Part shown: positions 1 to 64,000 of the stretch, piece by piece
Layout of the letters: each line of letters begins with the position of its first letter
Position numbering within the stretch: position 1 is the stretch's first letter
Assembly (NCBI RefSeq): GCF_000384815.1
Contig: NZ_ARQF01000020.1
Coordinates: 186,001-250,000, forward strand
Origin: Halodesulfovibrio aestuarii DSM 17919 = ATCC 29578
GTDB taxonomy: Bacteria; Desulfobacterota; Desulfovibrionia; Desulfovibrionales; Desulfovibrionaceae
Direction of reading: 5' to 3'
Length of the DNA: 64,000 nt
The notes under the pieces: model-generated
Databases searched by the model: none
What the model was told of the DNA's origin: nothing
Seen by the model: the letters and a program-made list of their open reading frames with translations, nothing else
Made by a program: the position numbers and the translations under genes

Positions 1-298
1 CGAAATCAGTGAAGACCTTGCGAAAAAAGAAAATATTGCCAACGGCGAGACTGTTCATGTTTCCAGTCTGCGCGGCAAGCTCGAGTGTGTTGCCATCGTA
101 ACTAAACGCATCAAGCCTTACAAAGTCCATGGTCAGGACGTACATCTCGTTGGCCTGCCTTGGCATTATGGCTGGGTGACACCGAAAAACGGTGGTGATT
201 CTGCAAACCTCCTCACACCTTCTGTGGGCGACCCTAACACCGGTATTCCGGAAACCAAGGCGTTCATGGTCAACGTGAGCAAGATAAAGAGAGCGTAA
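1..298 (+). CDS. fdhA: Formate dehydrogenase catalytic subunit, C-terminal end (partial)
   Basis: The window opens inside an open frame (codons from base 2) that ends with TAA at 296-298, so only about 99 C-terminal residues are present. They form the molybdopterin-dinucleotide-binding barrel of a DMSO-reductase-family oxidoreductase, including the stretch LPWHYGW, which is typical of formate dehydrogenase alpha subunits. The stop lies 3 bases before fdhB, so the two are one operon. The family oxidises formate to CO2 at a Mo/W-bis-MGD centre; in Desulfovibrio the enzyme is periplasmic and usually has Sec or Cys at the active site, which is outside this window. Assignment rests on the C-terminal motif and the beta-subunit neighbour. 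Confidence 0.85.
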   Translation, partial: EISEDLAKKENIANGETVHVSSLRGKLECVAIVTKRIKPYKVHGQDVHLVGLPWHYGWVTPKNGGDSANLLTPSVGDPNTGIPETKAFMVNVSKIKRA

Positions 299-301
299 GT
301 C

Positions 302-1012
302 ATGGCAAAGAAATTCTTCGTTGATCTTACCCGCTGTACGGCATGCCGTGGCTGTCAGGTTGCGTGCAAGCAATGGAAAAAGCTTCCGGCTGAAGCAACT
401 GTCAACTGGGGTTCACATCAAAACCCTAAGGACCTTAGCTTCAATACGCTGCGGCTTGTCCGTTTCGAGGAAATCGTAAACAATGGTAAAGTTGACTGGC
501 TATTCTTCCCAGAACAATGCCGACACTGTTACGAGCCGCCTTGCCTCGGGCAGGCGGAACTCGATGACGAACGCGCAGTTATTCAGGACGAAGCAACAGG
601 CGCAGTTATTTTTACCGAGTACACCAAAAATGTTGATGCTGACGGCGTTCGCGAGGCGTGCCCGTATGATATTCCGCGCAAGGATCCTGCAACGGGACAA
701 CTCTCAAAATGCGATATGTGCATTGACCGTATTCAAAACGGTATGAAGCCAGCCTGTGTTCTTTCCTGCCCGACAGGTGCTATGACCTTCGGTGACGAAG
801 ACGAAATCGACGCACTGGCAAAGGATCGACTCGCAGCAGCACAAAAGCGCTATCCAGAAGCCGTCCTCGGTGATCCGGATGATGTACGTGTGGTCTACCT
901 GTTCCAACAGGATCCTGCAAAATACTTTAAAAAGGCTATTGCAGCCGCATCCCCTAATATGATGAATCGTAAGCAGATGTTTGCACGTCTGCTCGGCACC
1001 TCAAAGGCATAG
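302..1012 (+). CDS. fdhB: Formate dehydrogenase iron-sulfur (beta) subunit
   Basis: A 236-residue polyferredoxin that passes electrons from the catalytic subunit to periplasmic c-type cytochromes. Four clusters of cysteines are visible: CTACRGCQVACKQ near residues 12-24, CRHCYEPPC near 73-81, CPYDIP near 120 and CDMCIDR near 137, followed by CVLSCPTGAM. This is the usual arrangement for four [4Fe-4S] clusters in Desulfovibrio FdhB. No signal peptide is seen, as expected for a subunit exported with a Tat-targeted partner. It starts 3 bases after the fdhA stop and is followed by an intrinsic terminator, so it closes the operon. Length fits the family. Confidence 0.93.
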   Translation: MAKKFFVDLTRCTACRGCQVACKQWKKLPAEATVNWGSHQNPKDLSFNTLRLVRFEEIVNNGKVDWLFFPEQCRHCYEPPCLGQAELDDERAVIQDEATGAVIFTEYTKNVDADGVREACPYDIPRKDPATGQLSKCDMCIDRIQNGMKPACVLSCPTGAMTFGDEDEIDALAKDRLAAAQKRYPEAVLGDPDDVRVVYLFQQDPAKYFKKAIAAASPNMMNRKQMFARLLGTSKA

Positions 1013-1031
1013 CAATTCACGCTCCTGATAG

Positions 1032-1068
1032 AGAGGCATGCAGTCCACCATCTGCATGCCTCTTTTTT
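1032..1068 (+). terminator. Intrinsic terminator after fdhB
   Basis: An 11-bp perfect stem (1032-1042 with 1053-1063, AGAGGCATGCA and complement) is followed by a run of T, 20 bases after the fdhB stop. Confidence 0.9.
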
Positions 1069-1233
1069 AAATTCAGAAATGTCATCTTCAAATTTTTTTA
1101 TAGTGTGCCAACGCCCTACCTATAAAAATTAAAAAAGCCCCACCTGATATCAAGCTCGAAGTTCTTCTCCTCCATGCTTTTTATTAGATGAGGCCTCTTA
1201 TGGCTTATGTATTGATCGTGTTAGCTGACATTA

Positions 1234-2436
1234 CTAAAAAGTAACCCCTAACTCTACAGCCCCGCCATACACTCCACTCCCACCGTATGCACCAGCTACA
1301 TCCAAATGAAATGCACCAAATGGAGAAAATCCTAAACCAGCAGTCACTGTTCCCGGAATAGTTCCGAGCATGTCGTATCGGTAGCCGGCACGCAGCTGAA
1401 CCCAGTCAAAAGCATTTATTTCAGCACCGACTCCGACAAACTGCGTGTCATCGAAGGAGTTACTAAAGCTGTTAATCGTGCCGGTAACATTATCAAAACG
1501 TTCGCGCTTTGTTAATTCGACATCAGCAGAAAGAGTAATCCAATCTATAGGAGTATACGCGGTCCCCACCGTAACCATCGGGTTAAGTTTGTACTCCCCT
1601 TTCACAGCGGATAACCCTTTGCCATTCCCATCGATATCAAAAGATTTCGGAACAAGGTTCTGAGCAGTAACAGCAAATGTCACATCGTAATGGGTTGTAA
1701 AAGCGACTCCAAGGTCAACATTACCTGTAAATTCAGAGTGTTTAAAGTCATCCAATTCGACATCGTCACTATCAAAAGAATCAACTTTCTGCACATATTT
1801 CATTGTCCGTACTTCTTGAAGTTTTGGACTAACGCCAACATAAAGGTCACCATACTTCACGGTAAACTTTTTAGCGAATGTCACCCCGTACTCTGTGGCA
1901 TTAAATAGAAATGCACCACCCTGAGACTGTAACGGGTTGCCCGCAATTGCATTAGCGACATCAGCATCAATATCTCCAATATCACCAAAGCCAAAAGAAT
2001 CAACATGGGTCACAGCAAAAAAACCAAACGTTACTAAATCGGCAGGAACAACAACCGAAGCACCTGCACTTACTTGAGCATTAAGAGTAGAATCATTAAC
2101 GCCTGTTAATAGCTGTTTTGCCTTCTGGATTTCTTCAATTGAAGAGCCTGCATCTAAATCGATCGCATCCTTGAGATCATCCAGATCCTCCACCAAATTA
2201 TCCTTATCGTAAAAAACCCCGGAAACACTCGGTAGCGCTAATCCAATATCATCTGATTCTTCATACTTGGCAGCTAAAGCAGGGTTATGAAATAAGGCTG
2301 TTTTGTAGTCAGCAGAAGCAACACCACACCCTCCCATCCCTAGAGAGCGAGCATCTGTCAGCTGTTGTGCAAATGATGTTTCTGCAAAAATGCAAAGCAA
2401 AAACATCATAAAATACGCAACTTTTATCATTCTCAT
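1234..2436 (-). CDS. Outer-membrane beta-barrel protein, TraF_2-like
   Basis: A 400-residue secreted protein. Residues 1-23 are a signal peptide ending in SFA-QQ. The mature start ARSLGMGGCGVASADYKTALFHNPA is split by the motif LGMGG...A...NPA, which is characteristic of outer-membrane proteins related to OmpP1/FadL and of the conjugal-transfer TraF_2 family. The rest alternates short amphipathic strands, and the protein ends in a terminal Phe (ELGVTF), the usual signal for barrel assembly. The gene is monocistronic. The function (a porin or uptake channel) is inferred only; the TraF name is historical and no conjugation genes are nearby. Confidence 0.75.
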   Translation of the reverse strand: MRMIKVAYFMMFLLCIFAETSFAQQLTDARSLGMGGCGVASADYKTALFHNPALAAKYEESDDIGLALPSVSGVFYDKDNLVEDLDDLKDAIDLDAGSSIEEIQKAKQLLTGVNDSTLNAQVSAGASVVVPADLVTFGFFAVTHVDSFGFGDIGDIDADVANAIAGNPLQSQGGAFLFNATEYGVTFAKKFTVKYGDLYVGVSPKLQEVRTMKYVQKVDSFDSDDVELDDFKHSEFTGNVDLGVAFTTHYDVTFAVTAQNLVPKSFDIDGNGKGLSAVKGEYKLNPMVTVGTAYTPIDWITLSADVELTKRERFDNVTGTINSFSNSFDDTQFVGVGAEINAFDWVQLRAGYRYDMLGTIPGTVTAGLGFSPFGAFHLDVAGAYGGSGVYGGAVELGVTF

Positions 2437-2979
2437 TGTAGAACCCCTCGTAATTCACTAAAAAATTGATATAGTTTCGACCAATACACTACATCTGCTA
2501 TCATTATTTATTCTAAAAAGGAATCAACACTCATTTATCACTGGTTATACAATTGTTAAGCTGAGTTATATAAGAAAAATACTATTTCTATCTCATGTAT
2601 ACATATACAAAAAAAGTCTCAGCATTAACTGAGACTTTTTTTACTTAATAATAACAATGTATATTTTTTAAGAAAAAGACGACTATCTAGAATTGCATGG
2701 GTTTAACATTAACATTATATTACAATATAAATTCTATACAATATAAATGTAAAATTTAAATTACAAAATACATAAACAATGTTTACCAGTGCATCTGATT
2801 TATAACAAAAAATGGACACTACGTTGCAGCAGATGGTGCTATCGCCTAAATTCATTTAACAAGGTTGAATTTCAGACGTGCGAAATTATACATTGATATG
2901 ATCAAGAAATATCAATGCTTGATTTTTCCTGCACCGAAGGCGAACATATATTTTTAAACACCGTATTGAGGTCTTCGTT
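2437..2979. other. 543-bp AT-rich divergent intergenic region
   Basis: Contains the promoters of the outer-membrane gene (minus) and mobB (plus). I see no coding potential. It contains a bidirectional hairpin terminator (2611-2641) that no annotated gene uses, which suggests a short untranslated transcript. Confidence 0.5.
2609..2642. terminator. Orphan bidirectional terminator
   Basis: Stem AGTCTCAG (2615-2622) pairs perfectly with 2629-2636 around a 6-base loop, with A6 before and T7 after, so it would work in either direction. It lies between two divergent genes and terminates neither. Confidence 0.7.
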
Positions 2980-3693
2980 ATGAAAGCTGTCAGCATTGTT
3001 GGATACAAAAAATCTGGTAAAACAACTCTCACCCGCAAACTTGCTGATGCTCTTGAAGCACGCGGCAAGACCGTGACAATTGCAAAATTCACTCACTCCG
3101 GCTTAACCAAACCGGATACCGACACTGGGCAATTCATAAAACAAGGAAGAACCGTCATTGGGCTTAGCGAGGATGAATGCGCCATCCATTGGGGTAATAA
3201 AAAAATGCTGCCAGATGTACTTCCATTAGCACAGGCAGATTACTTGCTGGTTGAGGGAGGGAAGACTCTAAGCTGGCTGCCACGTGTTATCCTCCTGCGC
3301 AAACCGGAAGAACAGGAAACCTTGGACAGAGGGCTTGCTATTGCTTCTTTTGGCGACCTCAAAGCAGCAAACCTTCCAAACTACACTGATGCAAACCTTG
3401 ATGAACTTCTTGACCGTATTGAAAAAAAATCCTTTATGCTGCCAGCACTTGACTGTGGAGCCTGTGGTGAAGAAACTTGTGAAGTCATCGCTCAAAAGAT
3501 AGTTGCGGACAAAGCTACCATAAAAGCATGTAAATCTATCAATAACGCAACAATGACCATTACAGTCAATGGTTCTCCTGTCGGCCTTAACCCCTTTGTA
3601 GAAAACATCATCCGTGGCTCCATAGAAGGAATGCTCGGCTCCTTAAAGGGCTACGCTCCCGGTAGTGACGTCGAGATAAAAATTTCTAAATAA
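2980..3693 (+). CDS. mobB: MobB-type MGD biosynthesis GTPase with C-terminal Fe-S domain
   Basis: A 237-residue protein. The N-terminal part has a P-loop at residues 7-15 (GYKKSGKTT) and the MobB-type TKPDTDTGQF...G segment; MobB binds GTP and helps MobA attach GMP to molybdopterin for enzymes such as formate dehydrogenase. After about residue 150 there is a second module with CGACGEETC and a further Cys near residue 183, resembling a 4Fe-4S (Fer4-like, DUF-type) domain that is not part of the short E. coli MobB. GAGG 8 bases upstream supports the ATG. The location near fdhAB fits its role. A terminator follows. Confidence 0.85.
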   Translation: MKAVSIVGYKKSGKTTLTRKLADALEARGKTVTIAKFTHSGLTKPDTDTGQFIKQGRTVIGLSEDECAIHWGNKKMLPDVLPLAQADYLLVEGGKTLSWLPRVILLRKPEEQETLDRGLAIASFGDLKAANLPNYTDANLDELLDRIEKKSFMLPALDCGACGEETCEVIAQKIVADKATIKACKSINNATMTITVNGSPVGLNPFVENIIRGSIEGMLGSLKGYAPGSDVEIKISK

Positions 3694-3701
3694 AATACAT
3701 G

Positions 3702-3729
3702 AGCCGATCTGCCTGATCGGCTTTTTTTT
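3702..3729 (+). terminator. Terminator after mobB
   Basis: Stem AGCCGATC (3702-3709) with its complement 3715-3722, followed by T8. Confidence 0.9.
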
Positions 3730-3891
3730 ACCGCTTATACAGCAGGACTCACACCTACCGCTTACTCCTTCCAACACTTGCTGCCACAAGAAGTCTGCTA
3801 GATTCTTGGCACGGCTCTACACACAACGAAACACGGTGCAACAGGTAATGATATAAACAGGTACAACCGTTCCCATTCGGTTAGCTGTTTA

Positions 3892-4224
3892 TTAAAATTC
3901 GCTCACAGCGTCGTCGCGACTTGTATACATACCAAACAATTGGTCATAACCCGATATTTCGAATACTTCTTGAATATAATCACGCGCACAGCACACTGCA
4001 ACTTTACCACCATTTGGATGAAGTTGCTGATATGCCATAACTAAAATTCTAAGACCGGCACTATTAATATAATCAAGCTCTTCAAAATCGAACAGTAAGC
4101 GCTGGTTTCCTCCACCAATCAATTCTTCCACTTTAATCTCAAGCTCTTTTGTATGGGAACCATCCAGACGGTTGCTCATTGCGAGAATCGTACAGTTGGG
4201 TAAATCAATGGTTGTTAATGCCAT
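3892..4224 (-). CDS. STAS-domain anti-sigma factor antagonist (RsbV/SpoIIAA type)
   Basis: A 110-residue single STAS domain. The segment YINSAGLRIL at about residues 53-62 carries the conserved Ser that is phosphorylated by an RsbW-type kinase and released by a PP2C phosphatase. It is the third gene of a minus-strand operon, 13 bases after the kinase gene, with AAGGAG 6 bases before its ATG. Together the three genes form a complete partner-switching module. In sulfate reducers the target is often not a sigma factor but a kinase, cyclase or adhesion system; the output here is not visible. Confidence 0.9.
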   Translation of the reverse strand: MALTTIDLPNCTILAMSNRLDGSHTKELEIKVEELIGGGNQRLLFDFEELDYINSAGLRILVMAYQQLHPNGGKVAVCCARDYIQEVFEISGYDQLFGMYTSRDDAVSEF

Positions 4225-4237
4225 ATATGGCTCCTTT

Positions 4238-4678
4238 CTAGTGAGTTTCCGAATTTATCCTTGCACAAATAAGAGCGTAGTTTTTTCCTGCAGACCTATA
4301 ATACGTAAACGAATCCATAAGCTTACGCACCAAATGTACACCCATGCCGCCTATTGGTTTCTGCCTGTCTTCTATCGGAGTGTTTAATTCCGGCTCCTGT
4401 ATTTTGGAGATGTCAAAGGGCATCCCCTCATCTATAATCTTGGCATAGAAGACGCCCCGATCAATACACACTACAACATCCACTTCGGGAGTTTGCGTCT
4501 CGTTAAAAGCATAGTTAAAGATGTTACTTATCAGCTCATCCAGTGCGAGGGTAATCTTAAATACTACAGAAGGCGCAATAGAGCGCTCCTCTGCCATATC
4601 ATCAATTGCAGATACAAGTTTGATGAATTCATCGCGCGTGCGAATTACCATTCTATAGCATATGCGCCCGCTATTCAT
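4238..4678 (-). CDS. RsbW-like serine-protein kinase (HATPase_c anti-sigma factor)
   Basis: A 146-residue GHKL ATPase. The N-box is seen as LALDELISNIFNYAF and the G1/G2 region as IIDEGMPFDIS and PIGGMGVHLVRKLMD, as in RsbW/SpoIIAB. I place the start at 4678: AGGAG lies 10 bases upstream within the end of the phosphatase gene, giving an 8-base overlap; the longer open frame reaches into the phosphatase in a frame with no family similarity. It should phosphorylate the adjacent STAS protein and be countered by the upstream phosphatase. Confidence 0.87.
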   Translation of the reverse strand: MNSGRICYRMVIRTRDEFIKLVSAIDDMAEERSIAPSVVFKITLALDELISNIFNYAFNETQTPEVDVVVCIDRGVFYAKIIDEGMPFDISKIQEPELNTPIEDRQKPIGGMGVHLVRKLMDSFTYYRSAGKNYALICARINSETH

Positions 4679-6944
4679 TCTTATCATTCTCCTGCATGAA
4701 GAAATCACTATTACAAATGGTTGTATCCTGACACCCTTCATTTGCAGTTTTATCTTTCTTAAGTACAACAAGTGTTACATCATCTGCATTCGGGATATTC
4801 TTTTGCCATGCCTCAACAGCATCAAGCACGTAATCTCTTATTTCCTCAGCAGTTTTTGTAGCATGTTCACGGATAATATCACGCACACGCTCTTTACCGA
4901 ACAAATCTCCGTATCCACCTTTTCTCGCTTCCCATATTCCGTCAGTTCCCATAAAAATTATAGTTCCCTGTTGGGATAGCTCTATTTCGCTTTCCTCATA
5001 TTCAAAACGCTCTATCACACCAAGCGGCAATCCTTTGCCTCGCAGTTCTATAAAATCATCCTGCTCCGGCAGATACACGATTGCGGGATCATGCCCTGCC
5101 CGAACCCAACGAACAATATTACTATGCTGCATTATTTCCAGATAAAACAGAGTCATAAATTGCCCCGTACCATGCACATCCTGCGCAAGCAGATTACTCA
5201 CCTGAGAAACCCTGCGGGAAGCACTTATTCGTGAGCATTCAGTATGCACCCTCAACAAAGCACGAGCCGTAGTCATCAATAAGGCAGAGGCTACACCATG
5301 GCCAGAGACATCACCGACAACAACAGAAAGCACAGGCTCCCCGTCACACGCAGTCATATAATAATCGTAATAGTCTCCACCAGTTTGATCACAATAGCGA
5401 ATAGCACCTGAGATTTGCCATCCCGGCAATTTTGGACTCCGGGCCGGAAGCAGGTTCTCCTGAATTCCCTGCGCCACATCAAGAGCCTGCTGTGTTTCCA
5501 GTAGATGTTCGAGCTGCGGACCTATCCGGTTAAACGTCTCCACAAGCGTATCGCGTTCGTCACCAGTTTTAAAATCAACCCGTGCACCAAAATTACCCTG
5601 AGCCAGTTCTTTGAAAGCATCGATCATTAAATTCATCGGCTTAGAGATAGTTTGGCTGGCGTAAATAGCAAAAAAGAACGTCAGGAAGATAATGACAACA
5701 ACAGCTATCTCAACAATGCGCTGTTGAGCAGAGCTTGCCCAGTAGAGATAGGCCAGTATTTTGTTGGTCAGCTGCATTACATCATCTTCCGGCACCACAG
5801 CTATAAAATAACTGTTATCTTTAAATGGCGCCCATGCCACAAGACAAGACACCCCTTCCCACGGCATTAACAACGTACCGGATGTACCGGATGCAACGGC
5901 GTTCATAAATTTTGCTTTCAGTTCATCATTTTCAAACGTAACCCAGCGCTCTTTCGCTCCCCCCATTACCCATGAATACTCTTCATTGTTCTCGCCCCTC
6001 TTATAGGTATGGGCAATTATGCGCAGCCCTGCACTCCCTGTCCTCGTATCATCCGCTTCTTCAGCAAGAATCAAACGAGCATTGTTCGACCATGCCGCCG
6101 TGATATTCCCGCCGGATAATCCTTGCTCCATTAGAATATCCAATCCCACAACGCCAACTATCTCATTTTCCGCACCGTATAGCGGTGCCGAGACTGTGAA
6201 TAACAACTTGCCTGTCGAAATATCCGTCACCGGGGCACGCCAAACTATTTCTTTCTTTTCAACAGCAAGGCGATACCATATTCGTTTGCGCGGATCATAC
6301 CCTTCTGGAAATCCTGCATGAGCAGGATAATAAGCTAACAACCCGGACTTGGTACCAATATAGACTTTGTAGAGAAATGATCCGCATGATTTTTTCAGTT
6401 CTTTGAATAAGGGGAGTAAGCGAATCAGTTTTTCTGCTTCACGCTTTGCAGCAGCTTGTTCGGCCTGCTTCTGCGGCAAGTAAAAAGCCATATTCCCAAG
6501 GGAAATATACTTGCTTATGTCACTGCCATATTTGACCATATGTTCACGAGTCGGCGCGTGTTGTGGATCGACAACAAGATCTGCAGGATACGGGAGAGTC
6601 GGATTAATTTGGTCGGAGAACAGCAGCTTTGAATTTACAGACGGAGGCATCTCCATAAGATTTTGAGATGTAAGAGAAACTACATCAATAATGACGCGTC
6701 GCATCCGTTCACTGCTCTCAAGATTTTCTGCAAAGTTGACTGCAATATTTTCCATAGAGAGACTTGCCTGTTTCACAAGATCATTACGGGTACTCTCAAA
6801 TAAGTATTCTTTTATGTCTGTTTCCAGCTGCTCCACTGTAATCAGCGTACCGCAAATAGGGAGCACGCTGAATAACACCAACGTGAGAAACAGTTTCCAC
6901 CGTAAGGACAATCTGTGAATAAGTGTCAACTTTTTAAGTGCCAT
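4671..6944 (-). CDS. Membrane sensor PP2C-type phosphatase (RsbU/SpoIIE family) with Cache and HAMP
   Basis: 757 residues. A membrane helix at about 15-37, an extracytoplasmic Cache-like sensor domain of about 370 residues, a second helix near 410-430, HAMP (residues about 435-485, SKPMNLMIDAF...GNFGARV) and a C-terminal PP2C domain with GGDYYDYY, VVGDVSGHGVASALLMTTAR and GTDGIWEAR metal-binding segments. The expected reaction is dephosphorylation of the STAS partner in response to a periplasmic ligand. It heads a three-gene operon with the kinase and antagonist. No good ribosome-binding site precedes the ATG, so the start is less certain than the domains. Confidence 0.9.
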   Translation of the reverse strand: MALKKLTLIHRLSLRWKLFLTLVLFSVLPICGTLITVEQLETDIKEYLFESTRNDLVKQASLSMENIAVNFAENLESSERMRRVIIDVVSLTSQNLMEMPPSVNSKLLFSDQINPTLPYPADLVVDPQHAPTREHMVKYGSDISKYISLGNMAFYLPQKQAEQAAAKREAEKLIRLLPLFKELKKSCGSFLYKVYIGTKSGLLAYYPAHAGFPEGYDPRKRIWYRLAVEKKEIVWRAPVTDISTGKLLFTVSAPLYGAENEIVGVVGLDILMEQGLSGGNITAAWSNNARLILAEEADDTRTGSAGLRIIAHTYKRGENNEEYSWVMGGAKERWVTFENDELKAKFMNAVASGTSGTLLMPWEGVSCLVAWAPFKDNSYFIAVVPEDDVMQLTNKILAYLYWASSAQQRIVEIAVVVIIFLTFFFAIYASQTISKPMNLMIDAFKELAQGNFGARVDFKTGDERDTLVETFNRIGPQLEHLLETQQALDVAQGIQENLLPARSPKLPGWQISGAIRYCDQTGGDYYDYYMTACDGEPVLSVVVGDVSGHGVASALLMTTARALLRVHTECSRISASRRVSQVSNLLAQDVHGTGQFMTLFYLEIMQHSNIVRWVRAGHDPAIVYLPEQDDFIELRGKGLPLGVIERFEYEESEIELSQQGTIIFMGTDGIWEARKGGYGDLFGKERVRDIIREHATKTAEEIRDYVLDAVEAWQKNIPNADDVTLVVLKKDKTANEGCQDTTICNSDFFMQENDKNE

Positions 6945-7027
6945 TACACATAGTACCGTACCTCTCTTCTTAATATTGTTATATATCCCTGTAAGATGTG
7001 CCTTTCATTTATAAAAGGATACCAAGC

Positions 7028-9556
7028 ATGGCAAAACAACTTCCACCGGTTACGAAGCGTTCCATGTACTTTTGGGTACTACATAAAAACAGGCCGTTAC
7101 AACTAACAATGATTACAATCATTGTTATAACGGTCGCCATGCGACTTGTTCCTATTGAAATGCAAAAACGCATTGTTTCTGATGCAATTCAACTCAAAAA
7201 AATTGATGCCCTTATCTACTACTGCATGATTTATATTTCGGCAGTATTCCTTGCCGGTATTCTCAAGTACACGATCAATATTCTTCAAGCAAAAGTAGGA
7301 GAAAGCACTCTCTACAGAATCAGAAAACATCTCTATGACCATATCCTCACCCTCCCCATGCCTTTCTTCCGCAGGACTTCCCCCGGCCTTGTCGTTTCCA
7401 CTCTCATGGCAGAGTTGCTGCCCATGGCTACGTTTGCTGGTATGGCCATTTCAGCCCCATTAGTAAACATACTCACATTCTTCGCTTTTGCAGGATACAT
7501 GGTCTACCTAGACCCACTTCTTGCGGCACTTTCCGTTGCCATTTACCCCGTAGAAATGCTGATTATTCCAATCCTGCAACGCAAATATAATAAGCTGAAT
7601 CGCCAGAAAACAAACGAATGGCGACGCACAAGCAGTATTATCAGTGAGTCTATGACCGGCATCCATGAAATACAAGGTAACTGTGCATATTCATTGGAAG
7701 AAACAAAATTTCAAAAATCTGCAAACTGGCTTTATGACCTAACGTATCGTCTTCAAATCGTAAAATTCGGCATCAAGTTTACGAACAATATTTTCCAATC
7801 TCTTGGGCCATTTATTCTATTTCTTGTCGGCGGCTATCTGGCAATTCAAGGAAAATTTCAGTTGGGTGCACTGGTGGCATTCCTTTCTGCATACGAAAAA
7901 CTTTACGATCCATGGAAAGAGCTTATGGAGTTTTATCAGCTCTATCAGGACTGCGTTGTGCGGTACAAACAAGTTATGGATTACTTTGATCTGCTGGCAG
8001 AATTTCCTTCAATGCCAGTGGGCAGAGATGTCTACAAACTGAACGGCCACATCGAACTGAAAGATTTATCTTTCACAATCGGCACGAACATTCGACTACT
8101 GGATAATATTAATCTGGAGATTAAAGCTGGAGAGCACCTTGCCCTTGTCGGGTTCTCAGGAAGCGGTAAATCCACACTCGCAAGTGCAGTTGGGCAAATG
8201 CTTAAATATACCGGAGGCAGTGTGCAGCTGGATGGACATGAGGTTGCCCAGATGTCCAAACAGGATATAGCGGAAAACGTTGGAATTGTTGCCCAGCATC
8301 CATTTATCTTTGACGGCACCATACTGGACAACCTTGTGTACAGCAGTGAAGCGCTCATGCGGCAACGAGGTGAAACAGAGCCAGAACTGCCAGATTTGGA
8401 CCGGATCATTGAAGTAGCGCAACAGGTGGGTCTCTTTGTTGATGTGCTCGGTTTCGGCCTGCGCACAACTCTTAAAAAAGATTCTTCACCGGAACTAATA
8501 GAAAGTCTCATCCGCGCCCGGGAGCAGTTCCAGCAATTGCACGGTGCACAGCTTCATAATGATATTGAATTTTTTGATTCCAGAAAATATCTGCAATACG
8601 CGTCCATCGCAGAAAATATTGTATTTGGTGCCCCGCGGGATGAAAGCATCTCCCTCTCAAACCTTCACGAACAACCAATTTTTGTTAATTTCCTTAAAGA
8701 ATCAAATATATTTCAACAACTTGAACTACTAGGCAGCAATATTGCCATACGCACCATTGAGCTTATTCATAACTCTCCGGATGAACAGGAACTACTGCAA
8801 CGCAGCCCAGTCCCTGCGGAAGATATGCCTAAGTTCAGCCGCATAGTCGAACAACTGCGCAGAGCTGAAACGCCCGAAAAGGGACTGGAAAATCTAGATC
8901 AAGAGGCCCGTGGAGCTCTCCTCTACCTTAGCCTCAACTTTACGCCTAGCCAGCATACTATCTCCTCCATACCGGAAGATATTTTCACCTCAATAAGCGG
9001 GATTCGCACGTCATTCAAAAAATACATGGATGAACATATGCCGAACACGTTCAACACATACAACCGTAAAAGTTATGTGCACACACTGACTATTATGGAC
9101 AACATTGCGTACGGTCACATCAAACTTGATAACGCAGGAGCAGAAGAACGTGTCCAGCAACACATGAACCAGTTGCTTATTATTGAAGGCGTATTGGAAA
9201 CAGTCCTGCAGATAGGTTTGGAACACAATGTTGGTAACATGGGCGAAGATCTTTCAGGCGGTCAACGTCAAAAAGTTGCCCTTGCACGAGCTTTCCTCAA
9301 ACAACCACCTATTTATATTTTCGATGAAGCCACTTCCGCCTTGGATAATGCGTCACAGACCCGCATACAAAATATTATGGAAAGGATGCTCAAAGGCAAA
9401 GCAACTATTCTCTCTGTTGTACACCGTCTGGACACCTTACCGGGGTACGATAAAGTGGCAGTGCTGCGTAGCGGAAAGCTTGTGGAAAAAGGAACCTATG
9501 TTGAACTTATGGAAAAAAAAGGCGCTCTTTACGAACTCGTGCATGGTGCTAACTAA
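7028..9556 (+). CDS. ABC transporter, fused permease-ATPase with a large insertion in the ATPase domain
   Basis: 842 residues from ATG 7028 (AAGGA 8 bases upstream; a GTG at 6998 is less likely). The first ~330 residues are a six-helix exporter-type membrane domain. The ATPase has Walker A GFSGSGKST (about 376-384), a Q-loop VAQHPFIFDG (about 421-430), signature LSGGQ (about 742-746), Walker B IYIFDEATSALD and the H-loop VVHR. Q-loop and signature are about 320 residues apart instead of about 55. The inserted ~260 residues hold two further segments resembling the post-Q-loop helix (SIAENIVFG near 527-535 and TIMDNIAYG near 688-696). All catalytic motifs are intact. The substrate is unknown. 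It forms an operon with the cNMP-binding protein 23 bases downstream. Confidence 0.85.
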   Translation: MAKQLPPVTKRSMYFWVLHKNRPLQLTMITIIVITVAMRLVPIEMQKRIVSDAIQLKKIDALIYYCMIYISAVFLAGILKYTINILQAKVGESTLYRIRKHLYDHILTLPMPFFRRTSPGLVVSTLMAELLPMATFAGMAISAPLVNILTFFAFAGYMVYLDPLLAALSVAIYPVEMLIIPILQRKYNKLNRQKTNEWRRTSSIISESMTGIHEIQGNCAYSLEETKFQKSANWLYDLTYRLQIVKFGIKFTNNIFQSLGPFILFLVGGYLAIQGKFQLGALVAFLSAYEKLYDPWKELMEFYQLYQDCVVRYKQVMDYFDLLAEFPSMPVGRDVYKLNGHIELKDLSFTIGTNIRLLDNINLEIKAGEHLALVGFSGSGKSTLASAVGQMLKYTGGSVQLDGHEVAQMSKQDIAENVGIVAQHPFIFDGTILDNLVYSSEALMRQRGETEPELPDLDRIIEVAQQVGLFVDVLGFGLRTTLKKDSSPELIESLIRAREQFQQLHGAQLHNDIEFFDSRKYLQYASIAENIVFGAPRDESISLSNLHEQPIFVNFLKESNIFQQLELLGSNIAIRTIELIHNSPDEQELLQRSPVPAEDMPKFSRIVEQLRRAETPEKGLENLDQEARGALLYLSLNFTPSQHTISSIPEDIFTSISGIRTSFKKYMDEHMPNTFNTYNRKSYVHTLTIMDNIAYGHIKLDNAGAEERVQQHMNQLLIIEGVLETVLQIGLEHNVGNMGEDLSGGQRQKVALARAFLKQPPIYIFDEATSALDNASQTRIQNIMERMLKGKATILSVVHRLDTLPGYDKVAVLRSGKLVEKGTYVELMEKKGALYELVHGAN

Positions 9557-9579
9557 CTATAAAGAACTCGGGAGAAGAT

Positions 9580-10092
9580 ATGGAAACCAGTCAAAAGCCC
9601 CCATCCTGTGAATATGATCAAAATCTCGACTTGCTGCTTAAAGCTGAAATTTTTTCCAAAGTGCCGCTCGAACGTCTTCGTTCCTATGCTCTGCTCGTCA
9701 AACGAATGCATTATCAGGTTGGAGAACATGTTTTTCATCAAGGCGACATCGACAACAAAGCCTATCTGCTTATTGAAGGTTCACTTTCAGTAAAACATAG
9801 CTATGTGGACAAATCGAGCACACATGGAACTATTACTCAAGGACGTATTTTCGGTACGCTGGCGCTTCTCGCCGATACCGAGCGTCTTTTTTCTGTTCAG
9901 GCAATCACAGCTGCAATGTGTCTTATTCTTCCACGTCCAAAGGGCTTAAGTGAACTTGATAAAGACCCTGAGAGTGCAAAAACATTTTTAAAAATTATTA
10001 CAGACCGAATAACTCACTGGGAAAAAAACTGCTTAGTTGAAGCAGCTTCGATTGAAAGTTGTCCTTGTAAATATGGAGTAAGCTTAATCTAA
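9580..10092 (+). CDS. Cyclic-nucleotide-binding-domain protein without DNA-binding domain
   Basis: 170 residues. A single cNMP-binding beta-barrel covers about residues 20-135, with VGEHVFHQGDIDNKAYLLIEGSLSV as the typical start of the fold and GRIFGTLALLADTERLFSV in place of the phosphate-binding cassette (the usual RxxA Arg is not obvious). The C-terminus is short and has no helix-turn-helix, so it is not a Crp-type regulator. GGGAGA precedes the ATG. Located 23 bases after the ABC transporter gene, it probably regulates or senses for that transporter; ligand and mechanism are inferred. Confidence 0.8.
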   Translation: METSQKPPSCEYDQNLDLLLKAEIFSKVPLERLRSYALLVKRMHYQVGEHVFHQGDIDNKAYLLIEGSLSVKHSYVDKSSTHGTITQGRIFGTLALLADTERLFSVQAITAAMCLILPRPKGLSELDKDPESAKTFLKIITDRITHWEKNCLVEAASIESCPCKYGVSLI

Positions 10093-10299
10093 AGTTATGT
10101 GACACCCTTCTTTAACACGTACAGGCAACACAAAAATGCTCTTTTACTTTTTTTTCAAATATATTTTAACCGGCTATAATCAATCATTATTAAATATTTG
10201 TCGCCATATTTTTCGTAAGTAGCACTACAATTTTAACTTGCTAGCGCTATTGATTGAGTGTACAACTTGCATACGTTACTTAATGTAACTCAAAATTTC

Positions 10300-10540
10300 T
10301 CTCTGCAGCACCTTCGGGTGCGCTCATTGCCACTCCAGTCTGTCATCAGCTAGCCCGCATTTGGCAGACTGCTTACCGAGAGAACAGCGGTCTTCTCCTC
10401 TGTCTTTCATATATGCCTGCAACATATATAATATCTCTCGGTCGGCGAACCGGCATGCCCACACCCTGTCGGTTCGCCAACCCTTTTCCCGTTCCCCAAT
10501 GAATAAAAAAAGCCGTATGCAATGCACACGGCTTTTTTTA
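10300..10540 (+). ncRNA. Candidate structured non-coding RNA
   Basis: No reading frame of note, but five perfect helices follow each other: GCACC-UUCG-GGUGC (10308-10321, a stable C(UUCG)G tetraloop), CAGUCUG (10336-10342/10365-10371), CCGAGAGA (10376-10383/10434-10441) enclosing AUAUAUG (10409-10415/10423-10429), and GGCGAACCG (10444-10452/10470-10478). An intrinsic terminator follows at 10511-10540. The minus strand would form the same helices, but there the terminator would precede the structure, so plus is preferred. It matches no class I recognise (not RNase P, tmRNA, SRP RNA or a cobalamin riboswitch). Promoter and 5' end are not determined. Confidence 0.55.
10504..10540. terminator. 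Bidirectional terminator
   Basis: AGCCGT (10511-10516) pairs with ACGGCT (10528-10533), flanked by A7 and T7. It serves the minus-strand redox operon ending at 10570 and probably the plus-strand RNA. Confidence 0.85.
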
Positions 10541-10569
10541 TTCATATCTATCAGCTTATAACGAGTATG

Positions 10570-11181
10570 TTACCGGCAGCCAGCTACCCATTTTTTACGC
10601 AGAATTCGAAAAATATTTCCTACTCGCATCCCCAGAACATGAGCCTTCGAAAGAGGCTTACGCGCTGTTTTTTCAGAAATTACTCCACAACGTTCTGCAA
10701 TAATAATACGGGCAGCAAGTTCAGTTACATTCCCTGTAAGCATTGTACACTGCGCAAAATGCTTTGCTGCATCCTCTTTAAAATTTCTGGTAAGCGTACG
10801 ACAGCACGTTGTCTTATGATTTCTCACAAAAGCATCATGCAAATCTTTTCCACACTCACGTGCGTGCGCGTTGCTTGTTGCCAGACGCCCTTTGCCAGTG
10901 AACATGCCTACAGAAGCAAGTCCGCCTGCGAGTGCCCCGCACATACAACCAGCACTGCCCACTCCCATACAAAAAGTCGAACCAAGGTTAATGGCCTGCT
11001 CTTCAGAAAGAGAACCATCAAATGCTTCGTTCAGAGTGACCAGAACAGCCTCGGCACACAACAATGCCCGAGTCTCAAAGAGATTTTCTGCCTGAAGCTT
11101 CAGCCTTTCAACAATGGCTGCTGCCTCAGGAGTTAATTCAGCATCAGCAAATGACGCTTCAGCGTACTTATTTAACTTCAT
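10570..11181 (-). CDS. C_GCAxxG_C_C family redox protein
   Basis: 203 residues. The family signature is visible as CMGVGSAGCMCGALAGGL near residues 58-75, followed by separated cysteines near 100-135 (CGKDLH, CCRTLTR, CTMLTG). The family (TIGR01909 type) is thought to be a small Cys/metal redox protein; no reaction is established. It overlaps the rhodanese gene by 14 bases and is the last gene of a three-gene operon with it and the MauE-like protein. The terminator at 10504-10540 follows. Confidence 0.8.
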   Translation of the reverse strand: MKLNKYAEASFADAELTPEAAAIVERLKLQAENLFETRALLCAEAVLVTLNEAFDGSLSEEQAINLGSTFCMGVGSAGCMCGALAGGLASVGMFTGKGRLATSNAHARECGKDLHDAFVRNHKTTCCRTLTRNFKEDAAKHFAQCTMLTGNVTELAARIIIAERCGVISEKTARKPLSKAHVLGMRVGNIFRILRKKWVAGCR

Positions 11182-11677
11182 CTACAGGGTATCCGGCTTC
11201 TTTCCATGCTTTAATACCACCAGGATGACGGTAAACATTAGTATAACCAAGTTTACGAGCCCACATGGCACCATTATGAGAACGGGTACATTTTACAAAA
11301 CCGCAGTAGAAAACAAGCATGCGATCTTTATCTGCACCAAGCAATGCAACGAAGTCAGCCTGAGTTTTGCCACCGGTTTCTTTACCATCCCATTCGTTCA
11401 TCTCTGGAACTGGGAATAAAAATTGTTTTGCACCGGGAATGTGATTCTTTTTGTAAGAAGCTTCATATGGCATGGTATCAATAACAAGTATGTTATCTTT
11501 GCCAAGCGCATCCTTCAATTCCTGCGAAGAAATGACGTTGTAATCACCACGCTGCACTTCTTTGGCAAGCTTAATAGCCTTAGCTTCAAGCTCAACTTCA
11601 GAGTCTCCAATTCCCATAAAACCACTCAACATCATAACCCCAACCAACAGTACACAGCATACGAAAATCTTACGCAC
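11168..11677 (-). CDS. Exported rhodanese-domain protein
   Basis: 169 residues from GTG 11677, which has TTGGAG 6 bases upstream (a TTG 12 bases earlier would overlap that site). Residues 1-22 are a hydrophobic signal or anchor. The rest is one rhodanese domain: LVIDTMPYEASYKKNHIPGAKQF, then the active loop FYCGFVKCTRSH with the catalytic Cys, and the C-terminal GGIKAWKEAGYPV. Sulfur transfer in the periplasm is the likely role. It lies between a MauE-like membrane protein and a C_GCAxxG_C_C protein, suggesting a thiol/sulfur redox relay. Confidence 0.88.
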   Translation of the reverse strand: MRKIFVCCVLLVGVMMLSGFMGIGDSEVELEAKAIKLAKEVQRGDYNVISSQELKDALGKDNILVIDTMPYEASYKKNHIPGAKQFLFPVPEMNEWDGKETGGKTQADFVALLGADKDRMLVFYCGFVKCTRSHNGAMWARKLGYTNVYRHPGGIKAWKEAGYPVDEVK

Positions 11678-11716
11678 AGCACACTCCAATTCAGCATACA
11701 GTTTTATTTACAACAG

Positions 11717-12205
11717 CTACAAAATCTTAACGCCCTGTTTCTTTCGCATAGAAGAAACAAATAAAAAACAGCAAGCCGACAACAAGCCGACATCCCGTAT
11801 GAATGCGTCCCGTAACGCACTGCCATCATCATATCCGGAAGGCACTTCACCCGCAGCAAAACAGCCGCAGTCTGCAATAACAAGCCCTTTATACATGGCG
11901 TAGCCAAGTACTGCCATAAACATCAGGTTCATAGCAGTGATCACAGTCAAACTTCCTCGCACGTTCCAAACAAGCCCGACACCGGCAAGGATCTCGAGCA
12001 CGGGAAGTCCAACAGCAACAAAGGGAAGCAGCCCCAAAGGAAGCACGCCAAACTCTTCAATGATAATTGCAAATCCGTGTAAATCCCAAAGTTTTCCGGC
12101 TCCCGCGTATATAAAAACGGAACCAAGAAAAATGCGCACAACCAGTACAGCTGTCGCACGTTGAAAAATACAAGAAGGAAAATTGTCGGGTACAATCATA
12201 ATCAC
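11717..12205 (-). CDS. MauE/DoxX-like redox-associated membrane protein
   Basis: 162 residues with four hydrophobic helices (about 18-38, 55-78, 85-105, 130-150). The helix-1 segment RIFLGSVFIYAGAGKL and the CGCF motif near residue 115 are typical of MauE-type DoxX proteins that carry a Cys pair for electron transfer across the membrane. Start is GTG at 12205, or ATG 6 bases inside. First gene of the operon with the rhodanese and C_GCAxxG_C_C proteins. Confidence 0.8.
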   Translation of the reverse strand: MIMIVPDNFPSCIFQRATAVLVVRIFLGSVFIYAGAGKLWDLHGFAIIIEEFGVLPLGLLPFVAVGLPVLEILAGVGLVWNVRGSLTVITAMNLMFMAVLGYAMYKGLVIADCGCFAAGEVPSGYDDGSALRDAFIRDVGLLSACCFLFVSSMRKKQGVKIL

Positions 12206-12358
12206 ATTTTTATCACCCTGATGTTTTTAATCAAATCGATAATACCCATCACAATCACCTTATTGCATCAGTTTTATCTATAGCAATAGACATATCTTAT
12301 AGATATCGCGCTAGCTATTTTTTTTGCAATTTCCACTACTCAGCAGTATACATTACAA

Positions 12359-13471
12359 ATGGCAGAAAAGAGACTACGAGAAGGTTATACAACAGGTTCG
12401 TCTGCATCAGCAGCAGCAGGTGCAGCACTCCGTTTATTGCTTACGCAAGAAATTGTCACCACGCTGGAGATTGCACTTCCACCGTTTTTACAGGAAAACG
12501 GGGCTACTGGTACACCAAATGAACGACTAGAAATCCCTGTTCATAGTGTCCGTCTTGAAAAAAACGGGGCTGTCGGAAGTGTTATCAAAGATGGCGGTGA
12601 CGATCCAGATGCGACCAATGGCCTACACATAGAAGCACATGTATCGTTGCTCCCTGACAGTACAGGTATCATCCTTGAAGGCGGGAAAGGCGTCGGGCAA
12701 GTAACCCTCCCTGGATTACCCGTACCGGCAGGAAATCCTGCAATTAATCCGGAACCACAGGAACAAATAAAAGCAGCAGTACAAGAAGCATGTGCTGAAG
12801 CTGGATACACAGGCGGCGTTTATGTCCGTATAGAAGTACCTCAAGGTGAAGAGCGGGCAAAAAACACGATGAACGCCCGACTCGGAATTCTCGGCGGCAT
12901 CTCTATTCTTGGAACCCGTGGAACTGTGAAACCCTATAGCCATAGTTCATGGAAGGCGACCATCCTGCAAGGTATGGATGTCTCTCTTGCGGCAGGAGTG
13001 GAATGCATTGGATTTTCCACAGGTAGACGCAGTGAACGTTTGCTTATGGAGGCTCTACCCGATTGGAAAGAACTTGCCTTTGTGCAAGCGGCAGATTTTG
13101 TACAATTCTCTCTGGAATCGGCTGCGGATAAGGGATTCAAATGCGCTGCTTGGTCATGCTTTTTCGGAAAACTGGTGAAGCTGGCACAAGGACACGCCTA
13201 CACCCACGCAAAGACCTCACCTATCGATTTTGTTTTGCTCGCCCAATGGTGCCGTGAAGCGGGAATTGCCGAGACGTTACTCCCTGAAATTGAAGGAGCC
13301 AACACAGCAAGGCAAGTTCTTGACATCATTAATGGTGATCCAAACAGGGACGTTGCGCTGCGCTACATAGCAACCATAGCTCGCGATTCCGCACGGGCAT
13401 GGGCTAAAGAACATGTTGAAATTTCTGTCTATTTATTTGATTTTGATGGCACCCTGCTCACTGTTGTGTAA
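12359..13471 (+). CDS. cbiD: Cobalt-precorrin-5B C1-methyltransferase
   Basis: 370 residues. The N-terminus REGYTTGSSASAAAGAALR is the hallmark CbiD start, and the C-terminal half contains GFSTGRRSER and the extended CbiD region. It methylates C1 of the ring-contracted cobalt-precorrin in the anaerobic cobalamin pathway, using SAM. It is first in an operon with cbiET and cbiF. The ATG has no clear ribosome-binding site and no cobalamin riboswitch is seen in the 150 bases upstream. Confidence 0.93.
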   Translation: MAEKRLREGYTTGSSASAAAGAALRLLLTQEIVTTLEIALPPFLQENGATGTPNERLEIPVHSVRLEKNGAVGSVIKDGGDDPDATNGLHIEAHVSLLPDSTGIILEGGKGVGQVTLPGLPVPAGNPAINPEPQEQIKAAVQEACAEAGYTGGVYVRIEVPQGEERAKNTMNARLGILGGISILGTRGTVKPYSHSSWKATILQGMDVSLAAGVECIGFSTGRRSERLLMEALPDWKELAFVQAADFVQFSLESAADKGFKCAAWSCFFGKLVKLAQGHAYTHAKTSPIDFVLLAQWCREAGIAETLLPEIEGANTARQVLDIINGDPNRDVALRYIATIARDSARAWAKEHVEISVYLFDFDGTLLTVV

Positions 13472-13512
13472 TGCTGCAAAAATATTACACACGGAAACCT
13501 GCTGGAGATAGT

Positions 13513-14742
13513 ATGGCTATTCATGTCGTTGGTCTCGGGATTGATCCCGACACACTTCCTGAACTTCACGAACAAATAATCACAACCGCTGATGTGCTTG
13601 TGGGGGGCAAACGTCAACTAGCCGCTTTCGCCGACCTTGATGCAGAAACTATCCCTATCACATCACCACTATCCAATGTTTTTAATGCGATAGAAGCCAG
13701 CTATAACGCACGCAAAGAGGTTGTTGTCATTGCTGACGGTGATCCTTTGTTCTATGGCATCGGTGACAGTATTATTAAAAAGTTCGGTTCTGAAAATGTG
13801 GTTATCCACCCAAACACCGCGACTATCCAAGCTATTGCAGCACGAGCAAAAGTTTCATGGCAGGACATGCGCATGCTGTCCCTGCACGGACGCAACGACT
13901 ACACCCCACTCTACACAGCACTTATGCAATGCGACCACGTAGCCGTGCTTACAGATGACACCAATATACCTGCGGTTATTGCCCAAAAATTATTAGACAG
14001 GGGGCTTACATGGTTCAACATTGGTATCTTCGAGGACATGGGGACAGATAACGAAAAAATTACCAACTGTACTCTGGATGAAGCAAGCTGTCGCAGCTTC
14101 TCCAGACTCAACGCCGTACTTATTAAACGTACAGGCCATCCAGAACAGCCTTTACGCGTCGGGATTCCGGATACGCAGTTTGCTACCGAGCGCAAACTGA
14201 TAACCAAACGCCCTGTACGCGCAGCATCACTCAGCATGCTGGAATTAGAACCACGGAACATCATGTGGGATATTGGAGCAGGAAGCGGCTCAGTTAGCAT
14301 AGAAGCAGCTCACCTTTTATCCAAAGGTGCCGTATATTCTGTTGAGCGCAAAAGCGAACGAGTAGATCTTATTCGCAAAAACCGCGCGCGGTTCGGAGCC
14401 CTCAACGTGGACATTCTGCATGGTGATGCGCAAACATGCATTGAGGGATTACCAACGCCGGACAGAATCTTTATCGGAGGAGGACTAGGTTCTGACAACG
14501 CCCTCCTCGCATCACTCTGTGAACGTCTGCAGCAACACGGTCTTATCGTTGTAAACTGTACTCTTCTTTCCAGCCTTGAGACAGCAAAGAACCACTTTAA
14601 GTCCTGTGGATGGGAATACGACGTCACAATGATCCAAGCCTCTGTATCCAGTCCACTAGCAGGAGACATCCGGCTTGACAGCATGAACCCGATATTCATC
14701 ATCAGCGCACGCAAGCCAGTGCCTGAAAAACAATCAGACTAG
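13513..14742 (+). CDS. cbiET: Bifunctional cobalt-precorrin-6B/7 methyltransferase-decarboxylase (CbiE-CbiT fusion, CobL-like)
   Basis: 409 residues. The N-terminal CbiE half (VVGLGIDPDTLP..., ADGDPLFYGIGDS) is a tetrapyrrole methylase; the C-terminal CbiT half begins near 230 with the SAM-binding motif WDIGAGSGSVSIEAA. The fusion methylates C5 and C15 and decarboxylates the C12 acetate. The start at 13513 is supported by GGAG 5 bases upstream; the frame is open for 14 further codons upstream, back to the cbiD stop. Confidence 0.93.
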   Translation: MAIHVVGLGIDPDTLPELHEQIITTADVLVGGKRQLAAFADLDAETIPITSPLSNVFNAIEASYNARKEVVVIADGDPLFYGIGDSIIKKFGSENVVIHPNTATIQAIAARAKVSWQDMRMLSLHGRNDYTPLYTALMQCDHVAVLTDDTNIPAVIAQKLLDRGLTWFNIGIFEDMGTDNEKITNCTLDEASCRSFSRLNAVLIKRTGHPEQPLRVGIPDTQFATERKLITKRPVRAASLSMLELEPRNIMWDIGAGSGSVSIEAAHLLSKGAVYSVERKSERVDLIRKNRARFGALNVDILHGDAQTCIEGLPTPDRIFIGGGLGSDNALLASLCERLQQHGLIVVNCTLLSSLETAKNHFKSCGWEYDVTMIQASVSSPLAGDIRLDSMNPIFIISARKPVPEKQSD

Positions 14743-14763
14743 AACCAAGCTAACGGAATATAC

Positions 14764-15543
14764 ATGACGACCACACGCCCTGAATGGAAGACAGCCCCTG
14801 TATGGTTTATCGGTGCAGGCCCCGGAGATCCTGAGCTCATCACACTTAAAGGCGCCCGTATGATCGCTGAAGCAGACCTAGTATTATATGCAGGTTCACT
14901 TGTTCCTCCCGTCATCATCGAAGGTGCAAAACCATCTGCGACGGTTATGGATTCTGCTTCAATGAATCTGGAAGAAACGCATGCCGCAGTTGTAAAAACC
15001 GTCCGTGACGGCGGCACCGTCGCCCGTGTACACACTGGTGACCCAAGCCTGTACGGTGCCATCCGCGAACAAATGCGTCTGTTGGATAAAGAAGATATCG
15101 GCTATGGCACCATTCCCGGTGTAACAGCCAGCTTTGCAGCCGCAGCAGCATCCGCAACGTCCCTTACTGTACCGGAAGAGTCACAGTCAGTAATCATCAC
15201 CCGCCTTGAGGGGCGCACTCCTGTGCCGGAAACAGAAAAACTGCGCGACATGGCAAAACATCGCTGCGCAATGGCAGTCTACCTTTCTGCTGCGCATCCT
15301 GAACGGCTCGTGGAAGAACTGCGCGTCGGCGGCCTCGAAGATGATATTGTGGTTGTTATCGCCTACCGTGTAGGCTGGCCTGAACAAAAAATTATCCGCA
15401 CAACCATCGGCAACGTCTGCGAAACTGTTGCAGAACACAACTTAACTCGTCAGACAGTCTTTCTTGTTCTCCCGGGTGAAGACAATAAAGAACATTTTTC
15501 AAAACTCTACGATGCCGGCTTCCTGCACGGCTTCAGAAATTAA
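14764..15543 (+). CDS. cbiF: Cobalt-precorrin-4 C11-methyltransferase
   Basis: 259 residues, a complete class III tetrapyrrole methylase. WFIGAGPGDPELITLKG at the N-terminus, LVLYAGSLVPP, the HTGDPSLYGAIREQ loop and GVTASFAAAAA identify CbiF/CobM. It methylates C11 in the anaerobic corrinoid pathway. Third gene of the cbi operon, 21 bases after cbiET; cbiG, usually its neighbour, is not here. Confidence 0.93.
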   Translation: MTTTRPEWKTAPVWFIGAGPGDPELITLKGARMIAEADLVLYAGSLVPPVIIEGAKPSATVMDSASMNLEETHAAVVKTVRDGGTVARVHTGDPSLYGAIREQMRLLDKEDIGYGTIPGVTASFAAAAASATSLTVPEESQSVIITRLEGRTPVPETEKLRDMAKHRCAMAVYLSAAHPERLVEELRVGGLEDDIVVVIAYRVGWPEQKIIRTTIGNVCETVAEHNLTRQTVFLVLPGEDNKEHFSKLYDAGFLHGFRN

Positions 15544-15649
15544 CAGCTTCCTTTACGGGCAGGATTTATCCTGCCTAAAAAATACCTCTTCGTCATTTTT
15601 CCAAAAAACGGTCAAGAAACACAATTTGCTTCGTGATAAAGAGAACCAG

Positions 15650-16507
15650 ATGAATACGAAGAAAGTACATATTCGCGAGCAGATAGCGCAGACACAACGG
15701 TACATAGAGGAACACCTTGATTCAAATATTCCTCTTGAATCTCTGGCAGCATCATGCGGATATTCCGCACTCTATTTTCACTCTATTTTTACAGGAATAG
15801 TCGGTGAAGGAGTAAAAGAATATCAACGCCGCCTGCGTCTACAGCGTGCAGCGAACCAGCTACTTTTCTCCGAAACATCACTCATAGATATTGCTCTGGA
15901 CACAGGGTACGAATCGCAAGAAGGATTTTCGCGCGCATTCAAAAAACGGTTCAACTTCTCACCACTACAATTCAGAAAACTACAGCCAAACTATGGTTCT
16001 TTATCTGGAGGCAAATTAATGAATACTGTCATGCCACAATCTGCACCAAAAATATCTATCAAAACCTGTGCACCCATAACCGTAGCAGCGGTGCGCCATA
16101 TAGGTCCCTACAGCGAGTGCGAAGTTGCTTTCTCCACTCTCTGCACATGGGCACGGAAACACGGTCTCTACGGCACATTCAGACAAGTCATAGGCATAAC
16201 ACACGACGACCCGCGGACAACGCCAGCGGAAAAACTCCGGTATGACGCCTGCATGGAGATCCCAAACGACTTTGAAGTCTCAAACGAAGTGCAAAAGTAC
16301 ACCATCTCTGGTGGACGCTACGCATGCTGCACCCACAAAGGGTCATACCGCAACATAGCCAAAACGTTTGCAGCTATACTGGGTAGCTGGTTCCCCGATT
16401 CCGGCGAAAATCTCACAAACAATCCACCGCTCGAAATTTACCTCAACTCGCCTTCCAATACCCCTGAAGATGAACTGCTTACGGAATTACGGATTCCGCT
16501 AAGATAA
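15650..16507 (+). CDS. AraC-family regulator with GyrI-like effector domain
   Basis: 285 residues from ATG 15650. Residues 8-110 contain the two helix-turn-helix motifs of AraC (LESLAASCGYSALYFHSIF and LIDIALDTGYESQEGFSRAFKKRFNFSP). From about 125 a GyrI/Rob-type small-molecule-binding domain follows (AVRHIGPYSECEVAF ... YDACMEIP ... GGRYACCTHKGSY). Proteins of this plan (SbmC/Rob-like) sense hydrophobic or drug-like ligands. It lies 106 bases after cbiF; any regulation of the cbi genes is speculative. Confidence 0.9.
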   Translation: MNTKKVHIREQIAQTQRYIEEHLDSNIPLESLAASCGYSALYFHSIFTGIVGEGVKEYQRRLRLQRAANQLLFSETSLIDIALDTGYESQEGFSRAFKKRFNFSPLQFRKLQPNYGSLSGGKLMNTVMPQSAPKISIKTCAPITVAAVRHIGPYSECEVAFSTLCTWARKHGLYGTFRQVIGITHDDPRTTPAEKLRYDACMEIPNDFEVSNEVQKYTISGGRYACCTHKGSYRNIAKTFAAILGSWFPDSGENLTNNPPLEIYLNSPSNTPEDELLTELRIPLR

Positions 16508-16939
16508 GCTGTCTTCGAAAGCTGTTGCCTTCGGCGAGTCTACGACGCTTTTTTATGTCTCCGACATTTGCCTCCGGCGGATTACGCCCCCTGTTACACT
16601 GTCGCTATCTATAATCACTCATTCTTCGAGAACAGCTACCGCTTTGAAAAAGTGCTTTTTAAGAATCTCCTAAAAAATTTACATACGAAAAACATCCATT
16701 AGTTCCAGTTTTCGCACGGCTTATACCCCACTGACTTTCCACGAAAAAGGCTGCCCTACATGTAAGGCAGCCTTTTTATTATCAGAAAGGTAATGAAGCT
16801 CAAGCCGCGAAGCTCTATAAACAACGAACCAAGCTCGCAGTTAAAAGTCTTTGGAGATTTTTAAGAACCTTTCTACAGAGAAGGTCTTAATGCCCTGCTG
16901 GTAAGCGCCGTCGGAACCAACAATATATCGCAACCTGAC
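16508..16939. other. 432-bp convergent intergenic region with dispersed repeat
   Basis: No gene. Bases 16551-16610 share a pattern with 21155-21207 (T-run, TCTCCGAC, then GTTACACTGTCGC); both copies follow a plus-strand gene. A bidirectional terminator lies at 16744-16777. Confidence 0.45.
16744..16777. terminator. Bidirectional terminator
   Basis: AAAAAGGCTGCC (16744-16755) pairs with GGCAGCCTTTTT (16766-16777). Located between the AraC gene (plus) and mqnA (minus), it can end both. Confidence 0.85.
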
Positions 16940-17785
16940 TCAACACTGATGCGAATAGAATTCAAGCTCCGGCACTGATGGGATTTCCTTTGCTTCTGCA
17001 AGACGTTTAAAGAACAGGCGTAACCCCTTTTGTTCTTCCTCGCCGAGGTCATAAACAAGGCTCTGGAAATACTGGGTCAACCCTTCTGTATCCATATACC
17101 CTGCTTTTTCTGCAAGCCCGATTACTTGTTCAATATTCTCATCACCCCAGTTCTTTGCATTTCTGAAAAGTTCTGCAGGATCTTGAGTGAAACAACCGGA
17201 TTCGACAGATTTTCGAGAGACTATCCAGACGCCGAAAATAAAGGGAAGTCCTGTCCATTCGCGCCATGCTTCACCGAGATCAAGACGATACGGGTAACGG
17301 TCGTCATTTCTGAGTCGTAATGCTTCGTCACCGATACAGAGGGCGGCTGTCGGCAGGTCACCTTGATCAATAAAATCGGATACGGAGCCAGTTTTATAAG
17401 ATACATCAAGCTTCAGACAATCCCGGAACAGCATACGCAGGAGCGCTGCTGACGTATGAGACTGCGCTGTTGTAAGAATTTCTTCCCCGCCAAGCTCAGA
17501 TATGGGTTTCTGGCTTATGAGCAGCACACTCATAACTGGTCCGGCACTGCCTATAGCAATATCTGGCAGAAGAAAATATTTTTCAGGATGCCGTGCATAT
17601 TCAAAAGAAGAACAGGAAGAAACGTCCAGATTCCCTGCATCCATCTGCTCGTTCAGTTCTGCCGGAGTTCCGTATACGAGATCAAAATTTTCTCCAAGCA
17701 AACCGGTTTCCAGCGGATGATAGATTGGTAGCACGTTCAAATAACGAATACGTCCTACCCGCAATTTTTTTAACGACTTCTGCAC
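16940..17785 (-). CDS. mqnA: Chorismate dehydratase (futalosine menaquinone pathway)
   Basis: 281 residues with a periplasmic-binding-protein-like fold but no signal peptide. The start VGRIRYLNVLPIYHPLE and the segment DVSSCSSFEYARH are typical of MqnA. It dehydrates chorismate to 3-enolpyruvylbenzoate, the first step of the pathway. GTG start at 17785 with AAGGA 10 bases upstream, 3 bases after mqnC. Last of the minus-strand operon mqnE-mqnC-mqnA. Confidence 0.93.
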   Translation of the reverse strand: MQKSLKKLRVGRIRYLNVLPIYHPLETGLLGENFDLVYGTPAELNEQMDAGNLDVSSCSSFEYARHPEKYFLLPDIAIGSAGPVMSVLLISQKPISELGGEEILTTAQSHTSAALLRMLFRDCLKLDVSYKTGSVSDFIDQGDLPTAALCIGDEALRLRNDDRYPYRLDLGEAWREWTGLPFIFGVWIVSRKSVESGCFTQDPAELFRNAKNWGDENIEQVIGLAEKAGYMDTEGLTQYFQSLVYDLGEEEQKGLRLFFKRLAEAKEIPSVPELEFYSHQC

Positions 17786-17788
17786 GGG

Positions 17789-18901
17789 CTAAGCTTCCTT
17801 ATCTTCGACAAGTGAGTAGTCCATAGTACGCTGCTTTGGAGTAAATCCAGCAGCTTCAACAATGGAATGAATTTCCTCACGAGTAAGACGGAAAGAAGTA
17901 CCTGCCGCCGCAACAACGTTTTCTTCAATCATCAATGAACCGAAATCATTTGCACCGTAGGAAAGAGAAAGCTGTGCAATCTCCGGTCCCATTGTAACCC
18001 ATGATGCCTGAATGTTGTCGATGTTATCGAGAACAATTCGGGACATAGCAAGCACACGAAGATAACCGGCACTAGGTTCAGGAAGGCAAGAAATATTGGT
18101 ATTCCCCGGCTGGAAGGTCCAAGGGATAAAGGCAGTAAAACCGTTGGTTCTGTCTTGCACTTCACGTACTGCAAACAGATGCTCGATGCGGTCTTCCGGC
18201 TTTTCTTCATGTCCGAACATCATAGTCGCAGTTGTATTCAACCCTTGGTAGTGAGCTTCTTCCATCACGGCTAGCCAACGCGTTGCGCTGCATTTGTTAG
18301 GAGAAACACGTTTACGAACTTCATCGACAAGAATTTCAGCACCGCCCCCCGGAATAGAATCGAGACCGGCAGCACGAAGACGCGCTATAACATCTTTCAC
18401 GAGCAATTGCTCATTTTCCGCAAAAAACACAATCTCCGGCGGAGAGAACGCGTGCACGTGAATAGAAGGATACGTATCTTTAATCCAGCGAATCATATCC
18501 TCGTAAAATTCCATGGTCAGGTCAGGATGATGCCCGCCCTGCATAAGAATCTGAGTACCACCGAGAGCGATGGTTTCCTCGATTTTCTGACCAAGTTCTT
18601 CACGACTGATGACATAACCACCGTCAGTCTCGGCTTTTTCCGGTGCAACAAAAAATGCACAGAAGCGACATGCACAGCTGCAAATGTTGGAATAATTGAT
18701 ATTGCGGTCAGCCACATATGTCACAACCCGCTCAGGATGTTTTGCAAAACGTACGTTGTTTGCAAGGTATGCAAGAGTATGCAAGCTTGCTTCGTTATAC
18801 AGAACACTCGCCTCACCCTGATCAATACGGGCACCACGAAGCACCTTTTTAGAAACTTCGACTACGGCGTCACTTTCATGAAATGGACTATGAACAAACA
18901 T
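17789..18901 (-). CDS. mqnC: Cyclic dehypoxanthinyl futalosine synthase (radical SAM)
   Basis: 370 residues. Radical SAM cluster motif CSCACRFCAFF (CxxxCxxC) near residues 76-86, followed by a TIM-barrel domain (ILMQGGHHPDL, SIPGGGAEILVDEVR). It cyclises dehypoxanthine futalosine in menaquinone synthesis. AGGAGG 7 bases upstream overlaps the end of mqnE, indicating translational coupling. Confidence 0.94.
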   Translation of the reverse strand: MFVHSPFHESDAVVEVSKKVLRGARIDQGEASVLYNEASLHTLAYLANNVRFAKHPERVVTYVADRNINYSNICSCACRFCAFFVAPEKAETDGGYVISREELGQKIEETIALGGTQILMQGGHHPDLTMEFYEDMIRWIKDTYPSIHVHAFSPPEIVFFAENEQLLVKDVIARLRAAGLDSIPGGGAEILVDEVRKRVSPNKCSATRWLAVMEEAHYQGLNTTATMMFGHEEKPEDRIEHLFAVREVQDRTNGFTAFIPWTFQPGNTNISCLPEPSAGYLRVLAMSRIVLDNIDNIQASWVTMGPEIAQLSLSYGANDFGSLMIEENVVAAAGTSFRLTREEIHSIVEAAGFTPKQRTMDYSLVEDKEA

Positions 18902-18903
18902 GC

Positions 18904-20028
18904 CTACGCCTCCTGCTTAGCATTAACTGGCTTAAAGAAACTGTTGCGCCGTACCGGATTAAAGCCGGAACGAACAATCATCTCTTCGAGTTGCGGGATC
19001 GTCATAGCCTGATCTGACTGCGCTCCTGCATCGTGACCAATTTTTTCTTCAACAATAGTTCCGTCCATATCATCAGCACCAAAGTGCAGCGCAACCTGAG
19101 CAAGCTTGACGCCGAGCATCACCCAATATGCTTTAATATGAGGAATATTATCGAGCATGAGACGGGAAATAGCGATAGTACGGAGCTTATCAAGTCCAGT
19201 ATGCTTACCTTCGCGTTCTTCAGGCAATTCAAGCATGCTGTTTTCTGTGAGGAATGGAAGGGGAATAAAACAGGAGAAGCCGGCAGTTTCATCCTGCAGT
19301 TTGCGCAATCTATCAAGATGATCCAAACGATCATCAATTGATTCAAGATGTCCGAACAACATGGTACAGTTTGAGGTAATTCCAAGAGTATGTGCTTCAC
19401 GAGCTACTCTCAGCCACTCATCAGCTGTTGCTTTTCTTGGACAAATTTTTTCACGAACTTCAGGTGCAAAAATTTCTGCGCCACCGCCCGGCATGGCTTC
19501 CAGGCCGACAGCTTTCAGGCGCTCAAGTACTTCCAGAGTAGAAATATTTTCAAGCTTAGCAAAATGGGCAATCTCTACCGCGGTAAATGCTTTAACAATA
19601 GTCTCTGGGTAGGTAGCTTTGATGCGTGCAATAGCCTCTTCAAAAAAGCTCAGTGGCAGCTTTGGATGACAGCCACCGACTATATGCACTTCATCATACG
19701 GAAGACCGTCTTTAGGATCGAGCTTAGTGATAATATCATCTATACTCAGACGAAATGCACCTTCCTGCTCATCTTTTTCTTTCTGGTAAGCACAAAAAAG
19801 ACAAGCGTTTACACAAACATTTGTGTAATTTACGTGACGATTAAGAACATAATATGTGGAATCCCCATGCATGCGAGTGCGCGCATGATGCGCCAAGGCG
19901 CCAAGGGCATTTATATCTTCACAGGCAAACAGTTCTCTTCCATCTTCAATGGACAGGCGCTCACCGTTCATAACCTTTTCAAATATACTGCCCAGTCCAA
20001 GACGAGCATAGTAACCAGCATCTAACAT
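18904..20028 (-). CDS. mqnE: Aminofutalosine synthase (radical SAM)
   Basis: 374 residues from ATG 20028, chosen for GGAG 9 bases upstream. Radical SAM motif CVNACLFCAY near residues 76-85 and AMPGGGAEIFAPEVREKICP further on. It joins 3-enolpyruvylbenzoate to SAM-derived adenosyl radical to make aminofutalosine. It is paralogous to MqnC, directly downstream, and divergent from mqnD, so the four structural mqn genes share one locus. Confidence 0.94.
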   Translation of the reverse strand: MLDAGYYARLGLGSIFEKVMNGERLSIEDGRELFACEDINALGALAHHARTRMHGDSTYYVLNRHVNYTNVCVNACLFCAYQKEKDEQEGAFRLSIDDIITKLDPKDGLPYDEVHIVGGCHPKLPLSFFEEAIARIKATYPETIVKAFTAVEIAHFAKLENISTLEVLERLKAVGLEAMPGGGAEIFAPEVREKICPRKATADEWLRVAREAHTLGITSNCTMLFGHLESIDDRLDHLDRLRKLQDETAGFSCFIPLPFLTENSMLELPEEREGKHTGLDKLRTIAISRLMLDNIPHIKAYWVMLGVKLAQVALHFGADDMDGTIVEEKIGHDAGAQSDQAMTIPQLEEMIVRSGFNPVRRNSFFKPVNAKQEA

Positions 20029-20318
20029 AATCACGGTCTCCAGATGTCTACTTAAACAACCACGCACCATACTTTATCGAAAGACAATATCCCGATGTCT
20101 TGTTGCTACCGCAGTATGAAAAACAAATCGAAACGTTCCAATTTACCTAACAATAAATACACCGTATAAAAGGCGTGCAGCAACACCTGCGTGTGGTCTT
20201 CGGCGGGCTGAGTATCTGCTTGCATGCGAGCTATGTCAACCGTAAGAATATACACAAACAAATCGTGCTACGTGCGTTATCTATAAAAAAAACGAACCCC
20301 TTACAACCCGAGGATTTT

Positions 20319-21155
20319 ATGCAATTAGAACTCGGCATATCTCCCTGCCCTAACGACACATGGATTTTCTATGCCCTTGCAAATAAGAAGATAGACCTTC
20401 CCTTCGATTTCACAATGTACATGGCAGACGTTGAAGATTTAAACGTCCGCGCACGCAAAGGTGATATCGCTGTAACTAAATTATCTGTAGCCTCCGTGAC
20501 AGATTGCCTCGACAAATACATCCTGCTTCGCACCGGTGGCGCACTCGGCAGAGGCTGCGGTCCAATTATTGTCACCAAGCAGGACACCTGTTTTCAGTCC
20601 GCCAGAGAAGCAGACAAGAAAATTGCAATCCCCGGAAAACTCACCACAGCAAACATGCTCCTTTCGCTTAACAATTCACTGAAAGGAGAACGAGTGGAAA
20701 TGCTTTTCGATGAGGTTATGCCGGCAGTGCAGGCTGGTACCGTAGACGCAGGTGTCGTTATCCATGAAGGACGCTTCACCTACGAAAATTTCGGGCTCAA
20801 AAAAGTACTCGACCTAGGTCAATGGTGGGAAAATACAACAAACCTGCCACTCCCACTCGGGGCAATCGCCGTTCGCCGTGATCTCGGAATGGACGTGGCT
20901 CGTCAACTGGAAAAAGCTATCCGCGCAAGCCTTGCCTACGTTCAGCAGAACCCGGAAGAAGCCACCGCGTACATTAAAGAACATGCGCAAGAAATGGACG
21001 ACAACGTCATCAAAGAACACATCGCAACCTTCGTAAACGAATTCTCTATGGAACTCGGTGCAGACGGCGAATACGCAATCCAGCTTCTGCTGGAAAAAGC
21101 CTTCGAAATCTCAGGCAAACCAATGCCTGACCTGCCAATCTTTGTGACGGACTAG
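20319..21155 (+). CDS. mqnD: 1,4-dihydroxy-6-naphthoate synthase
   Basis: 278 residues from ATG 20319 (GAGG 5 bases upstream). LGISPCPNDTWIFYAL at the N-terminus and GRGCGPIIV..., IPGKLTTANMLL and VIHEGRFTYENFGL are typical of MqnD, a binding-protein-fold enzyme that makes 1,4-dihydroxy-6-naphthoate. The frame is open further upstream but without similarity. It is divergent from mqnE across about 290 bases. Confidence 0.94.
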   Translation: MQLELGISPCPNDTWIFYALANKKIDLPFDFTMYMADVEDLNVRARKGDIAVTKLSVASVTDCLDKYILLRTGGALGRGCGPIIVTKQDTCFQSAREADKKIAIPGKLTTANMLLSLNNSLKGERVEMLFDEVMPAVQAGTVDAGVVIHEGRFTYENFGLKKVLDLGQWWENTTNLPLPLGAIAVRRDLGMDVARQLEKAIRASLAYVQQNPEEATAYIKEHAQEMDDNVIKEHIATFVNEFSMELGADGEYAIQLLLEKAFEISGKPMPDLPIFVTD

Positions 21156-21207
21156 TTTTTTTATTTTATCTCCGACGGCAGAGTATCCCGTTGCACTGTC
21201 GCAATCA
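21155..21207 (+). repeat. Dispersed 3'-flank repeat, copy 2
   Basis: Directly after the mqnD stop: T-run, ATTTTATCTCCGAC, then GTTGCACTGTCGCAATC. It resembles 16551-16610 after the AraC gene. Function unknown. Confidence 0.45.
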
Positions 21208-21282
21208 GGACTCTCCTAACAGCTTTTACTTGCGAGAGTAGCTCATCTTTTGCAATACCTCGCATACTCTTCTAAGAACAAA

Positions 21283-21320
21283 GAAAAGGCTGCCCTGCAT
21301 AATCAGGACAGCCTTTCTTA
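21283..21320. terminator. Bidirectional terminator
   Basis: AAAGGCTG-C-CCTG pairs with CAGG-A-CAGCCTTT across a 6-base loop, with A- and T-rich flanks. Between mqnD (plus) and the DMT transporter (minus). Confidence 0.8.
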
Positions 21321-21472
21321 TTAAAATCAGTGAAATTACGTCACGCAAATACAGTATTATCTTGTATTTTCAGCCTAATATTTTTTTCCAAAAGGGAACT
21401 GGGAAAACAACATTGCCAAAGGCAGTGTCGAAAAATAGCCAGAGCCCCGTCAACGTCTTTTCAAAAACTGAA

Positions 21473-22381
21473 TTACTCTTTGCTCCTAGCAACAGCCTGC
21501 TGTCCATATATTCCCATACCGATGGCAAAAAGGACAAGTGCCACACCGACAAGACCGTGGGTACCTGTAGGACGTTTAAAGAATATGACGTCCCATACGA
21601 AAGCAAGAGCAGGCTGTAAGAGCATCAGAAGCCCTGCAATGGCAGCCGGCAACTTCGGAAGTCCCTTGGATATAAATGCCCAGCCTATTCCTTGGCAAAA
21701 TACGCCATAAAGAATGAGGTAAAACCAATCGCTGACTGTTGGGATAACGAATGAATCACCTGTTGCCCCCATGGATACGCCGACACTTAGAGCTGTTATG
21801 AGAGAAATTATGCCCATGTTAGCAAACAAGGGCAGCTTTTTTTCTGTAAACTGCGATTGGCGTAAACAAATCAAATAACAAGAATAGGACACGGCCGTGA
21901 GAAATCCGAAAAGGAGTCCCCATAAAATATCTGAAGACACTTCGTGCAGGTCCAGACCAATAAGAAGGAATAAACCGATTACGGCTAACGGCAACGCTAC
22001 GATGAGCCGCTTGGATATTATTTCTTTAAAAAGAAGTGCACCAAATGCAGCCGTGGCAAAGACTTGCAGGTTACCCAGAATAGTTGCCAGCCCCGGCCCA
22101 ACGTAACCGATGGCGCGGTGCCAGCATTTAAGATCAAAAGCAAAAAATAGCCCTGCCAGTACCACCAGCCCCCATATACGAAGGGGGACAGAGAAACGTT
22201 CGCGCCTGATAAAAGAAATAATCATAAGGGTGATGCCACCAAACAATACGCGATAAAAGGCAGAACTGTCAGGAGACACGCTGGTTAAACGCACCAACAC
22301 TGGCGAAAAACTAATAATTAAGGCACCGATTGGTACTACAATATATGGCGAAGAAAAAAACGCCTTCAAACGCTGGAGCAC
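21473..22381 (-). CDS. DMT-family (EamA) transporter
   Basis: 302 residues from GTG 22381, whose first base is shared with the TAG stop of the upstream gene; AGGAGA lies 6 bases before it. Ten hydrophobic helices in two EamA repeats (first with FSPVLVRLTSVSPDSSAFYR, second with LFGFLTAVSYSCYLICLR). Such transporters export amino acids or metabolites; the substrate cannot be told. It is translationally coupled to the GGDEF-TPR gene. Confidence 0.9.
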   Translation of the reverse strand: MLQRLKAFFSSPYIVVPIGALIISFSPVLVRLTSVSPDSSAFYRVLFGGITLMIISFIRRERFSVPLRIWGLVVLAGLFFAFDLKCWHRAIGYVGPGLATILGNLQVFATAAFGALLFKEIISKRLIVALPLAVIGLFLLIGLDLHEVSSDILWGLLFGFLTAVSYSCYLICLRQSQFTEKKLPLFANMGIISLITALSVGVSMGATGDSFVIPTVSDWFYLILYGVFCQGIGWAFISKGLPKLPAAIAGLLMLLQPALAFVWDVIFFKRPTGTHGLVGVALVLFAIGMGIYGQQAVARSKE

Positions 22382-24786
22382 TACAATTCTCCTGCCTTCA
22401 CAAGCGCCTGATGCGCATCCTGTTTTTTGCCGCATGCTTCTAACGCACGGGCAAGCTGGAGCCATGCTCCTTTAAAATCCGGTCGCAATGCTGCTGCCTG
22501 TCTGGCAAGCACCTCTGCAATTTCAGGATCCTCTCCCCCATCCAGATAAATTCGCGCCATTAACTCCAGTGCAACCGCATCCTGTGGATTATAGAGTAAC
22601 GCCTGATGAAGATGTTCACGAGCTTTATCCGGATTGTCTTCCTTCATGCATAAGCGGGCAAAGTTACGCTCCACAAGAGGTTTATTTTCTTCCAAGGCAC
22701 GGGCACGTTCAAAGAACATACGCGCTGTGGAAAAATCGTTCTCCATTTCATTCACCTGTCCAAGGCGGATAATAGAGAAAAAATGCTTCTCATCATGCAA
22801 AAGGCAGTTGTCATAGTATTTGCGGGCAGCTTTAAAATTACCGAGAGTCTGCGATATATGACCGAGGTTATACAAAGCCATCACATCGTCTTCATCACGG
22901 GCAAGAGCACCTTCAAAATGCTTACGCGCCTCTTCCGGACGCCCTAACCCCGCGTAACACACTCCAAGAGAGTTCCACGCCATAGTATTATCTTCATCTG
23001 CAAGCAGCGCACGCTTATACTCTTCAATGGCACCAAAAGAGTCATTCTTGGAATACAGCTTGTCTGCACTGATGTTGAGCGCAAGCGAATCAAGAATCCC
23101 GACACGGGGAACAGGAAGCAACATGGCATATTCGAGCGCTTTCAAACAGCACTCCAACGCATCACCTTTACGATAATCGAGGTAAGGATAACAGAAAATA
23201 CCCACTGCCGCCTCGATCCCTAAATTTGTCAACAACCGTTCACACAGCTCGTTAAAAAGGATTTGCACAAACTCCGGCTTTCCTTCCGGATAGAAACAGA
23301 TAAGGGAGTTTAAACCATATCTGCCGCCAATCATATCATTACCCAAAATATCACGGCATTGCTGAGTTGCTTCCGCTAAAACCTGTTCCCCTGCACCACC
23401 TTGCACGTGCGGAATACGGGAAAGACGAATAAGCGCAAGCGCGAAAGAATCGGTCGCTTCCCGTTCTTTAGTGAATCGGGCAATAAAATCTCTGTGCTTG
23501 TAAAGCCCTGTGAGCGAATCAAGCTGTTCAGCCTCTTTATCCTTCTCAACTGTTACGCCAATGCCTTTTTCTTCCGGCAACAACTTGATGGTATCGGTTG
23601 GTTCCACTGCCCATGTAGGATCGCCCATATGCATAATCTCTGCAATAGAGTCTGCTTCACGAACCTCCATGAGCACAAGTTCACCTTTATAGAGAGGGTG
23701 TCTGTTAATGAGAGAATCTGCGGGGACGCCGTTGGCGTACGTGGAGTCATAATTATTTGACCAGATTGAAAAACGCTGCCCTTCGCGTGCGCCCATTGCC
23801 CCCCCCACATCAACCACTACACGGTTGACAGGAAGTACTTCACGAATAGTTCCACCTTCGTGCAACAAACGGTTAAAGCCAAGTACATGCGGAATAAGAA
23901 GAGATTCACCAAGACGTTTTGCTACACCTGCCCCGATACGTGATTTGCGGAGCAACAAGCGGCTTTGCTCTTCACTCTTCAGTTCAAACTGTGCGCCCTC
24001 AAAATCCTGAGGAAAAGCAGCATACCCTGCAGCTATATCAACGCCTACACGATGTTCTGTAATGCTATGAACTTTTTGAACAGACCGAAGAGTACGGACG
24101 GCTTCAGCTGCAATTTTTCTGCACGCGCTCGATGTACCGGCCGGTATAAGAATTGCGTATTCATAATCACCACTGCTGCACACAAAAGCCTGCTCCGGCG
24201 CGACAGATTTCAGGGAATCTGCAAACTGCACAGCCAACTCTTCTGCAAAGAGATGACCAAATTCTGTCTCAACAGAACGAAGACCTGAAAGATCAAGCAA
24301 CACGACACCGACGGTGGCACGATACTCTTCACTCCCTGCGGTACGCCGTTCTCCGGAAAGATGAAAGCCTTCACGGATCATGCTAATTTCACGGTTAGCT
24401 GCATGATGCAGATAGTCGCGGGTAAACAATCCGTTTTGCGCATTGGTTATGCTGGACTTTACGCCCTGAATCTTTTCAAGAGCCAGTGTTGCCACTGCCG
24501 GCAGAGTTGAAACCAGAGTCTTTGGCGCGCGAATGGTCACGCCTCTGGCCACAAATTGCCCGTAAAATTTATTATTCATGACAAGAGGGAGCAAAAGCTT
24601 TTTTTCTTTTGCATCCCATATAGCCTCAAGACTTTGTATTTTTCTAGGAAAATACAAACTGTACGATGAAAAATTGATAATAGATTTGATCGATTCAGCG
24701 AGTAGATGCTCATAGGTTATGAGATCATATCTGCTTAATTGTGTCCGCTCTGAATTCAGAATATCTATTTGCGTTTTCATAACCAT
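22381..24786 (-). CDS. Degenerate GGDEF-like and TPR protein
   Basis: 801 residues, soluble. Two GGDEF-type cyclase domains seem to be present (about 120-260 and 430-560): the first begins NGLFTRDYLHHAANREI and has SSGDYEYAI where GGDEF should be; the second begins DSLTGLYKHRDFIARF and has IGGRYGLNSL. Both lack the catalytic acidic pair, so they are unlikely to make c-di-GMP. From about 600 there are at least six TPR repeats (AWNSLGVCYAGLGRPEEARKHFEGAL and similar). A scaffold or c-di-GMP-responsive role is possible. ATG at 24786 or 24780; no clear ribosome-binding site. Confidence 0.8.
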   Translation of the reverse strand: MVMKTQIDILNSERTQLSRYDLITYEHLLAESIKSIINFSSYSLYFPRKIQSLEAIWDAKEKKLLLPLVMNNKFYGQFVARGVTIRAPKTLVSTLPAVATLALEKIQGVKSSITNAQNGLFTRDYLHHAANREISMIREGFHLSGERRTAGSEEYRATVGVVLLDLSGLRSVETEFGHLFAEELAVQFADSLKSVAPEQAFVCSSGDYEYAILIPAGTSSACRKIAAEAVRTLRSVQKVHSITEHRVGVDIAAGYAAFPQDFEGAQFELKSEEQSRLLLRKSRIGAGVAKRLGESLLIPHVLGFNRLLHEGGTIREVLPVNRVVVDVGGAMGAREGQRFSIWSNNYDSTYANGVPADSLINRHPLYKGELVLMEVREADSIAEIMHMGDPTWAVEPTDTIKLLPEEKGIGVTVEKDKEAEQLDSLTGLYKHRDFIARFTKEREATDSFALALIRLSRIPHVQGGAGEQVLAEATQQCRDILGNDMIGGRYGLNSLICFYPEGKPEFVQILFNELCERLLTNLGIEAAVGIFCYPYLDYRKGDALECCLKALEYAMLLPVPRVGILDSLALNISADKLYSKNDSFGAIEEYKRALLADEDNTMAWNSLGVCYAGLGRPEEARKHFEGALARDEDDVMALYNLGHISQTLGNFKAARKYYDNCLLHDEKHFFSIIRLGQVNEMENDFSTARMFFERARALEENKPLVERNFARLCMKEDNPDKAREHLHQALLYNPQDAVALELMARIYLDGGEDPEIAEVLARQAAALRPDFKGAWLQLARALEACGKKQDAHQALVKAGEL

Positions 24787-24963
24787 TTTTTATACATAGG
24801 TTACACCACAATGAAAAGCATCCGTTGCATTATGTCTTATTTTTCGGGTTGCTACGTCAACTTTTTCACTAACTGTACCTTGTGGTATTAAATAAAAAAA
24901 CACGCTACCAGAATAACTACGCACCATAACAAGCTGTAGTATAAAATAAAATAAGGAGACAGC

Positions 24964-25476
24964 ATGTCCAATCCTGTTCTTACAGCATTACGAGAACGTC
25001 GCAGCATACGCAAGTATACGGATCGTGAAGTTAGCCGTGAAGAGATTACTGCCATGCTGGAAGCCGGTCGATGGGCTCCCAGCGGCAAAAACAATCAACC
25101 TTTCCGTTTTATTGCTATCCGCCGGAATGATCCACGAATTGACGGATTAGCAGATTGCACGATCTACTCACATATCGTACATAATGCTGCTCTGATGATT
25201 GGCGTTTTTCTCGACAAAAGCAGCCTGTACCATGAACTAAAAGATCATCAGTCTGCTGGCGCTTGTGTCCAGAATATCATGCTTGCAGCACATTCCCTTG
25301 GTCTTGGCTCTGTATGGTTAGGACAAATGATGAATAATGCCGAACAGGTTCTTGATGTTCTCTCTCTCGATTCTGACAAATATGAATTCATAACTTTTAT
25401 TGCCATCGGCGAACCTGCGCAGGAGGGAACTGCCTCACGCAAACCGCTGAAAGATATTATGCTGGAGCAATTTTAA
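24964..25476 (+). CDS. Nitroreductase-family flavoprotein
   Basis: 170 residues. RRSIRKYTDREV, AGRWAPSGKNNQPFRF and GLGSVWLGQM are the FMN-binding segments of the nitroreductase fold. AAGGAG precedes the ATG. The family reduces nitro compounds, quinones or flavins with NAD(P)H. It is first in a plus-strand group of redox genes; the stop overlaps the next start (TAATG). Confidence 0.9.
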   Translation: MSNPVLTALRERRSIRKYTDREVSREEITAMLEAGRWAPSGKNNQPFRFIAIRRNDPRIDGLADCTIYSHIVHNAALMIGVFLDKSSLYHELKDHQSAGACVQNIMLAAHSLGLGSVWLGQMMNNAEQVLDVLSLDSDKYEFITFIAIGEPAQEGTASRKPLKDIMLEQF

Positions 25477-26102
25477 TGCAAGTAAAAACATTCCCTTTAG
25501 GCCCGCTTGAGACAAATTGCTACGTTCTTTCCCACGAAGGGAAAGCTGTTGCAGTTGATCCGGGCGGAGAACCAACTGCAGTTATCGATTTTCTTAAAGA
25601 AGAAGATCTGACTCTGACTCATATTCTTGTTACCCATTTTCACTTTGACCATCTGTACGGAATCAAAGCACTGCAAGAAGCAACGGGTGCAACAGTTATC
25701 AGTGGCAGTGAAGATGTATTTCTTCTTGATTCAGAAGTCGGCCAAGGCGGTATGTGGGGCTTTCCTAAAGTTCCTCCGTTCAGCTTTACTTCCATTAATG
25801 AAGGCGACCACACATTCATGGATTTAGAATGTAAAGTGCTTGCTACTCCCGGACACTCTCCCGGAAGCCTTTCTTTTTACTTCCCTGCCGCAAAGGCAGT
25901 CTTTGTAGGTGATGTATTATTCTACCGCGCAGTTGGCCGCACAGATCTGCCGGGTGGTGATTTTGATGTTCTGAAAAAAGCTGTAACAGAAAAAATCTTC
26001 ACACTCCCACCGGAAACCGTAGTATATTCAGGTCACGGACCACAATCTTCCGTTAATGACGAACAAATCAATAACCCGTATTTTTCTGATTTCCAACGCT
26101 AA
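25476..26102 (+). CDS. Metallo-beta-lactamase-fold hydrolase (glyoxalase II-like)
   Basis: 208 residues. LVTHFHFDHLYG (HxHxDH), TPGHSPGSLSF, FVGDVLF and YSGHGP carry the dinuclear metal ligands. Short YcbL/glyoxalase-II-like proteins of this type hydrolyse thioesters. Its first base overlaps the nitroreductase stop, so the two are coupled. Confidence 0.9.
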   Translation: MQVKTFPLGPLETNCYVLSHEGKAVAVDPGGEPTAVIDFLKEEDLTLTHILVTHFHFDHLYGIKALQEATGATVISGSEDVFLLDSEVGQGGMWGFPKVPPFSFTSINEGDHTFMDLECKVLATPGHSPGSLSFYFPAAKAVFVGDVLFYRAVGRTDLPGGDFDVLKKAVTEKIFTLPPETVVYSGHGPQSSVNDEQINNPYFSDFQR

Positions 26103-26105
26103 TGG

Positions 26106-26141
26106 GTTTGTTCAGGCGCAAAGCTATGCGCCTGAACAAAC
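26106..26141. repeat. Perfect 15-bp inverted repeat
   Basis: GTTTGTTCAGGCGCA (26106-26120) and its exact complement (26127-26141), 6-base loop, starting 3 bases after the hydrolase stop. It lacks a T-run, so it may be a 3' stabiliser or weak terminator. Confidence 0.6.
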
Positions 26142-26225
26142 AAATACTGCCAAATCATTAAGATAAAATTAGCATGTTGGATTAAAAACGTTACTATACG
26201 GACTAGTCATCAATCTGGAGTTACT

Positions 26226-26474
26226 ATGACGACACATATTGAAGACACAGAAACTGCTGTTGCAGATTTGCGGAATGGATGCTGAGGGTTGGGACTCGAG
26301 ATAAGTTTCTATCTCGGTTTTCAGAAGAAGAACAGAGTCCTTCTTCTACTTCCTCCTCACTCACATGCTCCTCTTGAGTATGCATTGGAGAAATATCCTC
26401 AATGGCATTGCGAAATCCAAACAGATGACACCACAGAGCTTTCAGCTTTGTGCGAGCGTGTTGCAAAAAAATAA
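26226..26474 (+). CDS. Candidate selenoprotein with in-frame UGA (Cys-Sec motif)
   Basis: One frame runs from ATG 26226 to TAA 26472-26474 if TGA at 26283-26285 is read as selenocysteine, giving 82 residues. GGAG lies 5 bases before the ATG. The segment around the UGA is NGC-U-GLGLE, a Cys-Sec redox pair. The downstream part (RVLLLLPPHSH, QWHCEIQTDD, ALCERVAKK) continues in the same frame to a normal end, and a SECIS-like hairpin lies 11 bases after the UGA. The next gene starts 26 bases later behind a good ribosome-binding site, so the arrangement is operon-like. I do not recognise the family. Alternative: two unrelated short frames or a nonsense mutation. Confidence 0.65.
26297..26316 (+). 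promoter_or_regulatory. SECIS-like hairpin
   Basis: CGAGATA (26297-26303) pairs perfectly with TATCTCG (26310-26316) around the loop AGTTTC. The loop starts 18 bases after the UGA and has G at its second position. This agrees with the known bacterial SECIS rules (loop 16-37 bases from UGA, G among the first two loop bases). Confidence 0.65.
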
Positions 26475-26500
26475 TTCTGCAACAATTAAAAGGAGAGATC

Positions 26501-27136
26501 ATGAACTCAACGCAATCTTTCACGAATGCTCTTCAAATATTAGGTTGCAGCGCCCGTAAAAATGGTAACACTGACGCCGCCGCAAAACTGTTTGCTCAAG
26601 GGTATGAAGCCGCTGGAGGACATACCCAGACGCAGTTTATGCGCGATTACACAATACGTCACTGTACAGCATGCGAAGCATGCGCGGTTCCCGGAAGCAC
26701 AAAATGTGTGCAGGAAGATAAAGACGAAAGTGCAGAACTCTATTCTATGCTTTTAGAAGCACCAGCAATATTTATCAGTTCACCGATTTATTTTTACCAC
26801 CTGCCGTCCATTTTCAAAACATTTATCGACCGCTGTCAGTGCTTCTGGTTCCGAAAACACAACCGCGACCCGTTCGTCCTTTCTCTTCCCCCCAGAAAGG
26901 CATACATTTGCCTTGTTGCAGCACGTCCTGTGGGTGCCCAACTCTTTCAGGGGTCTCTACTGACACTTAAATATTTTCTGTCACCGTTCAACATCAGGCT
27001 GGCTGAGCCACTCCTTATTTATGGCAAAGACGGCCCTACTGAACTAGCCAGTGATCCAATGACTGTTGAACAAATTCTTGAATACGCTAAAGCAGCGTGC
27101 AACGACACTGTACCTCTTTATTCAACTCAAAAATAA
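26501..27136 (+). CDS. NAD(P)H-dependent FMN reductase / flavodoxin-like iron-sulfur flavoprotein
   Basis: 211 residues from ATG 26501 with AAGGAGAG upstream. ILGCSARKNGNTDAAAKLF is the FMN phosphate loop, HCTACEACAVPG...C the Cys cluster typical of iron-sulfur flavoproteins, and ISSPIYFYHLPSIFKTFIDRCQ the flavin-ring contact. It probably transfers electrons between NAD(P)H, FMN and a small partner, perhaps the adjacent Cys-Sec protein. Confidence 0.85.
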   Translation: MNSTQSFTNALQILGCSARKNGNTDAAAKLFAQGYEAAGGHTQTQFMRDYTIRHCTACEACAVPGSTKCVQEDKDESAELYSMLLEAPAIFISSPIYFYHLPSIFKTFIDRCQCFWFRKHNRDPFVLSLPPRKAYICLVAARPVGAQLFQGSLLTLKYFLSPFNIRLAEPLLIYGKDGPTELASDPMTVEQILEYAKAACNDTVPLYSTQK

Positions 27137-27153
27137 TATCCGGACACCAGAAT

Positions 27154-27996
27154 ATGCATAGTGTTTTTGCTTTACTCAAGAGTACTGCCGCCTTTCTGGG
27201 ATTAGATGAAACCCGTTGCGTATCTTGCTTTGCGCCATACAGCCCTCTTACGGATATTTCGTTTCGTTCTCTTTACGAAGAGCAGCTCACTACACCTGAA
27301 AAAACTGAATACAGTGAAAGGCTCCATCACCAATGGAGCCTTTCACTACAACTATGTCCGGATTGTCTGCGGCAACTGGCACCGCGTACACAAGGGTATT
27401 GCCCATCCTGCGGCATGCTGTACGCAAAAGCTTCCGGAACGCCATCGCGCTGTTCTTCCTGTATGATTACACCACCCCCATGGACACACATAACACTCTA
27501 CGGAGCCTACGAAGGCATTCTGCGGGAATTGCTTCTCAAACATAAATTTCATAACAGGCTTGATGCAGGGCTTACCCTTGCCCGATTGCTTGCAACCAAA
27601 TATTATCCTCTCGCAATTACACCTGCCGCAGTTGTACCGATTCCGTTACATAGCTCACGGCTACTGCATCGCGGACATAATCAGAGCATGCTGTCCGCCA
27701 AACTCCTCGCACAAAAAATTAACGCTCACCTTATGCCCGAGTTACTCCAAAGAAACCGTGAAACAACACCTCAAGCAACCCTAAGTAAAAAAGAACGCAA
27801 CCGGAACCTTTCCGGCGCGTTCACTGCAACTATTCCTTCAGCACTCAAAAACACCCATATCTTACTTGTAGATGACATCGCCACAACCGGCTCAACGTTA
27901 CGCCAGGCAGCTAAAGCTCTTCTTTCCGGTGGCGCAGGCTCGGTTGAAGTGGCGATTATGGCGCGAACGCCTGAACCTGAAAACGTGATCAGATAA
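27154..27996 (+). CDS. comF: ComF-family phosphoribosyltransferase-like protein
   Basis: 280 residues. Zinc-finger pairs CVSC...CPDC...CPSC...CSSC occupy the N-terminal half; the C-terminal half has HILLVDDIATTGSTLRQAAKAL, the PRPP-binding loop. ComF proteins are linked to DNA uptake or recombination. The start at 27154 has only a weak ribosome-binding site. It contains a perfect 15-bp inverted repeat at 27313-27347. Confidence 0.9.
   Translation: MHSVFALLKSTAAFLGLDETRCVSCFAPYSPLTDISFRSLYEEQLTTPEKTEYSERLHHQWSLSLQLCPDCLRQLAPRTQGYCPSCGMLYAKASGTPSRCSSCMITPPPWTHITLYGAYEGILRELLLKHKFHNRLDAGLTLARLLATKYYPLAITPAAVVPIPLHSSRLLHRGHNQSMLSAKLLAQKINAHLMPELLQRNRETTPQATLSKKERNRNLSGAFTATIPSALKNTHILLVDDIATTGSTLRQAAKALLSGGAGSVEVAIMARTPEPENVIR
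27313..27347. repeat. Perfect inverted repeat inside comF
   Basis: AGTGAAAGGCTCCAT (27313-27327) and its exact complement (27333-27347), 5-base loop. It is coding sequence for the spacer between the first two Cys pairs. Confidence 0.8.
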
Positions 27997-28356
27997 AACA
28001 GGTTACAGCAATACCATATAAAGACACATCACCTTCTCTGAGCAAAAATGTCCTTTCCTATGCCCACTCTTATAAAACAGCATTATTAAATGCCCACTTC
28101 TCCAGCATCATTCAACTACCCTTAGGGGAGTAACACGGTTGCAAGGTGCCCACTTTTTTTACAAATCAAAATTACGCATAACAGTTTGTTTTTTTAATAA
28201 AAAATTAGAAAAAAACATCTACTCATAACACGACTGATCATACATATAGCACCATTTTAGTCTTTTTATTTTGGTAATGACACGATTATTCAAATCGTGT
28301 AACCACGACATAGGTGTTCAGCTATATCTATTTTTTTCAAAACAATAGGAGCAGTT
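27997..28356. other. 360-bp intergenic region with repeated TGCCCACT and a dyad
   Basis: No gene. TGCCCACT occurs three times (28061, 28091, 28147). A perfect dyad ACACGATT-ATTCA-AATCGTGT (28280-28300) lies 57 bases before the DUF4198 gene and may be an operator. Confidence 0.45.
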
Positions 28357-29118
28357 ATGCGTACTATCATTCTTACTTTTATCACCTTTATGCTTGTCGC
28401 TACACCGGCATTTGCTCACTTCGGTATGATAATTCCTGATGCGAATGTCGCAACGCAAAAAGCACGTAGTACAAACATTACAGTTTCATTCTCTCATCCA
28501 TTTGAAAACGTTGGAATGACGCTTGAAAAACCGAAACAATTTTTTGCTATTGCAAACGGTAAAAAGATTGATTTGCTTTCAACGCTTACTGAAACGAAAG
28601 TTATGAATGAAGGAGCATGGAAAACCACATTCCGCTTCAAACGTCCCGGCGTATACCAGTTTGCTCTGGAACCAACTCCATACTGGGAACCGGAAGAAGA
28701 CTGCTTCATCATCCACTACACAAAAACCTATGTTGCTGCCTTCGGCTCAGAAGAAGACTGGGATGCACCAGCAGGACTGCCTACAGAAATTATCCCTCTG
28801 ACCCGTCCATTTGGATTATATGCAGGTACTAGTTTTACCGGTCAGGTTTTAAAAAACGGCAAGCCAGTACCAAATGCTGAAGTTGAATACGAACTTTACA
28901 ATAAAGAAGGCTTCACCGCACCGACAGAACATAACGTAACTCTGGTTACGAAAACAGACAGCAACGGTATATTTACAGTAACTTGCCCTAAAGCCGGCTG
29001 GTGGGGATTTGCAGCGCTTACTACCGCTGACTACACACTTACCGCACCTTCAGGAAAAGAAAAGCCCGTTGAATTAGGCGCAGTTACATGGATTAAGTTT
29101 GATAGTTTCCAGAAGTAG
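28357..29118 (+). CDS. Exported DUF4198 protein (metal-uptake associated)
   Basis: 253 residues. A signal peptide ends at about residue 20 (TPAFA-HFGMIIPD), leaving a His near the mature N-terminus, as in DUF4198 proteins found with nickel/cobalt importers. The body is beta-rich (GVYQFALEPTPYWEPEEDCFI, GTSFTGQVLKNGKPVPNAEVEYELY). TAGGAG precedes the ATG. No transporter genes are nearby, so it is an orphan member; periplasmic metal delivery is an inference. Confidence 0.8.
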   Translation: MRTIILTFITFMLVATPAFAHFGMIIPDANVATQKARSTNITVSFSHPFENVGMTLEKPKQFFAIANGKKIDLLSTLTETKVMNEGAWKTTFRFKRPGVYQFALEPTPYWEPEEDCFIIHYTKTYVAAFGSEEDWDAPAGLPTEIIPLTRPFGLYAGTSFTGQVLKNGKPVPNAEVEYELYNKEGFTAPTEHNVTLVTKTDSNGIFTVTCPKAGWWGFAALTTADYTLTAPSGKEKPVELGAVTWIKFDSFQK

Positions 29119-29200
29119 AAAGTTTTGAGGCATCTCCCCTCTTGACTCATACCTCTTTATAGTTACATGGTACGGGAACATATCTTACATGGAGAACTGT

Positions 29201-30139
29201 ATGAAAATGACTCGACCTATTGCCTTACTTCTTATCCCAGTCTTAGCTGCCGTATTTATTATCGGTATGGCAGACTTTGCAGACGCCAGACGTTTTGGCG
29301 GGGGTAGGTCTTTTGGCAGTAAGCCAATGTTTAGCAAAAGTTTTTCCAAGCCCGTACCCAGCACTCCGTTTAGCCAAAAAAAATCCGCTATGACCAACAC
29401 CGCACAACCTCGTAGAGGCCTCTTCGGCGGCAGGGGTGGCATGTTCGGCGGTCTTCTCGCCGGCACATTGCTTGGCTCTTTACTCTTCGGTGGCGGTTTT
29501 GGAGGCATAGGGTTTTTTGATATTATCTTACTGGTATTAGCGTTTTTCTTTCTCCGTAACATGTTCCGGTCTCGAAGAATGCAATCGCAGCAAACGGCCT
29601 ATCAAGGCGAAGGCCATGCGAATTACAATCAACAGCAAGCGTATACATCACCTCAGGACGACTATTCAAACATGCAGCGGCAAGCTCAGGATGCATGGTC
29701 AAACCTGCGTAGCACTCCTGCGGGGGGAAGCCATGCACAAGACGTACAGCCTGAGGTGGCAACACCTGCAGGATTTGATACTGACGATTTCCTGAAAGGT
29801 GCAAAAATAGTGTTCAACCGCCTGCAACAAAGCTGGGACAGCCGGGACCTTGACGACATTAAGCAGTTTACGACTTCAGAAGTATTTGAGTCCATTAAAC
29901 AGCAGATGAAAGAAGATCCTGAACCCTCACGCACTGAAATACTTATGTCTAACGCACGATTGCTTGAAGTTAAAGAAGACACAGAAGGCATTCTTGCCAC
30001 TGTATACTTTGATGTGCTTATGCGAGAAGATCAATCAGCACAGCACCCCGAGCAAGTACGTGAAGTGTGGCATTTCTTAAAAGCCCACAAAGACGACTCC
30101 ATGTGGCTTCTCGACGGTATCCAGCAATTGGAAAACTAA
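29201..30139 (+). CDS. Tim44-like domain membrane protein
   Basis: 312 residues from ATG 29201 (GGAG 6 bases upstream). A signal-like helix (6-25), an Arg/Gly/Phe-rich stretch, a Gly-rich hydrophobic segment (GGLLAGTLLGSLLFGGGFGG), a membrane helix (about 110-128) and, from about 190, a Tim44-like domain (FLKGAKIVFNRLQQSWDSRDLDDIKQFTT...). This plan is common for bacterial inner-membrane Tim44-like proteins of unknown function. A terminator follows. Confidence 0.85.
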   Translation: MKMTRPIALLLIPVLAAVFIIGMADFADARRFGGGRSFGSKPMFSKSFSKPVPSTPFSQKKSAMTNTAQPRRGLFGGRGGMFGGLLAGTLLGSLLFGGGFGGIGFFDIILLVLAFFFLRNMFRSRRMQSQQTAYQGEGHANYNQQQAYTSPQDDYSNMQRQAQDAWSNLRSTPAGGSHAQDVQPEVATPAGFDTDDFLKGAKIVFNRLQQSWDSRDLDDIKQFTTSEVFESIKQQMKEDPEPSRTEILMSNARLLEVKEDTEGILATVYFDVLMREDQSAQHPEQVREVWHFLKAHKDDSMWLLDGIQQLEN

Positions 30140-30162
30140 TCGGAATCCACTGACAATACGAG

Positions 30163-30195
30163 AAAAGGGGAAGCACATGCTTCCCCTTTTTATTT
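30163..30195. terminator. Bidirectional terminator
   Basis: AAAAGGGGAAGCA (30163-30175) pairs with TGCTTCCCCTTTT (30178-30190). Between the convergent Tim44-like and NarL-type genes. Confidence 0.9.
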
Positions 30196-30213
30196 TGGAT
30201 AATATAGTAGCTG

Positions 30214-30894
30214 TTATGCAGTCAGGTCTGGTTTTTTAAAAATAACGCCCTGCTGTACAGCAAAATCCCGAAGTTCCGCTGCGGAATGTACACACAATTT
30301 CTGCATCAAATTGGAGCGGTGCTTTTCAACCGTTTTAATACTCACCACGAGCATGTCTGCTATTTCCCTGCTCTTATATCCCTCTGCCACAAGCTGAAAG
30401 ATTTCTTCTTCTCGCGGGGTCAACTCTGCCAACGGAGACACACCTTCGGCTGCCGTACCACCGTTCAGATACCCCCTGATAACACTATTGGCCACTCCCG
30501 GGGAGATATACGTCTTTCCTTCTAATACGCTTTTTACTGCAAGTAAGAATTCTTCACTGGTAGCATCTTTAAGAATATAGCCATCGGCTCCGGCAGATAA
30601 GGCAGAATGAACATAATCGTTGGCATCATACTGAGTAATAATAAGAATTTTGATTTCAGGAAGAGTTCGTTTAATTATTTTTGTAGCCTTCAAGCCATCC
30701 AGTTTCGGCATCGACAAATCCATCAATACCAAATCTACACTTTGAGTTTCGCAGAAGTCTACAGCCTGATACCCGTCACTTGCTTCACCCACTACAGTAA
30801 AGTTTTTAAACGTTTGCAATAATGATTTCAGCCCCTCACGCAATAAAACATGATCTTCAGCTAAAACAACACGATACAACTCTTCCATCACCAT
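30214..30894 (-). CDS. NarL/FixJ-family response regulator
   Basis: 226 residues. Receiver domain 1-125 with the acidic pair AEDH, phospho-Asp in LVLMDLSMPKLDG and Lys in YILKDA; C-terminal LuxR helix-turn-helix (LTPREEEIFQLVAEGYKSREIADMLVVSIKTVEKHRSNLMQKL). No cognate kinase adjoins it. AAGG 5 bases before the ATG supports this start. Confidence 0.92.
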   Translation of the reverse strand: MVMEELYRVVLAEDHVLLREGLKSLLQTFKNFTVVGEASDGYQAVDFCETQSVDLVLMDLSMPKLDGLKATKIIKRTLPEIKILIITQYDANDYVHSALSAGADGYILKDATSEEFLLAVKSVLEGKTYISPGVANSVIRGYLNGGTAAEGVSPLAELTPREEEIFQLVAEGYKSREIADMLVVSIKTVEKHRSNLMQKLCVHSAAELRDFAVQQGVIFKKPDLTA

Positions 30895-31188
30895 GCCTAC
30901 CTTTTAAGTTTTACCCCCAATATAAACGAACAAATAGCCAATGTACTTATCTGGTTAACACGCTAACCATGCTCCTTTTCTACCCTTATATGCGTAGTAA
31001 TCAGACTATACCCTACCATAAAAATACGGACAATCCCAATACAAAAATACAGCATGCGCCTAATTCACGCATCATGAACTATATGGTTTATTTTATATCA
31101 GAGTAGGAGAGTATCCGCAGGACCTCACAACGACCGCGGATATATGGTAATTGGCAATTCGTCTAACTTTGATAGTAAGGATGGCTTT

Positions 31189-31458
31189 ATGAGAGAAACT
31201 GTAACTCGCGTGACACAAAACATGGTTCTAGGCGCACGACAATCAAAGTGGGTAGCAGAACAAATCGGTAAACCTTACCCAACAATGATGCGTGAATTAA
31301 ATCCGTATGATCAGAGTGCTAAGCTTGGCGCGGATACTCTGCTCGACATAATGCGTGCAACCAAAGACATTACTGCCCTTGAATTTATGGCAAAAGAGCT
31401 TGGTTACGAACTCAACCCCGTTCAGCTAGAATTAGATCACCCCTTCATCGACGAGTAA
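31189..31458 (+). CDS. Phage CII-like regulatory protein
   Basis: 89 residues from ATG 31189 (AAGGA 7 bases upstream). The segment KWVAEQIGKPYPTMMRELNPYDQSAKLGADTLLDIMRATKD is broken here into motifs WVAEQIGK, TMMRELNP and LGADTLLDIM, the pattern of the phage regulatory CII family (PF06892): a DNA-binding protein. No other phage gene is near, so it is likely a domesticated regulator. A terminator follows. Confidence 0.75.
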   Translation: MRETVTRVTQNMVLGARQSKWVAEQIGKPYPTMMRELNPYDQSAKLGADTLLDIMRATKDITALEFMAKELGYELNPVQLELDHPFIDE

Positions 31459-31479
31459 CCAACATATTTTTCATGTTCT

Positions 31480-31519
31480 ACTGCCAGACGATTTGATACA
31501 ATCGTCTGGCAGTTTCTTT
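31480..31519 (+). terminator. Terminator after the CII-like gene
   Basis: CTGCCAGACGATT (31481-31493) pairs perfectly with 31500-31512 and is followed by TTTCTTTTT. Confidence 0.9.
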
Positions 31520-31558
31520 TTATGGGCTTATATTAACACTCAGGTATCGGGGTTGGTT

Positions 31559-31927
31559 ATGCAAAAAACAATTCTTATTGCAGATGATCATCCTGAAATA
31601 AGGACACTTGTACGCATCACCCTTTCAAGTGACGGATTTAACGTTGCAGAATGTAAAACAGCTCCGGAAGCCGTTGCCCTTGCAAAAAAAATCTCTCCGC
31701 ACCTTATTCTTATGGATATAGACATGCCCGGAGAATATAACGGCATAACTGCAACACAAATATTAAGCACTGACCCTGAAACAATAAAGAGCCCTGTTAT
31801 AATGCTTACGGCTTCAAAGGACTTACAAGATGACAGCCTTCGATCCGGTGCCGTAGCATACCTCACCAAGCCGTTCAGTCCCCTTGCTCTCTTAAAACAC
31901 GTTCAACTCTTTGCACGCAATAATTAA
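31559..31927 (+). CDS. Single-domain response regulator
   Basis: 122 residues, one receiver domain: ILIADDHPEIR, phospho-Asp in LILMDIDMPG, Thr in MLTAS and Lys in LTKPFSP. No output domain. GGGG 6 bases before the ATG. It stands just before an HD-GYP protein and a hybrid kinase and may work with them. Confidence 0.9.
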   Translation: MQKTILIADDHPEIRTLVRITLSSDGFNVAECKTAPEAVALAKKISPHLILMDIDMPGEYNGITATQILSTDPETIKSPVIMLTASKDLQDDSLRSGAVAYLTKPFSPLALLKHVQLFARNN

Positions 31928-32019
31928 GATAAGAACACACATACTTTCCATTTCCACATCATATTTGTGGTAAAATACCCGCTATACCTGCTATTCTCAT
32001 AGTATATATCTAAGAGTGG

Positions 32020-32069
32020 CGCATATGATTACAAGACAGCTTTTTTAAACAAGCCTGTAATCTTATGCG
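32020..32069 (+). promoter_or_regulatory. Leader hairpin before the HD-GYP gene
   Basis: CGCATATGATTACA (32020-32033) pairs with 32056-32069 with one mismatch, around a 22-base loop containing GCTTTTTTAAA. It ends 34 bases before the ATG. An attenuator or protein-binding dyad is possible. Confidence 0.5.
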
Positions 32070-32102
32070 TTGCAGTTAATGTCTGCATAAAGGATACGTA
32101 CT

Positions 32103-32900
32103 ATGTCTAACAACGATGCTTGTGAAGCCAAAGTAAAAGAAGCATATGACCAACTTATAAAATATGCAGAAGACTTACATACAACAATTAATCTACTTAA
32201 AAATTCACATCGAGATTTAGAACTGGCTTACGTAGATACAATAAATAGACTTGCCCAAGCCGTTGAGTACAAAGATGAAGCAACTGGACACCACGTTATT
32301 CGTATATGCTTTTTCAGTGCAATCCTCGCGAATGCCCTGAAACTTCCTAATAATAGAGTCCTACGAATCTACAACTCAGCAGCAATGCATGATGTTGGAA
32401 AAATTAGCATACCCGACTCCATATTGCTAAAACCGGGGCCGTTAACAAAAGAAGAATTTGAAATAATGAAGACACACACCACGGTGGGTGCAAGGCTGCT
32501 GGCAAATTCCAGGTCACCCCTTCTTAAAACCGGCCAACTTATTGCTCTAAATCATCACGAACGCTGGGACGGTACAGGCTACCCGAGAGGTCTGAAGGGG
32601 TCCGGTACCCCAATTGAAGGCCGTATCGTTGGATTAGTTGATGTATACGACGCATTACGCTCCGAACGACCATACAAAAAAGCCTATTCCCTAGCCAAAA
32701 CAACAGCTATTATCCGTAAAAACTCAGGAAAGCTCTTCGACCCACAGCTTGTGAAAGCATTTTTTGATAACCTTTCCAGTTTTGAACATATTGATAGAAT
32801 TCTACGAAATTCAGACCCGCAGGATATTGAAGCTCTGTTCAAAGAGTTGCTCCCAGACTGTAAGCAAAACGACAGCATATCCATAACAACATTCTTATAA
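32103..32900 (+). CDS. HD-GYP domain c-di-GMP phosphodiesterase
   Basis: 265 residues. An N-terminal coiled-coil-like helix (10-40) is followed by the HD-GYP domain: YKDEATGHHVIRI, AAMHDVGKISIPD and HHERWDGTGYPRGLKG with the metal ligands and GYP motif complete. The enzyme linearises cyclic di-GMP. There is no receiver domain; the separate receiver upstream may supply one. AAGGA precedes the ATG. Confidence 0.92.
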   Translation: MSNNDACEAKVKEAYDQLIKYAEDLHTTINLLKNSHRDLELAYVDTINRLAQAVEYKDEATGHHVIRICFFSAILANALKLPNNRVLRIYNSAAMHDVGKISIPDSILLKPGPLTKEEFEIMKTHTTVGARLLANSRSPLLKTGQLIALNHHERWDGTGYPRGLKGSGTPIEGRIVGLVDVYDALRSERPYKKAYSLAKTTAIIRKNSGKLFDPQLVKAFFDNLSSFEHIDRILRNSDPQDIEALFKELLPDCKQNDSISITTFL

Positions 32901-32917
32901 TATTGAACAATGCAGTT

Positions 32918-34384
32918 ATGCACACTGAACCAAAGCAATACATCCTCATTGCTGTAACTGACTCAGCAATGGCAGCACAGCTGAAGGAAGGCGTTGAGAC
33001 TGCTAGTGGAAAACCCTGTCTTATAGCTAGCACCTCATCAGAAGCCTACGCTTTTGCAGCGCGTTATAGTGAGCAACTGCCTTTGGCGATTCTAGATACG
33101 GCGCTTAGCGGCATAACAGAAAGTTTATTTTATGTGACAGCAGAACAATGTATTCCCACCCTGCTTATTACAGACAATTATACTGAAGCGTGCGCTTCTT
33201 GCTCTTTGTCCCCTACTATTATCGATATAATCATCAAAAGTAGCGATACAGTAGTCAACGTTGTGGAAACAGTACAACGATTGCACAGAAATCAGGACAC
33301 GAATGTACTCATTGTCGAAAGTTCAGCCTCCATCCGGCACTACCTCTCGTATATTATTTCCAATTACATGCTGAATCCCAAAACAGCCAAGTCCGGCAAT
33401 GAAGCCATTACCTTGCTAGAAAAACAACAATACCCACTTATCCTGATTGATGCGCACCTTACAGATATGACAGGCATAGACCTCACCCGCATAATACGCA
33501 AAACACATCCTCCCGAACACACATCCATTATCGGAATATCCGGCAATACAGACCTGTATATTTCAGCCATGTTTCTAAAAAGCGGTGCAAGTGACTTTCT
33601 TAATAAACCATTCAAAAAGGAAGAACTCTATTGCCGCATGATACAAAATTTAAAAATGACGGAGCTACTTACGTATCTGGAACAACTGAATACGCTAAAA
33701 AATAAAATGCTCGGCATGGCTGCCCATGATCTGGTCAGCCCGATTACAGGCATACAAGGACTCGCCACCATCCTTAAAGAGGGATATGCAGGTGAAGTAA
33801 CTTCTCAACAAAAAGAAGTTGCACAGGCAATCTACGCTGCCAGCGATGACATGCTTACACTTGTTACTGACATTCTGGAGGTATCAACAATCGAAAGCGG
33901 GCACCTGTCCATCAATAAAGAGTCTATCCAATTAAATGAGATTGTCGCTCATAGAGTAGGTCTGGCAGAATTATCTTCAGCTAGGAAGTCAGTAACACTG
34001 GAGCAACACCTTACCCCTTTGGATAATATATACGGAGACCCGAAACGTATTGGCCAGCTACTCGACAATTTGCTATCCAACGCCATAAAATTTTCTAATC
34101 CGAAAACAACAATCCAAATCAGCACTCAAAAAACTGATGACGCAATTCAGCTTATTGTAAAAGACGAAGGTCCTGGAATCGCTGAAGAAGAAATCGAAAA
34201 ACTTTTCACCCCTTTCACTAAGGGAACAGCCTTACCAACTGGAAACGAGCCTAGCCACGGGCTTGGCTTACACATAGTAAAGCGTATTGCTAGTGCCCAT
34301 AATTGTAGTGTAGATGTAGCAAGTTCACTGGGCAAGGGCACGAAATTCACCATCAGCTTTCCGTTACAGGCTGCTCCAAAATAA
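32918..34384 (+). CDS. Hybrid receiver-histidine kinase
   Basis: 488 residues. Two receiver-like domains: the first (8-125) is degenerate, with ILDTALSG at the Asp site; the second (133-245) has LILIDAHLTDMTG and LNKPF. A kinase core follows: H-box MAAHDLVSPITG, N-box LLDNLLSNAIKFS, G-boxes DEGPGIAEEE and HGLGLHIVKR. No membrane helix, so it is cytosolic. The start is uncertain (TTG 32903 or ATG 32918); neither has a clear ribosome-binding site. Confidence 0.88.
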   Translation: MHTEPKQYILIAVTDSAMAAQLKEGVETASGKPCLIASTSSEAYAFAARYSEQLPLAILDTALSGITESLFYVTAEQCIPTLLITDNYTEACASCSLSPTIIDIIIKSSDTVVNVVETVQRLHRNQDTNVLIVESSASIRHYLSYIISNYMLNPKTAKSGNEAITLLEKQQYPLILIDAHLTDMTGIDLTRIIRKTHPPEHTSIIGISGNTDLYISAMFLKSGASDFLNKPFKKEELYCRMIQNLKMTELLTYLEQLNTLKNKMLGMAAHDLVSPITGIQGLATILKEGYAGEVTSQQKEVAQAIYAASDDMLTLVTDILEVSTIESGHLSINKESIQLNEIVAHRVGLAELSSARKSVTLEQHLTPLDNIYGDPKRIGQLLDNLLSNAIKFSNPKTTIQISTQKTDDAIQLIVKDEGPGIAEEEIEKLFTPFTKGTALPTGNEPSHGLGLHIVKRIASAHNCSVDVASSLGKGTKFTISFPLQAAPK

Positions 34385-34403
34385 CTTTTTCCTCTCACAT
34401 AAT

Positions 34404-35375
34404 ATGATAGAAAATCTCTCAACTGCGACTGTTCCAAAGACGTTAAATAATACACGCCTTGACGCTGCCCTTTCTATATTTCTTCCTGAATCCGGTCTCC
34501 GTATCCGCAGAAGAATCTTTGAAACTCACACAGTCCTCGTTAACGGTGTCCCCCGCTCAAAAGGACATACGGTATTAACCGGCGACCAAATTATTCTTGT
34601 AGAAAAAATTGTTCCAGAAAGTATGGCCCCAAAAAAAACAACTCAGAACAGCACTCCGGAAGACATTCCCTCTGAGCTAAAAGAGCAACTGTATATTGTA
34701 CATGAAGATGCTCACTTTGCAGCAATTTTCAAACCGGGCGGTCTGCACACCACAACCATTGCCGGAAAAAATACCCCAAGCCTTGAAGAAGAACTTCCGT
34801 CTCTTTTTTCCCAACAGTTCACAAGTGAAGACGAGCTGCCTATTTTAGTAAACAGACTCGATTGCCTGACATCCGGCATGGTCATGGCTGCAAAGTCACA
34901 AGCCGCCGCAGCCATGTTTAAAGAACTTGAAGACGCTGGTGCTATAGAAAAAATCTATATTCTTCTTGTACACGGTTCCGTTCCAGCCCCTCTGCTTGTC
35001 ACCAACAAGCTTGATATGGCAAAACGCAAAGTCACAAAAGTACTTCCAGAAACAAACCCAGATCCCTTACGACACACAACGTTTCTCCCGTTGCTGGAAA
35101 CCACAGTGCCGAATGATCCTTCCAGTTCTGCAACGCTCCTTATGGCTGCCATCAGTAAAGGGGCCCGTCACCAAATTCGTGCACACATTGCCTCTCAAGG
35201 CTTCCCGATTGTTGGAGACCCACTCTATGGCAATGTTGAAACACGTTTTGAAACGTCTCAAGACAAAACCATGTACCTACACCACTATCAGATTGAACTA
35301 GGTTCTTTCTCTGCAATGTGTCCCCCTGCATGGAAGACATGGGAACAGTGGAAACTCTCAATTCCAACTAAATAA
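34404..35375 (+). CDS. RluA-family RNA pseudouridine synthase
   Basis: 323 residues. An S4 RNA-binding domain (20-80, SGLRIRRRIFETHTVLVNG) and the RluA catalytic domain with NRLDCLTSGMVMAAKS (catalytic Asp) and ISKGARHQIRAHIASQGFPIVGDPLYG. The usual HRLD is NRLD here, which other RluA members tolerate. It isomerises uridine in rRNA or tRNA; the target is not known. Confidence 0.9.
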   Translation: MIENLSTATVPKTLNNTRLDAALSIFLPESGLRIRRRIFETHTVLVNGVPRSKGHTVLTGDQIILVEKIVPESMAPKKTTQNSTPEDIPSELKEQLYIVHEDAHFAAIFKPGGLHTTTIAGKNTPSLEEELPSLFSQQFTSEDELPILVNRLDCLTSGMVMAAKSQAAAAMFKELEDAGAIEKIYILLVHGSVPAPLLVTNKLDMAKRKVTKVLPETNPDPLRHTTFLPLLETTVPNDPSSSATLLMAAISKGARHQIRAHIASQGFPIVGDPLYGNVETRFETSQDKTMYLHHYQIELGSFSAMCPPAWKTWEQWKLSIPTK

Positions 35376-35415
35376 TCAGTGGATTGCGACAAAAAATATT
35401 TTTTTGCATTTTTTA

Positions 35416-35434
35416 ATTGAAAAAGATTTTCAAT
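35416..35434. promoter_or_regulatory. Fur-box-like 19-bp dyad upstream of flavodoxin
   Basis: ATTGAAAAAGATTTTCAAT, a 9-1-9 dyad with one mismatched pair next to the central base, 225 bases before the flavodoxin ATG. It resembles the TGAAAAT-N-ATTTTCA Fur sites of Desulfovibrio. Iron control of flavodoxin is well known. Confidence 0.55.
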
Positions 35435-35484
35435 TTCAATATAAAGAACTCAACACAAACATAGTTGGCAAAAAAACATGAAAT

Positions 35485-35535
35485 CACAGATTATTATTAC
35501 TCCTTCACAGATTATTATTACTCCTTCACAGATTA
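35485..35535. repeat. Tandem 21-bp repeat, 2.4 copies
   Basis: A 21-base unit starting CACAGATTATTATTACTC repeats exactly at 35485 and 35506; the third copy (35527) breaks after 9 bases. In the flavodoxin leader. Confidence 0.85.
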
Positions 35536-35611
35536 CCGGGCCGTCTCACCAAAGGCGGTCCGGCCTATCTAGATTACAGACCTACAACATATATACGGTC
35601 GACTGTAGATT

Positions 35612-35635
35612 GCTGTTGTATAGTAATACAACAGC
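35612..35635. promoter_or_regulatory. Perfect 10-bp inverted repeat before flavodoxin
   Basis: GCTGTTGTAT-AGTA-ATACAACAGC, ending 23 bases before the ATG and close to the ribosome-binding site. No T-run, so an operator or RNA hairpin is more likely than a terminator. Confidence 0.7.
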
Positions 35636-35658
35636 GTAACCAAACAGGAGACAATATT

Positions 35659-36111
35659 ATGGCATCAGTATTTATTGCATACGGCTCCACTACAGGTAAT
35701 ACCGCATATGTTGCAGAGAGTATCCAGCGTACCCTGAAACAAAACGGTCATGAAGTAACGATTGAAGATGTTGCAGACATCAACGTTGCCGAGCTTACCA
35801 AACCATATGACCTTTGCTGCCTTGGGTGCTCTACTTGGGGCGATGACGAAATCGAGTTACAGGATGACTTTATTCCCGTATTTGAAGAAATTGAAAATAT
35901 TGATCTTGCCGGTAAAAATATTGCCTGCTTTGGCTGCGGTGACAGCAGCTACGAATACTATTGTGGTGCGGTAGATGCCATTGAAGAAGCATGCAAAAAT
36001 GCAGGGGCTACCATCTTCACAGATTCACTTAAAATTGACGGTGACCCAAAATCCGAGCAGGCGGACATTGATGCGTGGGCACAAGACCTCATTGCAAAAC
36101 TAAACGCATAG
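35659..36111 (+). CDS. Flavodoxin
   Basis: 150 residues. FIAYGSTTGNTAYVAE is the FMN phosphate loop; CSTWGDDEIELQ and CFGCGDSSYEYYCGAVD are the two loops that hold the isoalloxazine ring, as in Desulfovibrio flavodoxin. It replaces ferredoxin as a low-potential carrier. AGGAG 8 bases before the ATG. Two very short frames and a terminator at 36533 follow, possibly on the same transcript. Confidence 0.95.
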   Translation: MASVFIAYGSTTGNTAYVAESIQRTLKQNGHEVTIEDVADINVAELTKPYDLCCLGCSTWGDDEIELQDDFIPVFEEIENIDLAGKNIACFGCGDSSYEYYCGAVDAIEEACKNAGATIFTDSLKIDGDPKSEQADIDAWAQDLIAKLNA

Positions 36112-36128
36112 TATGAAAAGGGTGCTTT

Positions 36129-36275
36129 ATGAATAAGTCACTAAGTATTAGCTCGTGTCACCATGCACAAACTATCCGCAACTTTTTTAAAAAAACGCGG
36201 ATAGTTAAAACAGAACCTCCTATCTCTTACTCAAATAAAAAGCCGAAACATGACGAATCAGAACAAAATGAATAA
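36129..36275 (+). CDS. Possible 48-residue protein of unknown function
   Basis: ATG 36129 to TAA 36275, preceded by AGGG 6 bases upstream and 17 bases after the flavodoxin stop. The product is basic and polar (SSCHHAQ at the start, then KKTR, KKPKHDESEQ) with no recognisable domain. Length and composition alone do not prove it is translated. Confidence 0.3.
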   Translation: MNKSLSISSCHHAQTIRNFFKKTRIVKTEPPISYSNKKPKHDESEQNE

Positions 36276-36310
36276 AAAAGGAGAACAGGTAGTACAGCCC
36301 CTGTTCTCCT
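36270..36310 (-). terminator. Hairpin, terminator-like on the minus strand
   Basis: AGGAGAACAGG (36279-36289) pairs exactly with 36300-36310. On the minus strand it is followed by T6; on the plus strand it would bury a GGAGA sequence before the next small frame. Confidence 0.5.
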
Positions 36311-36324
36311 GTAAGAGACATGGT

Positions 36325-36411
36325 ATGAACAAACGAAATATCATCGAAACAATTGTCTTTGCTTCCCTAGTGGTAGCCTTACAAATAGGAGCAGCTACTC
36401 TGATGATGTAG
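36325..36411 (+). CDS. Possible 28-residue single-helix membrane protein
   Basis: ATG 36325 to TAG 36411. The product is MNKRNIIETI followed by a hydrophobic run to the end, i.e. a basic start and one membrane helix, the usual build of bacterial small membrane proteins. The ribosome-binding site is weak (GAGA). A plus-strand terminator lies at 36533-36562. Confidence 0.35.
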   Translation: MNKRNIIETIVFASLVVALQIGAATLMM

Positions 36412-36532
36412 CAAAAAATACATAAAAATTTCACGCTGGACGTTGTCCCCAGTCAGAGTAGCTTCTGGTGCATTTAACTCGGTCTCTTCACTGACACGCA
36501 TCTGCTCTCTGACTACCTAATCCAGCATGACG

Positions 36533-36562
36533 GCACCCTTGCTCCGGCAAGGGTGCTTTTTT
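36533..36562 (+). terminator. Terminator of the flavodoxin transcript
   Basis: GCACCCTTG (36533-36541) pairs with CAAGGGTGC (36548-36556), followed by T6. Confidence 0.85.
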
Positions 36563-36587
36563 CGCATCAGTAAGACCTAGTGATAAT

Positions 36588-36626
36588 AAAAAAAAACAGG
36601 CTGTGGAAAAGCTCCACAGCCTGTTT
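36588..36626 (-). terminator. Terminator after the DUF456 gene
   Basis: AAACAGGCTGTGGA (36594-36607) pairs with 36613-36626; on the minus strand T9 follows. Confidence 0.88.
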
Positions 36627-36652
36627 CATTTTCTATGCATAAAACGAGCGCA

Positions 36653-37162
36653 TTAGCCCCAAATATACGACGCACCGTAGACAACGACGAACATACCGAT
36701 GCCGAATTTAATGCTCATCCCAAGGAACTTGCCATAGAAGGCACCTTTAGCTGCGGTCATAGATTCGTGCAAATCCCGACCATGCGCTATCTCAAAGATA
36801 AGACAACCAGCATATGCCCCCCCAAGAGCCCCGAACAAGGCGCCGAAGCCAAGAAAGAATGGAGCGCCGATAATAGCGCCGCACACAGCACCGATGATGC
36901 CACCCAAGTTCCCCTTTCTTGACCCGCCGTACTTTTTTGCCCCCATTAACTGAGAGATAAATTCCAAGGCTTCACCAAGCAGCACAAGTCCGCCGGTAGT
37001 CACAAAGAACATTGAATTCATATCCACAGCTTGCGCTGGATACATAAACTTCCACAAAACCAGTATACCCATAATCAAGAAATTTGCGGGCATACTCAAA
37101 AAATGAAGGCCGAGAAACGCGACCATCAGAGCTGTAAAAACAACTGCGAAAACTGTTTCCAC
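36653..37162 (-). CDS. DUF456 membrane protein
   Basis: 169 residues, GTG start at 37162 with AAGGA 7 bases upstream. Hydrophobic helices near 5-25, 30-50, 85-130 and 145-167; the centre is a glycine-zipper run (GNLGGIIGAVCGAIIGAPFF) typical of DUF456. Function is unknown. It follows the PaaK gene by 10 bases. Confidence 0.85.
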   Translation of the reverse strand: METVFAVVFTALMVAFLGLHFLSMPANFLIMGILVLWKFMYPAQAVDMNSMFFVTTGGLVLLGEALEFISQLMGAKKYGGSRKGNLGGIIGAVCGAIIGAPFFLGFGALFGALGGAYAGCLIFEIAHGRDLHESMTAAKGAFYGKFLGMSIKFGIGMFVVVYGASYIWG

Positions 37163-37172
37163 TCAGTATTCC

Positions 37173-38465
37173 TTATTCTCGTTTATCAACTACTCGTTGC
37201 GCTTTGCCTTCTGATTTCGGCAAACTGTTATGCTGAACAATTTCAACGCGCGGAGTAATAAGAATTTCGCTACACAGCCGTGAAGCAATTTTACGTTGCA
37301 GTCCCTGCAGGACACGCATGTCCTCAACAAAGTGTTCCTCTTTAATTTCCACTTTCACACGCAACTGGTCGATAAAATTCTCACGTTCAAGCTCAATCAC
37401 ATAATTCTCGCCAACTTCACTAAACTCCATAAGCACACGCTCTACCTGCATAGGGTAAATATTAACCCCTTTAATGATAAGCATATCATCTGCGCGGCCT
37501 AAAATTCGATCAATGCGTCTATGCTGTCTGCCACATGGGCACTCGTCTGTAATAAAACGGGTAAGGTCTCTAGTACGGTAACGGATAATCGGCATACCAG
37601 TACGACACAAAGTGGTCATAATAAGTTCACCAATTTCGCCATCAGCCACCGGTTCCAAGGTAACAGGGTCTACAATCTCTGGAAGAAATGCATCTTCCCA
37701 AATGTGCATACCGTGCTGTTCTGTACATTCAAAAGCAACACCGGGACCGTTCATTTCAGACAACCCGTACGAGTTGTAGGCCTTAACTCCAAGCAATTTT
37801 TCAATACGCTGGCGAGCCTCTTCCGTATGCGGTTCCGCACCTGTAACAACAATACCTAACGGTAACTCTTCCGGGGCCATCCCCATGTCACGCAGCGCTG
37901 CACCTAAATATAGGGCATAGGAAGGAATAATGTGCGCTGCATACGTATTAAAGTCCTTCATCAGCATAAACTGACGTTTTGTATTCCCCGGCCCTGATGG
38001 CATGGTGAGACACCCTAACCGCTCTGCACCGTAATGCAAACCAAGCCCGCCTGTGAACAGGCCATAACCTGTCATATTCTGGAAGACGTGCTCTGGACGC
38101 ACTCCAACCATATGCAAACAACGGGCAACAAGGTCAGACCAACTATCAAGATCACTCTGAGTGTAGTGAATAACGGTCGGAGAACCTGTTGTTCCGCTGG
38201 ATGCATGCATGCGCACAATATCTTTTCGCGGAACAGTATTCATTTTATCCGGATACTGGGCACGAAGATCATCTTTCGTTGTCACAGGCAGCTTACGTAC
38301 GTCGTCAACACTCTGAATAGAGTCAGGAGTAATACCCATTTCATCAAATCTGTTACAATAGATTGGAGCCTTACGAGCCTGAGCTATAGTTGCACGCAAA
38401 CGGGCAACCTGTGCCTGTTCGATTTCTTCCCGTGACCATCCTTCTGCCGGATCAAAGTATAACAT
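37173..38465 (-). CDS. paaK: Phenylacetate-CoA ligase family protein
   Basis: 430 residues. AMP-binding motif SSGTTGSPTVIHYT near 90-103, YGLSEMNGPG, and the C-terminal RADDMLIIKGVNIYP. These adenylate an aryl acid and form its CoA ester. In sulfate reducers such enzymes are often annotated for phenylacetate or indoleacetate formed by oxidation of aromatic amino acids. AAGGGG 7 bases before the ATG. Upstream is the DUF1786 gene (86 bases), downstream DUF456. Confidence 0.88.
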   Translation of the reverse strand: MLYFDPAEGWSREEIEQAQVARLRATIAQARKAPIYCNRFDEMGITPDSIQSVDDVRKLPVTTKDDLRAQYPDKMNTVPRKDIVRMHASSGTTGSPTVIHYTQSDLDSWSDLVARCLHMVGVRPEHVFQNMTGYGLFTGGLGLHYGAERLGCLTMPSGPGNTKRQFMLMKDFNTYAAHIIPSYALYLGAALRDMGMAPEELPLGIVVTGAEPHTEEARQRIEKLLGVKAYNSYGLSEMNGPGVAFECTEQHGMHIWEDAFLPEIVDPVTLEPVADGEIGELIMTTLCRTGMPIIRYRTRDLTRFITDECPCGRQHRRIDRILGRADDMLIIKGVNIYPMQVERVLMEFSEVGENYVIELERENFIDQLRVKVEIKEEHFVEDMRVLQGLQRKIASRLCSEILITPRVEIVQHNSLPKSEGKAQRVVDKRE

Positions 38466-38551
38466 TCAACAACCCCTTATTCTCTAGGTGAGTGGGGATT
38501 ATACGTAGCTAGCAAACGATGTCAATTTCGGCATTATCGAAATTCGATTTA

Positions 38552-39574
38552 CTACATATTCTGTAGTGCCTTAAGTAACCCAAAACATCCTGCAAGCATC
38601 ATATCACCACCCGGTGCAATCATTACCCCTTGCCCTTCCAAAATACCACGTTTTGGTCCAAGCAAGTATGTCGGAACAAACCCTTCGCCTTCATCCGGCA
38701 AATCAAGGTACATACACCCGTGCCCACCGGCATCACGTACCATTTCATCTGTTAACCAGCCACGCCGAAATTCTTTTAAATCGTGCAATAACGCGTCGTC
38801 AGACAACATTCCGGTGTGATGCTCATATACACCATAAATTTTTTCCTGATACACAAGAAACGCAGAGATATGGCTATTACCCACATTTACAACAGTAATA
38901 CCAGTACGCCAGCTGCGTTGCGCAACTTCCGGTGAATACAGTGCACCAAGTACCGCAGCAGAAGCACTGTCGGCCACACAACCACCGCCAGTAGCCTTCT
39001 GGATAGAAGCCAGTCTGGTAAGGGCTGCTGCTGGCTTTTTATACAATAAAGAATACGGATTTCCTTTGTGGCGAGTTAACAAGTCATGCCACATACGGAA
39101 CCGTCCGATTCTATTCCCCTCATCTTCGTGCACACCATGATCTTGAGCAGCTACAACAACTTCATCCGGACTAGATAAGCCTGCCATACCAAGATAAGCA
39201 TTCCACCAGCCGGCATTGTAGTCACAAAGTTCCACAGGTACGTAACCGGAAGGACAGCTGTCACAAATAGTAACACCGAGGGCTGCAACACGTTTCGGAT
39301 CGTCATTCAATGCATAGGCAGCCTCAGGATGAATAGCCACATGCAATCCGGCATCAAGATGCTTTTTCATTGCACCAAAGAAACCGCCGCCCATATTAGA
39401 GCCGAACATATAAATATCACTTCTAGTTTCAGTGAGCTCTACAATACGTTTTGCAACCATTTTAGCGGGAGATGGCAACACAAATTTACTGCAATTTTCA
39501 AGTTCCATATCATCCCGATAATACAAAACATCTTGAGTCCCGCTGCCAATATCAAGAAAAAGAGTCGATTTCAT
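38552..39574 (-). CDS. DUF1786 protein (ASKHA-like)
   Basis: 340 residues. FLDIGSGTQDVLYY at the N-terminus looks like a phosphate loop of the actin/Hsp70/sugar-kinase fold, and INVGNSHISAFLV-like VVNVGNSHISAFL near 235 a second one. The family (DUF1786, sometimes annotated as PFL-activating-like) has no proven function. GGAG 7 bases before the ATG. Confidence 0.8.
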   Translation of the reverse strand: MKSTLFLDIGSGTQDVLYYRDDMELENCSKFVLPSPAKMVAKRIVELTETRSDIYMFGSNMGGGFFGAMKKHLDAGLHVAIHPEAAYALNDDPKRVAALGVTICDSCPSGYVPVELCDYNAGWWNAYLGMAGLSSPDEVVVAAQDHGVHEDEGNRIGRFRMWHDLLTRHKGNPYSLLYKKPAAALTRLASIQKATGGGCVADSASAAVLGALYSPEVAQRSWRTGITVVNVGNSHISAFLVYQEKIYGVYEHHTGMLSDDALLHDLKEFRRGWLTDEMVRDAGGHGCMYLDLPDEGEGFVPTYLLGPKRGILEGQGVMIAPGGDMMLAGCFGLLKALQNM

Positions 39575-39835
39575 ATAAATGCTCCAGTGGAGTTATGTAG
39601 CTACAGATAGGTAATATTGCCTTGCAAAGGCTACATTTTTTCTAGGCTTGGTATGCAATATCATTCAGGTATCTAATTTTATGCATTACAAAAAGCCAGA
39701 ATTTTTGTTCGCACATAAAAATCTCTCGTTTGGAAAAGACTATAAACATACAAGTTAATCAACTAGATATGCCAACAACATGCTTTTCAAACTATAATTT
39801 CTCAATAAAAATACGGAAAAAACGCAAAAAAACGC

Positions 39836-39862
39836 TTGCCAAGCACCGTCGTTACGCATAAA
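39836..39862 (+). promoter_or_regulatory. tRNA-Leu cassette 1 promoter
   Basis: TTGCCA-N15-CATAAA, conserved with the same spacing in all three cassettes. Confidence 0.6.
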
Positions 39863-39933
39863 AGCTTTTCCGCGTTAAGGAACAACAACCTAGCGCAACC
39901 TCAGAGTGACGCACTAGCGAAGCTCATATAAGT

Positions 39934-40019
39934 GCCCAGGTGGTGGAATTGGTAGACACGCTATCTTGAGGGGGTAGTGGGCCACGCCCGTGGGAGTTCG
40001 AGTCTCCCCCTGGGCACCA
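39934..40019 (+). tRNA. tRNA-Leu(GAG), copy 1
   Basis: 86 bases with encoded CCA. Acceptor GCCCAGG/CCTGGGC, anticodon stem CTATC/GGTAG with loop TTGAGGG (anticodon GAG), long variable arm (class II), T-arm GGGAGTTCGAGTCTCCC. A ~70-base leader with a hairpin at 39872-39896 precedes it. Confidence 0.97.
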
Positions 40020-40029
40020 TGCACTTATG

Positions 40030-40062
40030 AAAAGATCATACGAAAGTATGATCTTTTTTTTT
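40030..40062 (+). terminator. tRNA-Leu cassette 1 terminator
   Basis: AAAGATCATAC-GAAA-GTATGATCTTT then T-run. The same hairpin follows all three copies. Confidence 0.93.
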
Positions 40063-40557
40063 GGGCTTCTTTTGAAACTATCTTTTTTTATTAAAAAATA
40101 TCTTCCTCTCTTTCGCTCCCCCCTTTTCGTTACCTTTTTTCGCTACGACCAACTAAAAAAATTCCATTTAAATTAAGTATGTTGAGACAACATACAAGAC
40201 TCATCTCTCTTTCATTTAAAAACATAATCACGAGAGATACTTCATTATTTAGAAGCGCCACACATTTGTAACCGCATACATTAATTAACAATCTATCTTG
40301 CAACGATAATAACTAATAAAAAACGATGTTTTTTCCACAATCAAAACAGCAAGTTAGTTTTTATACAACAGGAACAATTTTTTTGAAATAAAAGTAAAAA
40401 AAATGCAGGAAACGATTGACCAACCCGCCCATCGCATATATGGTTCTTTAATCGTATTTACATCGTGCTTCAATTGCCCTCGGGTTTGTAGCACACACGC
40501 CCCCAACAAAGTTTACTTTGTGGTGGGGGGACAATCCTTTCTTTGGAGTTTTTTGTT
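40063..40557 (+). other. 495-bp AT-rich leader region of the RRM gene
   Basis: No gene. The last part (40500-40530) folds as CCCCCA/ACAAAG with CTTTGT-GG-TGGGGG around a TTTA loop, a 12-bp helix with a GG bulge ending 15 bases before the ribosome-binding site. Confidence 0.5.
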
Positions 40558-40821
40558 TTGAATAAGAATATTTATGTTGGCAACCTTTCCTGGGGCTGTA
40601 CTGACCAAGACCTTCGCAACCTTTTTGCTGATTTCGGCGAAGTTGCATCTGCTCGTGTTATTGAAGACCGTGAAACTGGTCGTTCCCGTGGTTTTGGCTT
40701 CGTGGAAATGGATGCTAACGGCGCGACTCAGGCTATTGAAGCACTCAACGGCACCAGCTTCCAGGGCCGTGACCTTCGTGTAAACGAAGCACAGCCTCGT
40801 GAACGTCGCCCTCGCTACTAA
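40558..40821 (+). CDS. RRM-type RNA-binding protein, TTG start
   Basis: 87 residues, one RRM domain: RNP2 IYVGNL at 5-10 and RNP1 RGFGFVEM near 45-52, with a short Arg-rich tail (RERRPRY). I place the start at TTG 40558: GGAG 9 bases upstream, and the product then begins MNKNIYVGNLSW, as in related proteins. Such small RRM proteins bind single-stranded RNA and in several bacteria rise in the cold. A terminator follows. Confidence 0.93.
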   Translation: MNKNIYVGNLSWGCTDQDLRNLFADFGEVASARVIEDRETGRSRGFGFVEMDANGATQAIEALNGTSFQGRDLRVNEAQPRERRPRY

Positions 40822-40843
40822 GCGATTTTAGCTTCGACGATCA

Positions 40844-40872
40844 AAGCTCACCTTTAGGTGGGCTTTTTTTTT
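40844..40872 (+). terminator. Terminator after the RRM gene
   Basis: AAGCTCACC-TTTA-GGTGGGCTT then T-run (one G-T pair). Confidence 0.9.
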
Positions 40873-41018
40873 GGCCTTCCTTCAGAACAGCTTTCCTTCA
40901 ATCGCCATTACAATACATCCTGCATCGAACATTTTTTCTCTCTAAGCAAGAAAGTCACTACCAACCCAACAACATCAAGCATATTTCGAAACATTTTATT
41001 ATGGGTTGCCCTTAAGAC

Positions 41019-41876
41019 TTACTGCACAAACTCTCCTCCGATAAATTTACGAGTATCTGCAACATCTTCAACACGCAGTAAAAATGCTCCAATAAAAAAA
41101 CAGCCTCCGCCGAACGTTAGATATCCACTGGCCATTTCAGGAGCAAAAACGTCACCAGTTTGCGGCAAATAAAAAGCAACAGCACTTGAAATCTGAAATG
41201 CAATGGATCCAACGATATTTACCCAAACAATCCACCACTCTTCTGACCGAAACGCCTTGATAGAACGATCTCGATAAATTTCAAGCCATGCAAAGGCGCA
41301 AGAAAGTAAAAAACAGATACTCCCCAACATTCCCGGTAGCCAGATAGAGATATTTTTTTCTACTGGAGTTACTGCAAACAACGCTGCTACACAGTTAACA
41401 TTAAAGAGCAACGTACCCATAAACTGCACCACCGATGACAAGTAGCCAAGGTTTTTAGGACGCCATGCTATTCGTATCCAATGACACCGCTGTGTCCTGA
41501 AAAGTTCCGGATTTGTAATATCCTTATTAATGGACTCGATTAGTTGCAGATATGCCGCAGAGGTAAAGAAGATTGAGCCACAACAAAATATAATATCGAA
41601 GTAAGCAGAATATGAATCCGACAAAAAACCGGGGATGGTAAACAGAAAAGCTCCGACCATGAACAGTACTGCAACCCAGTAGTTAATCCTTTTAACGCAA
41701 ACCACATATTTTGCCTGTTCCTCTTTACTCAGCATCATTGGCCGTATCCAGCGAACACCTTTTCGCACTGGACGTGCTGTGTAAACATCACTGCCATGTC
41801 TATGATGTAACCATACATGCGTGACAAAAGGCCCTACAGTTTCGTACTCAAGCCTATGTTCCCCTAATCCGTTCAT
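41019..41876 (-). CDS. Multi-pass membrane protein of unknown function
   Basis: 285 residues from ATG 41876 (AGGA 6 bases upstream). A hydrophilic N-terminus (about 65 residues, His/Arg rich) is followed by about seven hydrophobic helices in loosely repeated pairs (LFMVGAFLFTIPGF, GSIFFTSAAYLQLIES, VVQFMGTLLFNVNCVAALF, GSICFLLSCAFAWLE, IVGSIAFQISSAVAFYLP, GGGCFFIGAFLLRVED). The repeated G-S-x-x-F pattern recalls YrhK-like domains, but I am not confident of that. It lies between tRNA-Leu cassettes 1 and 2. Confidence 0.7.
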   Translation of the reverse strand: MNGLGEHRLEYETVGPFVTHVWLHHRHGSDVYTARPVRKGVRWIRPMMLSKEEQAKYVVCVKRINYWVAVLFMVGAFLFTIPGFLSDSYSAYFDIIFCCGSIFFTSAAYLQLIESINKDITNPELFRTQRCHWIRIAWRPKNLGYLSSVVQFMGTLLFNVNCVAALFAVTPVEKNISIWLPGMLGSICFLLSCAFAWLEIYRDRSIKAFRSEEWWIVWVNIVGSIAFQISSAVAFYLPQTGDVFAPEMASGYLTFGGGCFFIGAFLLRVEDVADTRKFIGGEFVQ

Positions 41877-42136
41877 TCCGCTTCCTGCTATCTGTTTTCT
41901 CTCAATACCTACCGCATGCTTACAAGAACACAAACCTATTTAGATGAACACACGGTTACAACAAGGGCGCCACAACTATTTTCCATTCTTCATTATCTTG
42001 CAGGAGGGGGATTTTTGCATTGAGAACATGCCTCAACTGCATTTAAAAATAGTAACTACCGTTCGTAATTTTTTTAAACTCAGTAGCATCCCCCATGTCA
42101 CCCGTTTCATTTTTTTCTATTTTTTTAAAAAAACAC

Positions 42137-42163
42137 TTGCCAAACGAGTGTAATACACATAGA
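42137..42163 (+). promoter_or_regulatory. tRNA-Leu cassette 2 promoter
   Basis: TTGCCA-N15-CATAGA, matching cassettes 1 and 3. Confidence 0.55.
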
Positions 42164-42234
42164 TACAATTTCCGCGTTAGGGGAAAAAACTTAACGCGTC
42201 CTCAGAGCATCGCGCAAGCGAAGTTCATATAAGT

Positions 42235-42320
42235 GCCCAGGTGGTGGAATTGGTAGACACGCTATCTTGAGGGGGTAGTGGGCCATGCCCGTGGGAGTTC
42301 GAGTCTCCCCCTGGGCACCA
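42235..42320 (+). tRNA. tRNA-Leu(GAG), copy 2
   Basis: 86 bases with encoded CCA; identical to copy 1 except one C-to-T change in the variable-arm loop (GGGCCATGCCC). Anticodon GAG. Confidence 0.97.
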
Positions 42321-42330
42321 TGCACTTACG

Positions 42331-42362
42331 AAAAGATCATACGAAAGTATGATCTTTTTTTT
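42331..42362 (+). terminator. tRNA-Leu cassette 2 terminator
   Basis: Same AAAGATCATAC-GAAA-GTATGATCTTT hairpin with T8. Confidence 0.93.
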
Positions 42363-43011
42363 GGGCAATTATCCCCCGTTCATGACACACAAAACAGCCC
42401 GCAAACAATCAAACGTTCTTACTGCCAATAATTCCCACCCGCTCTTCATGAGCAAATATGGCATAAAATATGATCGGCAAACGGTTGTTACAAGCTTTGA
42501 AGCGTCACACATTATGAATCAATCAGCGATTCAAATCATCAATTAACTCGCTTCACTCTATCAGCGTGCAGACAAAACTATGTTCGTTTGACATCTGAAG
42601 AAACACTGTGTTCGTCTGATTGAAAAAGCAGATAAAATCTGTATTGCGAACGGACTTGAAGATACAGACCACGTTGTCTCAACTGACTGAAATCATAACT
42701 ATCAAAAATCTATTGCAACTGCAGTTTCATAACTTTTCCGCAAGCATTTACTACTTAAGAAAAGAGTTAGTTACAGGGATAACTAACTCTTTTTTTATTA
42801 TACTTACCTATTTTGTAAGACTGTACGTTTCTTACAACCATTTTATTTTACTACATTCCAATGTTGCCAACATAAAATTGACTTTATATTCTAGACAACA
42901 ACACGAAATTGACTCTTTATTAACTACACTATAAATACTAGAGGCGACCTTACATGTCATAATTAACAGTCATTACATGTCATATATAGATTTCTTTAAC
43001 AGGAAGATACG
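42363..43011 (+). other. 649-bp intergenic region with decayed-looking frame and orphan terminator
   Basis: No intact gene. One frame (42421-42690) is interrupted only by TAA 42544 and TGA 42589 and ends in a coding-like stretch (RLIEKADKICIANGLEDTD). An unassigned terminator follows at 42761-42797. Confidence 0.4.
42761..42797 (+). terminator. Orphan terminator
   Basis: AGAGTTAGTTA (42763-42773) pairs perfectly with 42780-42790, followed by T7. It is 400 bases after the tRNA terminator and 215 before the next gene. Confidence 0.8.
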
Positions 43012-44967
43012 ATGAACATACAAACCACAACAGAAACATATAGATACCGTGCTGTTCTGTTGGCTTTTATCATATCGATTACACTTTGGGCGCTGGTACG
43101 CTTAGGGCTACTTATATATTCATGGAATGATGCTTCACCATCTCCCATTGAAATCATTAAAATATTTTCTGTCGGCTTCCTTTTCGATCTATGCTTTTTC
43201 GCATTCGCCACAATTCTTCCTTGCCTATATATTACCGCTGCCCCCAACTTCATATGGCGCTCCACCTTAAACAAAATTTTCGTGTACAGCGCATTCTTTC
43301 TAACTATTTTTCTTCTCATTTTTGGAGCAACCGCAGAATTCTTCTTCTGGGAAGAATTCAACGTACGCTTCAACTTTATATCAGTTGACTATCTCATCTA
43401 CCGCAAAGAAGTTGTTAACAACATTTTAGAATCATATCCAATTTTCGTTATCATTCCTACACTTGCGACTATTTCCGGCCTAGTCACATACAAAGTCCGT
43501 TCAGTAATTAACGGTGCGCTTGCAGCACGAAACTCATTTGTATCCAATTGTATTCCTTTTGCAGGCATCCTACTGATAGCTACAACGGGAGGACTTTTCC
43601 TTACCAGCGAATTACGAGATTTTTCAGACAACACGTACCAAAAAGAACTGGCTGCGAATGGCCCATACCAGTTCGTATCTGCATTCAAAAATAATGAGCT
43701 GGACTACTATCAATTTTATCCATCGATTGAAGAAACCACCTCAAACAAAATCATCCGTGCAGATCTTTCTAAAACTACAAACACTTTTTTGTCTGAAAAC
43801 CAACACAGTCTGTTCAGATCAATCCAACGTTTTGGTGAAGAAAAAAAATACAACGTAATACTCGTCACTCTGGAAAGTTTTACCCCAAAATATCTTTCCC
43901 GCTACGGTGCCGAAAAAGACGTCGCCCCAAATATGAATGCACTTATTTCCGAGGCTCAGTTCTATACGCACCTGTTTGCGACAGGTACCCGAACAACCCG
44001 TGGACTGGAAGCACTTACGCTTTCAATACCGCCTACTCCTGGCCGCTCCATTATTAAACGCATCGGCAACGAAAAGGGCTACATATCTCTAGGACGTATC
44101 TTCGCATCCAAAGGATACTCCAATTACTTTATGTATGGTGGACGCGGCTACTTTGACAACATGAACGAATTCTTTGCCGGCAACGGCTACAAGATCGTTG
44201 ACCAATCTTCCGTACCGGATAAAGAAATCGGTTTTGAAAATGCATGGGGAATGGCTGATGAGTACCTTTTTAATCAAGTAATTAAGACTGCAGATAGTGA
44301 AGCGGCTGCAAAAAACCATTTCTTTCTTCATGTCATGACGACATCGAACCATCGCCCATACACATACCCTGACAACCGCGTTGCAATTCCATCAGGTGAA
44401 GGACGAACTGGTGCTGTTCAGTACACAGACTGGGCAATTGGTGACTTCCTGAAAAAGGCAAAGCAGAAACTCTGGTTCGACAACACAATCTTTGTATTTG
44501 TTGCCGACCATCAGGCAAGCAGCGCAGGACGTGAACACTTACCCGTACGTCGATACAGGATCCCGATGTGGATTTATGCGCCTAAAATTGTAAAGCCTAA
44601 GCTTGTGGATATGTTATCCAGCCAAATTGACGTTGCCCCGACAATTCTCGGATTACTCAATTGGTCGTACCCTTCTTTCTTTTATGGAAAAGACATTGCC
44701 CAGATGGCTCCAGAAGAAGGAAGAGCATTTATTGGCAACTACCAATACCTTGGCTTGTTTGACGGAAAGCGGATGGCGGTACTTGGACCTAGAAAAAGTA
44801 TTGAGGTTGAAACCATTGAAAACGAGAGAGCAGTGAAAACCCAAAAGGGATCAACAGATGATCCCCTCGTGCAAAGAGCTATCTCCTACTATCAAAATGC
44901 GGCATGGGCTTACAAAAACAAACTAAATACTGACACACTTCTTTCTAACAATACTTCCAAAAAATAG
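43012..44967 (+). CDS. LtaS-type sulfatase-fold phosphoglycerol/phosphoethanolamine transferase
   Basis: 651 residues. Five membrane helices in the first ~210 residues, then a periplasmic alkaline-phosphatase-fold domain: VILVTLESFTPKYLSRYG (first metal Glu), GTRTTRGLEALTLS (nucleophile Thr), FFLHVMTTSNHRPYTYP and FVFVADHQASSAG (metal Asp/His). Gram-negative members transfer phosphoglycerol or similar groups to glycans or lipid A-type acceptors. AGGA 7 bases before the ATG. The adjacent convergent glpD fits glycerol-phosphate metabolism. Confidence 0.9.
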   Translation: MNIQTTTETYRYRAVLLAFIISITLWALVRLGLLIYSWNDASPSPIEIIKIFSVGFLFDLCFFAFATILPCLYITAAPNFIWRSTLNKIFVYSAFFLTIFLLIFGATAEFFFWEEFNVRFNFISVDYLIYRKEVVNNILESYPIFVIIPTLATISGLVTYKVRSVINGALAARNSFVSNCIPFAGILLIATTGGLFLTSELRDFSDNTYQKELAANGPYQFVSAFKNNELDYYQFYPSIEETTSNKIIRADLSKTTNTFLSENQHSLFRSIQRFGEEKKYNVILVTLESFTPKYLSRYGAEKDVAPNMNALISEAQFYTHLFATGTRTTRGLEALTLSIPPTPGRSIIKRIGNEKGYISLGRIFASKGYSNYFMYGGRGYFDNMNEFFAGNGYKIVDQSSVPDKEIGFENAWGMADEYLFNQVIKTADSEAAAKNHFFLHVMTTSNHRPYTYPDNRVAIPSGEGRTGAVQYTDWAIGDFLKKAKQKLWFDNTIFVFVADHQASSAGREHLPVRRYRIPMWIYAPKIVKPKLVDMLSSQIDVAPTILGLLNWSYPSFFYGKDIAQMAPEEGRAFIGNYQYLGLFDGKRMAVLGPRKSIEVETIENERAVKTQKGSTDDPLVQRAISYYQNAAWAYKNKLNTDTLLSNNTSKK

Positions 44968-45066
44968 AGTCCTGTGATGATAGTCCATCGAATGAACACA
45001 ACTGTTCCTCCAACACATTTCCCTATTCCCAATTAGCTGGAGATGGCTTAATATAGTTCCCCAAAC

Positions 45067-45104
45067 AAAAACGCCCCGCGTCTTAATCGAAGCGGGGCGT
45101 TTTT
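45067..45104. terminator. Bidirectional terminator
   Basis: AAAAACGCCCCGC (45067-45079) pairs exactly with GCGGGGCGTTTTT (45092-45104), between the convergent LtaS-type and glpD genes. Confidence 0.95.
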
Positions 45105-45105
45105 G

Positions 45106-46689
45106 TTATAACTGACAGCAGGTTCCGGCCATATATTGTGATGCGACTTCGGTGAACTCTGCAAGTTGCGTATCAATCCAAGCTGCTGCATCTTCTCCTG
45201 AAAGGCCAAGCTCAACAGCCATAAGCCGTGCCACTTCCGGCGCAGCCTCAACCGCTGCTGCGGCATCGAGGAGAAGAGCACGGGTGCGCAATGCAAGTAC
45301 ACCGTACAGAGTTTGTGCCATTTCGGATCGTACAGCCCATACAACTTCCACTTTTCGGTATGGAAGACGTTTGTGCAGCAACTCTGCAAGAGTCTCATCT
45401 TCATCCATCAAATCATACAAATACTGCACATCACTACCATACGCGCGGAACGGATCATCCTTATCGAAATCACGTGTCCAGCCATGCAATGGCATATTAC
45501 TTGTGCGGCACTCCACGGCAGGAAGTTGTGCTGTTTTCGCACAGGTATTTACGACATCTTCTGCCATTTTGCGATACGTAGTCCACTTACCACCGGCAAT
45601 GGTCACCAAACCAGATTCAGATACAGTAAGGTAGTGGTCGCGTGAAAGCGCAGACGTTCCATCTGCTCCTTCAGCCTTAATAAGAGGACGAATGCCGTTA
45701 AACACACTGCGCACATCTTTTCGTTGCGGCTTACGGGCAAGGAAGCGGCCAACATGTTCAAGCAGGAAGTCCACTTCGTCATTTGTTGCTTTCGGTTCCA
45801 TCTCAGGTCCGGAAACTTCCGTATCAGTGGTACCGATAATAAGTTTGTCGTGCCACGGCAGAACAAAAACAACACGTCCATCGTCTGTTTTAGGAATCAA
45901 TATTCCGGCTTCACCCGGACAGAATGTTCTGTCGAGCATAATATGAATCCCCTGACTCGGCTGCAAAATAGGCGTTACAGACGGGTCGTCCATCTGACGG
46001 ATCTCATCTGTAAAAATACCTGTTGCGTTTACAACAGAACGGGCATGGATCGTATGTTCTTTACCTGTCAGCAAATCAACAGCAACTACACCACGCACAA
46101 CGCCATCCTCTTTAATCAGAGAACGAACCTGCATATGGTTCACAGGACATCCACCCAACTCATTCATAGTTAAGGCAAGAGTCATCGCATAGCGGGCATC
46201 ATCAAATTGACCGTCATGATACCGGACACCAGCCTTTACCCCGACAGGATTTAATCCCGGCACATGATAGAATGCGCTGTTACGCACCATGGGATAGGAA
46301 CGGCCAAAGCTGAACGGGCCGGAAAGAAGGTCGTACATGACAAGGCCAATTCCATAGTAGAATGTTTCCCACCAGCTATATGTCGGCACAATGAAGGACT
46401 GATCGTCCACAAGATGCGGAGCATTACGGCGCATGCGGCCACGCTCATGCAATGCATCATATACTAAGGAAAAGTTCATCTGCTCCAGATACCGAACACC
46501 ACCGTGCGCAAGCTTGGTGCTTCTGCTTGAAGTGGCCTGACAAAAATCTGCCGCCTCAAGCAGAACGGTTGAATACCCTCTGGATGCTGCATCAACACCG
46601 GTACCTAGACCAGTTGCACCACCGCCAACGATAAGAACATCCCACATATCCTGACTTTCAATTTTTTCTATAGATTCTGAACGTTGCAC
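45106..46689 (-). CDS. glpD: FAD-dependent glycerol-3-phosphate dehydrogenase
   Basis: 527 residues. VLIVGGGATGLGTGVDAASRG is the FAD-binding loop; TSSRSTKLAHGGVRYLEQ and the C-terminal DAO_C domain are typical of GlpD. It oxidises glycerol 3-phosphate at the membrane and passes electrons to menaquinone. An ATG two codons upstream would directly abut GAGGAG, so I choose GTG 46689, which has AGGAG 6 bases upstream. Monocistronic. Confidence 0.94.
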   Translation of the reverse strand: MQRSESIEKIESQDMWDVLIVGGGATGLGTGVDAASRGYSTVLLEAADFCQATSSRSTKLAHGGVRYLEQMNFSLVYDALHERGRMRRNAPHLVDDQSFIVPTYSWWETFYYGIGLVMYDLLSGPFSFGRSYPMVRNSAFYHVPGLNPVGVKAGVRYHDGQFDDARYAMTLALTMNELGGCPVNHMQVRSLIKEDGVVRGVVAVDLLTGKEHTIHARSVVNATGIFTDEIRQMDDPSVTPILQPSQGIHIMLDRTFCPGEAGILIPKTDDGRVVFVLPWHDKLIIGTTDTEVSGPEMEPKATNDEVDFLLEHVGRFLARKPQRKDVRSVFNGIRPLIKAEGADGTSALSRDHYLTVSESGLVTIAGGKWTTYRKMAEDVVNTCAKTAQLPAVECRTSNMPLHGWTRDFDKDDPFRAYGSDVQYLYDLMDEDETLAELLHKRLPYRKVEVVWAVRSEMAQTLYGVLALRTRALLLDAAAAVEAAPEVARLMAVELGLSGEDAAAWIDTQLAEFTEVASQYMAGTCCQL

Positions 46690-47093
46690 ACTCATCTCCT
46701 CATAGTTTTGTTCCTACCGAATGGGCGGTGATAGAAACACTCCGTAAAATATGCATAGAATGCACACATATGTACTTTCGCACAAAAACAATTAAGGGAA
46801 ACTTTTTATTTCCAATAATACTGTTACGAATGTTCTGCTTATTTTTTTTCAAAGCAGATAATACACTATTTTACCATGTTAAAAGCTTACATAAGCTACT
46901 TAACCAAATATAAACGTTTCATCTTCGCAATACGCTACCTCTTACAATAGCAATTCTATAAAAAAATGAGATATTACTATCACCACAGACTCTTAACTGC
47001 TTTTTTTTATAAATATGTATTCCCTCAGAATTGTAAAGCTATTAATTATCGTTACTATTATCATTATATAAAATCAATCATTCACTAACAAAT
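46690..47093 (-). other. 404-bp intergenic region
   Basis: AT-rich upstream region of glpD. I see no gene, repeat or clear operator in it. Confidence 0.5.
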
Positions 47094-47124
47094 TTACAAA
47101 AAAACACCCCGCAATTGCAGGGTG
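47094..47124 (-). terminator. Terminator after the Met-rich gene
   Basis: AACACCC-C-GCAATTGC-A-GGGTGTT (one mismatch); T7 follows on the minus strand. Confidence 0.85.
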
Positions 47125-47150
47125 TTCCTAATAAAAAAAGGAGTAAAATT

Positions 47151-47651
47151 TTACTTCAGCATACCGCCGTTCATCATTAACGGTATAGTCATAGGCATCA
47201 TCATCCCATCTTTCATAGCCATAGGCATCATCATGCCTTCCTTCATCATTATTGGCATCATCACCATAATTCCATTGTTCATCACTACAGGCATCATCAT
47301 ACATTCCATATTCATATCTTTCATCAGCATAGACTTATTGTTAGTACCTTTCATCATCGGCATCATCATTCCATCTTTCACCATCATAGGCATTTTCAAC
47401 ATACTGCCTTTCATCATCATCATAGGCATTTTCATGTCTTTCATCATCATGCCGTCTTTCATCATCATCGGCACCATCGAACCATCTTTCATCGTCATTG
47501 GCATAAGCGTACCATTAGGAGCCATCATCATCATAACCATACCGTTTTTCATCATCGGCTGCTTCACCATCATGTCTTGCTTCATTGCAAGTGATGACAC
47601 TGCGATGCACATAACTAATGCTGTTGCTATAAAAAATCGTACAAGCTTCAT
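47151..47651 (-). CDS. Extremely methionine-rich secreted protein
   Basis: 166 residues from ATG 47651 (AGGGAG 6 bases upstream). Residues 1-22 are a signal peptide ending SSLA. The mature ~144 residues contain about 60 Met (42%), in repeats of the type MMKDGMMMPM, with Lys, Asp, Gly and Pro between and a single Cys (NMECMMM). There is no known domain. Met clusters bind Cu(I)/Ag(I) in CusF, CopA and PcoE-type proteins and can also scavenge oxidants; either role is inferred. It has its own terminator and lies just before tRNA-Leu cassette 3. Confidence 0.85.
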   Translation of the reverse strand: MKLVRFFIATALVMCIAVSSLAMKQDMMVKQPMMKNGMVMMMMAPNGTLMPMTMKDGSMVPMMMKDGMMMKDMKMPMMMMKGSMLKMPMMVKDGMMMPMMKGTNNKSMLMKDMNMECMMMPVVMNNGIMVMMPIMMKEGMMMPMAMKDGMMMPMTIPLMMNGGMLK

Positions 47652-47799
47652 GAAAATCTCCCTATCAATATGTTGACCCATCGCCTTAATCTCCTCACTC
47701 AAAAGCAAATACAAGGTACATACTACCTCATCATCAAGACATCACAACCATGGTATTTTGATTCGCATCATTCTTTCTTCAAAAAAAAATAAAAAAAGC

Positions 47800-47826
47800 T
47801 TGCCAAATGGAAGCAATCCGCATAAA
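47800..47826 (+). promoter_or_regulatory. tRNA-Leu cassette 3 promoter
   Basis: TTGCCA-N15-CATAAA, as in cassettes 1 and 2. Confidence 0.6.
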
Positions 47827-47896
47827 CAAATTTCCGCGCTAAGGAACAACAACTTAGCGAACCTCAGAGTGACGCACTAGCGAAGCTCATATAAGT

Positions 47897-47982
47897 GCCC
47901 AGGTGGTGGAATTGGTAGACACGCTATCTTGAGGGGGTAGTGGGCCACGCCCGTGGGAGTTCGAGTCTCCCCCTGGGCACCA
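47897..47982 (+). tRNA. tRNA-Leu(GAG), copy 3
   Basis: 86 bases with encoded CCA, identical to copy 1. Anticodon GAG. The 60 bases before it are almost identical to cassette 1. Confidence 0.97.
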
Positions 47983-47992
47983 TGCACTTATG

Positions 47993-48022
47993 AAAAGATC
48001 ATACGAAAGTATGATCTTTTTT
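47993..48022 (+). terminator. tRNA-Leu cassette 3 terminator
   Basis: Same hairpin as cassettes 1 and 2, followed by T6. Confidence 0.92.
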
Positions 48023-48153
48023 CCCGCAACGCTTTCTTCCAGAAGACCGGTTCTCCCAAAAGCACATTTTTCACCCCGCCTTAACCAGTCTGTAACATTA
48101 GTGATCTATCTACCTCATCACCCTGATAACACTAATAAAAGGACTGAAAAACA

Positions 48154-50562
48154 ATGCGGCTACGCACCAAGTTGACCCTTTTCAGTATTTGTATAGGCCT
48201 CCTTCCATTGCTCGCGATGGGCACCTACAGCGTACACACCGCTGCAGTCAGCTTGGAAGAAAACTCCTTTTCGCAACTTAAAGCCACACAGGACGCGCAA
48301 CGACGACATATACAGACACTTATCAACGTCTGGAAACAGGAAGCTGTCATCTTCTCCAAAGTAAAAGAAGTATACAACGCTATAGGCATGCTCCGCGATG
48401 CAACATACACAGCGGTAAAAGGGGAACCGCTTGAGCTGGATGAGGAGTACGAAAACATATATCAATATGTTGCCCCATCCTTTCTCCCGTTTGTTAAAGA
48501 ATTAGGGTTTGAAGATGCCCTGCTCATGGATGACTATGGCAGAATTATTTTTTCGGTAAAGCGCGGAAAAGAACTTGGCTACGATTTCAAACACGGGGCG
48601 CAGAGCGGCTCACCGCTCTCAAAAGCATGGGCAAAGGCCATGAAGGGGGAAATCTGCTTTACAGACATTGCGCCTTTTGCTCCGGACAATAACACACCTG
48701 CAGCCTTCATCGCCGCCCCGGTTTACAGCTACACGCAGGAAATACTCGGAGTTGCAGTCCTGAGACTGCCGGTCAACATGCTTTCTACCCTCATTAATGA
48801 TAAGGACAACTCCAGCAAAAGTGATTCCTACCTTGTAGGCATGGACAAGTTAATGCGTTCCGACTTATCCCGCGCAGCACAAACCCACAGCCTAAAAAAC
48901 TCCCTTGCTACACCGTCAACAGGACGCGCCACACAACAGGCAGTAACACTGGCGCTTTCCGGAAAAAGCGGGACACTTATAGATACAAGTTTTGACGGCA
49001 AGAAATACGCAACAGCATATTCTCCCGTCCATTTCGGCTCACACACATGGGCAATCATCAGCGAACTGCCTACCTCAATCGCCTTCTCAGCCGTGCAGGA
49101 ACTACGCAACGCAACCCTTATTCTCGGCATAATCAGCACACTGATCATACTAATTGCGACATTCAGCATGATTCATATTTCGCTGGCAAAACCATTCCAA
49201 CAAATTCTCACCTTTGCCAAAGAAGTTTCAGAAGGAAATCTCTCTGCACGACTCGACAACAGTTTCAGCGGTGAGATTGCAGAATTGACAGCAGGAATGC
49301 TCCACATGGTCAACCAACTTAAAGAAAAGCTTGGGTTCGCGGAAAGCATTCTTTTAGGACTGACACACCCTTGCATCATTACAGACAATGAAAACAAAAT
49401 CGTTTTCACAAACACCCAGCTCACTACCCTTGTAGAATCCACCAGTGAGCCGTCTTTTTACATCGGAAAACCAGCTGCTTCATTATTAGAACACAGCGAA
49501 ACATCTACAGAACATGTACTTCGTGAGCAGCAGGCAATTCTCAATAATGAACAGATCTGGACAACTCCGGACAACAGGAAACGCATAGTTCGTGTCGACT
49601 GTGCACCACTATACGACATGGATAAACAGCTCATTGGCTCCATAGCTCTTGTCAGCGACCTCACAGATATCCGAACCAAAGAGCAGCAAATTCAACTGCA
49701 AAACGATAAAATGCTTAAGGTTGCGGAGCAGGCAGAAAGCATTGCATCAAACGTTTCAACAGAAGCCGTTACTTTATCCGGACAGGTTGAACAGATCGGG
49801 GTGGGAGCACGTCTGCAAATAACGAAACTGAAAGAGGCAACTGACATTGTGGACGACATGAACACCGTCCTCGGACATTCTGCATCCTACGCAGAAGATG
49901 CTGTAAAAAATGCCCAGACAGCCAAAACAAAGGCCGAACATGGTGCAGATGTTATGAAGAAGACAGCAACAGCAATGCAAAAAGTACAAAATCTTTCAGG
50001 CGAGCTCAAAGAGAGCATGCACGAATTCGGTTCACAGACGGCAGGCATTGGTAACCTTATCGGCGTAATTAGCGAAATCGCCGATCAGACAAATCTGTTG
50101 GCACTTAATGCTGCAATTGAAGCAGCCCGGGCGGGTGATTCTGGACGCGGGTTTGCTGTTGTTGCCGACGAGGTACGCAAACTGGCAGAAAGAACCATGG
50201 AAGCGACAACTACAGTAAACAAAAGTATAGACACAATCCGTACGCAGATAACAAACAACATATCCAGCACAAACGCAGCAGTAGAAGCCGTCGCGGAAAG
50301 TACAAGGCTTGTGGCAGCATCTTCTGAGGCACTTCAGGATATCACTTCATTATCCACTTCAATGGGTGAACACATTGAACAGATAGCGCAATTCTCCAGA
50401 ACACATGCCGACCAGCAGGCAACAATTCTCAACAGCGTAACTGCAATCAATGAAGTTGCTACAGAAACAGGGGCAGGTATGGGTGAATCAACAGAAGTAG
50501 TGAAAGCCCTTGCCGAAAACTCAAGAGAGCTCAGTAAGCTGATAGGTACATTGCGCGGCTAA
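48154..50562 (+). CDS. Methyl-accepting chemotaxis protein with Cache, HAMP and PAS
   Basis: 802 residues. Membrane helix 7-29, periplasmic Cache-type sensor to about 315, helix 320-345, HAMP 346-400, a PAS domain about 400-505 ([24 protein letters not shown]), then the cytoplasmic signalling domain with the hairpin tip [18 protein letters not shown] and [11 protein letters not shown] near 640-675. It signals to CheA. The PAS between HAMP and signalling domain suggests a second, intracellular input. No CheW-tether pentapeptide is seen at the C-terminus. Confidence 0.93.
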
Positions 50563-50611
50563 TCCCCCCCCTTTCAATAAAGCGTGTAAGCGCAACGTAA
50601 CATTACCACAC

Positions 50612-50648
50612 AAAAAAAGCCTGATCATAACATGATCAGGCTTTTTTT
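50612..50648 (+). terminator. Terminator after the chemoreceptor gene
   Basis: AAAAAAAGCCTGATCA pairs with TGATCAGGCTTTTTTT around TAACA. Confidence 0.93.
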
Positions 50649-50787
50649 ACCGGCACACAGTCCGGCTTCATACATTATATAAATCTATGGTGACATTTTC
50701 GAACATATGTTTAGTTTGGCGCTTACCATATGAAAGATAATGCGGTGTGCCTTGCATTTCTTTTCGAAAACATAGATTTTTTCTTTC

Positions 50788-50805
50788 ATGTGAAAAGTAT
50801 CACAT
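50788..50805. promoter_or_regulatory. CRP/FNR-family dyad 1
   Basis: ATGTGA-AAAGTA-TCACAT, a perfect match to TGTGA-N6-TCACA. No gene begins within 1 kb downstream. Confidence 0.55.
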
Positions 50806-50982
50806 AGCTACGGTACTTAGCAACTATTTTGCACCATTTTAGTATGATAGCAGAACAAACATGCTTTACTGCTATATTATGCTTTTATTTCAGAAAGTTA
50901 AAACAAAAACTAAAACAGTCTTCATCTATAGCATCCTACGGTAACACTTTGAAATACGGGACTAATAATGCATTTTTTTAGC

Positions 50983-51000
50983 TTGTGACATTTATCACTA
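50983..51000. promoter_or_regulatory. CRP/FNR-family dyad 2
   Basis: TTGTGA-CATTTA-TCACTA, a near-perfect dyad about 1.2 kb before cooM. Confidence 0.45.
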
Positions 51001-52196
51001 TGCATTAAATATTATACAGTCCCCAACTACGCCTTCTTTGCCATTTTCGACAAAATATTTAATTAGCAATTCAATGAAATATATATTTTTATTTTTTACT
51101 TTTTTACTCGTGCAACTCGAATCATTTTTTTCACGTTTTTTTCTCATTTTTTTATCAACAAAATATTTTTTCTACATAGAATTTTGATTGCAACTTTTAA
51201 AAGAAAAATACTTTTTAAAAGTACTACAATATATTTTTACGCATAAAATACTTTTTACAATGCAACGTTTTCTTTAATAAGTTATTTTTACATACAACTG
51301 TTTCTTGTAGAAAATTTTTTACATTCCTCTTTCTACGCCTCACCCCACGGATATTATTGATTTTTTTCTTTTCGCAGTCTTACCCACAAACAGACACTAA
51401 GAGAATATTCCCCTTATTTTTAGCAACTTATAGCTAAATCCTCTGCAAAAAAGAAAGATTGTGCGATTAATCAAAAAAATGTATAGACTGACTGCATGAT
51501 CAAACAATGGAAATACATCAATCCACTAATCCATAGGACTAACACCCCATAAGTAAATGGGTACAAACCTCGTTTTGCAAAAGCATTCCTACACAGCAAT
51601 CACATTTTTTGTTTAGAAAGCGAGATAATACAGCAGTTTAAGCAGGCAAGTGCTACACTGCTCTCCCCAAAAGCTGACCAAAACACTCAGAAAATGAAAC
51701 AAATGGTCGCTAAATTGTTTAATTGATTACTCATTCAGTTGTAAAGAGATGTAAAAAGACTATATTGCCCGTTAGATTTGTGTTTATGAAATCCCTCACA
51801 ATCGCATTCTAGGGGCTCCATATTCTTTTCCTTCTTTGAAGGTAGTCACCAAACAAAAGAACTGACGAGCTGTCAGCTACTTCACAACACTATTTCGATT
51901 GGCAGGAGTGCCGACCCGCACAATTTGAAAAAGTGTCATGCGTTAAACTCGTTCCTCCGCACAGAAAGGGCACAGTGCTGATGAACTAGTTCAACATACA
52001 GGAAGTACTGCGCCGTGTTGCGACGGCGAACTGGATTCGGATTGAAAGAAACAACAACACAGTTTGAACATAGCTGCGCTATGAACAGGAAAATGGGGTT
52101 TCCTTTGTGTTGTACTGGAAGAATACCGTAGATTCACCTGCTATAGGTGCGTCTGGGCAATCGGTATTGTCTTCTTTCATAAGGAGCAAGAATTGC

Positions 52197-53590
52197 ATGT
52201 TACTTGAAGTTACCACTTCTCACTTCTCAGTCTACATTGGGTGTTTGATTCTTCTGCTTGCTCAGTTCTGGGCATGTAAGCAGTTCAACAAATTAACAAC
52301 TGTTCTCCTTTTTTCCAGCATTGCGGAAATCGGGGCTGTCCTTGCCGGGCTTGGAACAGGAACAATCTCCGGTAATGCAGGCGCTGCATTACACCTTTTT
52401 TACCAGTTCTCTATCAGAGGTCTGGCTGTTTTTGCACTTTTCGGACTGGCAAAACAATTCGGCTCGCTCGATCTCGCAAACCTCCGTGGTGCGTTCAAAC
52501 GCTCACCACTTTTCGCGGGCGCATTCGGGTTTGCCATGTTTTCCGCCATTGGCTTTACTCCATTCAAAGGTGCAGTAAGTAAGCTGGCGTTGACATACGG
52601 GCTTGTCAGTGCAGAGATGTACCTCCCGACAATCATGTTGCTTGCAAGCAACTGTATTGCTTTGTGGTACACAATCAAAATTGTTCAAAGCATCTGCTTT
52701 GAAGCGCCTGAAAACGCGGACAGCAAACCGGCTACATCTACCGTACTTGGTGGTATCACCATTCTGTTGGGTATGGTTGTTGCCCTTTCCCACGTTTTTC
52801 CGGAGCAGCTTGTTCACGCAGTCGTGGCGACTTTCGGTGCAGAGGCAACTATTCCTCAGTTCGAAGCGCACTGGCCGCTTGCAGCAACTCTCCCATATGT
52901 TGGCGCATTCCTACTGTTTATTCCGTCTAAATTCATTCCGGCAGCGATTAAACGTTTTGACTGGCGTTTTGTACTGGCGACTACATTATCTGTAGCAGCA
53001 TTGGTACTTACCGCTTCTGCTGATGTACCGGCTCTTTCTAAGCTCTTTGCCTGCATTATGGCTGGCATCGGTCTTATTGTTACCGTGTACTCAGGCGGAT
53101 ACATTCATAAAGAAAACGCTACCCGCTACTGGTTTTTCCTGCTTCTCATGCAGGGCTCTCTCATCGGTCTCACCCTTACACAGCACCTTGGTGCACTGTA
53201 TGGCTTCTGGGAACTGATGACGTTCAGCTCTTACTTCCTCGTTATTCACGAAGAAACAACAGACGCGTTTAAAGCAGGCTTTAAATACTTCTTTATGTGT
53301 GCAGCCGGTGCATATGCCCTGCTGTTCGGCATCTTTCTTATCCACAGTGCAACCGGAAGCTTTGAATTTGCCGCCATTGCTCAAGCAACAGGAAACATGA
53401 GTCCTGTTCTTGCTGGTATGGCTGCATTACTTTGTTTCTTCGGTTTTGCTGTTAAGGTTGTGGTGTAACAGACATCAGCCCAGAAAAATCTCATGTTAGC
53501 GGCTCAAACTTCTACGAACCTGCACTGACCGTTCTGGAACAGTGGCTGAACCTTCCGGCCGAGTTCCTTTCCGGTAGAAGGAAAAAATAG
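52197..53590 (+). pseudogene. cooM: Remnant of cooM (hydrogenase antiporter-like membrane subunit), internally deleted and frameshifted
   Basis: ATG 52197 (AAGGAG upstream) to TAA 53468 encodes 423 residues: the second half of one NuoL/MrpA-type proton-channel module (LLFSSIAEIGAVLAGLG, GFTPFKGAVSKL), then the first half of another (YSGGYIHKENATRYWFF, LYGFWELMTFSSYF). The frame stops after FFGFAVKVVV, where the module should continue for hundreds of residues. A second frame (about 53465-53590) then reads DISPEKSHVSG...FYEPALTVLEQWLNLPAEFLSGRRKK and stops 2 bases before cooK; it looks like the original C-terminus. Intact CooM proteins are roughly 1,200 residues. A large internal deletion with frameshift explains this; an assembly error is the alternative. 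Confidence 0.75.
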
Positions 53591-53592
53591 TC

Positions 53593-54552
53593 ATGTTAGA
53601 TATGCTTACACATAGCTTTCACTTACTCATATTCCCGGGCGGACTTTTTGCTCTGCTTCTGGGACTTCTCCTGAAAGGATTTGACCGTAAGATCTGCGCA
53701 CGCCTCCAGCGCCGCGTAGGTCCTCCGATCCTTCAGCCTTTCTACGACATCATTAAGTTAAGCCAGAAAGAGACAATCATCCCTGACACCGCAAACAAAG
53801 CAATCTTCAAATTTGCTCCTGTATTCGGTTTTATGGGCATGATGGTAGCGGCAATGCTCATCCCTGTTCCAGGTGTATGGAACGGTGCTACCGGTCTTGG
53901 TGATATGCTGATGCTGCTGTACTTGCTGCCGATTCCTGCAATTGCATTTATGCTCGCAGGTTCCGCGTCCAGCTCTCCGTACGGTGCAATCGGTACTTCC
54001 CGTGAAATGGTACTCATGTTCGCGTATGAAATCCCTCTGCTTGTTGTGCTTCTCACTGTTGCACTCAAAGCAGGCGGCGCTGACGGCTCTGAGTTCTCCC
54101 TTGCACAGGTTGTATCGTACCAGCATGCAAATGGCTCCTTCGGCTTAAGCCTGAGCATGATCCCTGCTTTCATTGCATTTCTCTGCTTTATTCCGGGTAC
54201 AATGGGCGCAGTTCCATTTGACCTTCCGGAAGCTGAGCCGGAACTGCTTGAAGGCCCGCTGCTTGAGTACTCCGGTCCGTTACTCGCCATGTTCAACCTC
54301 GCGAGCGCGCTCAAACTGGTTGTTGTTATGGGTCTCGGCGTGACACTCTTCTTCCCGGGCACTATCCCGGGCGGCGCCCTGGCCAACCTTGCATGGTTCA
54401 TTTTCAAATGCTTCATGCTTATGCTTGTGTCCGTTACCATTGTTCGCACTGCTACCGGACGCCTGCGTACTGACCAGACCTTCAAGTTCTACCTCAAGTA
54501 CCCGTCAGTACTGGCATACGTGAGTCTTGGACTGACCCTTCTGCTCAAATAA
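53593..54552 (+). CDS. cooK: CO-type hydrogenase membrane subunit CooK (NuoH-like)
   Basis: 319 residues with about eight helices. RRVGPPILQPFYDIIKLSQKE and the loop PFDLPEAEPELLEGPLLEYSG are the conserved NuoH/HycD segments that face the hydrogenase module. It anchors the soluble subunits to the membrane and takes part in ion translocation. The ATG lies 2 bases after the old cooM C-terminus. Confidence 0.93.
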   Translation: MLDMLTHSFHLLIFPGGLFALLLGLLLKGFDRKICARLQRRVGPPILQPFYDIIKLSQKETIIPDTANKAIFKFAPVFGFMGMMVAAMLIPVPGVWNGATGLGDMLMLLYLLPIPAIAFMLAGSASSSPYGAIGTSREMVLMFAYEIPLLVVLLTVALKAGGADGSEFSLAQVVSYQHANGSFGLSLSMIPAFIAFLCFIPGTMGAVPFDLPEAEPELLEGPLLEYSGPLLAMFNLASALKLVVVMGLGVTLFFPGTIPGGALANLAWFIFKCFMLMLVSVTIVRTATGRLRTDQTFKFYLKYPSVLAYVSLGLTLLLK

Positions 54553-54563
54553 GGAAAGCTGAT

Positions 54564-55001
54564 ATGTCTATTATCGATTCTATTAAAAGCAAGGCTGTCC
54601 GTTCTCCGTGGCTGTACCGTATTAACGCGGGCTCCTGTAACGGCTGTGACGTTGAACTTGCTACCACAGCGCTTATTCCGCGCTACGACGTTGAACGCCT
54701 CGGCTGCAAATACTGCGGCAGCCCGAAGCATGCTGATATTGTTCTTATCACCGGCCCTGTGACCGCTATGGTTAAAGATAAAGTGCTGCGTGTATATGAA
54801 GAGATTCCAGAGCCAAAGGTAACCGTTGCTGTGGGCATTTGCCCTATTTCCGGCGGCGTGTTCCGTGGCAGCTATTCTGTACCGATTATGCTGGACGATA
54901 TTATTCCTGTTGATGTGAATGTACCGGGTTGTCCTCCTCGCCCTCAGGCTATTCTTGAAGGTGTAGCAATGGCGCTGGATATTTGGAAAACACGGATCTA
55001 A
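54564..55001 (+). CDS. cooL: CO-type hydrogenase small subunit CooL (NuoB-like)
   Basis: 145 residues. INAGSCNGCDVELATT, LGCKYCGSPKHADI, VAVGICPISGGVF and VNVPGCPPRP give the cysteines of the proximal [4Fe-4S] cluster. It relays electrons to the [NiFe] site in CooH. 11 bases after cooK. Confidence 0.95.
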   Translation: MSIIDSIKSKAVRSPWLYRINAGSCNGCDVELATTALIPRYDVERLGCKYCGSPKHADIVLITGPVTAMVKDKVLRVYEEIPEPKVTVAVGICPISGGVFRGSYSVPIMLDDIIPVDVNVPGCPPRPQAILEGVAMALDIWKTRI

Positions 55002-55008
55002 GGGGGTA

Positions 55009-55533
55009 ATGGTGCTTAGTATCTTTAAAGTTCTTTGGAACAACCTGAAGCAAGGCCCTTCCACCGACCCGTTTCCGTTCGGTGAAACCTTCACTCCAGC
55101 CCGGCTTCGCGGCAAGGTCACTATTGACCCTGACTCCTGTGTCGGCTGCGGTGTTTGTGCAACTGTTTGTGCTGGTAACGCAATCAAACATGTAGAACGC
55201 GAAGACGGCTCCGGTAAGGACTTTTACGTATGGCATAACACCTGCACTTTCTGCGGGATGTGCCAGCATTACTGTCCAACGAAGGCAATTCGTCTAACCA
55301 ATGACTGGTCTACAGCGCATTGCAATGAAGACAAGTACAAGATGAAAGAACAAGAGTTCGTCGCGTACGCGCGTTGTACTGAATGTAATCAGGCCATGCC
55401 TAATATGCCGCATGCAATGCTTGACCACATCTACGGTACACCAACCAAGGAACTCGAGACCATCTACGGACTTTGTCCAGAGTGCAGAAGACAGAAATCT
55501 GCTCAACAGTTTGGAGCTCATATCCATGATTAA
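55009..55533 (+). CDS. cooX: CO-type hydrogenase ferredoxin-like subunit CooX (NuoI-like)
   Basis: 174 residues. Two [4Fe-4S] motifs, CVGCGVCATVC near 43-53 and CTFCGMCQHYCP near 80-91, then an additional CTECN...CPECRRQ pair near the C-terminus. It carries electrons from CooF to CooL. AAGGGGG upstream; it overlaps cooU by 8 bases. Confidence 0.94.
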   Translation: MVLSIFKVLWNNLKQGPSTDPFPFGETFTPARLRGKVTIDPDSCVGCGVCATVCAGNAIKHVEREDGSGKDFYVWHNTCTFCGMCQHYCPTKAIRLTNDWSTAHCNEDKYKMKEQEFVAYARCTECNQAMPNMPHAMLDHIYGTPTKELETIYGLCPECRRQKSAQQFGAHIHD

Positions 55534-56053
55534 TACAATGAAACAGCGAGTCATAACGCTCGTTGATAAAATACCTAACGGCGCGAAACTTAGCTGGACT
55601 ACTGATCTTAAAGATAACCAGTTCGGCTGGATTACGCTTAACGATGTTTCAGACCTTCCTTTCCTGGCAGAAAAAATTCTGCCGGAAGGTCGCCTTGTGA
55701 CTATCTCCGCATGTAACGCTAAAGCAGAAGACGCTAAAGCCTTCCACGAAGTGTGCTACCACTTTGTTATGAAAGGCCTTACTGTCACTGTTACCGTACT
55801 GCCTACCGGAGTTGAACCGACTGTGCCTTCCATTACTCATTGGCATAAGTCTGCAGACTGGACTGAACGCGAAATGGCAGAAAGCTACGGTATTACCGTG
55901 AGCAACCACCCAAATCCGCGTCCGCTGTTCCTGCACGATGCTGTAAAATCCGAAGCAATGGAACGCCTTGTTCCTCTTTCCACCATGACCAACAGTGCGT
56001 CTACCAACTCACTGTGGGAAAAAATTATGGGTGAAAAAGGAGAGGAGAGCTAG
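55526..56053 (+). CDS. cooU: CO-type hydrogenase subunit CooU (NuoC-like)
   Basis: 175 residues from ATG 55526 (GGAG 9 bases upstream, inside cooX). The C-terminal part SITHWHKSADWTEREMAESYGI is the NuoC/30-kDa signature. A structural partner of CooH. It ends 1 base before the cooH start. Confidence 0.9.
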   Translation: MINTMKQRVITLVDKIPNGAKLSWTTDLKDNQFGWITLNDVSDLPFLAEKILPEGRLVTISACNAKAEDAKAFHEVCYHFVMKGLTVTVTVLPTGVEPTVPSITHWHKSADWTEREMAESYGITVSNHPNPRPLFLHDAVKSEAMERLVPLSTMTNSASTNSLWEKIMGEKGEES

Positions 56054-56054
56054 C

Positions 56055-57140
56055 ATGTCTAACACATACACTATTCCGGTTGGTCCACTGCACGTTGCGC
56101 TCGAAGAGCCAATGTACTTTCAGGTGGACGTGAAAGGTGAGATCGTTCAGTCCATCGAAATGTTCGCAGGACACGCTCACCGTGGTATGGAAAGCCTTGC
56201 GCTTGAGCGTAACTTTTTCCAGAACATCGTGCTCACAGAACGCGTATGTTCCCTCTGTTCCAACAACCACCCGCTGACATACTGCATGGCGCTGGAAAAC
56301 ATCGCGAAAATTCAGGTTCCTGAACGCGGTCAGTACCTGCGCGTTATTGCAGACGAAGTAAAACGCATTGCTTCACACATGTTTAACGTGGGTATCGGCC
56401 TGCACGTTATCGGTTTCAACACACTCTTCATGCATGCCATGGAAGTTCGTGAAACCATGCAGGATCTCAAAGAGTCCATCTGGGGTAACCGCATGGACAT
56501 TTCCGCCAACACTATCGGCGGAGCCAAGTACGACATTGATGACGAAATCGAAGTGTACCTTCGCAAGACTCTTAATGAACTGAAAAAGCCTGTTGAAGAG
56601 TTCAGACACATGTATGCAACTCACCCGCAGGTTAAAGCACGAACCAAAGGCGTTGGCATCCTTCCTCCGGAAGCTGCCATCGAATACGGTCTTGGTGGTC
56701 CTGTAGCCCGTGGTTCCGGCATCGACAACGATGTCCGTAAAGAAACCCCGTACGCTGCATACGACAAGCTTAAGTTCAATGTTATTCTCGGCGAAGACTG
56801 CGATGTTCGATCTCGTGCACTTGTGCGTCTTGATGAGATTTTTGAATCCATCAGCCTTATCGAACAGTGCCTCGATCAGATGCCTAAAGGCCCAATCTGC
56901 TGCGATCCGCTTCCGGATATCCCAGCAGGTCAGGCAGTGGCTCGTTCCGAAGCACCACGCGGCGAACTAATCTACTACATGCGTACTAACGGTACCATGT
57001 ACCCTGAACGCCTTAAGTGGCGCGTACCAACCTACGTAAACTGGGAAGGTCTACGCGTAATGCTGAATAAAGCGAAAGTGGCGGATATCGCACTTATCGT
57101 AAACAGCATTGACCCTTGCCTCTCTTGTACAGAGCGATAA
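56055..57140 (+). CDS. cooH: CO-type hydrogenase large ([NiFe]) subunit CooH
   Basis: 361 residues from ATG 56055 (GGAGAG upstream). Nickel ligands are seen as RVCSLCSNNH near 62-71 and DPCLSCTER at the very end. The protein stops right after this motif, so it has no C-terminal extension and needs no maturation protease, as known for CooH. It produces H2 from protons with electrons from CooF, in energy-conserving group 4 hydrogenases. Confidence 0.96.
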   Translation: MSNTYTIPVGPLHVALEEPMYFQVDVKGEIVQSIEMFAGHAHRGMESLALERNFFQNIVLTERVCSLCSNNHPLTYCMALENIAKIQVPERGQYLRVIADEVKRIASHMFNVGIGLHVIGFNTLFMHAMEVRETMQDLKESIWGNRMDISANTIGGAKYDIDDEIEVYLRKTLNELKKPVEEFRHMYATHPQVKARTKGVGILPPEAAIEYGLGGPVARGSGIDNDVRKETPYAAYDKLKFNVILGEDCDVRSRALVRLDEIFESISLIEQCLDQMPKGPICCDPLPDIPAGQAVARSEAPRGELIYYMRTNGTMYPERLKWRVPTYVNWEGLRVMLNKAKVADIALIVNSIDPCLSCTER

Positions 57141-57253
57141 CGGTCAGTTTATAGGTATATCTGTTTGCCGACTGCGTGGTTATAATCTTGTTACACAAGC
57201 TTGAACCGACGCACAGAAGCAACAGAGTTAAGTAGATTAAGAGGAAAAATCTG

Positions 57254-57619
57254 ATGCATGAATTAGCTATAACCCAGAGTATGATCACCATCGTTAACGA
57301 GACCGTAAAAGATAAAGACGTAATCGTACGTGAAATTCGCATAGAAGTTGGTCAGCATACCTGCATAGAAAAGCATACCCTTGAAGGATGCTTCGAAGTC
57401 TGCACAGAGAAAACGCCTCTTAAAGGTGTAAAACTGACATTTATAGACGTTCCCACAAGCTGGAAATGCAGCGAATGTCATTACACGTTCGAACAACGTC
57501 TCGCGGACACATGTCCCCGATGTTCCAATACAAATCTCACAATGGTTACCGGTCGAGAACTACAAGTTAAGAGCCTCGAAGTGGAACCTGTTAATAAGGA
57601 TGATTCTTATGGAAACTAA
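57254..57619 (+). CDS. hypA: Hydrogenase nickel-incorporation protein HypA
   Basis: 121 residues. MHELAITQSM starts with the nickel-binding His2; zinc site CSECH...CPRCSN. It inserts nickel into CooH. GAGG 9 bases before the ATG; it overlaps cooF by 11 bases. Confidence 0.96.
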   Translation: MHELAITQSMITIVNETVKDKDVIVREIRIEVGQHTCIEKHTLEGCFEVCTEKTPLKGVKLTFIDVPTSWKCSECHYTFEQRLADTCPRCSNTNLTMVTGRELQVKSLEVEPVNKDDSYGN

Positions 57620-58178
57620 AGAGTACGCACTGGTTGTTGATGCAGAAAAATGCAAAGGCTGTAAAAAATGTGAAATCGCTTGTGTAGAAGCACACACCAA
57701 CCTCACCCGTAAAGAAATCATTAAGAACAAGGCTACAAGCTTAAGCCGCATCAAAGTATGCAACATTGAAAAAGCTAAAGTGCCTGTACAGTGCCACCAG
57801 TGCCACAATGCACCATGTGCACGTGTTTGTCCTACCGCGGCTCTCGTTCGTGAGCCAGGCATGGTTCGTGTTCGTCAGCAGCTCTGTGTAGGTTGTAAAA
57901 TGTGCGTAATGGTTTGTCCGTTTGGCGCAATCAACGTTGCTCACAACGAACCAATTATCGGCGACGCTACACCTACTTCCCGCAAAGTTGCTATCAAATG
58001 CGACCAGTGCTCCGAGTGGCGTGCAAAGAATGGCGAAGAACTCACAGCATGTGCAAAAGCATGTAAGTTCGGCGCAATCAAATTTGTGGAAATCCACGAA
58101 TATCAGGCTCAGAAAGCTGAAGAAGCTGCTCGTTGCTGCATTGATGCAAACGCCGCTGATGCTCAGTCTGTTAACTAG
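57609..58178 (+). CDS. cooF: CooF-like iron-sulfur electron-transfer protein
   Basis: 189 residues from ATG 57609 (AAGGA 8 bases upstream). Four Cys groups: CKGCKKCEIAC, CHQCHNAPCARVCP, CVGCKMCVMVCP and CDQCSEW...CAKAC, as in CooF and HycB. CooF links carbon monoxide dehydrogenase (or, in sulfate reducers, perhaps formate) to the hydrogenase. cooS and cooA are not in this window. A terminator follows. Confidence 0.93.
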   Translation: METKEYALVVDAEKCKGCKKCEIACVEAHTNLTRKEIIKNKATSLSRIKVCNIEKAKVPVQCHQCHNAPCARVCPTAALVREPGMVRVRQQLCVGCKMCVMVCPFGAINVAHNEPIIGDATPTSRKVAIKCDQCSEWRAKNGEELTACAKACKFGAIKFVEIHEYQAQKAEEAARCCIDANAADAQSVN

Positions 58179-58200
58179 CACTAGCTAGTCCCCTAAAAGT

Positions 58201-58238
58201 AAGAAAAGGGCGTACCCATCTGGGTACGCCCTTTTCTT
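58201..58238. terminator. Bidirectional terminator
   Basis: AAGAAAAGGGCGTACCCA pairs perfectly with 58221-58238 around a 2-base loop; between cooF and the convergent gene. Confidence 0.95.
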
Positions 58239-58249
58239 CTGCTTTCAGC

Positions 58250-59011
58250 CTAGCTGGCCTTAACAGGCCGAAACTCAGGTTGCTTCACCAGAATAACGGA
58301 TGCAGGATCATCCTTCACTGAAGAAGCATTTATTTCATATTTCATACCGGCATTCTTGTCGGCTGTTGGAACGAAGGTTCCATCTATTTTTGCATTTAAA
58401 ATTTCTATGGCCTTGCGGGCAACATCTGCGGTGAGCCGTGCACAACGTTCTGAAGATTCTTTAGATTTGATCGGAAAACCGGAAGAGTATGCCCAACAAG
58501 TTTTCGAAGTTATACACAAAACGGAATCGCTAATGCTGGTTGGAAGATCTACGTCCAGCTTACAATTTGTTTTTGGGCGGTAGATTGGTAACGCGGTGGT
58601 GTCGTGCCAGTAGAACAGTTCCCGTACAAGCTCATTATGCTCTTTTTTCTCGTAAAAAAGGCCATAGGCGAAAGCGGCACCAAGCAATGCTCCACAGGTT
58701 GACTTCCAGCCGCCGACTCCGGAACGTCCTGCTTTCATGACATGAAACGGAAAATCTTTATACGGTGCGCCGTGCTTTTCAGCCATCTGGCCGATAATGC
58801 TGTAGAAGGCAGCATAACAACAGCCGTAGCCCCCATTACAACCATCATATGCCATACGTTCGGCTACTGCCGGATCAACTGAATGCGGCTGCCACAACGG
58901 ACAATCAGGAAACGTTGTTTCCAATATTGTCTTATTATTACGGTTAACAGGTGCAACAGCAATCGGCACTATTACTTCCTGTTCTTGGTTTTCTGATGAA
59001 AGTGACATCAT
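58250..59011 (-). CDS. C_GCAxxG_C_C / split-Soret-cytochrome-like protein without haem motifs
   Basis: 253 residues, no signal peptide. GCNGGYGCCYAAFYSI near 57-72, GGWKSTCGALLGAAFAYG near 100-117, YWHDTTALPIYRP and VLCITSKTCWAYSSG near 165-180 follow the plan of split-Soret cytochrome c and the C_GCAxxG_C_C family. No CxxCH is present, so it does not bind c-haem covalently. Conserved cysteines suggest a metal or thiol redox site. Function unknown; it is convergent with cooF. Confidence 0.65.
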   Translation of the reverse strand: MMSLSSENQEQEVIVPIAVAPVNRNNKTILETTFPDCPLWQPHSVDPAVAERMAYDGCNGGYGCCYAAFYSIIGQMAEKHGAPYKDFPFHVMKAGRSGVGGWKSTCGALLGAAFAYGLFYEKKEHNELVRELFYWHDTTALPIYRPKTNCKLDVDLPTSISDSVLCITSKTCWAYSSGFPIKSKESSERCARLTADVARKAIEILNAKIDGTFVPTADKNAGMKYEINASSVKDDPASVILVKQPEFRPVKAS

Positions 59012-59109
59012 CTCTCCTACCTGATTTTCGAGTACTATCTAAAACACTTAGTTGTTCCCGTCATAAGCAAACAAAGTCAAGCGCTACACGTAGAAACTTT
59101 TCATCAGGC

Positions 59110-59137
59110 AAAAAAAAAGTGCCTTTCGGCACTTTTT
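59110..59137 (-). terminator. Terminator overlapping the end of small Cys-rich gene 1
   Basis: AAAAGTGCC-TTTC-GGCACTTTT with T9 on the minus strand; it begins at the stop codon. Confidence 0.9.
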
Positions 59138-59249
59138 ACTTTCTGCAACGTTTGCAGCCAGTACACATGGGTCCGCAACCAGCTTGCGCAAAAGTTGCGT
59201 CTACCAAAGCATCTTCTAATTTTTTCCAAGCACTCAAAATGTATTTCAT
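59136..59249 (-). CDS. Small Cys-rich protein, paralogue 1 (37 residues)
   Basis: ATG 59249 with GGAGG 8 bases upstream, TAA 59136-59138, own terminator. The product begins MKYILSAWKKLEDALVD and ends ATFAQAGCG, PMCTGCKRCRK. Four cysteines lie in the last 13 residues as CGxxCxxCxxC, suggesting a metal or small Fe-S/Zn site. A second copy lies 388 bases upstream. Conservation between the copies at protein level, with silent differences, supports real coding. I know no described function. Confidence 0.8.
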   Translation of the reverse strand: MKYILSAWKKLEDALVDATFAQAGCGPMCTGCKRCRK

Positions 59250-59483
59250 GGTTATTTCCTCCGTTGAGGAGGTAACTATGCCTGACCGTCTTCGAAGTAA
59301 AATTCAAACTTTTTAGCTTTTTCATAAAAAAAATTCATGAAACCATTTTCCCCTTTTGTCACGGGCTGTTATTGAAATATAAACAGACAAAAACATCTGA
59401 ACTATCTTTTTAAGTTATACCTTGCGTGCATATTTTTGCTCTATACTTTCAATTTTTGACTCTATTCATTATAAATTTGGACA

Positions 59484-59513
59484 CAAAAAAACCTGTAAAA
59501 CATGTTTTACAGG
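59484..59513 (-). terminator. Palindromic terminator, minus strand
   Basis: CCTGTAAAACA-TGTTTTACAGG (59492-59513), a 22-base perfect palindrome, T7 follows on the minus strand. It lies between the two small genes and ends neither directly. Confidence 0.65.
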
Positions 59514-59566
59514 ATAATTATCTACAATATGTATTTGTAAAAACGAAATTGGAAAAAAATAATCAA

Positions 59567-59584
59567 TAGTGAAAATTTTCACTA
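59567..59584. promoter_or_regulatory. CRP/FNR-family-like dyad 3
   Basis: TAGTGAAAATTTTCACTA, an 18-bp perfect palindrome with the GTGA-N6-TCAC core seen at 50788 and 50983. Between the two small Cys-rich genes. Confidence 0.5.
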
Positions 59585-59605
59585 CGTCTACTTTTCTATT
59601 CAGAT

Positions 59606-59636
59606 AAAAAAAGAAAAGCGCCTACAGGCGCTTTTT
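59606..59636 (-). terminator. Terminator of small Cys-rich gene 2
   Basis: AAAAGCGCC-TACA-GGCGCTTTT with T-rich tail on the minus strand, touching the stop codon. Confidence 0.9.
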
Positions 59637-59750
59637 CTACTTTCTGCAACGATTACAGCCAGTACAAATTCTTCCACAACCACCTTGTGCAAAGGTTGCT
59701 TCTACTAATGCGTCTTCAAATCGTTTCCATGCGCTTTTAATGTATTTCAT
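59637..59750 (-). CDS. Small Cys-rich protein, paralogue 2 (37 residues)
   Basis: ATG 59750 with GGAGG 9 bases upstream, TAG 59637-59639, own terminator. The product begins MKYIKSAWKRFEDALVE and ends ATFAQGGCG, RICTGCNRCRK. About three quarters of residues equal paralogue 1, including all four Cys, the Trp and the ATFAQ block, and the length is the same. The N-terminal half looks like an amphipathic helix. Confidence 0.82.
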   Translation of the reverse strand: MKYIKSAWKRFEDALVEATFAQGGCGRICTGCNRCRK

Positions 59751-59896
59751 CTTCGTTCCCTCCGTTGAATTACTTGTATGTCTCAGCAGCTAGAAAGTAA
59801 AATTCAAAGAATTCACCTTTTCCATAAAAAATTTTTATGGAAGGTTTTTATTCAATAAAAAAAGTATAATATGACCAGTTAACATGATTGTTTTTT

Positions 59897-59931
59897 GAAA
59901 AAAAAAGGCCGTGCACCCTGCACAGCCTTTT
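59897..59931 (-). terminator. Terminator after the SGNH gene
   Basis: AAAGGC-C-GTGCA-CCC-TGCAC-A-GCCTTT; T-rich on the minus strand. Confidence 0.8.
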
Positions 59932-59996
59932 CATATACCACATTCGGGCTTGCCTTTCGACAATACATAGCACCCGTTAAACGTCTTAAAGAATCA

Positions 59997-60593
59997 TTAG
60001 CTGTTCATCCACAACACAATATGTTCATGTTCATGAAGGACACTGGCAATAATCGCATTGCCATCTTCATCAGGATGAATGCCATCAGACAAGTTATTCA
60101 AATACGGTTCGTGTTCTGAAAGCTTTGTAAATACGTCAACATACGAAATATCATAATCCGCACACATATCATAATATGATGCGGAAAGCTTGCCGATTCG
60201 CTCCCGATGCTCCAGATTCACAACAGGAAACGGGCTAACCATAATGACATTCCTTTTGCCGTAGGTCTCCACAGCTTCAACAAGAATAGTCCGTGCGTTT
60301 TCAACAGAAGCTTCTATAGAAAGATTTTGTTTTCCTGCCGGTGCGGCCATATCAACAACACCAAAGGAGAACAACAGGCGTGGCTTACTTTCAGGAATTA
60401 GTCTGGCTTCAACTTCCGACTTCCAACGCTTAGCTATTGACGTGCTGGTGTGTTTACGCGCACCCAGATTGTAAAACGTAGCAGGAGGTACCGGAACACC
60501 GGACACCAAGCTTAACGGACCAATCCACCCACGTAATGACGGGTCATTAACACCGAGAGTTAACGAATCGCCAAAAAAGAAAAAAGTTTTCAT
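59997..60593 (-). CDS. SGNH/GDSL-family hydrolase
   Basis: 198 residues, no signal peptide. FFFGDSLTLGV holds the catalytic Ser, FGVVDMA and VSPFPV are blocks III-like, and LSDGIHPDEDGN holds the Asp-His pair. It is an esterase or acylhydrolase of unknown substrate; short members act on lipids or carbohydrate esters. AGGTGAGAG directly before the ATG. Confidence 0.88.
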   Translation of the reverse strand: MKTFFFFGDSLTLGVNDPSLRGWIGPLSLVSGVPVPPATFYNLGARKHTSTSIAKRWKSEVEARLIPESKPRLLFSFGVVDMAAPAGKQNLSIEASVENARTILVEAVETYGKRNVIMVSPFPVVNLEHRERIGKLSASYYDMCADYDISYVDVFTKLSEHEPYLNNLSDGIHPDEDGNAIIASVLHEHEHIVLWMNS

Positions 60594-61204
60594 ACTCTCA
60601 CCTGTTCCAATCCTACTTCAAAAAAAATTAGAATAGTGCTCAAATAGGTTTATCAGCACGTATAACCACAGAAGGACGGAGTTCCCCCCCACCGATTGTT
60701 ATCCTTGGAAAAACTTAAACGTTGCCTTGCATTATACAACGATGGTGAGCAAGGCTATAACGTAGTGGAGACTATCCGATAGTGTACTTAACGCTATTCT
60801 TGTTCAATTGTCTAGCCACCGGATTTCAATATCAATTTTTTTATTTTTACAGCCACATTTCAGTTTTTCTGCTGGACTTTATTTCTCACGCTTTGAGTCC
60901 GGAACAACACTTCTCAATGTAGACAACACTGCACAAAAATAAAAAATACATTTCTACAACTGTACCAGTACATTTCTTAGCAAGCGGCCCGCCGCACAAT
61001 TCATACTTTCGAAGACGGAATTTAACTTATAACAAAGCTAACACCTATAAGACAGAACAAGATGTAATTCTTTACAGGACATTATGAAATATTCTTGGAA
61101 TTTAAGCTGGTTCCTGCACCGTTCAATGCTTGACAGCGCACCACAAAATACTTACCAAATCTAACGGGATTATATCCCGCCAAATAATTTTTCAGGACAC
61201 CAAA
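60594..61204 (+). other. 611-bp intergenic region with possible structured leader
   Basis: No gene. Bases 60719-60762 form CGTT-GCCTTGC ... GCAAGGC-(TAT)-AACG, followed by ACTATC-CG-ATAGT (60771-60783). The rest (60800-61100) is AT-rich upstream sequence of the FTR gene. Confidence 0.4.
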
Positions 61205-61582
61205 ATGAGCGAACCAACAGAAGAGCATATTAAACGTGTGCGCAACTACGTTGCAAAATATTGCACAAAAACGGGGCTTACCACCCACTCAATGGCAGAA
61301 GTTACCGATGCGGTGGTAACAGGCCTTGCAAATAATATTGAGACACTAGGGAAACCTCTCTGTCCATGCCGTTTTTACCCGGACAAAGCAGAAGAAATTA
61401 AATCCCGCACATGGCTCTGTCCATGTAACGACATGAAAAAATACAAGTACTGTCACTGTATGCTCTTCGTTAACGAAGATGGAATGCCAGTAACAGAACA
61501 CCTTCCGGAAGGTCACGAAGGTCTTGCAACCTATGGTGTGACAAAAGATCCTGCACCGGAAAAATATAACGCACCGAAATAG
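61205..61582 (+). CDS. Ferredoxin:thioredoxin reductase catalytic subunit
   Basis: 125 residues from ATG 61205 (AGGA 7 bases upstream). CPCRFYPDK near 57, LCPCNDMKK near 77 and YCHCMLF near 90 give the CPC...CPC...CHC pattern that holds the [4Fe-4S] cluster and the redox disulfide of FTR. It reduces thioredoxin with electrons from ferredoxin. No variable subunit or thioredoxin is adjacent, as is common in anaerobes. Confidence 0.93.
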   Translation: MSEPTEEHIKRVRNYVAKYCTKTGLTTHSMAEVTDAVVTGLANNIETLGKPLCPCRFYPDKAEEIKSRTWLCPCNDMKKYKYCHCMLFVNEDGMPVTEHLPEGHEGLATYGVTKDPAPEKYNAPK

Positions 61583-61606
61583 AATTTCCTTATGTACGAT
61601 TTCAAT

Positions 61607-61642
61607 AGTCCCCGTAGACAGGCAACTCCGGGGACTTTTTTT
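61607..61642 (+). terminator. Terminator after the FTR gene
   Basis: AGTCCCCG (61607-61614) pairs with CGGGGACT (61629-61636), then T7. Confidence 0.88.
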
Positions 61643-61752
61643 ATATAGACAATCTTCTATTATGCCTCATGCATTCCAGCCCAAACAAACTATCCCGTAC
61701 ACCCCCTGCCTAACATTGAATATCAGTCCCGCCTGCCACCTGCCGCCTTCCC

Positions 61753-61787
61753 AAAAAAAGAGGCTTCCACCACAATAGTGAAAGCCT
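61753..61787 (-). terminator. Probable terminator of the NtrC-type operon
   Basis: AGGCTTCCAC pairs with GTGAAAGCCT (one mismatch); T7 follows on the minus strand. A second short hairpin (CGGCAG/CTGCCG, 61803-61821) lies between it and the gene. Confidence 0.6.
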
Positions 61788-61871
61788 GCAAACCATATGA
61801 CTAGCGGCAGACAATACTGCCGTAAAAGCACATAAATTCTGCAATAAGACAGTCTGTGTTGCAAGTAACTT

Positions 61872-63287
61872 TTACCTAAAAGTTGCAGCATCCATCATAA
61901 GCCGAGCCAGAATTTTCTGGAGTGCCACGCGGGATAAGCCGGACACTCTTGCAGCTTCCGAAATGTTTCCTCTTGTGCTTTTAAGCAGATCAGACACATA
62001 TGCTTGCGTAAACTCATCAATAACTGTGCTTTTTGCTTCCTTATATTGGATAAAACCGGATAAGCCGCTTTCGTTAGCAACAACAGTAGATGAAGTACCG
62101 GTATCTACAAGACGCACGACGCTCATATCCACTGTATTTCCGGAGCAAAACACAGTCAGACGGCGAACATAGTTTTGCAGTTCACGTACATTTCCATGCC
62201 ATTGTTTTGTTGAAAGATACGTTAATACATCCGACTCAATGCCTTTTTCCGCCAACCCCATTTCGTTACAGGATTGGCGTAAAAAATGATGCGTCAGCAA
62301 TGGAATATCCGTTACACGTTCACGCAACGGCGGAATTGTAACGGTAAGGACATTCAAGCGATAATACAGATCCTCACGAAAAGCCTTATCCTGAATCCGC
62401 TTTTCCAGTTCCTGATTTGTTGAGGCTACCACACGAACATCCACTTGTTCATTGTGGTTTGCGCCTACGGGACGTATCTCACCTTCCTGCAACACCCGAA
62501 GCAACTTTGTCTGCACCTTGAAAGATATATCGCCAATCTCATCTAAATGCAGAGTGCCTCCATCTGTTGTAGCAAAAAGTCCCTTGTGATCTTTATCAGC
62601 ACCAGTAAATGCACCTTTTACATATCCGAAGAGTTCGCTCTCAAGCAGCTGCTCCGGTATAGCCGGACAGTTAATACTTAAAAAGTTCTTCTCAGTGCGA
62701 GGGCTCAACTGATGAATCATCCGTGCGACCATCTCCTTACCGGTTCCGGATTCACCACGAACCAGCACGGTATAATCCGAATGCGCCACAGCCTGAATAG
62801 AAAGCTTAAGCTGCTGCATGGCTGGAGATTCGCCTATAAGCTCTCCGGAAGTACTAAAAGAGCGCACTTGTTCTTTTAACAGTCTGTTCTCGTTCATCAG
62901 TGTTGCGCGTTCCTGACTTTTAGCCACGACTCTAAATAATTCGGCCGGCTCAACAGGCTTAGTCAAAAAATCATACGCACCTTGCTTTACAGCCTGAACA
63001 GCCAGTTCAATAGTACCATGTGCAGTGAGCATCACCATTGAAAGATCAGGACGCTGCTCCAATGCAAGTGGAAGCAAATCCATGCCGGTCATTCCCGGCA
63101 TAAGCATATCCGTAAGCATGATATCCACGTGCGTTGATTTCAAAACATCAAGAGCAGCTTCGCCCGTATGGGCAAGCAGCACTTCAAAATCCGGAAACTT
63201 ACGCACAATCAGACGCTGCAACCCACGGGCAAAATCCCGCTCGTCATCAACAAGCAATATAGTTAGTTTTACACCTGATAGTTCCAC
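61872..63287 (-). CDS. Sigma-54-dependent response regulator (NtrC family)
   Basis: 471 residues from GTG 63287 (GGAG 7 bases upstream). Receiver 1-125 (LVDDERDFARG, phospho-Asp in MLTDMLMPGMTG, Lys in FLTKPV), AAA+ domain about 150-385 with Walker A GESGTGKE, GAFTGA loop for sigma-54 contact and Walker B HLDEIGDIS, and a Fis-type helix-turn-helix at the end (GNISEAARVSGLSRVALQKILARL). It activates sigma-54 promoters when phosphorylated by the adjacent kinase. Confidence 0.95.
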   Translation of the reverse strand: MELSGVKLTILLVDDERDFARGLQRLIVRKFPDFEVLLAHTGEAALDVLKSTHVDIMLTDMLMPGMTGMDLLPLALEQRPDLSMVMLTAHGTIELAVQAVKQGAYDFLTKPVEPAELFRVVAKSQERATLMNENRLLKEQVRSFSTSGELIGESPAMQQLKLSIQAVAHSDYTVLVRGESGTGKEMVARMIHQLSPRTEKNFLSINCPAIPEQLLESELFGYVKGAFTGADKDHKGLFATTDGGTLHLDEIGDISFKVQTKLLRVLQEGEIRPVGANHNEQVDVRVVASTNQELEKRIQDKAFREDLYYRLNVLTVTIPPLRERVTDIPLLTHHFLRQSCNEMGLAEKGIESDVLTYLSTKQWHGNVRELQNYVRRLTVFCSGNTVDMSVVRLVDTGTSSTVVANESGLSGFIQYKEAKSTVIDEFTQAYVSDLLKSTRGNISEAARVSGLSRVALQKILARLMMDAATFR

Positions 63288-63289
63288 TA

Positions 63290-64000
63290 CTATTCTCCAA
63301 AGTCACATGGTGTTGCAGCCGGAAGCTGCACTACGAATTTAGCCCCGCCAAAGTCTATGCTTGAATTCGCTTCAACTTTGCCGCCAAGGTCAGTCACCAT
63401 GCCGTACACAATAGCGAGCCCGAGACCTGTACCGGAACCGGGGCCTTTTGTTGTAAAAAATGGATCAAAAATTCTATGCATGTTTTCCGGCAAAATACCT
63501 TCGCCGTTATCCTCAACGCTAACCACAACAGCATCACCCTGCTGAACGACACTCAGGTGAATATGTCCATTTCTCTCTTCCACAGCGTCTAGAGCATTCA
63601 GCACAAGGTTGGAAAGAACCTGCTCCAGTTCATGTTCCCCCATTGCGACAAAGGAATTGTCTGTCATGACGGATGCCGTGAGCTCTACTTTTTTTACTGC
63701 AGCCTGAACAGAAAAAACCTCTGTTATATTCTGCACAACCAGCGCGATATTCGATACGCCCTTATGGCTTACCTTCGGGCGGGCAAAATCAAGCAAATCG
63801 CGCAGCACCCGTTGTGCATGACGGGTATGACGCAAAATAATATCAATATCCTGAGTTTGTTGAGCATCTTCAGCATCGTCTTTCAATAGTTCTGCATAGC
63901 AAAGAATCACACCCAGTGGGTTGTTAATCTCATGCGCAAGGCCTGCCGCAAGCTTACCGATTGTCGCCAGTTTTTCATGCTGCTGCATCTGGGCAATCAT
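63290..64000 (-). CDS. Sensor histidine kinase (partial, N-terminus outside window)
   Basis: At least 236 residues of the C-terminal transmitter: H-box KLATIGKLAAGLAHEINNPLG, N-box LSNLVLNALDAVEE, and G-boxes DNGEGILPEN and GTGLGLAIVYG, the NtrB-like HisKA/HATPase_c type. The frame continues past the window edge, so the sensor part is not seen. It ends 2 bases before the response-regulator gene, its likely partner. Confidence 0.92.
   Translation of the reverse strand: MIAQMQQHEKLATIGKLAAGLAHEINNPLGVILCYAELLKDDAEDAQQTQDIDIILRHTRHAQRVLRDLLDFARPKVSHKGVSNIALVVQNITEVFSVQAAVKKVELTASVMTDNSFVAMGEHELEQVLSNLVLNALDAVEERNGHIHLSVVQQGDAVVVSVEDNGEGILPENMHRIFDPFFTTKGPGSGTGLGLAIVYGMVTDLGGKVEANSSIDFGGAKFVVQLPAATPCDFGE

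Follow-up and report, generated by a model that had tools for sequence, protein, structure and literature searches.

A probable selenoprotein of an apparently unnamed Desulfovibrionales family, with a predicted TusA-like fold and a Cys-Sec pair, encoded beside a flavoprotein gene

We analyzed a 64,000-nucleotide stretch of the genome of the marine sulfate reducer Halodesulfovibrio aestuarii DSM 17919 (contig NZ_ARQF01000020.1, positions 186,001 to 250,000; hereafter the window), in which a short forward-strand gene at 26226-26474 encodes a predicted protein of 82 residues with selenocysteine (Sec) at position 20. Its ATG at 26226 lies 5 nt downstream of a ribosome-binding site, GGAG (26217-26220, forward strand), and is followed by 19 codons, an in-frame TGA at 26283-26285 (forward strand), 62 further codons, and a TAA at 26472-26474. 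The codon preceding the UGA is TGC, which gives a Cys-Sec pair within the motif DLRNGCUGLGLEISFYL, and the next ATG, at 26501, begins 26 bases past the TAA. An earlier, sequence-only reading had proposed this 82-residue frame with its ATG, ribosome-binding site, TGA at codon 20, and TAA, as well as the Cys-Sec pair and the 26-base gap, and all of these were found in place.

The gene is part of a forward-strand block with the order nitroreductase, MBL-fold hydrolase, selenoprotein, FMN reductase, and ComF. The first member, at 24964-25476, encodes a nitroreductase (Pfam Nitroreductase, 6e-29), and the second, at 25476-26102, an MBL-fold hydrolase of the glyoxalase II/persulfide dioxygenase superfamily, whose closest relatives are small MBL and hydroxyacylglutathione-hydrolase-like enzymes and which is less close to persulfide dioxygenase. 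Downstream of the selenoprotein gene, 26501-27136 encodes a flavodoxin-fold FMN reductase (Pfam FMN_red, 1.4e-14) that carries CX2CX2CX7C and resembles iron-sulfur flavoproteins; the last gene, at 27154-27996, encodes a phosphoribosyltransferase (Pfam Pribosyltran, 1.4e-8) that we take to be ComF-like. A GGDEF/TPR-like gene, labeled from its translation, is divergent from the block (22381-24786, reverse strand). The redox neighbors in the sequence-only reading, a nitroreductase and an FMN reductase, are present, but the nitroreductase gene is not adjacent because the MBL-fold hydrolase gene lies between. Elsewhere in the window, three near-identical tRNA-Leu(GAG) genes occur within ~8 kb; with its flanks, each forms part of a 212-nt repeat (39853-40064, 42154-42365, and 47816-48027; 84-86% like the first). 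In addition, a 187-residue Met-rich ORF (47151-47714, reverse strand) has MMKDGMMMPM repeats and a signal-peptide-like stretch near its start.

A putative bacterial SECIS (bSECIS) hairpin begins after 11 bases past the UGA (26297-26316, forward strand). Its 7-bp stem (26297-26303, CGAGATA, with 26310-26316, TATCTCG) is perfect, and its loop (26304-26309, AGTTTC) starts 18 bases from the UGA and has a G at position 2, all as previously described from the sequence. The published rules call for 16-37 nt to the loop, a G among the first two loop bases, and an MFE of -7.5 or lower (PMC13188914). The hairpin folds at -12.7 kcal/mol, with a single-sequence z of only -1.6. When we considered the 51 TGA codons in the window that are preceded by at least 10 codons counted from an ATG and followed by at least 50 open codons, 8 passed the bSECIS rules as coded here. 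Just one of these eight, the Sec candidate at 26283-26285, lies mostly outside ORFs of at least 130 residues. By itself, the window is thus moderate evidence, and it is the homologs that make the evidence decisive.

A first search found a match in 69 of 149 genomes of the taxonomic family to which the window belongs, and a profile built from 30 members found one in 141 of 247 genomes of the order Desulfovibrionales. The best match has an in-frame TGA in 139 of these 141 positive genomes; the two exceptions are G205, which has a Cys form, and G083, which has a Cys paralog only. Orthologs are borne by 140 genomes, with TGA in 139 and Cys in one. We checked directly that the TGA is exactly at the Sec site in 83 loci with distinct sequences. 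Homologs with Sec or Cys aligned at the UGA, which the sequence-only reading had asked for, thus exist. Residues D14, R16, Sec20, G21, E25, Y29, L30, and W60 are invariant in the 30-member alignment, with G21 replaced by R, H, or A in farther members, and the motifs DxRxxCUG and ExxxYL are conserved, one on either side of the UGA. The residue directly before Sec is Cys in 61 of the 62 loci with Sec and Gly in one member; two loci in this count, L138 (a chance upstream TGA) and L121 (a contig edge), were read by eye, and both are CUG.

We also looked beyond the order. Among 395 genomes drawn from the phylum there were 6 matches, all within the window's taxonomic family. A protein search of viral contigs returned no relative, and neither did an alignment-based search of genome contigs, probably because its patterns spell Cys codons rather than TGA. 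A TGA-containing DNA pattern, run over one genome each of 84,980 species, identified at least 31 contigs, a number that is not exhaustive because the pattern is exact; a family member is present in 31 of 31. Thirty of these contigs carry the names of Desulfovibrio-group organisms, and one is labeled only as Proteobacteria bacterium (L132). As judged by these searches, the range of the family found so far is Desulfovibrionales only.

The hairpin is retained in relatives. Its loss would have spoken against the sequence-only reading; instead, the published bSECIS rules are passed by the window's gene and by 76 of 83 distinct homologous sequences (7 fail), and the stem covaries. The stem has its full seven pairs in 73 of the 83 and at least six in 78, counts that are not independent trials because the sequences are related. 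When synonymous codons were redrawn with the protein held fixed, a complete stem arose in few of the 16,600 draws, 2.3% under uniform and 3.5% under weighted codon choice. Against the same redraws, the mean energy z of the 83 sequences is -2.6 (uniform) or -1.6 (weighted), and energies fall under their own control means in 83/83 and 80/83 for the two synonymous controls. Covariation is visible at pair 15/26 (GC in 37, AT in 27, and GT in 19 sequences) and at pair 11/30 (GC in 76 and CG in 5). The 83 sequences were chosen by a motif pattern that admits only Cys or Gly at the position preceding Sec and only G, R, A, or H at the one following; this set is therefore silent on the residues flanking Sec, which the pattern restricts.

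The genome that contains the window encodes selB, at 386 bits over the curated cut-off, and a tRNA-Sec (84.6 bits, anticodon TCA). At threshold, selB is found in 217 of 247 genomes overall and in 137 of the 141 family-positive genomes. Among the remaining four, G211 has selB split over two contigs, while G109 and G200 (490 and 510 contigs) and G205 have none over the cut-off; absence from G205, a genome that is 85% complete, is likely. The G205 ortholog (L072:3875-4090, reverse strand) sits in the same gene block, in this genome without detected selB, and has CPC in place of CU, one inserted residue, and no TGA. L072 is a candidate natural Sec-to-Cys switch, and no other Cys ortholog was found among the 141 positive genomes. 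In six congeneric copies, dN is lower than dS on either side of the TGA (19 codons upstream, 62 downstream), with several dS values saturated or undefined and a short upstream part. We conclude from these comparisons that the UGA at codon 20 is almost certainly decoded as Sec by SelB and tRNA-Sec with the help of the downstream hairpin.

The family appears to be unnamed. None of the 30 members has a significant match in Pfam or NCBIfam (June 2026), the best E-values being 0.02 and 0.08 to families with unrelated names, and searching PDB sequences with the profile yielded just two hits, both attributable to chance. We noticed no matching motif or description in the 119-family selenoprotein table (Table 1, PMC13188914). 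Nor was the family found in the literature searched, which was mostly without subscription papers and supplements, where an earlier listing is possible. One named candidate, NF049953 (hypothetical protein DG), was rejected: its best score was 15 bits, elsewhere in the genome, against a cut-off of 130, and it matched none of the 30 members. Its motif, as given in two papers, is GUxG (PMC12013277 and PMC13188914), so it shares Sec followed by x-G with the window's protein, but it is a 172-position family with no match at the window's gene. The sequence-only reading, a selenoprotein of a family it did not recognize next to a flavoprotein gene, is supported.

Eight remote paralogs in the order (L075-L082) have Cys at the Sec site and are linked to the Sec family by hhalign with a probability of 98.9 (E 1.5e-17). 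They lie ~3.9-4.2 kb into each locus and show the motif DLREVCCGLVPAI; most have a C-terminal tail of PLNL..F or RLDTLDY. The Cys preceding the site is kept in 4 of the 8. These paralogs differ from the Sec family in having Cys, in their C-terminal tail, and in the absence of block genes, none of which was found beside L075-L082; ORFs around five of them showed no shared context that we recognized. Five of the eight, together with the Cys ortholog L072, were scanned and gave no noteworthy hit in Pfam or NCBIfam. Searched with the Cys profile, the window's genome yielded no match, in a run without a positive control, and the 395 phylum genomes yielded 5, four in the window's taxonomic family and one at threshold with internal stops. 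At L082:2443-4190, the Cys paralog starts directly after an ORF that we take, from its sequence, to be MnmE; with such a neighbor, a TusA-like function in the thiolation of tRNA would make sense.

An AlphaFold2 model of the protein (pLDDT 83.6, pTM 0.69) runs strand, helix, strand, helix, strand, strand and puts Sec 20 in the stretch that links the first strand to the first helix. This is the two-layer beta-alpha-beta-alpha-beta-beta fold of the TusA family, although other such folds score close. In VIA, the best structural neighbor is the TsuB domain of the thiosulfate importer (8k1r; Z 9.3, rmsd 2.5, 73 residues aligned), along with a SirA-like protein (3hz7; Z 8.7, rmsd 2.2, 70 aligned) and E. 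coli TusA (3lvj; Z 8.0, rmsd 2.8, 73 aligned); Smr (8.3), Alba (7.7), and IF3-C (1tig; 6.8), which have a like arrangement, are close behind. Foldseek E-values are weak (0.02 for 3hz7). The family thus resembles TusA/SirA-like proteins (PF01206; 3lvj, 3hz7, and 8k1r, at VIA Z 8.0-9.3) in predicted topology, in size, and in having a D with the presumed reactive residue six positions on, before helix 1. It differs in having Sec, a preceding Cys, and CUGxG or variants where the TusA family has CPxP, and its profile similarity is under the usual thresholds.

Sequence profiles were compared to examine this resemblance further. Pfam TusA (PF01206) matched none of the 30 members at E up to 1. With hhalign, the Sec family reached a probability of 31 against 25 TusA domains; the default alignment covers the C-terminal 44 columns, and with -mact 0 or -glob it extends to 67 columns with Sec on the TusA Cys, at low column confidence and the same probability of 31. 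The Cys paralogs reached 61 over 64 columns, Cys on Cys. Against a first TusA set, the probabilities had been 6.5 for the Sec family and 21 for the Cys paralogs; two TusA rows with stops (L154 and L179) were dropped, and for the values of 31 and 61 an out-of-frame TusA row (L163) was also removed and the alignment mode changed. A mixed profile of the Sec family and Cys paralogs scored 24.9 against TusA, whereas none of 60 column shuffles exceeded 16.0, a lenient control because shuffling also destroys secondary-structure order. We suggest that the protein is likely a single small domain of TusA/SirA-like fold, with Sec where TusA holds its sulfur-carrying Cys; this is based mainly on the structural model and its fold matches, with weak support from the profile register. 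The relationship to TusA is probably one of remote kinship rather than membership.

The gene block is widely conserved. Duplicate loci (L122, L123, L125, and L134) and the eight Cys paralogs were left out of the synteny counts, and the Cys ortholog L072 was included. FMN reductase lies downstream in 50 of 59 testable loci, the MBL-fold hydrolase upstream in 48 of 56, the ComF-like gene is present in 45 of 52, and the nitroreductase in 37 of 51, with a looser association for the GGDEF/TPR-like gene (25/44). MBL, FMN reductase, and ComF occur together around the family gene in 43 of 49 testable loci. The FMN reductase homologs of fetched loci have CX2CX2CXnC in 53 of 53 cases (50 after removing 3 duplicate loci), the kind of motif found in iron-sulfur flavoproteins. 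Nine distinct loci (five labeled Solidesulfovibrio, two labeled Desulfovibrio, L102, and L104, which shares its record with L123 and belongs to Desulfovibrionaceae) are without MBL/FMN reductase, and hence the flavoprotein gene is not always adjacent; the neighbors are unlike the block in the three of the nine that we inspected (L102, L104, and L129). From synteny, the FMN reductase is the probable redox partner of the selenoprotein.

How might such a pair work? Sec would act as the nucleophile on a sulfane sulfur or oxidized thiol substrate (persulfide or polysulfide), and the Cys before it would resolve the product to give a Cys-Sec selenylsulfide. The neighboring iron-sulfur-flavoprotein-like enzyme would then supply electrons to reduce the Cys-Sec bond, so that the pair would form a Sec-dependent persulfide/thiol reductase or a redox relay of sulfate reducers. 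We put forward this sequence of Sec attack, Cys resolution, and re-reduction by the flavoprotein tentatively, as the likeliest scheme but one that could well be wrong. More speculative still is the broader proposal that an order-wide, nearly Sec-only TusA-fold selenoenzyme and an iron-sulfur flavoprotein together reduce persulfides or polysulfides, or relay electrons, in sulfate reducers. The literature searched does not describe Sec or the TusA fold being used in this way.

The main rival to a Cys-Sec redox enzyme is a TusA-like chalcogen carrier, in which Sec would take up sulfane sulfur or selenium at a donor and pass it to an acceptor with no net reduction and the neighboring redox enzymes would be donors or acceptors. 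Sulfate reducers handle much sulfane sulfur, and TusA and the TsuB domain resemble the protein in fold and probably in where the reactive residue lies. A carrier, however, sits poorly with the replacement of CPxP and with a Cys before Sec that is nearly constant and would be superfluous for simple carriage, and none of the four scanned neighbor proteins is a sulfurtransferase. We regard this as a serious but rather unlikely alternative. A metal- or metalloid-binding protein, with Cys-Sec as a soft-metal ligand pair, is improbable: the review PMC13188914 links several of the selenoproteins it lists, CU-motif proteins among them, to heavy metals, but the fold here matches TusA-like domains, and a metal transporter or metalloregulator was seen in 0 of 4 scanned neighbor proteins.

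We also considered that there is no selenoprotein at all, i.e., that the UGA ends a 19-residue leader and a second product begins after it. A TTG-started ORF of 61 residues does lie downstream of the UGA in the window, and 53 of the 83 sequences have a start codon no more than seven codons past the UGA, with GTG or TTG at the second codon in 44. The other 30 have none within seven codons, though, and several features run across the supposed break. Conservation and dN < dS continue through the UGA, the predicted domain spans it, the SECIS stem covaries, and the stop is constantly TGA (139/141 genomes). In the homologs, a start can be assigned 13-21 codons upstream of the UGA (starts were assigned by script), and the conserved DxRxxC likewise precedes the UGA. 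The sequence-only reading had named later-starting homologs as a point against itself; on that point, the upstream starts and motif favor the reading, but starts just past the UGA do also occur. A later start is thus argued against by upstream conservation and the SECIS element, not for want of start codons, and we consider it very unlikely. A pseudogene or sequencing error can be dismissed, since the homologs refute it: the in-frame TGA recurs across 139 of the 141 positive genomes, single-contig ones included, and dN is lower than dS.

Taken as a whole, the best explanation, which we hold with good confidence, is a selenoprotein of an apparently unnamed Desulfovibrionales family with a probable TusA/SirA-like fold that may perform Cys-Sec redox chemistry with a flavoprotein. 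Two known systems invite comparison. Thioredoxin reductase has a GCUG tail at the C terminus of a large flavoenzyme; the window's member likewise has G-C-U-G with vicinal Cys and Sec, whereas the pair in this family is inside a small domain and the first motif position varies among members. YedF combines TusA-like and DsrE-like domains, is linked to selenium, and has CPxP and CGxC motifs, with no Sec form described in the accessible text (PMC5322559). It shares a TusA-like domain and a tie to selenium with the window's protein, which differs in being a single domain with Sec. Apart from this protein, the window's genome also encodes a TusA domain, within a 229-aa open frame.

The near absence of Cys orthologs bears on how such families are found. 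According to the deep-Sep study, Cys homologs now appear to exist for every known selenoprotein, and the method may miss those without (PMC12013277). With TGA in 139 of 140 orthologs and Cys in one, searches via close Cys homologs are likely blind to this family. Desulfomicrobium orale appears to carry a member (L086), and the deep-Sep screen of that species gave 0 new genes (PMC12013277). Selenoproteins and TusA-like folds are both known kinds; what is new, as far as we searched, is a Sec protein of predicted TusA-like fold that bears a Cys-Sec pair at this site and whose family uses Sec almost exclusively throughout an order. The finding would enlarge the selenoproteomes of a well-studied group by one family and may represent a Sec form of a sulfur-carrier fold, and it comes with a conserved gene block that is testable in culturable strains.
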